A stretch of 42,808 nucleotides of DNA from Gammaproteobacteria bacterium (lineage in GTDB: Bacteria > Pseudomonadota > Gammaproteobacteria > SZUA-152): positions 1-42,808 of the forward strand of contig JAKIUN010000031.1 of the NCBI GenBank assembly GCA_021647505.1, written 5' to 3'. This document shows, piece after piece, positions 1-42,808 of this stretch; the first letter of the stretch is position 1, and each line of letters begins with the position of its first letter. The notes beneath the pieces were generated by a model that saw nothing but the letters and a program-made list of their open reading frames with translations, had not been told where the DNA came from and searched no databases. The position numbers were made by a program, and so were the translations under genes.

Positions 1-444
1 TATCATCACGCCCACCACCTCTGGAGGTCACATGGTAAAGCGCTCCGTGATATTCAATTCTCAGCGGTTTTGACATGCTCACAGCTTAGTCCAGATATAG
101 CAAAAAGCAAGACCTGACCCCATGCTCCATGTGCTCCATGCTCTTTTGCGCAGTGAGGTGAACAGCAATGACCGGCTGATCCTGGTCATGACCAACGGGG
201 CGTATGATTTCAGCGGTGTGGCAATAGTGTGGCAATAGGGGCAATAGGGGCAATAGGGGACAGACCACGATTAAAATGGTATGCTGTGCTGAAATACAGG
301 GTCAGGTCTTTGATCTATGGTCGGGTGGGTCATGTCGGTGTCTTGTGAGGTTCTCAGGAACCAAGAGATTCTCGGAGTCAGGATCACAAACCAAAGACCT
401 GCCTCCTCAACTTGTTTTGTTGACAACTCCTTACCTCAATTTCT
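1..444. other. Decayed intergenic region with short tandem repeats
   Basis: I see no convincing gene here. The octamer GGCAATAG recurs about four times between 219 and 256, running into a GGGGACAG-type tail at 255-263. Inverted copies of a GGGTCAGGTCTT motif occur at about 108-121 (minus) and 298-310 (plus). Such tails are often found beside REP-associated (Y1) transposases, and a fragment of such a transposase lies far to the right at 39072. Short readable peptides in all frames look like remnants rather than genes. Confidence 0.5.
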
Positions 445-705
445 TTACGCTATGGCCCTTTTAAGTTCTTGCTTTCTTTGTTCTTCAATGTTATTCCAAT
501 GTCGATTGCACAATGCCCCTTCAAATGAGTACAAGTAGTAACAGACAGGCAAGGTTTCATGCGGGTGGTTTTTTTTAATCATCTTATGGGCTTCAGCAGC
601 ACCATAAAATCGCAGTTCCTCCTCAGAAAAAATACCCGCTTCGTTTAACCGGCCGGCTATCTTGGCGCCTATGTTTTTTAACTCAGTCAAGCTTTTGTTT
701 GTCAT
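445..705 (-). CDS. TfoX C-terminal-domain protein
   Basis: An 86-residue protein that matches the stand-alone C-terminal domain of TfoX/Sxy proteins. The N-terminal segment SLTELKNIGAKIAGRLNEAG is the helix-hairpin-helix-like start of that domain, followed by EEELRFYGAAEAHKMIK and a cysteine-containing core (YLYSFEGALCNRHW). Full TfoX proteins also carry an N-terminal domain and regulate competence; that domain is missing here, so a competence role cannot be inferred. AAGG lies about 5 nt before the ATG and fixes the start. The start overlaps the end of the VOC fragment at 683. Confidence 0.8.
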   Translation of the reverse strand: MTNKSLTELKNIGAKIAGRLNEAGIFSEEELRFYGAAEAHKMIKKNHPHETLPVCYYLYSFEGALCNRHWNNIEEQRKQELKRAIA

Positions 706-910
706 TATAACCTTCTTGGTAGTCCTCAGATGACTCTATTGCCTGAACAATGTCAACATAAGCGCCATTGGGGTCTTTTACTGAGAAATGGCGCTGTCCC
801 CACTCCTCTGAACGAAGTTCCAAAACAATATCCAGCGAGTTGTTTTTTACGCGAGTATAAAACACCCCTGCTGACAACGGTCTGTCAGCAAAGGTTACGA
901 GAATACAGAC
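683..910 (-). pseudogene. Truncated glyoxalase/VOC-family protein (3' part only)
   Basis: The C-terminal half of a VOC (glyoxalase/bleomycin-resistance) fold is readable: RVKNNSLDIVLELRSEEWG, then GQRHFSVKDPNGAYVDIVQA, the typical last beta strands with the metal-ligand-type end. Complete proteins are about 120 residues; only about 65 residues here look like the family. The upstream part of the open frame runs into a GTGGGCA-type repeat tail at about 917-930, so the 5' half was probably lost or replaced. Its 3' end overlaps the start of the TfoX-domain gene by 23 nt, suggesting the two were once an operon. Confidence 0.6.
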
Positions 911-1152
911 AGCATTGAATGGTGGGCAACGCCATCGCTCAGCCCGACTCACTCGCTGTGCAACATGGAGGGGCGGTAAAACCTCATGAACCGTCGGTAT
1001 TTTTTACAGTGGGCGGGGTTCTAGTGAGCCAGCAATGGGAAATTGTTTTAAATAATAAACAGTTAGCGCGGGTGGCATCCTATTTGCTTGAGTTTGCTGT
1101 GTATGCCGGAAAAATAAGCATGGCGATTTAACAGGCTAAATGGGGTAGACGA

Positions 1153-1803
1153 ATGAAAAAGCTCATAACAACCACTACTTGTGCTGCACTTTTGTGTTTT
1201 GGCGGGGCTGCAATGGCGACGTCGATTTACTATGAGGCAACAAATGTAGCAGGTATTGGCGAAGTTAATTATGGTTTAGGTCTAGGTGCAAACAATCCTG
1301 CCACATTTGGTTTTACGGGTATTTCCGGGAATATCGATGAGAATCTTGGCTCTTTCGTGCCGGGGGAATACACGATAAGTTTCAGTCTGGACGGGTTCTG
1401 GATGGATTTTGATGGTGACAATATCTCGGATTTTGATTTACCAGACACCAGTTTCACCACGGGTTCTTACTTGATTCCTGTGCTGCCGCCGTTTAGTGGC
1501 ACTGCTGGGGCATTGACGTGGTCTGTCAATCCGTATTCCGGTGGGTCAGTTAGCTATGATTTTGGGAATACAGGATCTATCACAAATTTTGATGTTAACG
1601 TATTGCTCGCCGGGCTGGATCAACAATACAGCGGTGGGATGAATGGCATTATGGATGCAGATATCTATTGGGATACTCTGAGAGTTGAATTAAATAGCGC
1701 GGTTTCCGTCCCCGAGCCTTCCACCATCCTGATTATGGGTGTTGGCCTTCTTGGCTTGGTAGGTTACAAGCGCAAACGCTGTCAGCCCAGCAGGGTGGGC
1801 TGA
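1153..1803 (+). CDS. PEP-CTERM sorting-domain protein
   Basis: A 216-residue secreted protein of unknown function. It has an N-terminal signal peptide (MKKLITTTTCAALLCFGGAAMA) and ends in a textbook PEP-CTERM signal: VPEPSTILIMG, a hydrophobic stretch, then a basic tail (YKRKR). Such tails direct processing by exosortase and are tied to exopolysaccharide production; no exosortase gene is in this window. The body is rich in Gly, Asp and Ser and resembles no enzyme I know. The gene is followed by a strong hairpin terminator at 1848-1884. Confidence 0.85.
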   Translation: MKKLITTTTCAALLCFGGAAMATSIYYEATNVAGIGEVNYGLGLGANNPATFGFTGISGNIDENLGSFVPGEYTISFSLDGFWMDFDGDNISDFDLPDTSFTTGSYLIPVLPPFSGTAGALTWSVNPYSGGSVSYDFGNTGSITNFDVNVLLAGLDQQYSGGMNGIMDADIYWDTLRVELNSAVSVPEPSTILIMGVGLLGLVGYKRKRCQPSRVG

Positions 1804-1847
1804 GGCGCTCGACCGGGCAGTCCTTCTATACGGATATAATGCCGCGT

Positions 1848-1884
1848 AAAAAAGGCCGGCTGGTGAAAACCCGGCCGGCCTTTT
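1848..1884. terminator. Bidirectional terminator
   Basis: An 11-bp perfect stem (AAAAGGCCGGC at 1850-1860 pairing with GCCGGCCTTTT at 1874-1884) encloses a 13-nt loop, with A-run and T-run at its two feet. It sits between the convergent ends of the PEP-CTERM gene (1803) and the OB-fold gene (1902), so it can serve both. Confidence 0.85.
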
Positions 1885-1901
1885 GTGCTTCAGGTGTTTG
1901 C

Positions 1902-2264
1902 TTAGCGAGGCTGAATCGTGGCCTGTTCGACCAGCAGGGGATACATGTAGCCCATACCGAAGTCGGTATCCAGCGCTACGGTGCCGGTGATGGTGACTTG
2001 GTCGCCGACCTTGGCGGTCTGCTTGCTGGTGACGATCAGATTGTTGCTGTTTTGGCCGCCGGTGCCATCCTGAATGTGGATGAAGTTGCGGCTCATGATG
2101 CCGTTGTTCACTTTTACAACCTTGCCGCTGACGGTGACTTGCTGGCCTTTCAGACTGGAGAACTCTTTGTTGACGGCTTCAACGGTCTTGGTGGCGGCGG
2201 CCATGGCGCCGGTGGCGATCAGGGCGGACAGGCAAAGGGTGAGGGCGAGCATGATAGGTTTCAT
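1902..2264 (-). CDS. Periplasmic OB-fold (BOF-like) protein
   Basis: A 120-residue exported protein: signal peptide MKPIMLALTLCLSALIATGA up to an AMA-A cleavage site, then a small OB-fold domain with the pattern LKGQQVTVSGKVVKVNNGI, NFIHIQDGTG and VTITGTVALDTDFGMGY. This family is usually annotated as an OB-fold nucleic-acid-binding-domain protein, but an exported member is unlikely to meet nucleic acid, and ligands are unknown. An in-frame ATG 24 nt further upstream would add MRPTKRIP; the internal start at 2264 gives a cleaner signal peptide and is preceded by GAAGAGAAT. It is transcribed alone, away from holC. Confidence 0.75.
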   Translation of the reverse strand: MKPIMLALTLCLSALIATGAMAAATKTVEAVNKEFSSLKGQQVTVSGKVVKVNNGIMSRNFIHIQDGTGGQNSNNLIVTSKQTAKVGDQVTITGTVALDTDFGMGYMYPLLVEQATIQPR

Positions 2265-2604
2265 AGGTATTCTCTTCGTTGGTCTCAAATGGGTGGTGTT
2301 TCCCGCGATGTGGCGGCGGGGTTGGTATAACCGTCGGCAATCATCGATTGGCCTTGGTTGTTCTTTTTTTCGTTCTTAATCGGGTGTTGCTGCTGCCCAG
2401 ATAAAAACTTTATAGCTAGAAAATATTTCGTCAATATTTCCTATGACGACATACTACATTCATTATCAATACCATTGAACATGCAACAGAAATAGTCTGC
2501 TAAAAAAACAAAAAGTTCAATATTTTGGCCATCTTCTCCTTGATTCTTTTCGCCAAAGCAGGTTTCGGGGCGAGGAATGCAAGGAGGTTTGGGTTGATCG
2601 TACA
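2265..2604. other. AT-rich intergenic region
   Basis: Holds the upstream region of the minus-strand OB-fold gene and the downstream region of holC. I see no gene. The part at 2400-2540 is AT-rich with A/T runs, fitting a promoter region, but I cannot place a convincing -35/-10 pair. valS, which commonly follows holC in gammaproteobacteria, is absent from this side. Confidence 0.5.
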
Positions 2605-3027
2605 TTATCCCTTCAATTCATGATTGTCGAGTGGGTAGCCGCGATCACGATAGAAACGGAAGCGCTCGCGGCCGCTGCGCCGGGCGTCATTGTCGGCGCC
2701 GATGACCTCAGCCACGCGCAGGAAACGGCTGAAGAACAGCGGCACGTCGTTGGCCAGGTTGATGAGCACGTCGCTGTTGGTGTCCGGCGCCTCGTCGCTG
2801 CCGACGAGGATCGGCGAGTCGCAGTCCCGGCCCGCCTGATACTGTTCGTGGGGCAGGAAGCTGCCCTCGCGGAAGGTCCACAGCAGCCCATCCATGTGCC
2901 GGGCCTGATCGGCGTTGACAGTGTGGATGTAGATGCGATGGCCCAGGCTCCAGGCCTTTTCTGCCAGCTTGCAGGCGGTGTGTTCGCGTGAGCCGGCGGC
3001 GAGGATGTAAAAGTCGACCTTGGTCAT
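2605..3027 (-). CDS. holC: DNA polymerase III chi subunit
   Basis: A 140-residue protein matching HolC, the chi subunit of the clamp-loader complex, which with psi links the replisome to single-strand binding protein. Visible family features are the start TKVDFYILAAGSREHTACKL, the segment KAWSLGHRIYIHT, LLWTFREGSFLPHEQ and the end region INLANDVPLFFSRFLRVAEV. The ATG at 3027 lies 5 nt after the pepA stop, and an upstream in-frame start overlapping pepA would only add a low-complexity [14 protein letters not shown] tail, so I reject it. The pepA-holC order is standard; translation is probably coupled, because no Shine-Dalgarno sequence is apparent. Confidence 0.93.
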   Translation of the reverse strand: MTKVDFYILAAGSREHTACKLAEKAWSLGHRIYIHTVNADQARHMDGLLWTFREGSFLPHEQYQAGRDCDSPILVGSDEAPDTNSDVLINLANDVPLFFSRFLRVAEVIGADNDARRSGRERFRFYRDRGYPLDNHELKG

Positions 3028-3032
3028 GGGGG

Positions 3033-4565
3033 TTATTTTTTGCTTTTCACGTTCTTGCTTTTGGCCTTGCCCTTGTTTTCGCACCGGTCGATGAGGTACT
3101 GGGTCAGTAGCGGCACGGGGCGACCGGTGGCGCCTTTCTTTTCACCGGAAATCCAGGCGGTGCCGGCGATGTCCATGTGTGCCCAGTGGTATTTTTTGGT
3201 GAAACGCGAAAGAAAGCAGGCAGCGGTGATGGTGCCGCCCTCGCGGCCGCCGATGTTGGGGATGTCGGCGAAGTTGCTTTTCAGCTGATCCTGGTACTCA
3301 TCCCACAGCGGTAGTTCCCAGGCGCGGTCGCCACTGCTCTTGCCAGCGCTTAGCAGGTCGTGCACCAGTGGATGATGATTGCCCAGTACGCCGCTGGCAT
3401 GGCGACCAAGGGCGACCACGCAGGCGCCAGTGAGGGTGGCGACATCGATCACGGCATCAGGCGAGAAGCGTTCGACGTAGGTTAGGGCGTCGCAGAGGAT
3501 GAGGCGGCCTTCGGCGTCGGTATTGAGCACTTCGATGGTCTGTCCGGACATGCTGGTGACGATGTCACCAGGTTTGTTGGCGGCGCCGTCGGGCAGGTTT
3601 TCGCACGTGGGAATGACCACCACCAGGTTGATAGGCAGTTCGAGTTCGCAGCAGGCGGTGAGGGCGCCTAATACGGTGGCGGCGCCGCACATGTCGTATT
3701 TCATCTCGTCCATGGCCGCCGAGGGCTTGATGGAGATACCGCCGGCGTCAAAGGTGATACCCTTGCCCACCAGTACAACCGGTTTCTGTTTGCTGGTGCC
3801 GCCCGAGTATTCGGCAATGATGAGGTGCGGTAGCTCGCGTGAGCCCTTGGCCACAGACAGAAAGGAACCCATGCCGAGCTTTTCCAGCTGCGCCTGTTGC
3901 AGAACTTCTACTTTCAGTTTGCTGTACTTTTTGCCCTGGGCGCGAGCCTGTTTGGCCAGATAGCCTGGTGTGCAGATGTTGCCGGGCAGGTTGCCCAGGT
4001 CCTTGGCCAGTGACACGCCCTCGGCGATGGCCTCGCCTTCGCGCACCGCCAGTTCGCCATTGCTCAGGTCGCTGCGGTGTGGCACGGCGAGGATCAGCTT
4101 GCGCAGCGGGCGGCGGATGTCGTTCTTTTTGGTCTTCAGAGTATCGGCGTGATAGAGAATTTCGCGGCTGCTTTCCACCGTGTGGCGAACCTTCCAGTGC
4201 AGGTCGCGGCCCTTGACGTTGATCTCGGTGAGGTAGCAGGTGGCCTCCATGGCACCGGTCTCGTCGAGCCGGGTCACGGCGCTGCCGATGATTTCACGGT
4301 ATTGCTGGTCGCTGATGTCGCGTTCGCGGCCGCAGCCGACTAACAGCATGCGATCGGCCATGGTGCCCTGGGGGTTGTGGATCAGCAGGGTCTTGCCGAT
4401 CTTGCCTTCCATGTCGCCGCGGCGCAGTACGGTGGAGAGGAAGCCATCACTGGCCTTGTCCAGGGCCTCGGCGGCGGGGCTGAGGCGGCGGGGTTCGAAG
4501 ACGCCGACCACCACGCAGGCGGAGCGTTGTTTTTCGGGGGAGCCACTCTTGATGCTGAATTCCAT
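3033..4565 (-). CDS. pepA: Leucyl aminopeptidase (M17 family)
   Basis: A 510-residue cytosolic aminopeptidase that removes N-terminal residues using two metal ions and acts as a hexamer. The M17 signature NTDAEGRL is present, as are the metal and active-site segments [16 protein letters not shown] and [13 protein letters not shown]. Length matches E. coli PepA (503). AGGA lies 5 nt before the ATG. In E. coli PepA also binds DNA; nothing here tests that. The gene is divergent from lptF, with 155 bp between the starts, and is followed by holC. Confidence 0.97.
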
Positions 4566-4720
4566 AGTCTTCCTGCTGGTCGATGGTGAGCCGGTTGGTC
4601 GGCGGTTTTGTTTATGGGGGTTTTGTTATACGGTTAGCTTCCGCTGCAGTAGTTTACTCGAACTTTTGTGTTGGCCACAAAGTGCGGGTCTTTCCGATTA
4701 ATGATTTCAGGCTGAATTTC

Positions 4721-5833
4721 TTGATTATAGATCGCTATCTGGCAAAAGAGGTCGTGCAGACCCTGCTGGCCGTGCAGCTGGTGCTGCTGCTGATCCTCCT
4801 CGGCCGTTTCTTTGCCGTCTATCTGTCCGATGCTCTGGCGGGCAAGATTTCCGCTGCCATCGTGCTCGACATGTTAATGCTGCGTAGCGTTACCGCGCAG
4901 AGCATGATGCTCCCTTTTGCACTGTACATGGCGGTTTTGCTGGCCTTCGGGCGCCTGTACAAGGACAACGAGATGACCGCACTAGCCGCTGGCGGGGTGG
5001 GGATGGGGCGGATGCTGTACACGGTGCTGGGGATCGGCCTGCTACTGGCGGCGCTGGTCAGCGTATTGTCGCTGTCGGCCACGCCCTGGGCACATGAGAT
5101 GACCACCAAACTGCAGGAGCAAACCGCAGCGACTAATGCCTTTGCGGCGGTGACGGCGGGGCGTTTCAGTGAGGTGGGTGGTGCCAACCGGGTATTTTAC
5201 GTGGAGGCGCTGTCGGAAGATCGCAGTGAGTTGCAAAATGTGTTCGTCTCTGATCGCCGGCAGGGTGGCTTGACGCTGTTTTCCGCTCGCAGTGGTTACC
5301 GCTACCGTGACTCCGACACGGGGGTACTGTATCTGGCGCTGGTCGATGGCTATCGCTACGAAGGGCGACCCGGTGAGGTGGATTTCCGCATTTATCGTTT
5401 CGACAAGTATGCGGTGCGGCTGGACGAAGGCGAGGTAAAAAAGATGGCGCGCCGTCTGAGGGCGCTGCCCACGGAGCGTCTGTGGGGTTCGACACACCTG
5501 AACGAGATTGCCGAACTGCAGTGGCGTTTGTCCATGCCCGTCGCCACCCTGTTGCTGGCATGGCTTGGGGCACTGCTGAGTCGCACTTCGCCACGTCAGG
5601 GTCGTTTCGGCAAGTTGTTCGTGGCCATCCTGCTGTTCATTATTTATTACAACACCCTGGGTGTGGCGAAGAACTGGATCGTGCGTGGCGTGGTGCCGCC
5701 GGAACTGGGGCTGTGGTGGGTGCATGCGGTGCTGTTGTCGCTACTGGGCTGGCTGACGGTGCGTCAGATCGGCATGCGCTGGTTGCTCGACCGCCTGCGT
5801 GGGCGGGTTCGGCTGCAGAGGGTGGCTAACTGA
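4721..5833 (+). CDS. lptF: LPS export ABC transporter permease LptF
   Basis: A 370-residue inner-membrane subunit of the LptB2FGC complex that extracts lipopolysaccharide for transport to the outer membrane. The family start is (M)IIDRYLxxEVxxT, and here LIIDRYLAKEVVQT begins with a TTG codon at 4721; upstream ATGs in this frame would add a 46-residue tail unlike LptF. The length then matches E. coli LptF (366). Hydrophobic segments follow the usual 3 + 3 pattern around a periplasmic beta-jellyroll-type domain (about residues 130-260). lptG follows 2 nt after the stop. Confidence 0.93.
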   Translation: MIIDRYLAKEVVQTLLAVQLVLLLILLGRFFAVYLSDALAGKISAAIVLDMLMLRSVTAQSMMLPFALYMAVLLAFGRLYKDNEMTALAAGGVGMGRMLYTVLGIGLLLAALVSVLSLSATPWAHEMTTKLQEQTAATNAFAAVTAGRFSEVGGANRVFYVEALSEDRSELQNVFVSDRRQGGLTLFSARSGYRYRDSDTGVLYLALVDGYRYEGRPGEVDFRIYRFDKYAVRLDEGEVKKMARRLRALPTERLWGSTHLNEIAELQWRLSMPVATLLLAWLGALLSRTSPRQGRFGKLFVAILLFIIYYNTLGVAKNWIVRGVVPPELGLWWVHAVLLSLLGWLTVRQIGMRWLLDRLRGRVRLQRVAN

Positions 5834-5835
5834 AG

Positions 5836-6900
5836 ATGCAGATTCTCGACCGCTACATTGGTCGCAGTGTGCTCTGGAACACCTTCATTGTACTCACGGT
5901 GTTACTGACTCTGTTCACCCTCTTCGCCTTCATGGATGAGGTGGGTGATATTGGCAAGGGCAATTACGGTACTTGGCAGGCAATTCAGTATGTGCTGCTC
6001 ACGGTGCCCAAGCTGGCCTATCAACTGTTTCCGGTGGCGGCGCTGATCGGCTGTACCATCGGTCTCGGTCTACTCGCCAGCGACAGCGAGCTGACGGTGA
6101 TGCGCGCCGCCGGGGTATCGTTGGGGCGTATCATCTGGTCGGTGATGAAGGCGGGGTTGCTGATCGTCATTATCTCGCTGCTGATTGGTGAAGGCATTAC
6201 GCCGGTGACAGAAGAGCGGGCACAGACGCTGCGCTCGGTGGCCAAGTCCGGTAAGCTGGATCTCGGTGGCGGCAGCGGTTTCTGGGCCCGTGACGGCGAC
6301 AGCTTCGTCAACGTGCGCAACTTCCTGCCGGGCAAGCGTCTGGGCGGCGTGACCATTTATTCCTTCGACGGCGAACAACAGCTGACACGCGTACTGTATG
6401 CCGAATCGGCAGTTTACCAGGACAGCCGCTGGATACTGGAAAATATCACCAGCAGCGAGGTGAGTTTCGAGGGTGTCACGGCGCAGCGTATCGATACCGA
6501 GCCCTGGAACACGCGCCTGAGTCCGGATCTACTCAGCGTGGTGACGGTCAGGCCCAATACCCTGTCCATCATGGGGTTGTACGACTATGTCAGCTATCTG
6601 CGCGAAAATGGTCTCGATGCAGCGATCTATGAGCAGGCTCTGTGGGGCAAGATCGTGGCCCCGCTGGTGACCGGGGTGATGGTGTTTCTGGCGATTCCGT
6701 TCGTGTTCGGCCCGCTGCGCTCAGTCAGCGTCGGCCATCGTATTCTGGTGGGCACCCTGGTGGGTATCGGATTCCATTTGCTGAACCAGATGTTTAGTTA
6801 CCTCGGCCTGGTGGCGGGCATTTATCCGGCGCTGACAGCGGTGCTGCCGCTGGCCCTGGCGTTGGGCACTGGGTTCTGGTTGATGCGGCGGGTTTATTAG
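5836..6900 (+). CDS. lptG: LPS export ABC transporter permease LptG
   Basis: A 354-residue partner of LptF. It starts MQILDRYIGRSVLWNTF, a typical LptG start, has hydrophobic segments near residues 12-35, 55-80, 100-120 and three more in the last 90 residues, with a soluble domain between. The end contains FVFGPLRSVSVGHRILVGT, the conserved region just before the fifth helix. It directly follows lptF and must be co-transcribed with it. lptB, lptA and lptC are not in the window, which is normal because they sit elsewhere in these genomes. Confidence 0.95.
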   Translation: MQILDRYIGRSVLWNTFIVLTVLLTLFTLFAFMDEVGDIGKGNYGTWQAIQYVLLTVPKLAYQLFPVAALIGCTIGLGLLASDSELTVMRAAGVSLGRIIWSVMKAGLLIVIISLLIGEGITPVTEERAQTLRSVAKSGKLDLGGGSGFWARDGDSFVNVRNFLPGKRLGGVTIYSFDGEQQLTRVLYAESAVYQDSRWILENITSSEVSFEGVTAQRIDTEPWNTRLSPDLLSVVTVRPNTLSIMGLYDYVSYLRENGLDAAIYEQALWGKIVAPLVTGVMVFLAIPFVFGPLRSVSVGHRILVGTLVGIGFHLLNQMFSYLGLVAGIYPALTAVLPLALALGTGFWLMRRVY

Positions 6901-7006
6901 TTCTACTCTGTTACTTTAATCTCTGAGGGGGGCAATTCCTCACCGCTTGCTGCGAACAAGCATTGAACAATGCGTAGCGGGTGAATTCCTCTGTCGAGTA
7001 CGGCTG

Positions 7007-7072
7007 TCGCAGCTGAAGCCGCTCCTGCCATTTTTTATGGCGACTATCGCTCGCGGGCATGGCCCGCTCACA
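7007..7072. repeat. REP-like palindrome pair
   Basis: Two short palindromes occur in tandem: GCAGCTGAAGCCGCTCC-type (7009-7025) and GCGGGCATGGCCCGC-type (7052-7067). Both motifs recur in the sucC upstream region at 17763-17930. They resemble the REP sequences of pseudomonads and relatives. They lie in the 268-bp gap between lptG and the 3' end of soxB. Confidence 0.7.
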
Positions 7073-7168
7073 CACGCAGCCCAGCATGTCAGTGCCAGCT
7101 CTACCGACCTGTTCGCAGTGATAGTGCTCCGCACGATGAAATCAGCACACCACTGCGACAGGCCGGGA

Positions 7169-8890
7169 TCAGACCTCGGCCAGTCCCGGGTTCTTGCCCA
7201 GTCCCTTGATCTTGGGAATGTTGAGTTCCTTGATGCGCACCGTATCCTGGGCGCGGATGTACTCAGTCACTACGTCCCAGATGGGTGTGCCCTCGCGCTT
7301 CTCTATGCTGGCCCAGCCGGCCAACCGATAATTCTTCCTGGCATCCAGCGGTTTGCCATTCAGTTCCATGTCGGTGATACGTTTGCCGATCTTTGCCGTC
7401 GGGTCGATGCTGTATTTCAGCCCGCCCACACGCACCATGTCGCCGCCCTGCTGGTAGTAGGGATCTTCGTTGAACAGGTTGTCCGCCACGTCTTCGAGGA
7501 TCACCTTGATCTGTTCACCACTGACTTCGTTCAGGGTAGCGGTGGGATAGGTGATGGCGGTTTGTGTCATCACATGTTCAAAGGTGATCGGCTCACCCGG
7601 CATCACACTCACACCCCAGCGGAAACCGGGGGAGAAGGCGATATCGGCTTCCTGCACGTCGAGCATGGCATCGAGAATCAACTGATCGAAGGTGCCGTTG
7701 AAGTTGCCGCGACGATAGAGTACTTCGTCTGCTACGCCCAGTTGCTCGTTAAGCCGCTTGATATACGGTTTACGCACGTCACTGATAAATTTGCCCATCT
7801 CGACATCGGGCTCGATAAAGTTGGAGAAAATAGGTAGCAGGCGGTAGCGGAAGTCACGTACCTCACCATTTTTTACATCGAAGTCCAGCACGCTGAGGAA
7901 CTTGCCGTTGGAGCCGGAGTTGATCACCAGCGTGGTGCCGCCGGCATTTTTTACCTTGACCGGTTCGGGCACGGCGTCGTGGGTGTGGCCGCCCATGATG
8001 GCGTCGATACCGCGCACACGGCTGGCCATTTTCAGATCGACGTCCATGCCATTGTGAGAAAGAACGACAACGACCTGCGCGCCGCCTTTCCGCGCGGCGT
8101 CGACGGTATCCTGCATCTTGTCGTCGCGAATGCCGAAACTCCATTCGGGAATCATCCAGCGTGGGTTGGCGATGGGTGTGTAGGGGAAGGCCTGACCAAT
8201 GATGGCCGTCGGGATACCATTCATCTCCTTGATGACGTAGGGCTTGAAGACGTCTTCTTCCCACTGGTTATCGATGACATTCTGGGCCACAAAATCCATG
8301 TGTCCTTCGAGGTCATTTTCGATGATTTCATTAACGCGCTCTGCACCATAGGTGAATTCCCAGTGGCCGGTCATGACATCGACACCGAGCAGTTTGGTGG
8401 CGTCGACCATATCCTGTCCGTTGGTCCACAGGGCTGTGGCGGAACCCTGCCAGGTATCACCGCCATCCAGCAGCAGGGACTCCGGGCGCTGAGCACGGAT
8501 ATGTTTTACCAGTGTTGCCAGATGTGCAAAGCCGCCAACCTTGCCGTACTGTTTGGAGGCCTCGACAAAGTTCAGATAGGTAAAGGCATTGGCCTCCGGT
8601 GTATTCGGGGCGATGCCATAGTGCTTGAGGAAATGTTTGCCGACTAGGTGGGGCGGGTTTCCTTTCATGTTGCCGACACCGATGTTGATGTTGGGTTCAC
8701 GGAACCAGACAGGCATCAATTGAGCATGGCAATCCGTGAAGTGCAGTAATGAAACATTGCCAAAAGCGGGGAGTTCATATATCTGGTTAGGAGGGATGCT
8801 TCTCTTGTTGGCTGCCTGACCGGGCAGGACGACGCCAGCAGCGCTGGCCACGGCCAGCATTTGCAGAAATTCACGACGGGAGATGTTCAT
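7169..8890 (-). CDS. soxB: Thiosulfohydrolase SoxB
   Basis: A 573-residue periplasmic enzyme that hydrolyses sulfate from the thiosulfate-derived group bound to SoxYZ, using two Mn ions. It belongs to the 5'-nucleotidase/metallophosphatase family: LLHFTDCHAQLMP (metal ligands Asp53 and His55), LLLDGGDTWQGSAT, the GGHTHD motif and a C-terminal nucleotidase-type domain. A twin-arginine signal is visible (MNISRREFLQMLAVASAAG). A second ATG 9 nt upstream (8899) lies only 1 nt after GGAGG, whereas 8890 has a 10-nt spacing, so I chose 8890. It follows soxA after a 288-bp gap that contains a hairpin, so it may have its own promoter. Confidence 0.97.
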   Translation of the reverse strand: MNISRREFLQMLAVASAAGVVLPGQAANKRSIPPNQIYELPAFGNVSLLHFTDCHAQLMPVWFREPNINIGVGNMKGNPPHLVGKHFLKHYGIAPNTPEANAFTYLNFVEASKQYGKVGGFAHLATLVKHIRAQRPESLLLDGGDTWQGSATALWTNGQDMVDATKLLGVDVMTGHWEFTYGAERVNEIIENDLEGHMDFVAQNVIDNQWEEDVFKPYVIKEMNGIPTAIIGQAFPYTPIANPRWMIPEWSFGIRDDKMQDTVDAARKGGAQVVVVLSHNGMDVDLKMASRVRGIDAIMGGHTHDAVPEPVKVKNAGGTTLVINSGSNGKFLSVLDFDVKNGEVRDFRYRLLPIFSNFIEPDVEMGKFISDVRKPYIKRLNEQLGVADEVLYRRGNFNGTFDQLILDAMLDVQEADIAFSPGFRWGVSVMPGEPITFEHVMTQTAITYPTATLNEVSGEQIKVILEDVADNLFNEDPYYQQGGDMVRVGGLKYSIDPTAKIGKRITDMELNGKPLDARKNYRLAGWASIEKREGTPIWDVVTEYIRAQDTVRIKELNIPKIKGLGKNPGLAEV

Positions 8891-9106
8891 ATGATGCATT
8901 CCTCCTACTACGGATGGTTTTGGCAGGCCTTCATTGTGTTAACGGGTGCCTGATTATTGTGTGTTTTCCGGCAGATTCATTCCGGGCGGCATTTTGCTCG
9001 CGTCCATACAAATAGAAAGTTTTACATGTGCACATGGCTACTCACACTCCTCTAAAGGGGTATGTGTTGTCTAAGCTAACAACACCGTCACTCCGGGCGA
9101 AACGCA

Positions 9107-9154
9107 GTGAAGAAAAAGGCCCGGGGAGAAATCTCACCGAGCCTTTTTCTTCAC
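9107..9154. terminator. Strong hairpin between soxA and soxB
   Basis: A 14-bp perfect inverted repeat (GTGAAGAAAAAGGC at 9107-9120 with GCCTTTTTCTTCAC at 9141-9154) with a 20-nt loop. In the soxA direction the A-rich and T-rich halves give a terminator-like element 25 nt after the soxA stop. It would limit read-through into soxB or set different levels for the two parts of the operon. Confidence 0.75.
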
Positions 9155-9178
9155 AAACTACGGTACTACGTAAACACC

Positions 9179-10015
9179 TTACTTACGAGCGCCGGGGCCA
9201 TTCCAGGGAAGCCCGTTACTCATGTAAGTCATGAAGTACTCAAGATTGCGGTACTCAGGGCTTTGCGCCTTGAAGGGCAATGCACGAACCTGCTTGTTGC
9301 AGCCTGAAAAGCGCCGGTGGACAGTGCCCAGGCTGCCCCATTTCGAGCGGTAAACCGGGAAGTGTGTGAGTTGGCCCAGTGCCGGGGATAGCAGATCGGC
9401 ACGGATCTTGTTACCGGCATTGTCGACGTGGCAATGGGCACAGGACATGTTCAGCTGGCCGCGACGAGCGTAAAAGAAACGTTTGCCATCTTCGTAGGCG
9501 TCACGGGCGCGTTGGTCAAATGGGATTTTGATATCGACGGTCTGGCCCCGGGTCGTATAGGCCATGTAGGCAACCAGTGAGGCGAGTTCTCCTTTCATGT
9601 ATTTGAGGGGAGGTTCTCCATTCTTGGTGCGACATACATTGATCGCTGATGCCAGGGTTTCCACACGCCCTTTCTCCGTGTCGTAATAGGGGTAGTCACT
9701 CTTGATACCGATACCACCATTGCGGAAACAGCTGGTGTAGGTCTTGCCATTTTTGAAGGGGGTGTTGAACATTTCTTCACCCTCTTCAGCGGCGATTTCG
9801 TAGGGGGGGAATTCCTCGATCGCTTCCCACTGTTCACGTGAAGCCTTGTCAATGGCATAGACGCCATTGGCAAATTCTTCCAGTGGCACACTGGGGAAGC
9901 GTTCCTGGAAATATCCCTGAAATGCCTTGAGGTCATCCTCCGGGCTTGCCTGGCTGATCAGCGGGGCTACGCCCAGGACGCCAACAACCGCTGGAATCAA
10001 AAGCAGTTTTTTCAT
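9179..10015 (-). CDS. soxA: Sulfur-oxidation c-type cytochrome SoxA (monohaem type)
   Basis: A 278-residue periplasmic cytochrome that, with SoxX, joins thiosulfate oxidatively to the SoxY cysteine. Residues 1-29 form a signal peptide. One haem-binding CAHCH is at 192-196. The region where dihaem SoxA proteins carry their first CxxCH shows instead C96 and C128, the pair that forms a disulfide in monohaem members. C239 in FSGCNKQ is the conserved catalytic/haem-ligating cysteine. GGAGGA lies 6 nt before the ATG at 10015; an upstream ATG (10033) would overlap this ribosome-binding site. Order is soxX-Y-Z-A. Confidence 0.96.
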   Translation of the reverse strand: MKKLLLIPAVVGVLGVAPLISQASPEDDLKAFQGYFQERFPSVPLEEFANGVYAIDKASREQWEAIEEFPPYEIAAEEGEEMFNTPFKNGKTYTSCFRNGGIGIKSDYPYYDTEKGRVETLASAINVCRTKNGEPPLKYMKGELASLVAYMAYTTRGQTVDIKIPFDQRARDAYEDGKRFFYARRGQLNMSCAHCHVDNAGNKIRADLLSPALGQLTHFPVYRSKWGSLGTVHRRFSGCNKQVRALPFKAQSPEYRNLEYFMTYMSNGLPWNGPGARK

Positions 10016-10088
10016 GAGTGTTCCTCCATCCATATCGATACTGCCTGCAGGCAGTGTTTCGTTAGCCTATTGTTGTTGGCAGTATGCA

Positions 10089-10406
10089 TTATCCGATCTT
10101 GGCTTCAGCGGATGCGCTTTCGCCTTTATTATCGTTCCAGCTAACTTTGATGGTGTCGCCCTTGGCAGCACCGGTAAATTTAAATGCCAGGTAGGGGTTT
10201 TTGGAAATGGCAACCCCCCAGTGAGCAACCAGTACCTGGGTGCCCTTATGCTCACAGGTGATATCCTGGATGAAGTGTGCAGGAATCTTTTCGCCCGTTT
10301 TTTTATTTTTGCGTAGGCCGGTTTCCATCGGGTGGCTCATCAGTGTCTTGACTTCAGCCACGTCGCCTTTCATTTTTGCGCGGATGCGGATTTTCTTCTT
10401 GGCCAT
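10089..10406 (-). CDS. soxZ: Sulfur carrier complex subunit SoxZ
   Basis: A 105-residue immunoglobulin-like protein that pairs with SoxY to form the sulfur carrier. Typical SoxZ text is visible: KIRIRAKMKGDVAEVKTLMS and HPMETGLRKNKKTGEKIPAH, ending with KFTGAAKGDTIKVSWNDNKG. It has no signal peptide, as usual; it is exported with SoxY through the twin-arginine route. GAGGA lies 7 nt before the ATG. It sits between soxY and soxA with short gaps. Confidence 0.96.
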   Translation of the reverse strand: MAKKKIRIRAKMKGDVAEVKTLMSHPMETGLRKNKKTGEKIPAHFIQDITCEHKGTQVLVAHWGVAISKNPYLAFKFTGAAKGDTIKVSWNDNKGESASAEAKIG

Positions 10407-10452
10407 TCTCTTTTCCTCAAACGGTTAACTTGTCGGGTATTGTGGGCGTGGT

Positions 10453-10917
10453 TTAACCGCCGCAGCCGCCGATGGTGACTTTGATCATCTTTTTGGCGCT
10501 GTACAGCTTGCCTTCGGACTTGACGACAGCAATGAGGTCAGAGGTCTTGCCCATTTTGACCCGACAGGAAATAAAACCCTCTGCGGTGGGGCCCAGGTCA
10601 TAACTGCTGGCCAGGGGGACGGGGTTTTTTTCTATGAAGATGGCGATGGATTCTACGTCAGATATGCTGGTGGAAATGGTGATAGGGACAACGGCGCCAT
10701 TTTCTGCGATATCCGGTGCCTTGATATTGATATCGCCACTTTCGGTGACGTCGGAGGAACCGAGAACCGCCTCCATGCCGTCGTCAACATCCTTCGCCTC
10801 GAAAGCGGCTTTAGGCCATGCGGCCAGTATGCTCTGAGGGGTGAGTAAACCCGCGCTGGCGGCAACCCCCAGCATGCTGCTGGCAACGGTGCCCTTGAGG
10901 AAGCTTCTACGTTTCAT
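10453..10917 (-). CDS. soxY: Thiosulfate oxidation carrier protein SoxY
   Basis: A 154-residue carrier. The mature protein ends in the swinging-arm motif GGCGG, whose Cys152 carries the sulfur intermediates. The N-terminus MKRRSFLKGTVASSMLG is a twin-arginine signal. AAGGAG lies 11 nt before the ATG. The arm is exactly at the C-terminus, as in functional SoxY, with no extra residues, so the protein looks active. Confidence 0.97.
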   Translation of the reverse strand: MKRRSFLKGTVASSMLGVAASAGLLTPQSILAAWPKAAFEAKDVDDGMEAVLGSSDVTESGDINIKAPDIAENGAVVPITISTSISDVESIAIFIEKNPVPLASSYDLGPTAEGFISCRVKMGKTSDLIAVVKSEGKLYSAKKMIKVTIGGCGG

Positions 10918-10965
10918 AATAGGGTTATCTCCTTCTAGCTTTTACTTTTATAAGTGACCCGTCGA

Positions 10966-11340
10966 TTAACGCGTGTAAATAAATTCTACAACCTTATCGA
11001 GTTCTTCTTCGGTCAAAATTTTGTGTTTGCCATAGGGGGGCATAATGGTGTAGGGGTTGATCTTGGTGGCATCCCAGATCTGGTCACGCAGCATCTTCTT
11101 GTCGGGATAACGGTCAGCCATATTCACCAGGGCTGGGCCGATGTTGCCTTCCAGTGTGCCATCCTTCATTTTATGGCAGGCCAGACAGTTGCCTTTTTTG
11201 CGGTCGAAGGCAATGGCCTTTCCTTCATCTACCACCGAGGTCTCTTCGGCAAGGGCAGCCTGGGGGGTAATGGCGAGACTGCCGAGCATCAAGGCCAGGG
11301 TGCTGGCCGTTGCCAGTGTACTACTCGCGGATTTCCGCAT
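10966..11340 (-). CDS. soxX: Sulfur-oxidation c-type cytochrome SoxX
   Basis: A 124-residue monohaem cytochrome c, partner of SoxA. It has a signal peptide (residues 1-31, cleavage after AALA), a CLACH haem motif at 52-56 and a likely axial Met100 in the YTIMPPYG segment. AAGGAGG lies 8 nt before the ATG. It is the first gene of soxXYZA and has 235 bp of AT-rich sequence upstream that should hold the operon promoter. soxCD is not present next to the operon, nor elsewhere in the window. Confidence 0.96.
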   Translation of the reverse strand: MRKSASSTLATASTLALMLGSLAITPQAALAEETSVVDEGKAIAFDRKKGNCLACHKMKDGTLEGNIGPALVNMADRYPDKKMLRDQIWDATKINPYTIMPPYGKHKILTEEELDKVVEFIYTR

Positions 11341-11575
11341 CGCTGCTTCCTCCTTAAATTAGAAATATAAATTATTTTTCGACGGGCATTTAATTTTTAT
11401 ATGATGGCGATGAGTCGGTTTTATTCCTATGCAGGAAGCGCTCACAGCGTATGTTGATCCGTTGAGGACATTCTGCACGCCAAGGACTCTTATACCAGAA
11501 TTGACGGGCAGCACAACAGGTCGGCTGAAAAATACAGGGAGGGCACAGGGGAAATAAATAATGGTTCACACCCTT

Positions 11576-13024
11576 CTAGCGTTTCTCACTGCTTTCAGTC
11601 TGAACTTCCTTCTTCCAGGCGGCAAGCCTGGCCTGCATGGCTAATTGTTCGTACTGGCTTTTGGTGTCTTGCTCAATGGCCTGTTGCAGGTAGGTGATGG
11701 CTTGTACCGTATTGCCATCGATGTAATTTAACTCGGCCAGTGATTGGTAGGCATCAGTGTAGCGGCGAGCCGTTTTGGCGGCCTGGAAGTGGAGGGCGTA
11801 CAGCCTGCGCTCAGGCCGGTAGCGAAGCTGCTGTTCCAGCAGCGTGCTGGCCTCGGTGGCCTTGCCTTCTTTGAGCAGGGTTTCCGCCAGCATTTCTGTC
11901 AATGGCAGGTTATTGGGGAACAGGCTGAGGGCGGGGGTGAGCACCTTGTGTGCGGCCTGTGGTTTATCCGCCGCCAGCTCGATTTCGGCGGCGGTCAGGT
12001 GATACAGCACACGCTGAGTATCCTTTTCCAACAACTGCCGTATGGCATTTCTTGCCTTGTCGTATTGTTTTTCTGACTGCCAGTTCAATGCCTGCCGGTA
12101 CTGGATGGCGGCCTGCGGTATTTCGGCCGCAGTTTTTTGCCGTTGTAGGTAAATGCTGTCGCCACTGAGAATTTTCACGCGAGTCTTGATGAGTTGAAAG
12201 GTCAGGTCGTCTCCTTTGCTGCCGGTATTTATTTGCTCTGCACGGTTGCGCGCGTCGGCGATACGGGAAAGGGTGAGCGGGTGGGTTTGCAGGAGTTCCA
12301 GTGCACGCAGGCCGGCGTAGCGGTTGGCGGACTGCAGGGTTTCAAAGAAACTGACCATCTGGCGGGGATCAAAGCCTGCCCGGGCCATCATGGTGATGCC
12401 AACCCGGTCTGCCTCCTGTTCATGTAGCCGTGAATAGCTGAGCTGCCGCTGGACGGAACCGGCCATGGCGCCGGTCAGCACAGCTTCACCGGCTTGCGGA
12501 TTCTGGCTGCCGATAAGGATGGCGGCGATCATCGCGGCGATGGTGGCGATTTCCACTCGCTGGCCGGCCTCAAATGAACGTATCAGGTGGCGTTGTACGG
12601 CATGAGACAACTCATGGGCTAGTACCGACACCAGTTCGCCCTCGGTGCGGGCGGAGAGGATTAGCCCGGTGTGCACGCCGATATAGCCTCCCGGGCCGGC
12701 AAAGGCATTGATCGATGGGTCGTTGACGAGAAAGAAGGTGACTTTCTGCTCATAGCCATCGACTTGTGAAATCAGGCGTTCCCCCAGGTTTTGCAGGTAG
12801 GTGGTGATGGCAGGGTCATCAAGGATGTTCAGTGAGCGGCGTACGTTACGCATGAATTCCCGGCCGATCAGTCGCTCTTGTTCCGGGGTGATCAGATGAC
12901 CACCGGCGTCTCCGATATCGGGCAGGTTCAGGGGCGTGACCTCGCCGGCCCCGACGTGATGGAAGGGGGAAACGAATCCTGCGATAACGGCAAGAAGAAA
13001 CAGAAAAATGGAGCGAAGTTGCAT
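11576..13024 (-). CDS. bepA: Periplasmic M48 metalloprotease/chaperone BepA-like
   Basis: About 482 residues. BepA assists folding of LptD and degrades stalled outer-membrane proteins. Visible: a signal peptide (MQLRSIFLFLLAVIAGF), the zinc motif HELSH (His137, Glu138, His141), the third ligand in EQEADRVG (Glu204), then a long TPR-rich C-terminal half (about 270-470). LTHPL-type spacing (LLQTHPLTLSRIADARNRAE) matches E. coli BepA closely. Start choice is uncertain: in-frame ATGs also exist at 13051 and 13096, but 13024 starts right at the signal peptide. The gene lies between two sulfur-oxidation loci but has a general envelope role. Confidence 0.9.
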   Translation of the reverse strand: MQLRSIFLFLLAVIAGFVSPFHHVGAGEVTPLNLPDIGDAGGHLITPEQERLIGREFMRNVRRSLNILDDPAITTYLQNLGERLISQVDGYEQKVTFFLVNDPSINAFAGPGGYIGVHTGLILSARTEGELVSVLAHELSHAVQRHLIRSFEAGQRVEIATIAAMIAAILIGSQNPQAGEAVLTGAMAGSVQRQLSYSRLHEQEADRVGITMMARAGFDPRQMVSFFETLQSANRYAGLRALELLQTHPLTLSRIADARNRAEQINTGSKGDDLTFQLIKTRVKILSGDSIYLQRQKTAAEIPQAAIQYRQALNWQSEKQYDKARNAIRQLLEKDTQRVLYHLTAAEIELAADKPQAAHKVLTPALSLFPNNLPLTEMLAETLLKEGKATEASTLLEQQLRYRPERRLYALHFQAAKTARRYTDAYQSLAELNYIDGNTVQAITYLQQAIEQDTKSQYEQLAMQARLAAWKKEVQTESSEKR

Positions 13025-13452
13025 CGGCAGACGTGAGCGGAATCCCCGCATTTGGGAAGGTCGAGTGTAGTGTGAATTTTGTTTAATGGCGAGCATTCCT
13101 TATCGTGCTTCTTATTCGGAAAAATGGATATGAATATCGGCTAATTAAATCGACCTGTGGTTTGCCTTTAAGTGGGCGCTAGCCAAAACAAAATATGTTG
13201 CAGTTTTTTTGTCAATGATCCGATATCTATCTGAGATCGTCGGCCTGTGGTTTTGTTCATCGCAGGGCTGGGGATTCGGGTTGCATTTTTCCCGGCTTTG
13301 GAATATAAGTTGACCATTGAATTCTAATAAAGGTTCCATGGCTGCTGCCGGGAAGCTGTTAGTTTTCGGCGATGATCGCGAGGAAACTGGCTGGACAGGC
13401 CGGTTCCGGCGGCGACAGGCGCTTGCTGTAACAACCACCGAAGGAGTTTGAA
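13025..13452. other. Intergenic region between bepA and tusA
   Basis: This is the divergent upstream region of bepA (minus) and tusA (plus). I see no gene. A TTGACC at about 13309 and TAATAA about 10 nt later are suggestive but are spaced too closely for a sigma-70 promoter. A strong GAAGGAG ribosome-binding site precedes tusA. Confidence 0.4.
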
Positions 13453-13683
13453 ATGGCAGATTTTGATCAAGAACTGGACGCATCCGGCCTCAATTGCCCG
13501 TTGCCGATCCTGCGTGCCAAAAAGGCGCTGTCGGCCCTGAGCGAAGGCCAGGTTCTGCATATCATCGCCACCGACCCAGGTGCCGTGAAAGACTTTGAGG
13601 CCTTTGCCAAGCAGACCGGTAATGAGTTGGTGGAGTCCCACGAGGAAGGTGGCAAGTTTCATTTTCTGATGAAAAAGCACTAA
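13453..13683 (+). CDS. tusA: TusA-type sulfur carrier
   Basis: A 76-residue cytoplasmic sulfur-transfer protein. The TusA signature is LDASGLNCPLPILRAKKAL, with the active cysteine C15 in the CPxP motif, followed by the TDPGAVKDF segment. In sulfur oxidisers TusA receives persulfide sulfur (from rhodanese and DsrE2) and passes it toward the Dsr or sHdr machinery; in other bacteria it serves tRNA thiolation. The adjacent dsrE2-type gene, 34 nt downstream, favours the sulfur-oxidation role. AAGGAG lies 6 nt before the ATG. Confidence 0.92.
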   Translation: MADFDQELDASGLNCPLPILRAKKALSALSEGQVLHIIATDPGAVKDFEAFAKQTGNELVESHEEGGKFHFLMKKH

Positions 13684-13717
13684 CGGGACGGCCTTGGCCT
13701 GACCGGGAGGGGGCATT

Positions 13718-14185
13718 ATGTCTGGAAAAAAATTGGCGATCATTGCCACCAAAGGCAGCTTGGACTGGGCCTATCCGCCCTTCATTCTGGCTTCCACGGC
13801 AGCCGCACTGGGCTACGAGGTAGAGATCTTTTGCACCTTCTATGGCCTGCAATTGCTGCGCAAGAAAATGGATCTCAAGGTCACCTCGCTGGGCAATCCC
13901 GGCATGCCCATGCCGATACCCATGCCGGTATTGATGCAGGCCTTGCCGGGCATGCAATCCATGATGACCCTGATGATGAAGCAGAAGATGAAATCCAAGG
14001 GTGTGGCCAGTCTCGAAGAGCTGCGCGAGTTGTGCATTGAGGCCGAGGTCAGGCTGGTTGCCTGTCAGATGACGGTCGATCTGTTTGATTTCAATACCAG
14101 CGACTTTATCGACGGCGTCGAATATGGCGGTGCAGCGACCTTCTTCGAGTTTGCGGGTGAGTCGGATATCACGCTGTTTGTTTGA
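13718..14185 (+). CDS. dsrE2: DsrE/DsrF-like sulfurtransferase, DsrE2A type
   Basis: A 155-residue member of the DsrE/DsrF/DrsH-like family. The start KKLAIIATKGSLDWAYPPF and the FCTFYGLQLL segment are typical of DsrE2A proteins, as is the Met/Pro-rich insert (GMPMPIPMPVLMQALPGM, then MMTLMMKQKMK), which could be membrane-associating. A conserved Cys lies in VRLVACQMTVDLF, the usual position for the sulfur-binding cysteine. In Allochromatium and relatives the set rhd-tusA-dsrE2 shuttles cytoplasmic sulfur; no rhodanese gene is seen here. A GGGAGG ribosome-binding site precedes the ATG. Confidence 0.88.
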   Translation: MSGKKLAIIATKGSLDWAYPPFILASTAAALGYEVEIFCTFYGLQLLRKKMDLKVTSLGNPGMPMPIPMPVLMQALPGMQSMMTLMMKQKMKSKGVASLEELRELCIEAEVRLVACQMTVDLFDFNTSDFIDGVEYGGAATFFEFAGESDITLFV

Positions 14186-14221
14186 AAGTTGCGGAGGTCT
14201 GGTTTTCTCGGAATCATTTAG

Positions 14222-14253
14222 AAAGGGCGACTCCTCGGGGCTGCTCTTTTTTT
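14222..14253 (+). terminator. Probable rho-independent terminator after dsrE2
   Basis: An imperfect GC-rich hairpin (GGGCGACTCC / GGGGCTGCTC, with wobble pairs) is followed by seven T residues at 14247-14253. It lies 37 nt after the dsrE2 stop. Confidence 0.55.
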
Positions 14254-14304
14254 GTGGGTGGCTTATTGGCCATCACAAGGTTAAAACTATCGCCTTTATA
14301 GCCA

Positions 14305-14496
14305 TGTAGGGTGGGCAGGTTTTTTGTGCCCACGCGGTTGGCTTAGTATCATTTTGTATTTGACTCGCTACACCGCTCTGCGGTGTGGCGCAAGAAAGTT
14401 AGGCTAATCCACCAAGGTGGCGCTGGGCGCCACGGGATGTGTGACACCGCAGAGCGGTGTCACAAGTTCAAAGTAAAACTAGACTAGAAGAGCAGG
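14305..14496. repeat. Cluster of hairpins downstream of tusA-dsrE2
   Basis: A half copy of the GTAGGGTGGGCA repeat (14305-14334) is followed by three tight hairpins: ACACCGC-TCT-GCGGTGT (14370-14386), GTGGCGC-TGG-GCGCCAC (14417-14433) and ACACCGC-AGA-GCGGTGT (14444-14460). The first and third are exact reverse complements of each other, so the whole block is also a larger inverted repeat. It lies between convergent genes, so it may act as a terminator or be a small mobile repeat. Confidence 0.7.
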
Positions 14497-15780
14497 TCAG
14501 AATACCCAGACGACCTGGCCACTGAGGATATCCACGTCGCTTTCGTATGAGCCTTTTAGAAGGTCTCCTGTTGCCCCTGCGCGTGCGCGATCAATATCTG
14601 CATCCTTTGCAAACAGGTGTGCGTAGCCGAGATCAAAGGTAAGGTTCTTTGATGCCTGGTAGCCAAACCCCAGCGCCAGCCAGGTACGGTCACTGCCCGG
14701 GCTGCGTGCAGAGCGCAGTTCGGCACTGGGAACGGGTGACTCGTCAAAGGCGAAACCGGCGCGGTAGATCCAGGTTTGGTTGGGGGTGAAATTGACACCG
14801 ACCGAGTAGCGATTGACGTCTTCCCAGTTGTTGACTTCCGTTGATGGGCCTTTGGCGGGGTTATCGAACTCTATGACCAGTTTGTCGTAGCTGCTCCAGC
14901 CGGTGCGGGTGATGTCTGCCAGCAATGTCCAGGCGTCACTGAACTGGTGGAACAGGCTCAGGGACAGTGTGCTCGGCAGGTCGATGTCTCCGCTGATATC
15001 AGTGTCGGCAAGTTGCACCGCAATTGCTGGGAGTACCTGGACTGCTGCTGCTGGCAGGGTGAAGTCCGCCTCACCGTCTAGGGAGTGCTTGACCTGTGAA
15101 CGGTAAGCCAGACCGATACGGGTGGCCTCGCTGGGTGCGAACAACACGCCGAGGTTATAACCAAAGCCCCAGCTGTCTCCAGTGATATCGGAAAAACCGT
15201 CGGGGGCTCCTAGTGCGCTAAAATCCACCGCATTGGTCAGCTTGGCCTTGAAATACTGGATATTCGCGCCCAGCCCGACGGACCATTGCGGATTGACCTT
15301 GAAGGCCAGGGACGGGTTGATGTTGATGACTTCCACGGTCGTTTCGACCGCCTGGTAGCGGCCTTTCCAGTCTTTGTCATAGTTGGTGCCCAAACCGAAG
15401 GGCACGCTGATGCCGAGGCCGAGTTTCACCTCGTCGTTAATGTCGGCAACTAAAAAGAGATTGGGTATCACGGCCAGGTCAGCGGCATCTCCTCCATTCC
15501 CCCCGCTGGTATTGGAGCCGTTGTCAGAAAATTTGGTGGAAGGCTGAATGATGTGCAGCCCGACAATAGCTTGGTGGCCATCGAGCAGGGTCATGCCGGC
15601 CGGATTAAAGAAAATCGTGCTGGCGTCTTCTGCGCTCGCCGCAGCGCCTGCGTAGGCGTTGCCCAGTCCTTTGACTCCCTGCTCAATCAGTGCGAAACCG
15701 CCGGCGTGGCTGGCCGACACACCCAGCCCGAAGGTGGTCAGTGCCGTGGCTGCCAGTGTTAAGCGGATAGGTGTTCTCAT
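14497..15780 (-). CDS. FadL/TodX-type outer-membrane channel
   Basis: A 427-residue outer-membrane beta-barrel of the OmpP1/FadL/TodX family, which passes hydrophobic substrates. Typical features: signal peptide ending SASHA, then GGFALIEQGVKGLGNAYAGA and EDASTIFFNPAGMTLL (the family's N-terminal plug region with the NPA motif), a barrel with alternating aromatic strands, and a C-terminal Phe (VVWVF). GAGGAG lies 7 nt before the ATG at 15780; the open frame extends 29 codons further upstream but those residues are not signal-like. It is divergent from a second FadL-type gene at 16204. The substrate is unknown. Confidence 0.9.
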   Translation of the reverse strand: MRTPIRLTLAATALTTFGLGVSASHAGGFALIEQGVKGLGNAYAGAAASAEDASTIFFNPAGMTLLDGHQAIVGLHIIQPSTKFSDNGSNTSGGNGGDAADLAVIPNLFLVADINDEVKLGLGISVPFGLGTNYDKDWKGRYQAVETTVEVININPSLAFKVNPQWSVGLGANIQYFKAKLTNAVDFSALGAPDGFSDITGDSWGFGYNLGVLFAPSEATRIGLAYRSQVKHSLDGEADFTLPAAAVQVLPAIAVQLADTDISGDIDLPSTLSLSLFHQFSDAWTLLADITRTGWSSYDKLVIEFDNPAKGPSTEVNNWEDVNRYSVGVNFTPNQTWIYRAGFAFDESPVPSAELRSARSPGSDRTWLALGFGYQASKNLTFDLGYAHLFAKDADIDRARAGATGDLLKGSYESDVDILSGQVVWVF

Positions 15781-16203
15781 ACTATAGCTCCTCATAACTT
15801 GTGATGGTTCGCGTTCACCCCCGGGTGTCACCCCACTAGTAAAGTGGCCGTCGTAAGGGGAATCCATGTAGAACCGATTTTTTGGAAAAATACGATGAAT
15901 AGAGGCGTCTATAACAAAAATGATCGAATTAAGCTAGAAAAATGCGTGGTTTCTGCGTGGGTCAGTCTTGAATCCGGCGCTTTTCTGCCGCTGTATGTTT
16001 AACACGCAATCAGTCGAGTTTTACGCCTTAGTCTGTATGAATATAAATAAATCATTGAATTCCATATTTATTTTTTTTATTGCAGGATTTAATAAATCTG
16101 TTGATTCTAATATTGACAGATAGTGAAATTCGTAGCCAGACTGTGTCAACCTCGAAAGAGAAAAGTCGTATTTTTGTCGCAACATTCGAGGCTGGGAGGC
16201 GGT
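15781..16203. other. Divergent promoter region of two FadL-type genes
   Basis: No gene is seen. The stretch 16035-16120 is very AT-rich with a run of eight T and fits a promoter for the plus-strand gene. No clear operator palindrome was found by eye. Confidence 0.45.
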
Positions 16204-17658
16204 ATGGGTTTCACTAAGAAACGTGTTATTTCAATGGCGGTGGTCACCGCTTTATCGGCGCCATTTGCGGCCTGGGCCACGAACGGGATGAATCTGGAGG
16301 CCTACGGCCCCATTGCCGGCGGCATGGGGGGCGCGGCATTTGCCTACGACAACGGCACTGCGGCGGTCATGAATAATCCGGCCACCCTGGGCATGATGGA
16401 AGAAGGCAGTCGGCTGGATGTCGCGGTCGGTTCTCTGGGGCCTGATATTTCAAGCTCGACGGCTGGCATGCCTGACGCGGACTCATCCGCTACCGCCTTT
16501 TACATGCCGGCGGTGGGCTGGGTGAAGAAGCGCGGTGCATTGGCCTATGGCGTGGGTGTCTTCGCGCAGGGCGGCATGGGCACGGAGTATGATGCGAACT
16601 CTTTTTTGACGGCGGGCTCCAATGAGACGGTTCGCTCCGAGGTGGGGCTGGGGCGTTTCCTGATTCCACTGAGCTACAGCGTCAATGAGCGCCTCAATAT
16701 TGCCGGCAGCCTTGACTACGTTTGGGCCAGCATGGATCTGAAAATGGCCATGTCGGGGGCGCAGTTTGGTGACATGCTTGCACCCGTCTACGGCGGCACC
16801 CAGGAATACGGTACGGCCAGTGGCTCGATGGTCGACAGCATGATGGGTATGGTCGGCACGGCACTGGATCCCACCGGGCCGGTAAACTGGGCGCGTTTTG
16901 ATTTCTCCAACAACAGTGCCTTCCTGGGTGAGGCCTACGGCAATGGTTTTGCCGGCAAGCTGGGTATTACCTACAAGATTGGCAGCCGCTGGAGTGTAGG
17001 CGCCACCTATCACTCCAAGACTCGCCTGGGTGACATGACGACCGGTAATGCCAAGGTCAGCATGAGCGTCAACATGGACCTTGGTCTGGCAGGTGGCGGT
17101 GCCTCCACGGGCTACACGGCCGTCGGTATCCCGGTGTCGGGCAAAATCAGCGTCAAGAACTTCCAGTGGCCGGAGACCTACGGCATCGGCGCCGCCTTCC
17201 AGGCCACCGACAAGATTATGATCGCCGCCGACGTCAAGCGTATCGGTTGGGCAAGTGTCATGAAGAACTTCGAAATGCGTTTTGTGGCCGATGCGACCCA
17301 GGCCAATCCCCTGGCGGCAGGTTTTGCCGGTCAAACGCTGGATGCCGTTATGTTCCAGGATTGGGAGGATCAGACGGTTTTTGCGTTGGGCGCCAGCTTC
17401 CAGACTACTGAGGAACTGGTGTTGAGGATAGGTTACAACGGCTCGACCAATCCGGTGCCGGACAAGTACCTCAATCCCTTGTTTCCGGCGACGATAGAGA
17501 ACAACTACACCTTTGGAGGTGGTTATGAAATCAACAATTCTTCCAGCGTGAACGCCTCATTTACCTATTCTCCCGAGGTCTCGGCGACCAGTGCTCAGGG
17601 TGTGACCGTCAGCCACAGTCAGTTCAATTGGCAGGTGATGTATTCCCACCTGTTTTGA
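16204..17658 (+). CDS. FadL-type outer-membrane protein
   Basis: A 484-residue second member of the OmpP1/FadL family, unlike its divergent neighbour in detail. It has a signal peptide (MGFTKKRVISMAVVTALSAP to AWA), then TNGMNLEAYGPIAGGMGGAA and NNPATLGMME, the family's plug motif, and ends in a terminal Phe (YSHLF) after aromatic-rich barrel strands. GGAGG lies 4 nt before the ATG at 16204. Many sulfur-oxidising and hydrocarbon-using gammaproteobacteria carry several such proteins; the cargo cannot be inferred. Confidence 0.87.
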   Translation: MGFTKKRVISMAVVTALSAPFAAWATNGMNLEAYGPIAGGMGGAAFAYDNGTAAVMNNPATLGMMEEGSRLDVAVGSLGPDISSSTAGMPDADSSATAFYMPAVGWVKKRGALAYGVGVFAQGGMGTEYDANSFLTAGSNETVRSEVGLGRFLIPLSYSVNERLNIAGSLDYVWASMDLKMAMSGAQFGDMLAPVYGGTQEYGTASGSMVDSMMGMVGTALDPTGPVNWARFDFSNNSAFLGEAYGNGFAGKLGITYKIGSRWSVGATYHSKTRLGDMTTGNAKVSMSVNMDLGLAGGGASTGYTAVGIPVSGKISVKNFQWPETYGIGAAFQATDKIMIAADVKRIGWASVMKNFEMRFVADATQANPLAAGFAGQTLDAVMFQDWEDQTVFALGASFQTTEELVLRIGYNGSTNPVPDKYLNPLFPATIENNYTFGGGYEINNSSSVNASFTYSPEVSATSAQGVTVSHSQFNWQVMYSHLF

Positions 17659-17762
17659 GTGGGCCATGTTGAAACGGGGGTTGGTGTTTCAGGACACCAA
17701 AACAGATATACACCCGCTTATGCATGGTGGCGCCGATATGCAGGGCTGTGGCTGTGTGTGTA

Positions 17763-17930
17763 GAAGCGGGCCATGCCCGCGATAATCGATGGAAAAAACC
17801 ACAAATCTGTGGGAGCGGCTTCAGCCGCGAATGAAACCAGCCTCTTTCGCGGCTGAAGCCGCTCCCACAATTTCTTCGGTAATGGCGTCTGTCGCAAAGG
17901 GCGAAACCATCGCGGGCATGGCTCGCTCCC
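17763..17930. repeat. Nested REP-like inverted repeats
   Basis: A 23-bp perfect inverted repeat (arms 17808-17830 and 17847-17869, core GGAGCGGCTTCAGCCGC) with a 16-nt spacer lies inside an outer imperfect inverted repeat (about 17763-17792 with 17908-17930, core GCCATGCCCGCGAT). Both cores are the same motifs seen singly at 7007-7072. The element fills much of the 444-bp gap between the FadL gene and sucC. Confidence 0.8.
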
Positions 17931-18102
17931 ATTTTGGTAATACTGCCCACGCCAGAAGCTGAGGGCTGGCCGGGGTTGATGAAGACGCCCAATGGGCTGT
18001 TGAATATGGTTTTGTCATTGCTTGTCTTTGTATGTCAGACTTGCGCGCGTTATTGGCAACGATACCGGCGACGAACAACGCGGGATCGTCTGGAGAACCG
18101 TC
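17931..18102. other. sucC upstream region
   Basis: No gene is seen. It should contain the sucCD promoter, but no clear consensus promoter is visible. An open frame runs through it into sucC; the first 27 codons of that frame lack any sucC similarity. Confidence 0.4.
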
Positions 18103-19272
18103 ATGAATCTTCACGAATTTCAGGCCAAGCACCTGTTTGCGGAATACGGCTTGCAGGTGCCGGCCGGTCAGAGGGTCGCCACTCTCGGCGAGGCTCGCGT
18201 CGCGGCCCGTGCGTTGGGCGGCGAGCGCTGGGTGGTCAAGGCGCAGGTGCACGCCGGCGGTCGCGGCAAGGGCGGCGGCGTCAAGCTGGTCGATGGCGAG
18301 GGTGAACTGGAATCAGCCGTCAAGGCCATGCTGGGTATGAATCTGGTCACCCACCAGACCGGCCCCAAGGGCCTGCCGGTGGACACGCTGCTGATTGAGA
18401 CGCCCTGTGATATCGTCCGCGAACTTTATCTCGGTGTGCTCATCGACCGTGCCCGTAACCGTGTGGTGTTCATGGCTTCCGGCGAAGGCGGCATGGATAT
18501 CGAGGAAGTAGCCGCCAACCGGCCGGAGAAGATTCTTACCGTGGCCGTCGACCCTGTCGCCGGCCTGCAGGGCTACCAGTGCCGTCAGCTGGCTTTTGGT
18601 TTAGGCCTTGAGGGCCCGCAGATTCGCGAGCTGACCCAGACCATGCTCGGTCTTTACCGTCTGTTCACGGAGAAGGATCTCAGCCTGGTGGAGATCAATC
18701 CGCTGGTGGTCACCGGCGACGACCGTCTGCTGGCCCTGGACGCCAAGGTCAACATCGACGACAACGCCCTGTTCCGGCAGAAGGCACTGGAAGAGCTGCG
18801 TGATCCCACCCAGGAAGACCCCAGCGAACACAAAGCGCAGCAGTTCGACCTCAACTATGTCACCCTCGATGGCAATATCGGCTGCATGGTCAACGGCGCC
18901 GGCTTGGCCATGGCCACCATGGACATCATCAAGCTGCACGGCGGCGAGCCGGCCAACTTCCTTGACGTGGGCGGTGGTACGACCGCCGAGCGTGTCGCCG
19001 AGGCCCTCAAGCTGATTGTCGCCGATCATAAGGTGGAGGCCATCCTGGTCAACATCTTTGGCGGCATTGTACGCTGTGACCTGATCGCCGATGGCATCGT
19101 CGCGGCGATCAAAGAGGTGGGGCTGGAAATCCCCGTAGTGGTGCGCCTCGAAGGCACCAATGCCGAGCAGGGCCGTGATATTCTCGCCCACAGCGGGCTG
19201 GCGGTGACCCCCGCGGGTGACCTGGCTGACGCTGCCGCTAAGGTGGTGGCTGCCGCAGGAGGGACGAGCTGA
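18103..19272 (+). CDS. sucC: Succinyl-CoA synthetase beta subunit (ADP-forming)
   Basis: A 389-residue ATP-grasp subunit of the TCA-cycle enzyme making succinate and ATP from succinyl-CoA. Start [17 protein letters not shown] matches the family start, followed by [19 protein letters not shown] (ATP-grasp nucleotide region), [12 protein letters not shown] and a C-terminal CoA-ligase domain with [15 protein letters not shown] and [17 protein letters not shown] lies about 7 nt before the ATG. The stop overlaps the sucD start as TGATG. Confidence 0.97.
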
Positions 19273-20144
19273 TGGCCATTCTCATCGATAAAGACACCCG
19301 CGTTATCGTCCAGGGCTTCACCGGCAAGCAGGGCAGCTTCCATGCCGAACAGGCTATCGCCTACGGCACCCGGCTGGTCGGCGGAGTCACACCCGGCAAG
19401 GGTGGGCAGACCCACCTCGAACGCCCCGTGTTCAATACCGTGCGCGACGCGGTGGACGAGACCGGCGCCGATGCCAGCCTGATCTTCGTTCCCGCCGCCT
19501 TCGCTGCCGACGCCATCCTCGAGGCCGAGGATGCCGGTATCGCCGTCATCGTCTGTATTACCGAAGGCATCCCGGTGCTGGACATGGTGAAGGTGAAAGC
19601 GGTTCTCGCGCACAGCGAATCGCGTCTCATCGGCCCCAACTGTCCCGGCATTATCACCCCTGGCGCGTGCAAGATCGGCATCATGCCCGGTGTCATCCAC
19701 CAGCCGGGGAAAATAGGCATCGTTTCCCGCTCCGGCACCCTGACCTACGAGGCGGTCTATCAGACCACCATCAACGGCCTGGGGCAGAGCACTTGTGTCG
19801 GCATCGGTGGTGACCCCATCCAGGGCATGAACTTCATCGACTGTCTGGCATTGTTCGAGCAGGATCCGCAGACCGAGGGTGTTATTCTGGTGGGCGAGAT
19901 CGGCGGCACTGCCGAGGAAGAGGCGGCGGAGTACATCCAGTCCCAGGTCAGCAAGCCTGTCGTGGGCTATATTGCCGGCGTCACTGCGCCACCCGGCAAG
20001 CGCATGGGCCACGCCGGTGCCATTATCGCCGGTGGTAAGGGAACCGCAGCTGACAAGTTCGCCGCGCTGGAGACGGCCGGCGTTACCGTGGCGCACTCTC
20101 CGGCGGAGCTGGGGGCGCGGATGCTAGAGGCCTTGTCCGGTTGA
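19272..20144 (+). CDS. sucD: Succinyl-CoA synthetase alpha subunit
   Basis: A 290-residue subunit that binds CoA and carries the phosphohistidine. Visible are the Rossmann-type CoA site [49 protein letters not shown] and [14 protein letters not shown] with the catalytic His. It starts within the stop codon of sucC, so the two are translationally coupled. The other TCA genes often found next to it (sucAB) are not present here. Confidence 0.97.
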
Positions 20145-20166
20145 TTTTTCCGGTTACCACCGTCAG

Positions 20167-20237
20167 GTAGGGTGGGCATTGCCCACCATTAATGTCCGCG
20201 TAAGGTAAGCCATCCTGGTGGGCAGTGCCCACCCTAC
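20167..20237. repeat. 71-bp inverted repeat (GTAGGGTGGGCA family)
   Basis: Two 22-bp arms (20167-20188 and 20216-20237) match as an inverted repeat with one mismatch; each arm starts GTAGGGTGGGCA and is itself partly palindromic. A half copy is at 14305 and a short tail at about 917. Such elements are common between genes in this group of bacteria and may act as a terminator for sucCD. Confidence 0.85.
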
Positions 20238-20282
20238 GGGATCGTGGTGAATCAAACCCGTATTTTCTCAGGCAAGAAAACC

Positions 20283-21914
20283 ATGTCCCATTCCCTTCGC
20301 ATCGTCATGGCCCAGCTCGACCTACTGGTGGGCGACATCGACGGCAATGCCGAAAAGGTCATCGCCGCGACCGCGCGCGCACGCGATGAACTGCATGCCC
20401 ACGCCATCGTCTTTCCCGAGCTAACCTTAAGTGGTTACCCGCCGGAAGACCTCTTGCTGCGTCCTGGCTTCAATCGCCGTATCGCCACGGCACTGGCCCA
20501 TGTCGCCGAGCAGGTACACGGTATCGACGTGATCCTCGGCTATCCACGGCAGACAGAGGCCGGTCTCTACAATGCCGCCAGCCTGTTGCGTGATGGTGCG
20601 GTCGCCGCCACCTGTGACAAGTTCGAGCTGCCCAATTACAGTGTGTTCGACGAGAAGCGCTATTTTGTCGCTGGCAACGAGCCCTGCGTGGTGGAGATCG
20701 CCGGGGTGCCGGTGGGTATTACTATTTGTGAAGATATTTGGTATCCCCGGGCGGCACACGTAGCCAAGACGGCGGGAGCGCGCCTGCTGGTCAATCTCAA
20801 CGCCTCGCCATTTCACCTCGGCAAACGTGACGAGCGTATCGAGGCGCTGCATGCACGCACCATCGAAACCGGCTTGCCGATGCTCTACGTCAACCTGGTG
20901 GGGGGGCAGGATGAGCTGGTGTTTGATGGCGCTTCCCTGGTGATGAATGCCGACGGCAGCCTGGCGCAGCGTGCGCCGGCCTTTGTGAGCGACCTCTATC
21001 CGGCCAATTTCAGCGTTGCCGACGATGGCCGCGTGGACGCGGTGCAGGGTACAGTCTGCACCCCGGCGAGTGAGGAAGAGAGCGTCTATAAGGCGCTGGT
21101 TCTCGGCGTGCGCGACTATATCGAAAAAAACGGCTTTCCCGGCGCCATCATCGGCCTCTCCGGTGGCATTGATTCGGCCCTCACCCTGGCGGTGGCAGTG
21201 GATGCCATCGGTGCCGAGCGGGTAGAGGCGGTGATGATGCCCTCGCGCTACACCCTGGATATCAGCCTGACCGATGCCCAGGCCGAAGCCGAGACGCTGG
21301 GCGTGGAGTATCATGTGCTGCCCATCGAACCGGCCTTCAAGGTCTTTCTCGATATCCTCAAGGACGAGTTCGCCACTTGCGAGCCGGACACGACGGAAGA
21401 GAATATTCAGGCCCGCTGCCGCGCCGTATTGCTGATGGCGATCTCCAACAAGAAACACAAAGTCGTGCTGAGCACGGGTAACAAGAGTGAGGTTTCGGTA
21501 GGTTATTCCACCCTCTATGGCGATATGGCCGGTGGTTTCGACGTGCTCAAGGACGTGCCCAAGACCCTGGTCTATCGCCTCAGTGAATACCGCAACCGTC
21601 TGTCGCCGGTGATCCCGCAGCGCGTCATCGAACGTCCGCCGTCGGCAGAGCTGGCCCCGGATCAGAAGGACAGCGACAGCCTGCCGCCCTACGATGTACT
21701 GGACGCGATTCTGGAAATGTATGTGGAACAGGATCGTTGTGCGGAAGAAATCGTTGCGGCGGGGTATGATACAGCCATCGTGGATCGGGTAATCCGGCTG
21801 GTGAACCGCAACGAATACAAACGCCGCCAGGCGGCGCCGGGGGTACGCATTACCCGGCGTGCCTTTGGACGTGACCGGCGTTATCCCATAACCTCGGGTT
21901 ATGATCGGCGCTGA
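20283..21914 (+). CDS. nadE: Glutamine-dependent NAD synthetase
   Basis: A 543-residue two-domain enzyme that makes NAD from deamido-NAD. Residues 1-260 are a nitrilase-type glutaminase (FPELTLSGYPPEDLLLRPGF, then the lysine segment CDKFELPNYSVFDEKRYF and the cysteine in GITICEDIWYPR). The rest is an ATP-pyrophosphatase synthetase domain with LSGGIDSALTLAVAVDAIG, the KHKVVLSTGNKSEVSVGY stretch and PPSAELAPDQKDSDSLPPYD. An upstream in-frame ATG at 20244 would place the start inside the repeat's flank; 20283 gives the normal start SHSLRIVMAQLD. It precedes glnB, a common pairing. Confidence 0.95.
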   Translation: MSHSLRIVMAQLDLLVGDIDGNAEKVIAATARARDELHAHAIVFPELTLSGYPPEDLLLRPGFNRRIATALAHVAEQVHGIDVILGYPRQTEAGLYNAASLLRDGAVAATCDKFELPNYSVFDEKRYFVAGNEPCVVEIAGVPVGITICEDIWYPRAAHVAKTAGARLLVNLNASPFHLGKRDERIEALHARTIETGLPMLYVNLVGGQDELVFDGASLVMNADGSLAQRAPAFVSDLYPANFSVADDGRVDAVQGTVCTPASEEESVYKALVLGVRDYIEKNGFPGAIIGLSGGIDSALTLAVAVDAIGAERVEAVMMPSRYTLDISLTDAQAEAETLGVEYHVLPIEPAFKVFLDILKDEFATCEPDTTEENIQARCRAVLLMAISNKKHKVVLSTGNKSEVSVGYSTLYGDMAGGFDVLKDVPKTLVYRLSEYRNRLSPVIPQRVIERPPSAELAPDQKDSDSLPPYDVLDAILEMYVEQDRCAEEIVAAGYDTAIVDRVIRLVNRNEYKRRQAAPGVRITRRAFGRDRRYPITSGYDRR

Positions 21915-21945
21915 TGCTGTATTTCGTGGTGGTTTAGCTGGTTGA

Positions 21946-22314
<369 letters not shown>

Positions 22315-22393
22315 TTTGGTCTGTATTTGTCTGTTTCAGGCCAGAATCAGGTCTTCACTGCCTGGCTGTTGCAATGACTTTTTCGGTCGTCTG

Positions 22394-23188
22394 TTACAGG
22401 CCGAAACCGATAGAGGATTGGGTGGTTTCCCGCGCCGAAGGGAAGTTGAGTTCTTTTACCCGCCGTGCATCTGTGGCCAGATCCTGTAGATCCAGCGCCT
22501 CGTAGGCGGTGATGAGAATATCCAGTGCGCTGGGAATCGTGGGCGAACGGGGATAGGTTTCCAGCACGAAGGTGGCGCGATTGGCGGCCGCCACATAGGC
22601 GTGACGTTTGAGATAGTAACGTGCCACATGGATCTCGTGCTCGGCGAGGTGTTCGCGCAGTATTTTCATGTGGCGGATGGCGTCTTGCACGTAGCGGCTG
22701 TCGGGGAAGCGCTGTACCAACTGATTGAAGTAGTTGAAGGACTGCCGTGCCGAGCTCGGGTCGAGCAGGCTGGAATCGATGGTGACGGCAAAATCCAGCG
22801 GATTGTCTTTCTTGCTGGCGCTGGCCAGACCACGCAGGTAATAGGCATAATCCACGCTGGGATGACGTGGATGCAGCTTGATGAAACGATCGGCGGCGGC
22901 GATGGCGGAATCCGGCTCTTCGAATTTGTAATAGGCGTAGGCGGTGTCCAGCTGCGCCTGCTCGGCGTATTTGCCGAAGGGATACTTGGCCTCCAGGGTT
23001 TCGAAGTGCTTAATGGCCGACTCGTAGTCGCTGGATCGAAGCGCGGCCTTGGCCTCGCTGTAGAGGAGTTCGGCCGACCATTTACTGCTGTCATCCAGCG
23101 TGGAGGCGCAGCCACCGAGCAATAGCGTGGCCAGCAACAGGGCGGGTAGCAGGCGGAGCGGTGTGTTTATGATGATATTCAGGGCCAT
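22394..23188 (-). CDS. bamD: Outer membrane assembly lipoprotein BamD
   Basis: A 264-residue lipoprotein of the BAM complex. The lipobox LLLGGC places the lipidated Cys at residue 27. Five TPR-like repeats follow, with YESAIKHFETLEAKYPFGKY, DSAIAAADRFIKLHPRHPSV and SRYVQDAIRHMKILREHLAE, typical for BamD. It is divergent from rluD (103 bp between starts), the standard arrangement in gammaproteobacteria. Confidence 0.96.
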   Translation of the reverse strand: MALNIIINTPLRLLPALLLATLLLGGCASTLDDSSKWSAELLYSEAKAALRSSDYESAIKHFETLEAKYPFGKYAEQAQLDTAYAYYKFEEPDSAIAAADRFIKLHPRHPSVDYAYYLRGLASASKKDNPLDFAVTIDSSLLDPSSARQSFNYFNQLVQRFPDSRYVQDAIRHMKILREHLAEHEIHVARYYLKRHAYVAAANRATFVLETYPRSPTIPSALDILITAYEALDLQDLATDARRVKELNFPSARETTQSSIGFGL

Positions 23189-23291
23189 GGTCTCGGAAAA
23201 AGGACAGAAAGGGGCAATTGCCGCAAAGCGGGTTATTATAGCGGCCCGGCGGGGTAGAGAACACCGCCGTCATTCCCGTTAGAGATAATCC

Positions 23292-24248
23292 ATGACCGAG
23301 TCCCACAGATTGACCGAAATTATCCCCGAGAAGCTGGCCGGTCTACGCCTGGATCAGGCCCTGGCGGCACTGTTCCCCGATTATTCCCGCGCCCGTCTGA
23401 CTCGCTGGATCAAGGAGGGTCATGTGCGGGTGGACGGCATGCGCCTGCGTCCCCGCGATGCGGTGCACGGCGGTGAGGAGGTGGTGCTGGAGGCGGAACA
23501 GGAGGTGGAGACCACCTGGCGCGCGCAGGATATTCCTCTGGATATTGTCTTTGAGGACGAGGCCGTGCTGCTTGTCAACAAACCCGCCGGGTTGGTGGTG
23601 CACCCCGGTGCGGGCAACATGGACGGCACGCTCAGTAATGCCCTGCTGCACTATGATCCGGCGCTGGAACATGTGCCGCGTGCTGGCGTGGTGCACCGTC
23701 TCGACAAGGGCACCAGCGGCCTGCTGGTGGTGGCGCGAACCCTGGTGGCGCGGAAATCGCTGGTGGAACAGCTGCAGGCACGCGACTTCGAGCGCGAATA
23801 CCTGGCTCTCACCGTTGGCCTGATGACCGCCGGTGGTTGCGTGGAAGCACCCATCGGCCGGCACCCCGTCCATCGTCTGCGCCAGGCCGTGGTGCCCGGT
23901 GGCCGCGAGGCCATCACCCATTACCGGGTCGAGGAGCGCTTTCGTGCCCACACCTTGCTGCGTGTGAAACTGGAGACCGGCCGTACTCACCAGATCCGTG
24001 TACACATGGCCTATCTGAAATATCCGCTGGTGGGTGACCCGGTCTACGGTGGCCGTCTGCGCATTCCTGCTGGCGCCACGCCAGGGCTAGATGCTGCCCT
24101 GCGTGTTTTCAAGCGTCAGGCCCTGCATGCCGAGCGACTGGGCTTTGAACACCCACTCAGCGGCGAGTCCGTGAGCTGGCAGGCGCCACTGCCGGACGAT
24201 ATGGCCGCCCTACTGGATGCCTGTCGCGAAGACAGCCAAGCGGTTTGA
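23292..24248 (+). CDS. rluD: 23S rRNA pseudouridine synthase RluD
   Basis: A 318-residue enzyme that makes pseudouridines 1911, 1915 and 1917 in helix 69 of 23S rRNA. It has an N-terminal S4 RNA-binding domain ([20 protein letters not shown], residues 19-75) and an RluA-type catalytic domain with [16 protein letters not shown], catalytic Asp138, and a later [12 protein letters not shown] motif. The gene is followed 4 nt downstream by pgeF. Confidence 0.96.
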
Positions 24249-24252
24249 CAGC

Positions 24253-24996
24253 ATGCCTGGACTGATTCCCGTGGACTGGCCTGCACCGAAAAATGTGCGG
24301 GCAGCCACCACTTCGCGCATCGGTGGGGTCAGCCGTGCACCCTTCGACAGTTTCAATCTGGCCGATCATGTCGGCGATCATCCGGTGGCGGTGTTGGCCA
24401 ACCGCGAGCTGCTGCTGGAAGAACTGGCCCTGCCGGCGGAACCTCTATGGCTGAAACAGGTGCACGGTAGCCGTGTCATTAGCCTTGATGGCTTGTCGAC
24501 CGGGTTACCCGAGGCCGATGCCAGTGTCAGCACCGAACCCGGTCGGGTATGTGCCGTGCTGACGGCTGACTGCTTGCCGGTGCTGTTCTGCGACCGCGCC
24601 GGTACATGTGTCGCCGCCGCCCACGCCGGCTGGCGGGGATTGGCGACGGGGGTGCTGGAGGCGACGGTGGCGCAGATGGCCGTGGCCGCAGACGAGATCA
24701 TGGCTTGGCTCGGCCCCGCCATCGGTCCGCAGGCCTTTGAGGTGGGTACGGATGTGCGCACGGCTTTCATCGATGACGATGCCGCCAGCGCCACCGCCTT
24801 CGTTGCTCAGGGTGATGATCGCTGGCTGGCTGACATCGTCCAGTTGGCGCGCAGGCGACTGGTACGGGCCGGGGTCACTGCTGTGTATGGCGGTGACCGC
24901 TGCACCTATAGCGAGGCCGGCATGTTTTATTCCTATCGCCGTGACGGCGCTACCGGGCGCGTGGCCAGTTTGGTGTGGTTGTCAAACGGCGAATAG
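24253..24996 (+). CDS. pgeF: PgeF/YfiH family multicopper-like enzyme
   Basis: A 247-residue YfiH/LACC1-family protein, formerly called polyphenol oxidase and shown in several organisms to edit peptidoglycan precursors or cleave purine nucleosides. The metal-site segments are QVHGSRVI, LTADCLPVLFCDRAG and AAHAGWRGLATGVLEAT, and near the end GGDRCTYSEAGMFYSYRRDG. The start at 24253 lies just after the rluD stop; an upstream start inside rluD would add [12 protein letters not shown]. The rluD-pgeF order is a common gammaproteobacterial operon. Confidence 0.93.
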   Translation: MPGLIPVDWPAPKNVRAATTSRIGGVSRAPFDSFNLADHVGDHPVAVLANRELLLEELALPAEPLWLKQVHGSRVISLDGLSTGLPEADASVSTEPGRVCAVLTADCLPVLFCDRAGTCVAAAHAGWRGLATGVLEATVAQMAVAADEIMAWLGPAIGPQAFEVGTDVRTAFIDDDAASATAFVAQGDDRWLADIVQLARRRLVRAGVTAVYGGDRCTYSEAGMFYSYRRDGATGRVASLVWLSNGE

Positions 24997-25088
24997 AGAC
25001 GTCTGATTATCCGCAATCCGCAGTTATCTCTCCTCCAATCACGATAATCACTAAAGTTTCAGGCGCTGTTGCACGCCTTGTTTATCCC

Positions 25089-25184
25089 ATGGAGGCGTTA
25101 AAATTTCTGGCAATAGTCTTTTTCATAATAGGAGGTGGTGAGTGGGTGATCCAGTCATTTGCGCTCTACAATGGATTGTTTTAG
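25089..25184 (+). CDS. Possible 31-residue membrane peptide
   Basis: An open frame encodes a short peptide with one hydrophobic helix (FLAIVFFIIGGGEWVIQS). No ribosome-binding site is visible before the ATG. It fills the 270-bp gap between pgeF and the FIST-domain gene. This could well be chance; I list it because the hydrophobic stretch is clean. Confidence 0.2.
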   Translation: MEALKFLAIVFFIIGGGEWVIQSFALYNGLF

Positions 25185-25266
25185 GCTGACAACTGGTGCC
25201 GGATGACCTTGATGACCGGAAGGAGGTGTGTTTCCGATCATGTCGCTGTAATTAAAGGAGAACAGC

Positions 25267-26475
25267 ATGCACGTTGCAACCGCAGACTCAATTCTTGATT
25301 CTTCCAAAGAAGCCGCAGACCAACTTTGGGAACAACTCTCAACCCGCCTGGGCGCCCCCCCTGATTGGATCGTTGTCGCGCCATCCGTCAGCTACGATAT
25401 TTCTCAATTGCAGCAAACATTGATTAATCACGGGGCCAAACGTTTCCATGGAAGTACCTCTTGCCTCGGCGCAATGACCGAGCGTGGTGTGGTCAATGCC
25501 GAGGGACGAGGTATTGCCGCCTTTGGTGTCGCCGACCCTGACGGACATTATGGTGTTGGCGAGGCAACGCTGGATGCGGCTGCATCACCGGAAGCCGCTA
25601 CTTGCCAAGCCCTGGATGCCGCACTCAATGACGCCGGGCGGCCCGGTGAAGTACCCGACCTGATATGGATCAGTGCTCCCCCTGGTTGTGAGGAAAGAGC
25701 GATCAGTGAGATTGAGGCCTCACTCGGCACGGGTGTGCCCATTATCGGTGGCAGCTCTGCCGACAATGATGTGAGTGGCCAGTGGGCCCAACTGACCCAA
25801 GCCGGTGTGTACCCCGATGCGATTGTCATCTCAGTGCTGTTTCCATCGACAGAACTCTATTTTGCATTTCACAGTGGTTATGAGCCGACAGAAATAAAAG
25901 GTCGTGTAACGCGTGCCGATGGCCGTATCCTGTATGAAATTGATGGGCGTCCGGCGGCGGAGGTCTACAATGACTGGACTGGTGGCGTGCTCCAGGATGC
26001 GTTTGCGACCGGTGAGCAGAACGTACTGCCGCTGACAACGTTATACCCGCTGGGCCGGGTGGTAGGAAGCGTCGGTGGTACCGCCTATCATCAACTCTCG
26101 CACCCAAATCATATTACACCGGAACGTGGCTTGAGCTTGTTTTCAGATGTTGCGGTGGGCGACGAATTTTGGTTAATGAAAGGGACTCGTGACAGCCTGA
26201 TCGAGCGAGCAGGCCGGGTGGCTCGGGCGGCGATGCGAACCGGTGATGTAGCGCCCAGTGATATTGCCGGTGGCTTGGTGATTTACTGTGCCGGCTGCAT
26301 GTTAACCGTCCAGGATCAGATGGATAACGTGGTTGGGCATCTTAATGATGCCTTGGAAGGGCGCCCCTTTCTAGGCTCGTTTACCTTTGGCGAACAGGGC
26401 TGTTTTATCGGTGGTGAAAACCGCCACGGGAATCTGATGATTTCGGTACTGTTGCTGGGCAATGCTCCCGTGTAG
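25267..26475 (+). CDS. FIST-domain sensor protein (NosP-like)
   Basis: A 402-residue protein with FIST N- and C-terminal domains: VVAPSVSYDISQLQQTLINH with STSCLGAMTERGVV in the N part, FATGEQNVLPLTTLYPLG in the middle, and IYCAGCMLTVQDQMDNVVGH and GSFTFGEQGCFIGGENRHGN near the end. FIST proteins include NosP, a haem protein that senses nitric oxide and controls a co-encoded histidine kinase. The kinase gene 3 nt downstream is exactly that context, so a NosP role is plausible but unproven. AAAGGAG lies 6 nt before the ATG. Confidence 0.82.
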   Translation: MHVATADSILDSSKEAADQLWEQLSTRLGAPPDWIVVAPSVSYDISQLQQTLINHGAKRFHGSTSCLGAMTERGVVNAEGRGIAAFGVADPDGHYGVGEATLDAAASPEAATCQALDAALNDAGRPGEVPDLIWISAPPGCEERAISEIEASLGTGVPIIGGSSADNDVSGQWAQLTQAGVYPDAIVISVLFPSTELYFAFHSGYEPTEIKGRVTRADGRILYEIDGRPAAEVYNDWTGGVLQDAFATGEQNVLPLTTLYPLGRVVGSVGGTAYHQLSHPNHITPERGLSLFSDVAVGDEFWLMKGTRDSLIERAGRVARAAMRTGDVAPSDIAGGLVIYCAGCMLTVQDQMDNVVGHLNDALEGRPFLGSFTFGEQGCFIGGENRHGNLMISVLLLGNAPV

Positions 26476-26478
26476 CAC

Positions 26479-28149
26479 ATGAAGCAAGCGAATGAAGAGC
26501 TCCGGGAAAGTTTAGTCGAGCTTCAAGCACAGCTTGAGCGCGAGCGGGCTTGGCGTAAGGAAGGTGATTTACTGTTGGCAGGGGTTACCCGCTTGGCAAC
26601 CGCACGAGACCCCGAGGCCGTTTATACCGTGCTGGTCGATGTACTGGGTCCTTTGTTGCACTTTGATGTTGCCGCCCTGTTTTTGGTTGACGATAATGTA
26701 TTGGTATCAATGGCCGCAGAGGATCACCTTCTTTCTGGGGTTCAGTTACGTATCGACCCCGCGTTACAACGGGTGCTATGCGGAAAATCTGTGACGGTCT
26801 TTGATACCTCGAAACAACCTGCCTGGGCGACGCAATCGCCCGCCTTGCTCAACCGCGTTCGTTCGGTGCTGCACATTCCTATTTTTGCCGGAGAGAGAGA
26901 CGCCGTACTGATTTGTGGCCATACCGAAAAAGGTTTTTTTGCCGCCCGCCATACCCGTACTGCACAGCGTATTGTGCCGATGGTATCGGCCGCCTTGCTC
27001 TCTATCCAGGGTTTTCAGCTACGACTTGAAAGCGAGCAGCAAAACCAGGCGGCGACCGCGATTGCGGCTCACCGCGACCTTCTCGAACGTGCCTTGGGTA
27101 GTGTGGGGGCCGGTGTTGGTTATGTGGCATCGGCAGGTCTGTTTCCCCTCGGCTGCACGTTACCTAATATTCTTGTGGACTGGGAGACGCCAGACGCTTG
27201 GTGGTTACACTACCGAACCCGATTGGAACTCGGCAATACCGTGCGCATCGGTGATGTCAGTCCAGCGAGTAACCGCTTTACCCATGAAGTTACCTTGATG
27301 GAGACCGCCGGCGATGAGCAGCTATTAGTAATTGCCGATGTCACCCGCTGGGTGTTTGCCGAGCAGGCCTTGCAAGACATGAATGCCGAATTAGTGATTG
27401 CTCGTGATACGGCATTGTCAGAAAGTCGCGCTAAATCCAGTTTTCTCGCCAACATGAGTCATGAGCTACGCACCCCGTTGAATGCCATTATTGGCTACAC
27501 CGAATTACTCTCCGAGGATGCGCAAGCGTATGAAAATATGGAGATGCTCGGTGATCTCAATCGTGTATTACTGGCGGCTACGCAACTACTATCCCTCATC
27601 GATGATGTCCTTGATTTGTCCAAAATTGAGGCTGAACGCATTGATATGAATATGACCTGGGTTGATTTGGATAGCCTGCTGGAAGAGGTCTGTGTGACAA
27701 TTACGCCCGCCGTTAAGCAGCGTGGCAATACCTTACGTGTGACACGCAAGGTATCCCAGGATAAGGTGTGGGCCGATAGAGAGCGCTTACACCAAGTGCT
27801 ACTGAATCTCGTCTCGAATGCTTCCAAGTTTACGACTTCCGGCGTTATTGATATTCATGTTGTTTTACGTCACACCGATGAGGACGGGGATCAATTTGCA
27901 TTCGAGGTTAGGGATACCGGAATTGGTATTCCTGCTGATCGTCTGGAACATATTTTTAAGCCTTTTTCCCAAGCGGATACCAGTACCACCCGGCGTTATG
28001 GGGGCACGGGTCTTGGCTTGACGATCAGCCGCAGTTATTGTGAATTAATGGGTGGCCGCCTGATGGCCGCGTCGACCGTGAACGTCGGGTCGACATTCAC
28101 GGTACTGTTACCCGTAGACTGTCCATTGATTAACGAATATAGGGAATGA
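26479..28149 (+). CDS. Soluble GAF-domain histidine kinase
   Basis: A 556-residue cytoplasmic kinase with no transmembrane segment. Order: N-terminal coiled coil (1-30), GAF-like domain (about 35-180), a second sensor-like region (200-295), HisKA with His328 in ANMSHELRTPLNAIIGY, then HATPase_c with VLLNLVSNASKFT, RDTGIGIPADRLE and RRYGGTGLGLTISRSY. It lacks a receiver domain. Soluble kinases beside FIST/NosP genes are controlled by the NosP partner; here the start lies 3 nt after that gene's stop. The output regulator is not adjacent; the next genes are metabolic. Confidence 0.9.
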   Translation: MKQANEELRESLVELQAQLERERAWRKEGDLLLAGVTRLATARDPEAVYTVLVDVLGPLLHFDVAALFLVDDNVLVSMAAEDHLLSGVQLRIDPALQRVLCGKSVTVFDTSKQPAWATQSPALLNRVRSVLHIPIFAGERDAVLICGHTEKGFFAARHTRTAQRIVPMVSAALLSIQGFQLRLESEQQNQAATAIAAHRDLLERALGSVGAGVGYVASAGLFPLGCTLPNILVDWETPDAWWLHYRTRLELGNTVRIGDVSPASNRFTHEVTLMETAGDEQLLVIADVTRWVFAEQALQDMNAELVIARDTALSESRAKSSFLANMSHELRTPLNAIIGYTELLSEDAQAYENMEMLGDLNRVLLAATQLLSLIDDVLDLSKIEAERIDMNMTWVDLDSLLEEVCVTITPAVKQRGNTLRVTRKVSQDKVWADRERLHQVLLNLVSNASKFTTSGVIDIHVVLRHTDEDGDQFAFEVRDTGIGIPADRLEHIFKPFSQADTSTTRRYGGTGLGLTISRSYCELMGGRLMAASTVNVGSTFTVLLPVDCPLINEYRE

Positions 28150-28320
28150 CTACCAAAGAGCGGGTGAGGTGTTGGGCATTCCTGTCTACCCGGGCATACA
28201 GGGTATTAATATTGTTGCGGTGCCCACTTAATATGGTTTGATTATTTGCGTGCCCAAAACAAACAAATTTCCTCGCAAACCGTATCGACCGATAGCGCAT
28301 AAAAAACAGGAGAACGCGCC

Positions 28321-28617
28321 ATGCATACCACGCTGGTCAAGGTCAATGTCAAAACCGAGCACATTGATGATTTTATTGCGGCAACACGCTTGAATCATGA
28401 AGCCTCTGTGCAGGAATCCGGAAATCTACGCTTTGACATATTACAGATGGCGGATGCCTCCGACCAGTTCATCCTTTACGAAGCCTATTGTGATGCAGAT
28501 GCCGCCGCAGCGCACAAAAAGACCGCGCACTATTTGGCATGGCGGGAGGCGGTTGCCGACTGGATGGCATCGCCGCGCCAAGGGGTGCACTACATCGGTC
28601 TATTTCCAGAGTACTGA
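28321..28617 (+). CDS. ABM-domain (quinol monooxygenase/LsrG-like) protein
   Basis: A 98-residue antibiotic-biosynthesis-monooxygenase domain: HTTLVKVNVKTEHIDDFIAA at the start, NLRFDILQMADASDQFILYE and AAAAHKKTAHYLAWREAVAD with the conserved His, then WMASPRQGVHYIGLFPEY. Related proteins are quinol monooxygenases or LsrG-type isomerases; the true reaction is unknown. AGGAG lies 8 nt before the ATG. It is 4 nt before the alcohol dehydrogenase gene, so the two form an operon and probably act on one compound. Confidence 0.8.
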   Translation: MHTTLVKVNVKTEHIDDFIAATRLNHEASVQESGNLRFDILQMADASDQFILYEAYCDADAAAAHKKTAHYLAWREAVADWMASPRQGVHYIGLFPEY

Positions 28618-28621
28618 GTCG

Positions 28622-29818
28622 ATGGAACTATCCGCATTTTCTACCGTCCGTCTGCCAAGGATTATTTTTGGCGAAGACAGCCATAAACAACTGCCATCCC
28701 TGATGACCGCCTATGGCCGTCAGATGCTTTTGGTGACTGGCGCCAGCTCTTTCCGTGCAACGCCCTATTGGTCGCCGCTTCGCGATGCGCTGACGGCGGC
28801 GGGATTGCAGTGGAGCGATGTAATCGTCGACGGAGAGCCATCGCCACAGCAGGTGAATCAGATTGTGGCAGAGTTTTACCAAAAAGGTATTGACAGTGTT
28901 TTGGGAATTGGTGGTGGTAGTGTATTGGATGCGGCCAAGGCCATTGCCGGGCTCTTGCCGCAAGGAAATTCGGTAATGGATTATCTGGAAGGTGTTGGTC
29001 GGGGTCTTGATTATAAAGGCCCCGCCGTACCTTTCATTGCGGTACCCACAACCGCCGGTACCGGCAGTGAAGTCACCATGAATGCAGTGCTCAGTGAGCA
29101 AGGGCGTGATGGCTTCAAAAAATCGTTTCGTCACCCCGATCTGGTGGCCGAGGTTGCCGTTGTCGATCCGTTATTGCTGGCCTCCTGTCCACCCGCGTTG
29201 ATCGCCGCCAACGGTATGGATGCCTTCACCCAGTTGTTGGAATCGTATCTATCGAGTCGCGCAAATCCACTAACGGACGCCTTGGCATGGAGTGGCCTGC
29301 AGGCGATGAGCCAGCATTTTTTTGCCGCCTGGGAAGGCGGCGATGGTGCAGTGGCCAGGCAAGGCCGTGCCGGTATCGCTTATGGCGCACTAATCTCTGG
29401 GATTACTCTGGCACATGTGGGCTTGGGATCCGTGCATGGCTTAGCGTCGCCACTCGGCGCCTATTTCCCGATTCCCCACGGCGTTGTATGCGGCACTTTG
29501 GTTGCAGCAGCCACTGAGGGCAATATCCGCAGCCTGCAGCAACGTCAGCCGGATAGCCTGGCGCTGGAAAAATATGCGCAGCTTGGTCGTCTATTGAACC
29601 CGGATACGGAATTAACCGATCCTCAGGCGTGGGCGGCATTGGTGACGAGGCTGCACGAATGGACCCAGCGACTGGAGCTTCCGCGCTTGGGCCATTATGG
29701 TGTTCAGGCGTCGGATGTGGACAGCATTGTCGCGGGTTGTCGCGGTGGCAGTATGCGCACCAATCCTATTGTGCTGACCGACAATGAGATACGCGAAATT
29801 ATTGTATCGCGATGCTAG
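28622..29818 (+). CDS. Iron-type alcohol dehydrogenase
   Basis: A 398-residue group III alcohol dehydrogenase. NAD-binding GGGS is at 97-100, and VPTTAGTGSEVT is the classic family motif. Metal-ligand positions can be aligned by spacing: Asp200, then Gln204 where a His is usual, His272 and His286 (HVGLGSVHGLASPLGAYF then PIPHGVVCG). The Gln in place of one iron-binding His occurs in a subset with the text DAFTQLLESY and could change metal choice. The start at 28622 gives the family N-terminus; an open frame extends upstream through the preceding gene and is a shadow. Confidence 0.9.
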   Translation: MELSAFSTVRLPRIIFGEDSHKQLPSLMTAYGRQMLLVTGASSFRATPYWSPLRDALTAAGLQWSDVIVDGEPSPQQVNQIVAEFYQKGIDSVLGIGGGSVLDAAKAIAGLLPQGNSVMDYLEGVGRGLDYKGPAVPFIAVPTTAGTGSEVTMNAVLSEQGRDGFKKSFRHPDLVAEVAVVDPLLLASCPPALIAANGMDAFTQLLESYLSSRANPLTDALAWSGLQAMSQHFFAAWEGGDGAVARQGRAGIAYGALISGITLAHVGLGSVHGLASPLGAYFPIPHGVVCGTLVAAATEGNIRSLQQRQPDSLALEKYAQLGRLLNPDTELTDPQAWAALVTRLHEWTQRLELPRLGHYGVQASDVDSIVAGCRGGSMRTNPIVLTDNEIREIIVSRC

Positions 29819-29861
29819 GAGGTATTCACAATCGTTTTAACAGTCCCGTGCTCCTGAAGAC

Positions 29862-30575
29862 TTACCACATCTTACGGACTCTTGATTTTTCACGGTCAAT
29901 TTTTCTCCCCACTAGACTTTCCCATAAATTGATACCGGCAAGTTTTTCAACCAATGCTGTCGGCACTAAAAACGTATCCAGTGGTTGATTGGATTCTTTA
30001 TTCGCCATTATAAACGACCACATATGCAGAGTTCCCCGGTTGTTTTCAGTCAATACAGACTTGAAATAGGCGTGGGGTACCGGAATTTTCACCTTATTGG
30101 AGTCGCTGGCTCCTATGCATTCGACAGTTTTGTCAAAATAGAAAATGGGGCCGCAGATGACATACGTTTCCAGTATTTTTGGTTTTGTATCCAGGTTTCT
30201 GATTTCAGACTCCAGTTTCCCCCATATATTTCTATTGAACCGGGGTTTCTGGGGAGATGTATTGGATAAAAGAAATGTTTCGCTATTTTGTAATTCTGTT
30301 TCTCTTTGATTGGCGCTCGCCACCAGATGACCTCGGTCATAACCAGAGCCGGAATAATCAACGAGGTCAGCCCGAAAACCCTCTGGTATACGGTAATCCG
30401 GTCGAAAATTATCTGCACGATCCAGGCGAATATTGTCAGGATCGACGATTTCCAAGGCCCATTTTGCTTGACGGAAATAGTACGAATAACCCAGTACATA
30501 GTGCCTGTTAAACATAACTTGATCTGCGGCGGGCATTCCATACCTGATTTCACGTCTTAAATTTGGAAATTCCAT
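29862..30575 (-). CDS. DNA/RNA non-specific endonuclease (NUC1 type)
   Basis: A 237-residue beta-beta-alpha-metal nuclease. The catalytic motif DRGHLVASANQRE (His83) is followed by the asparagine and metal site region LLSNTSPQKPRFNRNIWGKLE. No signal peptide is visible, unlike secreted Serratia-type nucleases, so the protein may be cytoplasmic, periplasmic via another route, or a delivered toxin. GGAG lies 7 nt before the ATG at 30575; two upstream ATGs have no ribosome-binding site. No immunity gene is apparent next to it. Confidence 0.85.
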   Translation of the reverse strand: MEFPNLRREIRYGMPAADQVMFNRHYVLGYSYYFRQAKWALEIVDPDNIRLDRADNFRPDYRIPEGFRADLVDYSGSGYDRGHLVASANQRETELQNSETFLLSNTSPQKPRFNRNIWGKLESEIRNLDTKPKILETYVICGPIFYFDKTVECIGASDSNKVKIPVPHAYFKSVLTENNRGTLHMWSFIMANKESNQPLDTFLVPTALVEKLAGINLWESLVGRKIDREKSRVRKMW

Positions 30576-30682
30576 TCGTTTTCTCCAGTTAGGAGTGGCC
30601 ATTAATACCACTATTAGATGTTAACTGTTAGTGAATAGCAAGAACCAGATCATGAATAGCAGGGGGATACGGAATCTTGAAC

Positions 30683-30856
30683 AAGTAGGCAGGTAGCCTG
30701 GGTTGAGCTTGCGAAACCCGGGTGTTTCAGGCTGTGGGTCGGGTATCTGCGGCAGTAGGCGCGGCTAACACAAGAAAATGGAATTTTGAAAGTGCGGGAA
30801 ATGAGCCGTCTTCGCTTCCCGGGTTCGCAATCTCAAGCTAGGCTACTCGCTTGCCT
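30683..30856. repeat. MITE-like inverted-repeat element, copy 1
   Basis: Ends carry an imperfect inverted repeat (AGCCTGGGTTGAGCTTGCG on the left, its mirror with small changes on the right) flanking about 95 bp. A second copy lies at 37636-37790 in the opposite orientation; when reversed, the interiors also match (for example a TCAGG..TGTGGGTCG stretch). This proves the unit is one element and not chance palindromes. Its right end abuts the 3' end of the small kinase gene. Confidence 0.75.
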
Positions 30857-30869
30857 ATTATTGTCAATA

Positions 30870-31562
30870 TCAGGGCAAAAACAAACTGAATCTGCCACCT
30901 TTGTTGATGCCGTTGTTGCTGGTTTCGGTGTAGCCATGACGCTTACCGTTAATGTGCATTTGAGCGGCCTGTGCAGCAAAGTAGAGGCCAAGGCCAGTGC
31001 TGCCGGTCTGGAAGTCGATGGGTGAATTTTTGTTGCTTTCACCATGTAGCATTTTTTGCGGATAACCAGGGCCATCGTCCTCTATATAAATGCACAGATA
31101 GCGGCCTTGTTTTTCTCCGCTGAGGCGTATGGTGTTTTTGGTGTAGCGGTAGGAATTGTTGATGATGGTGTTGACGATTCCGCTAATAATCTCATAATCA
31201 AAAAATCCGATGAGTCCTCTTTCACAATCTATTTCCAGTTTTATGTTTCTGGCATCCAGCAGTTGCCGGTTTTCCATGGCGACATCTTCGAGTAGTTCGG
31301 CAACGCTGTTCTCGGTGATGTTGACGAATAGTTGGCGACGCTCCAGGCGATAGAGCGTCAATAACTGGATGAGATTACGGTTGAGTCTTTTTCCTTCATG
31401 CTGCGCTTGCAGTAGTTTTTCCTGCAAGGGGGTTGTGGCAATGCTTTGCTCGCTGGCGGCGTCGTCGAGACTGTCCAATAGCAGGGTGAGGGAGTTTTTC
31501 ATGTCGTGAACGGCGCTGGCGATCACGGTGGCGAAGTCCAGTTTTTGCGCATTGTTGCTCAT
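30870..31562 (-). CDS. Small soluble histidine kinase
   Basis: A 230-residue kinase without membrane segments or sensor domain. Phospho-acceptor His19 is in ASAVHDMKNSLTLLLDSLDD, followed by HATPase_c with NTIINNSYRYT (N box), EDDGPGYPQKM (G1) and GSTGLGLYFAAQAA (G2). It follows the REC-TPR gene by 13 nt and likely modifies that protein. An upstream open frame that overlaps the regulator gene gives the start 31616; the ATG at 31562 with AGG 7 nt upstream is preferred. Confidence 0.87.
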   Translation of the reverse strand: MSNNAQKLDFATVIASAVHDMKNSLTLLLDSLDDAASEQSIATTPLQEKLLQAQHEGKRLNRNLIQLLTLYRLERRQLFVNITENSVAELLEDVAMENRQLLDARNIKLEIDCERGLIGFFDYEIISGIVNTIINNSYRYTKNTIRLSGEKQGRYLCIYIEDDGPGYPQKMLHGESNKNSPIDFQTGSTGLGLYFAAQAAQMHINGKRHGYTETSNNGINKGGRFSLFLP

Positions 31563-31575
31563 CACTTTACCTGTC

Positions 31576-33213
31576 TTATGCCTTGGCCAGCGAGGTAACC
31601 AGCTTGCGGTAAGCAATCTGCAGTTTATCCTGCTTCTGGCTGGGCTTATTGAGCGATTGGACGCGCATCAGGTAACTCTGGGTTTGTTCAAGAAATTCCG
31701 GTGCTGCACCGTAGCGTTGCATGAACATGATCAGTGACTGTGCGGCATTGAGATTGATGGCCAGGTTTTCCGGCATACCGTCTGCGGCCTGGGCGAATAG
31801 TTTGATGGAGTCCTGCAGAGCGCCGTTGGTGGCCATTTCCACACCGCGGTTGTTGAGTGTAATGACTTCATCACGGGTGGCGGCGATGAGATCGGCGGCC
31901 GAGTCGCCAATCCCGCAGTCTTCCATCATGCCTTGCACGCCGTCGAGGATGTCCTGATCTTCGTGATTATTGCGTACGATGTGGCGCACAATTTCGTCGC
32001 CTTCCTCTTTCAATCCCAAACCGTAACAGGCACCGGCAAGATCCATTGCTAGCAGGGTGTTGAGCCCGCCGGGGTTGTCACGGAATAATGTCATGGCCTC
32101 GGTGATGCCCTTGCGTGCCTCGTCCTCTCGCGCCATATCCCTGTAAAGCATAATTTCCAGAATGATGGCATGCAGACGGTCGCCGGACTTGCCGCGGTGA
32201 AATTCCTTTTTCATCAATGTGAGGGTCTTCATGGCCTCCTCATTGTTGCCTTTCTGTAGGTAAACGCGACTGAGCGAGGCATAATCGGCGGGGCTTTTAT
32301 AGCAAGAGTTTTTCCCCAGTCGCATCACGCGTCGGTAAGCCTCTTCGGCGCTATCCAGGTCTTCGTTTTGATGCGAGATCTCGGCTAGTGCACGCTGACG
32401 CAGTACCGCTTTGGGTGATTTTTCCGTGGCTTCGGTGAGGATCTCCTGGGCCATTTCCGGTTCCTCGAGTTTTTCGTAGACCCGTGCCAGCCAGTCATGG
32501 GCGAAGACGTAGTTGGGGCTGGCCTTGATGAGTTCTTTAAAGGTGGTTTTGGCCTCTTCGTAGCGTTTGCGATGATACAGGGCTTCGCCGTAACCAAGCT
32601 TGGCCCAGGGTAGTTCACGCTCGGCCATGACTTCGGCGAAGGCTGCGGCCGCAGCATCGAAACGCTGTGCCTTGATGGACAGCTCACCCTTGAGTCTCAG
32701 CAGTTCGAAGCGGTTACCGGGTTGCAATGCGAGCTGCTTTTCGCACAGGCTGAGAGCGTGGCTGTAATCCTTTCGTTGCATGGCGCGGGCGATTTTCCGT
32801 AGACTGGATTTGCGCGCCAGCAGGCGCTTCAGGCGTGTCTGCAACACCTGTTTGGTGAAGGGTTTGGAGAGGTAGTCATCCGGCTGGTATTCGGCCGCGC
32901 CCATGACCATTTCCATGCTGTTTTCCGCCGTCGTCATGATAAAAATGGAAGAGTAAGGTAGCAGATTGTCTTCCTTGGCCTCTTCCAGTACCTGCTGCCC
33001 GTCCTTGCCTTCGCCGAGATTATAGTCACAGAGCACGATGTCAAAGCTTTTGTCATGCATGCGCTTGATGGCCTCTTCGCCATTGCTGGTGTCGGTGATG
33101 TCATCGGCGCCATAGGCCGACAGCATGCCGCGCATCATGGAACGCATGCCGGGGAAGTCATCGACGACCAGAATGGATTTGCCTTGCAGGCTCCATAGCT
33201 TGGGTGATTTCAT
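31576..33213 (-). CDS. Response regulator with TPR output domain
   Basis: A 545-residue protein. Residues 10-130 are a receiver domain: VVDDFPGMRSM, phospho-acceptor Asp63 (VLCDYNLGEG), IMTTAENSMEMV, and Lys117 (DDYLSKPF). The rest is a long run of TPR-like helices with no DNA-binding domain or enzyme motif, so it should act by protein contact. Such REC-TPR proteins are often tied to motility or polar protein assembly, but nothing here fixes the role. It is the first gene of a two-gene operon with the small kinase. Confidence 0.88.
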   Translation of the reverse strand: MKSPKLWSLQGKSILVVDDFPGMRSMMRGMLSAYGADDITDTSNGEEAIKRMHDKSFDIVLCDYNLGEGKDGQQVLEEAKEDNLLPYSSIFIMTTAENSMEMVMGAAEYQPDDYLSKPFTKQVLQTRLKRLLARKSSLRKIARAMQRKDYSHALSLCEKQLALQPGNRFELLRLKGELSIKAQRFDAAAAAFAEVMAERELPWAKLGYGEALYHRKRYEEAKTTFKELIKASPNYVFAHDWLARVYEKLEEPEMAQEILTEATEKSPKAVLRQRALAEISHQNEDLDSAEEAYRRVMRLGKNSCYKSPADYASLSRVYLQKGNNEEAMKTLTLMKKEFHRGKSGDRLHAIILEIMLYRDMAREDEARKGITEAMTLFRDNPGGLNTLLAMDLAGACYGLGLKEEGDEIVRHIVRNNHEDQDILDGVQGMMEDCGIGDSAADLIAATRDEVITLNNRGVEMATNGALQDSIKLFAQAADGMPENLAINLNAAQSLIMFMQRYGAAPEFLEQTQSYLMRVQSLNKPSQKQDKLQIAYRKLVTSLAKA

Positions 33214-33330
33214 GGTGTTGGCTTAGTGCGATGTGGTTGCTTGGGTTTCATTGGTGTGTCGCTCCCACAAGTAAAAAATTATGGGCTAAGGTCAACTGGC
33301 GTTGACTTAAGCTTGAGAGGCTTTGGAATA

Positions 33331-33392
33331 CCGTCATTCCCGCGCAGGCGAGAATCCAGAGTGCGCGGCGTTTCAAGCGCCCTGGATTCTGG
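33331..33392. repeat. CGTCATTCCCGCGCAGG-type inverted repeat
   Basis: A widely seen repeat that reads CGTCATTCCCGCGCAGGCG, then AGAATCCAG, and closes with the mirror CTGGATTCT at 33382-33390. It lies between the VWA gene's 3' end (33416) and the start of the REC-TPR gene (33213). Confidence 0.75.
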
Positions 33393-33415
33393 GGCTTCAC
33401 TCAGTACTCTTCGGC

Positions 33416-35734
33416 CTAGGTCGTTTTCTTGTTGTCCTTGTCGTCATCATCCAGTGAGATGAGGTCTTCGGGAATTTCGGCGATTTCTTGAGCCTCTGCG
33501 CCGGCTGTTTCCGGCTCGGTGGCTTTTTTGCTTTCTTCGACGGCATCTATTTCCGTGGCTTCCTTGGTCTCGACGGACTCTTTGCCATCATCGCTGCCGA
33601 GATCCAGCTCGGGATCGAGTTCGGTGATTTCTGTTTCCTGAGAAGTTTCTTGCGGCTTGCTATCGCCAAGCAATTCGTCGATGGCCTGATCCACGTCGGG
33701 TACGCCGGTGTCGGGTTGCATTTCTTCTGTTTCTGCTTCGGGCTCAGATGTTGCCGCCGTGGCTGTTGGTGACGCTTCCTTTTTTTCTTCCCCGGCAGGG
33801 TCTTCCTTTTTGCGCTTACGCATGGCCTGGATTTTCGGCCACAGTCTGATGCCGCCGAATACCAGGCCACCGATCAGTATCGTCAGGCCGACGATGCTGC
33901 CGATGATCAGGCCCCAGCTGATTTGTGGCGGACGTTCGTCTTCTTCGGTAGCGTGAGCGCTGTCTTCGACCGGGTGCGGAGTTTCAGGTTTCGGTTCTTT
34001 TTCATGAGCAGCAGGTTCGGCTTCGTGGTGAACGGGGGGCGGTTGATGTTCGGCAACGGGTGGCTCGTGGGCCGGTTCTTCATGCTGCTCGGGTTGCGGT
34101 GCCCGCATGGGTGCGCGTTCAAGCGGTGTGGCGTCGCTGCCAGTCGCAAAGTGGATCGGGCCGAGCTGTACACTGAGTGGGCTGCCGTCGCTGCGCTGGC
34201 CGCTGATGTAGGCGGTCAGTTCATGTTCTCCCGGGTTATCGCTGGCATCCAGTTCCAAACGCCATTCGGCGGTACTCACCTGTGCTGCCTCGGTCTTTTC
34301 CAGACGCCCGTTGGGCCGTACATGTTCGATGTCGATGTGCATGCTGTGCGGGTCGATGAGGCTGACATAGGGCACGACGGTGAGGGCGAAGCGGTCGTGG
34401 CCCAAGGCTTCAAGTTGGGCGTCTACCGGCTGGCCGTAGACCTTGACCCGCTGGTGCTTGTTGCGTTTGAAGGTGATGCCGTCCACGTCGAGGATAAATT
34501 CATGTTCGCCCTCGATGAGTGATTCACCCAGGCGGGTGGAGAAGATGCCATCGTTGGCAGCGAGGTCGGCGAGTTTGCCGTCGTCGCGCAGGCGCCATTG
34601 CCATTCGTCGCCGTTGTCGGCGATCTGGGTCAGGGTGACCTTGACGAATTGCAGGAAGTCTGGACGATCGATGATTTTTCCCTTCTGCTCCAGTTGCATA
34701 GTGAACAGTAGCGGTCGTCCAACCGAGAGATCGTTGGGAAGCTCAGTGTTTTTCATGCGCAAGTCGGTAACCACCATGACGCGGTTGTCCGGATCGACAT
34801 CGGCATTGATGCGCCATTCACCGGGTGGTGGATTTTGCACCGTGATCAGTTCGTAGCGTTCGTCTTCGAACCACTCCACGCCAGCGGGCAGCTGCTGCTG
34901 ATCGAAGCTGCTGCCATCGGGAGTGATAATCGTGGTAGTACTGGCGCCGGGCTTGCGGAAGACCAGGAAGGTGGCCTCGTGAATACTGTTGTCGATGCTG
35001 ACCTTGTTGTCCTTCAGCGGCAGGGTATCGGTCTTGCTGACCTTTTCGAACATGCGCAGGAATAGGCGCTCCAGGCCGTCGGCGGATTCGATGGTCTCGA
35101 ACCAGCCGCCAGTGGCGGCGGCCAGCTGTTGCAACAGGGGGGCATCGGACTCGCTGGACAAGGCGATGGTGTGCACGGTGATGCCGGCCTGTTGCAAGCG
35201 TGGCAGCACGTCGTTGAGAATGCGCTCACGCGAGGCAGTGTTTTCGGCGGGATTCTTTGAGATGTCCACCAGGCCATCGGTGAGCAGGATCAGGCTGCGG
35301 CGGTGGCCCGAATCTGGATGCTTCCAGTCCCAGGTGGCACGGCGTAGTACGTCCTCGATGTTGGTATACAGACCCAGTGAATTGATTTTTCCGGCACCGT
35401 TGCGGGCCTTGTTCTTCCACGAGGTGTTCACCTGGCCGTGCTTGACCAGCATATTGGTCCACTGGCCGAAGGTCCATACACCGGCGTGGGTGCCCTTGGG
35501 CAGCAGGGAGGTGAACAGGCGCAGGGCAGGGCGGCGCAGGTTCTGCGGGTCTGTGCGCTTCATGCTGCCGGAGATATCGATCAGTACACGCACGTCGTCG
35601 ACGGGCTCGGCTGCGTTGTCCGTGGCCCGGGCCGGGCTCTCGACCAGCAGCAGACAGAGCGCCAGCAGCAGGGTCAGGGGTAAAAAATGGCGATGGGCGT
35701 TCCGGTGCCCGAGCGTCGAGTCTGTCAGCTTCAT
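33416..35734 (-). CDS. Membrane-anchored VWA-domain protein
   Basis: A 772-residue exported protein of the kind annotated as TIGR03503. It has a signal peptide (LPLTLLLALCLLLVESPARA), a VWA domain with intact MIDAS (DISGS at 53-57, later LILLTDGLVD), a beta-rich middle (about 260-540), a Pro/Glu/His-rich linker (545-615), one transmembrane helix (about 620-645, SWGLIIGSIVGLTILIGGL) and a very acidic cytoplasmic tail ending in DDDDKDNKK. AAGGA lies 7 nt before the ATG. Its partners are unknown; metal-dependent adhesion or assembly of a surface structure is the usual guess. It is not in an operon with the kinase pair. Confidence 0.8.
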   Translation of the reverse strand: MKLTDSTLGHRNAHRHFLPLTLLLALCLLLVESPARATDNAAEPVDDVRVLIDISGSMKRTDPQNLRRPALRLFTSLLPKGTHAGVWTFGQWTNMLVKHGQVNTSWKNKARNGAGKINSLGLYTNIEDVLRRATWDWKHPDSGHRRSLILLTDGLVDISKNPAENTASRERILNDVLPRLQQAGITVHTIALSSESDAPLLQQLAAATGGWFETIESADGLERLFLRMFEKVSKTDTLPLKDNKVSIDNSIHEATFLVFRKPGASTTTIITPDGSSFDQQQLPAGVEWFEDERYELITVQNPPPGEWRINADVDPDNRVMVVTDLRMKNTELPNDLSVGRPLLFTMQLEQKGKIIDRPDFLQFVKVTLTQIADNGDEWQWRLRDDGKLADLAANDGIFSTRLGESLIEGEHEFILDVDGITFKRNKHQRVKVYGQPVDAQLEALGHDRFALTVVPYVSLIDPHSMHIDIEHVRPNGRLEKTEAAQVSTAEWRLELDASDNPGEHELTAYISGQRSDGSPLSVQLGPIHFATGSDATPLERAPMRAPQPEQHEEPAHEPPVAEHQPPPVHHEAEPAAHEKEPKPETPHPVEDSAHATEEDERPPQISWGLIIGSIVGLTILIGGLVFGGIRLWPKIQAMRKRKKEDPAGEEKKEASPTATAATSEPEAETEEMQPDTGVPDVDQAIDELLGDSKPQETSQETEITELDPELDLGSDDGKESVETKEATEIDAVEESKKATEPETAGAEAQEIAEIPEDLISLDDDDKDNKKTT

Positions 35735-35790
35735 GCAGAAGTCCTTGAAAAGTCCGTCAACGACAGCATAGATTTGCTGCGGATGCCTTG

Positions 35791-36056
35791 GTACTCCGCT
35801 CAGATAATATTGGCGGATGCAGAGCCCCCCAAACGTGTCCAGGCAAGGCGCCGTTTGCAGGTAATGGTTGTTCCATTAACAAGAACGGCAACGCTGCACG
35901 GGCGCGTTTGGAGGGCTCCCTTCGGGTGGGCCGGAAAAGGGGCATCCACGGTGTTGCATCTATTGGCAATGGAACAAACCATTACCGGCGAGATGCGCCT
36001 TGTGGCTACCCCCTTTCCGACCCGCTGCATTCGTCAATATTATCTGGACGGAGTAC
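35791..36056. repeat. 266-bp MITE-like palindromic element
   Basis: The ends form a 32-bp terminal inverted repeat with 28 matches (GTACTCCG..CAGATAATATTG). Inside, a second mirrored pair is seen: GGTAATGGTTGTTCCATT at about 35860 and the mirror AATGGAACAAACCATTACC at about 35970. The whole unit thus folds into one long imperfect hairpin. It has no coding capacity. It lies about 57 bp upstream of the VWA gene start. Confidence 0.8.
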
Positions 36057-36442
36057 TAGCATTAGCGGCAAGGCGAGGGAATTCTTCACTGCGGCCGGGG
36101 CTGCGCCTTCGGTGACCGATATCGGGTGCCTGTCCGAAGGGCTGGCTGGGCAGTCCATTATCGGTATCCCGTTGTTTCGTTTACTCGGGGGTGTTTGTGA
36201 GGAGTGACCGGGTCTGCGTCCGTTTCCTGCACTCTGTTTCCTGTACAATGGCGGTCTTGCGTGGGCCGAAGTCACCGGCTTTTGCAGGTAAGTACATGGG
36301 GCCGCAGTGTGCTGCTGCGTGAACTATTGGCGGGTCTTTCCGGCTGATGCCTTTATTTTAGGCTATGGCACTTTTTATAGAGCGTTTTATCGTGCCTGAA
36401 GCCACGGATTCAGGTCGTACTAAAAAATTAAGGTACTGCATC
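36057..36442. other. Intergenic region upstream of the hypothetical membrane protein
   Basis: No gene is convincing here. A TACAAT hexamer at 36243-36248 in a CTGTACAATGGCGG context could be a -10 box, but no good -35 is present. An antisense open frame at 36006-36275 has no family-like features. Confidence 0.4.
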
Positions 36443-36943
36443 ATGGTTCAGGCGTTGCTGGTTATTCTCGTTTATGTGGTTTTTCCCATCAGTATTCTGG
36501 TGTGGGCCTACCTGCGCTACAAACACGGCATCAAGCCGCACATGGCTGAATATGCCCTGGTGGCCTTTGCGATTTCCATGATGCTGTTACTGGCTTTTTC
36601 CTCCAACTGGGGTACCTCGGATCAGGATCAGCGCGACGTGCGGCAGATCGTCGACACGCTGATCGAGCGCTATGATTTTCCCGTGCAGGGGAAGTTTCAG
36701 GAGCATCCTGCGGTGATGGGCGAGGCGCAGCCGCGGCGGTTGGCGATCACTATCTATGGTGTCATCGAACGCGAAGAACAGGACAAGGTGCTGGAAGTGC
36801 TGCGTAAGCTACGCCGGCAGGTGGCCGGCAAGGCCATTGTGGTTCGCTTCATGCGCGAGGAAGTTTGGGAAGAGGCCGAGGATGGCTCTCGCCAGCCGCG
36901 CCGCGACCGCGAAGAAATGATGCGCAAGGCGCGGATAGAATAG
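36443..36943 (+). CDS. Hypothetical two-helix membrane protein
   Basis: A 166-residue protein I do not recognise. It has two hydrophobic helices (about 2-22, VQALLVILVYVVFPISILVW, and 36-54) and then a charged soluble domain with IDTLIERYDFPVQ-like text, ITIYGVIEREEQDKVLEVLR and a basic tail (REEMMRKARIE). AAGG lies 9 nt before the ATG at 36443; an upstream ATG (36365) would add 26 residues without a clear role. It is the last core-like gene before the accessory island. Confidence 0.55.
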   Translation: MVQALLVILVYVVFPISILVWAYLRYKHGIKPHMAEYALVAFAISMMLLLAFSSNWGTSDQDQRDVRQIVDTLIERYDFPVQGKFQEHPAVMGEAQPRRLAITIYGVIEREEQDKVLEVLRKLRRQVAGKAIVVRFMREEVWEEAEDGSRQPRRDREEMMRKARIE

Positions 36944-36953
36944 TTCGGAAGAC

Positions 36954-37607
36954 ATGCCGGCCCCCCTGTCCAACTCGCTGAATGACAGGTTATTTCAGCC
37001 CTGCGGTAACACGGGTTGCCGGGCGGACTGCAACGGTTGGCGCTTGTCGTGGGGCGTGCCGTCTTCCTCAGACGAGTCAGGCATGCGCTATGGGCCCAGC
37101 GCCTTTCAGCAGCTAAGGCCGTGCAAAACAATAAGTTACCGAATTCAGCTATTTGATATGTATGTTTCGGTAGCTGTTTCGCAGCGATTTGCCATATTAA
37201 CTCAGCATCAAATTCGGTAACTTATTGTTTTGCAACTCCTAATCCCGGCACTCTATGTCCAATCTCTCCATGCCGCGCAGGCGTTTCTGGCGCCGGATGC
37301 GCATGCCCAAGTTGTTGATCTCTATTGTGGCAGCGGCCGCACCCTGCGGTGTTGGCAGCAGACTGGCGAACGCCTGCTTTATGTGAATCCACCGCGCAGT
37401 GGACTGGAACCAGCGGTGCTCGACTGGATCTGCGAAGACTACCGTCCGCAGCGCATGGCCTATCTGTCCTGTAGTGCTGGCACTCTATCGCGTGATCTGC
37501 AACGTCTGTGTGCGGCAGGTTATGGGGTGGAGCGGTTGCAACCCTACGACTTCTTTCCGCAGACCTGGCATGTGGAATGCTTGGCCATGCTGCGGCGTGA
37601 GGCGTGA
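36954..37607 (+). pseudogene. Remnant of an RNA uracil-C5 methyltransferase (TrmA/RlmC/RlmD type), copy 1
   Basis: The C-terminal catalytic part is readable: AQVVDLYCGSGRTL (SAM motif I), YVNPPRSGLEPAVLD (motif IV), AYLSCSAGTLSRDLQRL (with the nucleophile-type Cys) and QPYDFFPQTWHVECLAML. Motif I is followed almost at once by VNPPR, whereas family members have 60-70 residues between them, so an internal deletion is likely. A 113-bp inverted-repeat element (37122-37234) with an in-frame TAA at 37218 interrupts the gene before motif I. Reading frames on both sides of it agree. A second decayed copy is at 39350. Confidence 0.75.
37122..37234. mobile_element. 113-bp MITE inside the methyltransferase remnant
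   Basis: Terminal inverted repeats of 24 bp are perfect (starting TGCAAAACAATAAGTTACCG at 37122, mirror ending at 37234), with a 65-bp AT-rich interior. No transposase is encoded. It interrupts the methyltransferase reading frame. The end text AATAAGTT also occurs at the right border of the 37788-37941 and 39629-39789 repeats, so the elements may be related. Confidence 0.85.
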
Positions 37608-37635
37608 CGAAAGTTGTTTATATCGTTCCACAGCT

Positions 37636-37790
37636 AGTAGCCTGGGTTGAGTTTGCGAAACCCGGGAAGCTAAGGAAGGCTCACTCTCAATCCCCCTTTC
37701 CTCGCGTTAACCATTTTTTGCCTACGAACAAGAATACTCGACCCACACCCTGAATCACCCAGGTTTCGCAAGCTCAATCCAGGCTACTTG
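37636..37790. repeat. MITE-like inverted-repeat element, copy 2
   Basis: Same family as 30683-30856, opposite orientation. Left end AGTAGCCTGGGTTGAG, right end a mirror reading CTCAATCCAGGCTACT. The related region near 39593-39629 lacks the element, so it inserted after the two methyltransferase copies became separate. Confidence 0.75.
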
Positions 37791-37941
37791 CTTAGGTGTT
37801 TGAATAGCGAAAACATGCCTGAATTTTATGGCGTTATCAAGATGAATGGACTTGTTTTTAGGTGACTGTCGAATGTTATTGCTTGATTTTTGGCCTAATA
37901 TTGCAGGAAAATAGGGAAATTATGCTTAATGCCAATAAGTT
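37788..37941 (+). repeat. Long direct repeat, copy 1
   Basis: About 154 bp that recurs at 39629-39789 with scattered differences: it starts TTGCTTAGG, contains AGCGAAAACATGCCTGAAT and GGCCTAATATTGCAGGAAAA, and ends CCAATAAGTT. In both places it follows a methyltransferase remnant. The ending resembles an insertion-sequence end, but no transposase is next to it. Confidence 0.85.
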
Positions 37942-37975
37942 GACTAAAAATTAACATACTGAGGAGAATCAGTGG

Positions 37976-38411
37976 ATGATGAAGCCTGCGTTTACGAAAG
38001 TGAAAACAAATTATAAAACACAGTCTACACAGATACACACATGCTCAATGCATTTTCCTAATACGTGTGCAATACGAATGAGTGAAGCACTTGTCAAGGC
38101 TGATCCAAAACTTTTAGATGCCTTCAAAAGATCCTCGAAGAACAAGTGTCCTCATGGTTATATTCGTGGCGCCCAGGACTTGGCTTCTATTTTAGCTCTA
38201 CCGAGCGTATGGGGAATACGAACTCTCGGTTGGAATGCCCAGCCAAATGGATCAGCTCCCGCAAACGCTATTGGAAAAAAAGGAGTTGTTTGTTATATGA
38301 ATGTCCCTGGTTTTTAACGGTCAGGGTCATATCGATTTATGGGAAAATAACGTTGCTGTCGGGGACTCATATTGGGATGCAAAAACGATTTGGATGTGGA
38401 CATTGTCATGA
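37976..38411 (+). pseudogene. tae4: T6SS amidase effector Tae4-like, one-base frameshift
   Basis: The frame beginning at 37976 reads SMHFPNTCAIRMSEALVKAD with the catalytic-type Cys31, then CPHGYIRGAQDLASIL and KKGVVCYMNVPGF, and stops at TAA 38315-38317. Deleting one T from the TTTTT run at 38311-38315 restores a 144-residue protein continuing NGQGHIDLWENNVAVGDSYW with catalytic His118 and ending at 38411. Tae4 enzymes cut peptidoglycan peptide stems and are injected by type VI secretion. GAGGAG lies 9 nt before the ATG. The restored stop overlaps the next start as ATGA, which supports a real frame. Either a recent mutation or a sequencing error. Confidence 0.8.
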
Positions 38412-38836
38412 AAAGTTTTTCTTTTGTAATTTTTTTTACTGTCGCGGGTTGTTCATATGCCGACCCACTATTAATCTTTGACTCCAAACTGGAGCTAAAT
38501 GCAAATTGTACGCTATCAGTGACACAGCCAAAAGGTGAGATGGAAAAAATTTATTTTTTTGAGAAAGAATTATCGAAGAATTGCCGGTTTATTAATCATT
38601 CCCAAACCAATATTCCTCATGCAGAGCGGATTGGTAACTTTTATGTTTTGCTGGTCGAGACACTTGCGGAGAATAAGGAGCGATGTATTGCGAAATACAC
38701 GGCTATCGCTGTTGCAAACAATGGAGTTGTTTACCTAAGTTCAGTAACAAAAACAAGTGGTACATGCAATATTGGTAGAGAGCGAAAGGTGTTTGAATAT
38801 TTTGCACACAAGATGCAATTGTCGGAAGTTAAGTAG
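38408..38836 (+). CDS. Candidate immunity protein for the Tae4-like effector
   Basis: A 142-residue exported protein: signal peptide MKSFSFVIFFTVAGCSYA, then a mature part with several Cys residues (NANCTLSV, SKNCRFIN, KERCIAKY, SGTCNIG) and probable beta strands. Its start overlaps the restored effector stop by ATGA, and periplasmic location is what an amidase immunity protein needs. It does not resemble the known alpha-helical Tai4 proteins, so it could be a new immunity family. The role is inferred from position only. An in-frame ATG 36 nt upstream would lie before the signal peptide and is rejected. Confidence 0.65.
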   Translation: MKSFSFVIFFTVAGCSYADPLLIFDSKLELNANCTLSVTQPKGEMEKIYFFEKELSKNCRFINHSQTNIPHAERIGNFYVLLVETLAENKERCIAKYTAIAVANNGVVYLSSVTKTSGTCNIGRERKVFEYFAHKMQLSEVK

Positions 38837-39071
38837 GTGGTGAGGTAGTCATGGGGGGTTAAAATATTGCAATCTTGCCAAGATTACAGACAGATTACAG
38901 GGACAGTGCAGTGATTAGGATTACAGAGGATTATAGAGGATTACAGGGACAGTATACTTAATAGCAAATAATGAAATGGAATTAAGTAAGCTTAAACAAT
39001 CTTGGAGAGCAGAGGACAAGGAGGTTACTTAATGGTCAGGATGGCACAGATAATGGACGCGGGGTCAGGTT
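38837..39071. other. Low-complexity tail with GATTACAG repeats
   Basis: GATTACAG and close variants occur about five times at 38884-38953, ending in GGGACAGTATACTTAAT. A GGGGTCAGGTTAT motif at 39061 follows. These resemble the tails at 200-310 near the other end of the window and typically lie beside REP-associated transposases. Confidence 0.6.
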
Positions 39072-39212
39072 ATTTTTCATGATGGAATGTATTGCTTAGC
39101 CTTCCTGGGTACCCTCGCCGAAGCGCATCACCGATTTAATACCGTTATTCATACGTATTGTTTGATGGGTAACCACTATCATTTATTGATCATCGGTGTC
39201 CGGCCAAAATAA
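39072..39212 (+). pseudogene. REP-associated (Y1) transposase fragment, N-terminal part
   Basis: The frame reads CLAFLGTLAEAHHRFNTVIH, then TYCLMGNHYHLLII, the conserved HxH region of Y1-type (RAYT) transposases, and stops at TAA 39210. Upstream there is a related FHDGMY segment without a start. The catalytic tyrosine part is missing. A C-terminal-type fragment occurs at 41920. Confidence 0.75.
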
Positions 39213-39349
39213 CGTAGCCCTACCTAATTTTGCTCTTGAGGCGTAACGAGAGCGTTGCTGTGCAACGAACAACGCCCCGGGGGTGTAGGGTGTTGCGCGG
39301 CCCTTGCGCACAGCGTCTGCTGCAGATACGTGAATGGGTGGCGGCGTCC

Positions 39350-39592
39350 GGCGAACGTCTGCTTTATGTGAATCCACCACGCAGCGGGCTGGAGCCAGCG
39401 GTGCTCGACTAGATCTGCGAAGACTACCGTCCGCAGCGTATGGCCTATCTGTCCTGTAGTGCTGGCACTCTATCGCGTGATCTGCAACGTCTGTGTGCGG
39501 CAGGTTATGGGGTGGAGCGGTTGCAACCCTACGACTTCTTTCCGCAGACCTGGCATGTGGAATGCTTGGCCATGCTGCGGCGCGAGGAATGA
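39350..39592 (+). pseudogene. RNA uracil methyltransferase remnant, copy 2
   Basis: A second copy of the last 243 bp of the gene at 37365-37607, same length with no gaps and only a handful of substitutions. It contains VNPPRSGLEPAVLD followed by an in-frame TAG at 39409 replacing the Trp codon of copy 1, then the rest of the frame through AYLSCSAGTLSRDL and PQTWHVECLAML. Upstream text (LLQIREWVAASGERLLY) also looks like the parent gene but differs from copy 1, so copy 2 keeps some sequence lost from copy 1. Confidence 0.8.
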
Positions 39593-39628
39593 TGCAGGTT
39601 AGGGCCTGTTGGTGTTTTATTTTCGCCA

Positions 39629-39789
39629 TTGCTTAGGCGTTTGAACAGCGAAAACATGCCTGAATCATATGGTATTATCAAGATATCAAGGAAAATTGCT
39701 TGTTTTTAGGTGGTTGTCAAGTGTTATTGCCTGATTTTTGGCCTAATATTGCAGGAAAATAGGGCAGTTATGCTTAATACCAATAAGTT
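39629..39789 (+). repeat. Long direct repeat, copy 2
   Basis: Second copy of the 37788-37941 repeat, again downstream of a methyltransferase remnant. It ends with CCAATAAGTT, immediately before the hairpin cluster at 39787. Confidence 0.85.
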
Positions 39790-39972
39790 CGGCAGGTTGC
39801 GGAGCTAGCGCTCCGCAACCTGCCGAACGCCCGAGTTGACAGGAGACCTGTCGACCGCCTGCTTCGCTACCTGCGAACCAGTCGTTCGACAGGCATGTTT
39901 GCCAAGATAATTGGATTCCGCAGGCTCCATCCATTATCTTGGCAAACCCGCCTGTCAACTCGGGCGTTATAC
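39787..39972. repeat. Cluster of four nested hairpins, attC-like site 1
   Basis: Hairpin 1: 19-bp perfect stem 39787-39805 with 39810-39828, 4-nt loop. Hairpin 2: 18-bp perfect stem 39826-39843 with 39951-39968 (AACGCCCGAGTTGACAGG). Inside hairpin 2 lie hairpin 3 (8 bp, 39847-39854 with 39886-39893) and hairpin 4 (15 bp, 39897-39911 with 39933-39947). The right foot reads GGGCGTTATAC, like the R' box of integron attC sites (GTTRRRY and Vibrio-type GTTATGC), and an open frame starts 37 nt later. The long perfect stems are atypical for attC. Confidence 0.6.
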
Positions 39973-40002
39973 GTCTAAGTCACCATCTTTAAGGAGTAAA
40001 AG

Positions 40003-40668
40003 TTGGCATTACCAAAATGGGATAAAAATAAAATTTTCGCGAATTTTATCAAACGGCAAGCAAGAAATAGGCTTGAAGAATTTCGCCAGTATACCCTTGA
40101 GATTGAGTCAAAATTTAATTCCGATAAAAATGCTTTATCAAATTCTTATGATGAGGCTGTTAAGGGGTTATCAGAGGATGAAATAAGAGAGGTGGATGAC
40201 TATTTTCCTGATAATTATTACATGATTGAAGAAATATACATTGATATGTATAGAAAATCCACATTAGTTTCTGTTTATTCATTTTTAGAAAATTCGATGA
40301 ATGATCTTTGCAGATGTTTAAGTTTTAGACAAAATTACCCCGTCATGCTAAATGACCTTAGAAATGAAGGTATTGTAAGAGCGAAAGACTACCTTGAAAA
40401 GTTGGCTAAAATTGATTTTTCCGCAATAAACGGAGAGTGGAGCCACATGAAGACTCTAAATAAAATTCGTAACTGCATTGTTCATTCAGAGGGTGATATT
40501 AAATCTTCGAAAAACTCATCTCAGTTAGAGAATATTGTTGCAAATAACCCAAGTCTTTCCCTAAGGAATGAGCGAAATATCAAGATAGAAAGAGAATATA
40601 TTGATTTTAGCATTAATAAAGTGGAAGAGTTTCTTGACAAGCTCTATCAGCAGGCATTTGCAAATTAA
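40003..40668 (+). CDS. HEPN-domain protein (cassette gene)
   Basis: A 221-residue protein with an HEPN-like helical fold and the RX4H motif typical of HEPN ribonucleases: LNKIRNCIVHSEG, Arg156 and His161. It starts with TTG, with AAGGAG 6 nt upstream. AT content is much higher than in the core genes. HEPN RNases act in toxin-antitoxin and phage-defence systems; no paired nucleotidyltransferase (MNT) antitoxin is present, so self-control or a single-gene mode is possible. The gene is flanked by attC-like site 1 (39972) and site 2 (40664), which supports a gene cassette. Confidence 0.7.
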   Translation: MALPKWDKNKIFANFIKRQARNRLEEFRQYTLEIESKFNSDKNALSNSYDEAVKGLSEDEIREVDDYFPDNYYMIEEIYIDMYRKSTLVSVYSFLENSMNDLCRCLSFRQNYPVMLNDLRNEGIVRAKDYLEKLAKIDFSAINGEWSHMKTLNKIRNCIVHSEGDIKSSKNSSQLENIVANNPSLSLRNERNIKIEREYIDFSINKVEEFLDKLYQQAFAN

Positions 40669-40757
40669 ACGTCCAACAATCACATGCACTCGGGCAGCAA
40701 AAAGCGCGGCTCGTTCCTCGCTATGCTTTTTGCTGCCGGTGATGTGAGGCGTGATTC
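40664..40757. other. attC-like site 2
   Basis: The stop of the HEPN gene overlaps AAACGTCC, followed by CACAT (40681-40685) and a 13-bp stem GGCAGCAAAAAGC (40693-40705) pairing with GCTTTTTGCTGCC (40725-40737), then ATGTG (40742-40746) pairing with CACAT and a right foot GAGGCGTGATT. The foldable layout is attC-like, but the R' box (GTGATTC) is degenerate. Confidence 0.5.
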
Positions 40758-40774
40758 CAAAGAGGTGATGAATT

Positions 40775-40963
40775 ATGAGTACAGCAAAAGAAGAAGTGAG
40801 GGCACTTCTGGATAAACTCCCGGACGATTGTTCTCTGGAGGATGTCCAATATCATATTTACGTTGTAGAAAAGATCAACAGAGGAATCGAGCGTGCCGGG
40901 AAGGAAGGGACTTTTGGTCAGGATGAGGTGGAAAGGAAGCTCAGTAAATGGACCTCGAAGTAG
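40775..40963 (+). CDS. Antitoxin of a RelE/ParE-type module
   Basis: A 62-residue protein: KEEVRALLDKLPDDCSLEDV, then QYHIYVVEKINRGIERAGKE and GQDEVERKLSKW. This is the common small partner of RelE/ParE toxins. The toxin gene overlaps its end by 16 nt (40948-40963). GAGGTG lies 5-6 nt before the ATG. Type II modules of this size are frequent in chromosomal integron cassettes, where they stabilise the array. Confidence 0.8.
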   Translation: MSTAKEEVRALLDKLPDDCSLEDVQYHIYVVEKINRGIERAGKEGTFGQDEVERKLSKWTSK

Positions 40964-41262
40964 AATGGTCTCCTGAGGCAACGGAAGACCTCGAATCAAT
41001 CGCGGAATATATTGCGCGAGATTCAGAGTTTTACGCCCGAGCAATTGTTACAGAAGTATTGGCAGTTTCTCGAAGTATCCGCGAATTCCCTTTGATCGGT
41101 CGTATTGTGCCAGAGATTGATAATGATCGTATACGGGAACGGCTCGTATATAGCTATCGTCTGGTATATGGAATTGAGTCTCAGCGGATCTTGATTGTGG
41201 CTGTTATCCATGGCAAGCGTTTGCTGGAAAACGTCTCGGAACGATTTGATGAGTGCACATAA
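40948..41262 (+). CDS. RelE/ParE-family toxin
   Basis: A 104-residue toxin of the RelE/ParE fold: VEWSPEATEDLESIAEYIAR, then SIREFPLIGRIVPEIDND, RERLVYSYRLVYGIESQRIL and VAVIHGKRLLEN. The segments P-x-GRxVPE and the terminal HGxR-like HGKR are family hallmarks. RelE members cut ribosome-bound mRNA and ParE members poison gyrase; sequence alone does not decide. The stop codon overlaps the start of attC-like site 3. Confidence 0.87.
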   Translation: MDLEVEWSPEATEDLESIAEYIARDSEFYARAIVTEVLAVSRSIREFPLIGRIVPEIDNDRIRERLVYSYRLVYGIESQRILIVAVIHGKRLLENVSERFDECT

Positions 41263-41329
41263 CCAGACGCTGCACCTGACCGCTCCAGTCGCAGGCTCCT
41301 TTCGCGGCAGGTAAGCTTGGTCGTTAGCC
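41258..41329. other. attC-like site 3
   Basis: The best attC candidate. It begins CATAACCAGACGCTGCACC, has the paired segments ACCTGACCGC and GCGGCAGGT, and ends AGCTTGGTCGTTAGCC with the R' box at 41323-41329. Overlap of the toxin stop with the left foot and a start codon 9 nt after the right foot fit the compact layout of integron cassettes. The box GTTAGCC deviates from GTTRRRY at one base. Confidence 0.75.
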
Positions 41330-41337
41330 AAAAAAAT

Positions 41338-41919
41338 ATGAACAGCACACTAAAAAATGAACTTATCAGGCTTGCTGACGAAGATCAGGCTTTAATTGAA
41401 AAATTATCAAATACTGGTGAGTTAGCAAATTATAAGGATGAGCCACATCCAGAAATAAAGAAAATATTTGAAAGAAACACCAGGCGAGCAAAGGAGATAA
41501 TTTCAGCTTTTGGTTGGCCAACCATCAGTAGTGTAGGTGAAAAAGCATCAGACGCTATGTATTTAATTGTTCAACACTCCGTTTTGGAGCCAGAGTTCAT
41601 GCAATCCTGCGTTCCTCTTCTTGAGGAACAAATTAAAAATAATGAAGCAAAAGGGTGGCAATTGGCATTTCTGCAAGATCGAACATTAATGCAACAAGGG
41701 AAACCGCAAATATATGGAACACAGCATGATGTAAATAAAGATGGGATCATGGAACCATATGAAATACAAAACCCAGAAACAGTGAATGAAAAGCGGCTTT
41801 CATTAGGGCTGGAAAGGCTAGAGGAAAAAACAAAAGAACTTCAAGAAAGGTATGATGCTACTCAGGCTGCAAATGAAGCTAGGAAATTAAAAATGGCTAA
41901 CGAAAACGAATTAAGTTAG
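41338..41919 (+). CDS. DUF6624-like cassette protein
   Basis: A 193-residue protein resembling the DUF6624 family: NELIRLADEDQALIEKLSN, FGWPTISSVGEKASDAMYLI, VQHSVLEPEFMQSCVPLLEE, QLAFLQDRTLMQQGKPQIYG and TQHDVNKDGIMEPYEI. Function is unknown. The C-terminus (about 150-190) is charged and coiled-coil-like. The ATG comes 9 nt after attC-like site 3; no ribosome-binding site is visible, as in some cassettes. No attC-like site follows; instead remnants of other elements begin. Confidence 0.75.
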   Translation: MNSTLKNELIRLADEDQALIEKLSNTGELANYKDEPHPEIKKIFERNTRRAKEIISAFGWPTISSVGEKASDAMYLIVQHSVLEPEFMQSCVPLLEEQIKNNEAKGWQLAFLQDRTLMQQGKPQIYGTQHDVNKDGIMEPYEIQNPETVNEKRLSLGLERLEEKTKELQERYDATQAANEARKLKMANENELS

Positions 41920-42066
41920 CGAAATCAGGTATATCTTGGCAGCGACAGATTTGTGGAAAAGATGCAATCATGGCTGGATGGCGATCAAGACTTGAGCGAC
42001 CTTAACTTAAATCCTTTGCCGACACCTGTGAGAGCAAAGGTTTCAGCAACGAAGGTTTGGTGGTAG
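41920..42066 (+). pseudogene. REP-associated (Y1) transposase fragment, C-terminal part
   Basis: Directly after the DUF6624-like stop a frame reads VYLGSDRFVEKMQSWLDGDQ, matching the C-terminal region of RAYT proteins, followed by a diverged tail and a TAG at 42064. No start or catalytic part is present. Together with the 39072 fragment it suggests an old transposase split by the cassettes, or two separate remnants. Confidence 0.55.
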
Positions 42067-42084
42067 AGCCGATGAAATCTTTGC

Positions 42085-42165
42085 TGACTGCGAAAGCAAG
42101 TACAGCCGAGGAGCCTCGTGAGGGAAAACTTCATGCGGGGATCTGTGCGCTTTCTATTACCCATA
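42085..42165 (+). other. Possible group II intron 3' remnant
   Basis: The text GAGGAGCCTCGTGAGGGAAA followed by CTTCATGCGGGGATCTGTGCG looks like the structured segment found after the reverse-transcriptase gene in some bacterial group II introns. No reverse transcriptase or domain V is recognisable here. Assignment is by pattern only. Confidence 0.3.
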
Positions 42166-42287
42166 AGTTATGTATTCTGTGCGAGAATCCAGCCCCGTGA
42201 AATATCATTTAGGATCGCTCGAATAATAACTGTCGATTTTTGATTGGATAGATAGTAACTTAAGTTTTTTCGATATGGAGATCGCAA

Positions 42288-42539
42288 ATGGCAGTTTTTA
42301 TGGCGCGGTTTAACAAAATAACGGTGACTCGTATGCGGAGTTTTTTTCGAACGCTTTCTGAAAAAGATCAAAGGCGGTACGCTGCGTTGGAAGCACAACG
42401 GTTGAGCCATGGAGGAATTTCTTATATCGCTGAAATACTCGGATGCTCGACAAGGACTATCCATCGCGGCATCAATGAGCTGAGAAAAAGTAGAAAAAGG
42501 CGAAAAATGAAAAAAGGAAAAAGGGGGCAAAGCCCTTAA
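42288..42539 (+). pseudogene. ISAzo13-type transposase N-terminal fragment
   Basis: The frame reads LSEKDQRRYAALEAQRLSHG, then GISYIAEILGCSTRTIHRGI, the helix-turn-helix start of ISAzo13-family transposases, which normally continue for about 350 residues more. Here it stops after RKSRKRRKMKKGKRGQSP, so the catalytic DDE domain is missing. AAATG start at 42288 follows ATGGAGATCGCA. Confidence 0.65.
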
Positions 42540-42808
42540 TTTTAATTTGATGAAAGCCCTTAATTTGATGGAGTGTAGCGTAATCCGGAAAGCATTGGGC
42601 ATTCCCCTCTTCCATCTTGCCAAGATCAAATATTAAAGGGCTCTCATTAAAGGGCTCTGACCCGAATGGCACTAAGTTAACGGTGTTTAGCACCGACTAT
42701 CAATAGCTTAGGAATGGAAATTAAATAATATTTACACCTAACCTTGAAAGCTATAGATAAAAAATGATACAAGAGGTCTACGAAAAAAATGGATTTTCTT
42801 AATGATAC
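42540..42808. other. Low-complexity end region
   Basis: No gene is seen. Two AAAGGGCTCT units at 42635-42657 and a GCCCTTAATTTGATG repeat at 42531-42570 suggest further decayed mobile DNA. Some text (GGCACTAAGTTAACGG) resembles insertion-sequence ends. Confidence 0.4.

Follow-up and report, generated by a model that had tools for sequence, protein, structure and literature searches.

Integron integrases use an attC site in the form of its folded bottom strand, which they recombine with a double-stranded attI site. Recombination crosses over at a G^TT, and which attC strand is used depends on the unpaired central spacer and the extrahelical bases of the folded site. When VCR is recombined by IntI1, deletion of the extrahelical bases results in a ~6-fold loss of integration and a looser strand choice, and removal of these bases together with pairing of the spacer lowers integration 8.5x10^4-fold (PMC2727003). 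Cassettes that lack a gene are known, for example in Vibrio and Treponema arrays; those described in the accessible portions of these reports have a classical attC and often a promoter, and a gene-less cassette reduced to a perfect palindrome does not appear in those portions (PMC11014356, PMC8876359). Our literature search on the origin of cassettes and on genomes with many attI sites found little; it is incomplete, and such an absence proves little.

The window, the whole 42,808-nt stretch analysed here (contig JAKIUN010000031.1 of a Gammaproteobacteria bacterium), contains a 179-bp, gene-less, cassette-like unit at 39788-39966 (+ strand). Its boundaries, read from the sequence, are ...AATAAG^TTCGGCAGG...CTCGGGCG^TTATAC (AATAAG^TTCGGC...CGGGCG^TTATAC); that is, it begins with the TT of an attI G^TT and ends with the G of the following one, filling exactly the gap between the attI-like sequence and the next cassette. 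The unit is probably a gene-less integron cassette in first position, consisting of essentially nothing but an attC-like site. Its cassette behaviour is well supported; its current activity, origin, and function are matters that we infer. Like the ORF-less cassettes in the accessible parts of PMC11014356 and PMC8876359, it has no gene, has an attC-type end, and lies within an array, here at the first position. However, it is only 75 or 179 bp long, depending on the copy, contains little beyond the attC-like palindrome, and has no promoter-like match on either strand, unlike the described examples with their classical attC and frequent promoter.

The preliminary description had reported four nested perfect hairpins at this place, and all four are present with every stem perfect. 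The 19-bp stem (39787-39805/39810-39828) closes on a TAGC loop and forms hairpin 1 (39787-39828), in which the start of the cassette pairs with sequence reaching the R'' box GCCGAAC (39822-39828). The 18-bp stem (39826-39843/39951-39968) shares the AAC at 39826-39828 with the 19-bp stem and encloses an 8-bp stem (39847-39854/39886-39893) and a 15-bp stem (39897-39911/39933-39947), the last of which widens to an inverted repeat of 24 nt with 92% complementarity. When both strands are folded, a check that had been proposed, the energy lies far below that of shuffled sequences. The + strand of the block, folded as DNA, reaches -78.5 kcal/mol compared with -28.1 +/- 3.1 kcal/mol for shuffles (z = -16.5), the - strand gives z = -16.8, and 0 of 200 shuffles match the fold energy of the block. 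Thus, the block is not a chance arrangement. The preliminary description was also right in placing it after a direct repeat and before the first cassette; the direct repeat is the attI-like sequence.

A search of the window's own genome (G000) reveals one strong second match, on contig C46 (G000:C46:866-949 and 854-874), so the earlier proviso that no other copy might exist does not apply. This second copy (G000:C46:859-933, minus strand) is 75 bp long, has both outer hairpins, and lacks the two inner ones together with a 104-bp stretch of the window copy. The 75 shared bases are identical (75/75), and the boundaries correspond (...AATAAG^TTCGGCAGG...CTCGGGCG^TTATAT). In contrast, the surroundings differ: the 157 bp of attI flank to the left are only ~60% identical, and the 150 bp downstream show ~53% identity with gaps, which is background. 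A 235-aa ORF that looks like a GNAT acetyltransferase lies downstream of the C46 copy. The unit is therefore a discrete one that occurs in different neighbourhoods, next to two attI sites and before unrelated downstream cassettes. An assembly artefact seems unlikely, with two contigs of different flanks carrying the same palindrome, albeit in one draft genome.

The 75-bp form makes the architecture plain. If its two ends are joined at G^TT, the 75-mer forms a perfect palindrome of 34 bp whose loops measure 3 nt (AGA) and 4 nt (TAGC), and when circularised it folds as a dumbbell in which the two outer stems become one uninterrupted 34-bp stem. Opened at G^TT, this circular palindrome must appear in the linear DNA as two neighbouring hairpins with a common AAC/GTT, and this accounts for the overlap between the 19-bp and 18-bp stems. 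In the circular form the R'' box GCCGAAC is the exact complement of the R' box GTTCGGC. Both boxes lie close to the RYYYAAC/GTTRRRY consensus (6 of 7 positions), and GTTCGGC deviates from GTTRRRY at one position. The left half of the palindrome is the exact complement of the attC-like right half plus the cassette start; the right half, TCAACTCGGGCGTTA, we take, as a lead only, to resemble the L'-R' half of an ordinary attC.

Within the array, the attC-like site spans 39822-39973 (+ strand), from R'' GCCGAAC to R' GTTATAC, with the perfect 18-bp stem as its outer stem. It resembles attC sites (59-base elements, VCR) in the complementarity of R'' and R' around G^TT, in its symmetric stem, and in a variable terminal structure, which is branched in the window copy. 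It differs from them in having neither an unpaired central spacer nor extrahelical bases, and in pairing 16 bp past the R-box AAC/GTT into the cassette body. To compare it with other sites, integron regions selected by intI were fetched from the family, class, and phylum, and a simple attC finder returned 224 attC-like candidates, counted on both strands and uncurated, with some false ones among them. Perfect pairing from the AAC extends for 18 bp at the window site and for at most 9 bp in the other 223 candidates; in 202 of the 224 it is 3 bp, stopping right after the AAC as an unpaired spacer predicts. The C46 copy, with 46 nt from R'' to R', is too short for the finder and has the same 18-bp arm. 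This survey bears out the earlier remark that the pairing exceeds what an ordinary attC needs. Long perfect inner stems also occur in other attC-like sites (for example, at locus L205), and the distinguishing trait is the absence of the spacer and bulges, not stem length. Because spacer and extrahelical bases were looked for and a continuous 34-bp stem was found instead in the circular fold, we do not class the site as a canonical attC but describe the whole as a cassette-like unit whose attC-like site is fully paired. The suggestion of a compound recombination site comes close, given the G^TT bounds, the complementary R''/R' boxes, and the presence at two different attI sites.

Beyond these two copies, the two-hairpin layout with long stems turned up at no other place searched. 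A scan of ~1.37 Mb of integron DNA, drawn from the family, the class, and the phylum, gave nothing that resembles a 19-bp stem beside an 18-bp stem; its matches were short (8-13 bp) apart from two of unequal arms (12 with 8 and 22 with 9), in numbers little above those of shuffles. Apart from G000, none of 24 family genomes and none of 369 class genomes matches the 75-bp unit. Hairpin 1 is without a match in viral contigs, the plasmid collection gave no match, and a narrow pattern scan of genome contigs found no long form.

The adjoining attI-like site (39687-39789, + strand) ends ...GCTTAATACCAATAAG^TT and is 85% identical to the attI consensus query. This repeat recurs often in the genome, the genus, and the family; each time it runs as far as ...AATAAGTT, and beyond that point the copies diverge. 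A model search for integron integrases finds one intact intI (G000:C39:7934-8887, 445 bits) and many fragments in the genome. At C39:8990-9094, between this intI and its array, the repeat occupies the place of attI and points away from intI; thus, the repeat is attI, and integrase and attI are present in the same genome. At least 16 attI-like copies exist in the genome, counting one partial copy and the one beside the C46 unit. Two are in the window, the second at 37845-37941 (+ strand), 1.8 kb upstream, with no hairpin unit after it; contigs C93, C67, C46 (2), C28, C9, C39, C111, C1, C88, C71 (2), C102, C23, C47, and C48 carry attI-like copies. Cassettes behind other copies start at the same GTT, and the hairpin block is absent from the other copies examined. 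Several members of the family likewise have multiple attI-like copies. It is unusual for attI sites to be scattered in this way with no intI beside them; they may be what is left of repeated integron platforms.

Downstream of the unit the array continues with a cassette at 39967-40762 (+ strand), which starts TTATAC and contains a 221-aa ORF of no family (40003-40668). Its attC-like site (~40672-40762, + strand) has bulged bases; this site and those in C111 show the usual bulges. A second cassette (40763-41326, + strand, start approximate) encodes a ParE-type toxin (ORF 40948-41262; Pfam ParE_toxin, E 3.6e-17) and has its attC-like end at ~41255-41330 (+ strand). The ORF of a third (41317-41919, + strand) matches DUF6624 (Pfam, E 7.8e-23), and no attC was identified after it. 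Elsewhere in the window, an ORF in cassette position after the first attI (37976-38317) has a match to Tae4-like type VI amidase effectors (E 5e-7), and the 154-aa ORF of no known family that follows it (38372-38836) could be its immunity partner. At 42108-42176, a sub-threshold Rfam match (E 0.003) to group II intron domain V is joined to CTTTCTATTACCCATAAGTTATGTA; the junction with CTTTCTATTACCCATAAGTTATGTA recurs at loci L077, L120, and L178, preceded there by a different sequence.

Paired hairpins also invite comparison with mobile palindromes. Palindromic elements derived from IS200/IS605, and REPINs, consist of two neighbouring hairpins, a likeness that the unit shares. A short palindromic transposable element of this kind (MITE/REPIN-like or derived from an IS200/IS605 Y1 system), inserting beside the conserved attI core, would account for the hairpins; the 6-bp repeat that flanks the 104-bp stretch could be a target duplication, and a broken Y1/RAYT-like coding remnant (...YCLMGNHYHLLI...) lies ~600 bp upstream. 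Yet the genome contains just two sets of these hairpins, both exactly at the attI crossover point for IntI, the ORFs listed for the surroundings of the C46 copy include no transposase gene, and such an element has no need of R''/R' complementarity across the joint. We consider this explanation unlikely. The related idea that the block is the single-strand substrate of a Y1 transposase is not supported, given the same distribution, and the sole Y1-like sequence nearby is the short broken remnant. That remnant (39073-39210, + strand, ...HTYCLMGNHYHLLI...) is followed by another that seems to resemble the C-terminal end of an RlmD-like 23S rRNA uracil methyltransferase.

Another candidate explanation is a pair of regulatory hairpins (terminator, attenuator, or mRNA-stabilising) retained in the interval from the cassette promoter to the first cassette; in both copies attI lies immediately upstream and the first gene downstream. 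Weak terminator-like matches exist: on the minus strand of the window at 39828-39787, and at C46, where the same hairpin is matched antisense and hairpin 2 sense. In addition, known gene-less cassettes often act on transcription, according to the accessible part of PMC11014356. However, there is no proper T-run, the pair is absent from the other attI copies examined, and the block has no Rfam match at gathering score, the permissive threshold giving only a sub-threshold match to mir-1255. The stems are identical in both copies and therefore offer no compensatory changes. A regulatory role as the explanation of the unit is thus quite improbable, and the lack of an Rfam match and of compensatory changes leaves the structured RNA envisaged in the preliminary description unsupported.

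The unit is found beside two attI sites whose neighbours differ, and this shows that some process placed or exchanged DNA precisely at G^TT. If the unit is a gene-less cassette, it would have been moved in trans by IntI, the product of the one intact gene on C39, acting on the single strand in its folded form; as a single-stranded circle of 75 nt, the unit would take the shape of a dumbbell. Since the unit is devoid of both the unpaired central spacer and extrahelical bases, weak, strand-blind recombination is predicted: it should recombine poorly and without strand preference. Repeated movement of the present form by IntI would consequently be hard to explain, there are just two copies of the unit, both in one genome, and the R' box deviates from GTTRRRY at one position; these points weigh against the cassette reading. 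Integrase acting in trans, perhaps at a low rate or at a time when the site was less perfect, seems most likely.

Poor predicted activity would be explained if the unit were instead a decayed remnant, in which the gene was lost and the attC was made palindromic by fold-back repair in place, and a copy of which then reached the second site alongside an adjacent cassette or through ordinary recombination, rather than through IntI acting on this site. The many attI copies, some flanking blocks common between genomes, and the exact complementarity of the left half to the attC-like right half plus cassette start are in keeping with such a history. With attI flanks only ~60% identical, however, a recent homologous exchange across them is unlikely, and the different downstream cassettes require a crossover exactly at G^TT. 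We consider this account very unlikely.

The 104-bp stretch that distinguishes the two copies (39853-39956, + strand, from the two-copy comparison) contains the 15-bp hairpin in full and the greater part of the 8-bp one, and it is bounded by CCTGTC 6-bp repeats (39847-39852 and 39951-39956). Alone, the 104 bases fold into two hairpins and, if closed, also form a dumbbell; they were not found elsewhere in the genome or in the fetched loci. They may be an insertion in the window copy, or slippage between the 6-bp repeats may have deleted them from the C46 copy. Possibly they are a second cassette that was integrated at G^TTGACAGG on the bottom strand; the far junction, GTCGACAGG, is one base off this reading.

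A hint as to how a gene-less cassette of this kind could arise comes from a relative, G005, in which an attI (L077) is followed by the same first 15 bases, GTTCGGCAGGTTGCG, as the palindromic unit. Thus, this cassette start is present in a second species, where it precedes what looks like a DNA cytosine methyltransferase cassette. In L077 (3219-3300), attI plus GTTCGGCAGGTTGCG is followed by divergence and, ~30 bp on, by a second core-like AAGTTAGG, possibly a remnant of the palindromic unit. Fold-back copying of an attC right half together with a cassette start like GTTCGGCAGGTTGCG would yield the observed palindrome. The cassette might then have been born by fold-back synthesis, with the half-site L'-R' and the start of the following cassette copied back on themselves into a perfect dumbbell that integrases could insert on either strand. 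We regard this birth as a tentative and rather doubtful proposal.

If it is true, the fold-back unit would represent an integron element of minimal size with no gene, and its formation a natural way for new attC sites to appear. As a natural, cassette-like unit at two attI sites that lacks both spacer and extrahelical bases, the block offers a test of the need for these features beyond the IntI1/VCR pair. Because excision of the adjacent first cassette would have to involve this site, which is predicted to be poor, the unit may also lock that cassette in place. It bears on the origin of attC sites and on the possible locking of an array's first cassette.

Follow-up and report, generated by a model that had tools for sequence, protein, structure and literature searches.

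A stand-alone HEPN protein encoded by an integron cassette of a gammaproteobacterium: a candidate abortive-infection ribonuclease

Integron cassettes that encode HEPN proteins are a kind already known, listed in 2013, and cassettes for phage defence were reported in 2025. Anantharaman et al. (2013; PMC3710099) list Vpc_cass2 (PDB 3jrt), a HEPN protein from an integron cassette, as active, and they characterize active HEPN RNases by an Rx4-6H motif together with an acidic residue in a helix that precedes it. Carriage of phage defences by integron cassettes is reported in PMC12409362 and PMC12724215 (Darracq/Littner et al.; Kieffer et al. 2025; Getz et al.). We analyzed a stretch of 42,808 nucleotides (hereafter the window) on contig JAKIUN010000031.1 of a gammaproteobacterial genome (GCA_021647505.1; lineage SZUA-152). 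A previous reading of its sequence had proposed that a single HEPN protein, presumably an active RNase lacking the usual MNT antitoxin and resembling no named HEPN family, is carried there as a gene cassette for phage defence. Its interpretation is partly supported overall. It needs correcting because PMC3710099 had described HEPN integron cassettes in 2013, although 3jrt is not detectably of the same sequence family. The literature searched on HEPN proteins and integrons contained no experimental test of the family to which the window protein belongs.

The HEPN gene (40003-40668; this and all other genes and recombination sites of the window given below lie on the plus strand) is an intact open reading frame for 221 residues. 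Its start codon is the TTG at 40003 and its stop codon is at 40666-40668. A Shine-Dalgarno-like AAGGAG read from the sequence (39991-39996) is located 6 nt upstream of the TTG, and this start agrees with those of the closest homologues (M-ALPK, M-LPK or M-PLPK). The HEPN gene was confirmed by our analysis to be an integron cassette, in so far as sequence features identify one: an attI-like site, an attC site, the gene and a second attC site follow each other. The attC sites were located with a scanner based on our own rule set, not with IntegronFinder. A 91-nt block ending ...AATAAGTT is present twice in the window, as site A (37851-37941, crossover GTT 37939-37941), the upstream tandem copy, and as site B (39699-39789). 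The conserved block of site B ends at GTT 39787-39789, and the sequence beyond it varies among the genomic copies. A perfect 19-bp hairpin without assigned strand (39787-39828) lies between site B and the left attC, and a near-identical stretch also occurs in contig C46 of the genome. The left attC (39822-39972, GCCGAAC ... GTTATAC) has a stem score that was reached by 0 of 60 dinucleotide shuffles.

The right attC (40671-40757, GTCCAAC ... GTGATTC) shares 86% identity with an attC-like sequence elsewhere in the genome, in contig C75. It has no GTT core but GTG instead; its counterpart in C75 has GTT, the C75 site ending GCGTTAT where the window site reads GCGTGAT. With its right core changed, the HEPN cassette may be locked to the cassette that follows it, which encodes a ParE-family toxin (40948-41262; PF05016, 3.6e-17). 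The GTG core could hold the HEPN and ParE cassettes together in this way, or it could be an assembly error. A 62-residue open reading frame (40775-40963) overlaps the ParE gene and by position is likely the ParE antitoxin; it has no Pfam match over the cut-off and no NCBIfam match. Behind the ParE cassette are a further attC (41257-41329, ACATAAC ... GTTAGCC) and a cassette for a DUF6624 protein (41317-41919), for which the ATG at 41340 is the likelier start. Only one integron integrase gene of the genome is intact (C39:7934-8887, 445 bits, over the cut-off), and it does not adjoin the window array.

Upstream of the array, an RNA methyltransferase gene that is longer in the sibling genome G002 (a 374-residue open reading frame) is broken and partly duplicated (37230-37607 and 39258-39592). 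Its 3' end precedes both attI copies; the duplicated 3' end before site B (39347-39592) is 95% identical to 37365-37615. The first gene at site A encodes a Tae4-like amidase (37976-38317; PF14113, 5.2e-7, over the cut-off), and it is followed by a gene for a 154-residue protein with a signal-peptide-like start (38372-38836), whose presumed role as the immunity partner is suggested by its position. These two genes (37976-38836) form the first cassette at site A. The same locus in the sibling genomes G001 and G002 consists of attI followed by this Tae4-like gene pair, and the stretches taken from it hold no sequence matching the HEPN array; therefore, the array is accessory.

The RX4H motif noticed in the sequence-only reading is R156-N-C-I-V-H161, with CGT as the codon for R156 (40468-40470) and CAT for H161 (40483-40485). 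In a single protein such a motif could be a chance match, but its conservation across the homologues shows that it is not. E96 (40288-40290), R156 and H161 are identical in all 31 rows of the homologue alignment, and they are the only invariant columns of alignment A6, which has 28 homologue rows. The 31-row set omits L066 (start lost), L073 (broken frame), L061 (a near copy of L060), L032 (its annotated frame differs), the weaker matches L020-L027 of a class-wide genome search (positive in 8 of 369 genomes, one of them the genome of the window), and most of the plasmid records (44 and 100 records), from which 18 plasmid loci were fetched and 17 used. A6 additionally omits the near copies L030, L033 and L035. 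Locus L019 came from a search of relatives, in which 2 of 57 matched, again counting the own genome. E96 is located in the predicted helix 68-110, a core helix earlier than that of the RX4H motif. The three residues correspond to those given for active HEPN RNases in PMC3710099, and the protein may be regarded as a putative RNase. Compared with its 72%-identical homologue L062, the gene differs at 23%, 13% and 49% of the first, second and third codon positions, respectively; therefore, the protein has been under selection.

The AlphaFold2 model (pLDDT 91.2, pTM 0.85), computed from an input alignment of 12 proteins, contains a long N-terminal helix (residues 8-53), core helices at 68-110, 123-134 and 139-162, a last helix at 197-220, and a small beta hairpin. 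Foldseek returned no structure at E<=0.001 with this model, and a search of a viral fold library gave nothing significant. When the Foldseek candidates were aligned with VIA-align, ranks 1-14 were all solved structures of HEPN proteins (Z 9.3-7.9), including MntA-HepT, YutE, HEPN-MNT toxins and Csm6, and unrelated rows began at 7.2. For a protein made of helices, a Z of about 9 is a modest value. Because ranks 1-14 belong to one superfamily and the residues above are invariant, we regard the predicted HEPN superfamily fold as secure, and the fold expected in the sequence-only reading is thus borne out by structure prediction.

Homologues are spread across bacteria, plasmids and phages. One profile scan of genomes gave 12 loci, one profile scan of viruses gave 1 locus, and a scan with the homologue from an E. 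coli plasmid added 2 viral loci. There were 44 plasmid records at E<=0.01 and 1 phage record. When the L060 gene was used in a near search of 5,426 genomes of E. coli, a single match was obtained, on a plasmid. No relative was found by scanning the genome contigs with the window protein or the viral contigs with the Halomonas and Bacillus-phage homologues. The nearest homologues are in metagenome-assembled genomes (MAGs) of Methylococcaceae (72%), Oceanisphaera (63%) and a cyanobacterium (59%); therefore, horizontal transfer is indicated.

Homologues in several bacteria that are not related to each other also have attC flanks. An attC-like flank on at least one side, at no more than 1 of 60 shuffles, was found at 5 of the 31 loci (the window, L063, L070, L071 and L037). 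L014 (5 of 60 shuffles) was accepted as an integron by the likeness of its site to that of L037, and L062 was included after visual inspection alone, without support from the scanner. A candidate attC at L019 (2 of 60 shuffles, weak energy) was judged false. On the 31-row tree, with L062 and L014 counted among the integron loci, 5 changes of integron setting are required, and at least 4 are forced by supported branches. Relatives have thus been captured by integrons on several separate occasions. At the Oceanisphaera locus L063, 15 attC-like sites share the strand of the gene, compared with 1, 4, 0 and 1 when the sequence was shuffled. This array also contains a second HEPN gene (896-1468 of L063), which is over the PF18735 cut-off. 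At L071, on a contig binned as Pacearchaeota, the homologue is flanked by attC, and OLD/AriA-like and RES-domain genes are on the same contig; both an archaeal origin and wrong binning are possible.

The neighbours of the homologues were noted locus by locus. One phage contig has the homologue after PARIS-like AriA and AriB genes, and plasmid homologues adjoin an AbiJ gene, a PD-T4-5/AbiD-type gene, restriction genes, or annotated ToxN/AbiQ and Abi-family genes. In two Bacillus-type phage loci, it is bordered by an HNH gene on one side and by terminase-like genes on the other. Phages usually have HNH genes near the terminase. The HNH gene, which occurs beside L011, L019, L028 and L074, was considered as a conserved partner and dropped, being absent at the window and at most loci. 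In the neighbourhoods inspected, no partner gene recurs beside the homologues, and the window protein is most simply a single-gene system. The proposed link to integrons and defence genes stands for some homologues; several loci, such as L033, L064 and L067, have no close defence neighbour. Conserved neighbours unrelated to defence, which the sequence-only reading had named as evidence against itself, were not seen in the loci inspected.

We consider it probable that the protein of the window cassette is a stand-alone HEPN ribonuclease and that it acts through abortive infection. HEPN RNases generally work as dimers, and the window protein is probably a dimer as well. Its active site would be composed of E96, from an earlier core helix, and of R156 and H161, which are located where another core helix ends. 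As the cassette contains no antitoxin, the enzyme is presumably restrained by its own long N-terminal helix (8-53) or through its state of assembly. It would be switched on by a phage product or by damage from the infection, and the active enzyme would cleave tRNA, rRNA or mRNA and arrest the infected cell. Several points count against this explanation. The HEPN toxins of toxin-antitoxin pairs carry the same signature, the Foldseek search was negative at E<=0.001, the Z scores are modest, and a close defence neighbour is missing at several loci. Furthermore, a scan of the plus strand from 39550 to 40100 found no sigma-70-like consensus promoter, which makes expression less certain.

A stress or dormancy RNase, which would slow translation under stress and have no specific anti-phage role, would carry the same catalytic signature, and such a function was proposed for integron HEPN proteins in 2013 (PMC3710099). 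We regard this as unlikely, because a role in conflict fits better with the presence of some homologues in phages and beside phage-defence genes. Alternatively, the protein could be the toxin of a toxin-antitoxin pair with an antitoxin that has escaped recognition, either a small RNA or the small open reading frame of the next cassette, joined to the HEPN gene by the mutated attC. The GTG core would allow the HEPN and ParE cassettes to move as one unit. However, the small frame overlaps parE, as expected of the antitoxin of parE itself, the gene next downstream is different in the nearest homologues L062 and L063, and the neighbourhoods seen contain no conserved partner gene. Such a pair is therefore rather improbable.

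The cassette could also be a silent or decaying passenger with no current function. The missing consensus promoter between 39550 and 40100, the changed core of the neighbouring attC, and the repeats and broken gene copies around the cassette point in this direction, whereas the intact frame, the intact catalytic residues and the codon-position bias relative to L062 do not, and we give this reading little credence. Finally, the match to the PADLOC profile RTasHEPN (1.1e-5) would be expected of an effector of a reverse-transcriptase defence system (DRT) whose reverse transcriptase is encoded elsewhere. This match covers only profile positions 57-141 of 148, and the genome has its two reverse transcriptase matches away from the window contig, on C116 and C96, one of them with an internal stop, which makes a DRT effector very improbable. 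Among these possibilities, the stand-alone abortive-infection ribonuclease remains our preferred explanation.

The attI-like block is not limited to the window. Eleven dispersed blocks with a visible end are present in the genome (two in the window and one each at C46, C46b, C93, C1, C28, C67, C111, C88 and C39). When aligned at their ends, the copies are common up to GTT and then diverge, except that C46b continues like the window copy. One copy adjoins the only intact integrase gene, in C39. This position and the sharp end at GTT are the reasons for calling the block attI, and the conserved 91-nt block appears from its sequence to behave as an attI site. A 47-residue integrase remnant is present at C88; at the other 9 of the 11 copies, no integrase gene was found within the flank examined, which extended to about 1.5 kb at most. 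The genus has comparable blocks in 5 of 7 genomes, among them the genome of the window, with 6 copies in G001 and 4 in G002.

Several of the first genes at these sites resemble conflict genes. C28 has a second, unrelated HEPN-like protein with the motif RNNIAH (L078, 4538-5110), C46 an AAA_21/AriA-like protein, C111 a PDC-S49-like protein, and the window a Tae4-like protein. An octopine-dehydrogenase-like protein is encoded at C93, an SDH-type protease at C39, a protein with a weak PD-(D/E)XK match at C1, and a protein without a PADLOC match at C67. The copy at C88 looks empty because the nearest gene, for a CDP-alcohol phosphatidyltransferase, is on the other strand. We tentatively suggest, while considering it somewhat doubtful, that this lineage keeps many scattered chromosomal attI sites, that a single integrase serves them in trans, and that they are landing pads where conflict genes are taken up, such as those of the window HEPN protein, the second HEPN-like protein, the AriA/OLD-like ATPase, the PDC-S49-like protein and the Tae4-like effector. 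If so, the window HEPN gene would be one of several defence genes in a dispersed, exchangeable defence system and not in one array, and integron capture would take place at many chromosomal positions instead of one. Among the results of our literature search, no description of dispersed or integrase-less attI sites was recognised.

The absence of a named family, as claimed in the sequence-only reading, holds in part. The window protein is below the cut-off of its best Pfam match, PF18735 (HEPN_RiboL-PSP; 16.1 bits, gathering cut-off 28.4), and has no L-PSP fusion. However, weak but real links exist: 7 of the 12 members of alignment A5, including the window protein, match PF18735 at E<=0.1 (best 9.3e-8), and 11 of 12 match RTasHEPN, the DRT-associated HEPN profile of PADLOC (best 2.8e-8). 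The family is thus weakly covered by these two profiles. PHROGs and NCBIfam searches with the window protein gave nothing useful. The RTasHEPN match of the window protein falls on the RX4H half of the domain. The window gene differs from DRT systems in having no adjoining reverse transcriptase (no PF00078 match on the window contig), and membership was rejected.

The best structural match is HepT of MntA-HepT, a type VII toxin-antitoxin system (Z 9.3, rmsd 3.7-4.0 over 129-132 residues). The window protein differs from HepT in its longer N-terminal helix, its lack of an NCBIfam match and its lack of an MNT partner. The absence of this antitoxin, as previously proposed, was verified: PF01909 has no match on the window contig, and its matches in the genome are confined to C38, C10 and C105. 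Membership of MntA-HepT was therefore rejected. The cassette protein 3jrt shares with the window protein its HEPN nature and its carriage by an integron; its structural alignment to the model is weak (Z 6.0, rmsd 8.1, 149 residues), and a sequence relation was rejected, as it was absent at E<=10 with three queries. With the window cassette, the putative RNases traded by integrons gain a single-gene HEPN family that is widespread, having members in bacteria, in phages and on contigs binned as archaea. The cassette also lends itself to testing whether defence by a small HEPN protein is possible without an antitoxin. In its organization, the window cassette is like the phage-defence cassettes of integrons, which carry a single small defence-type gene.
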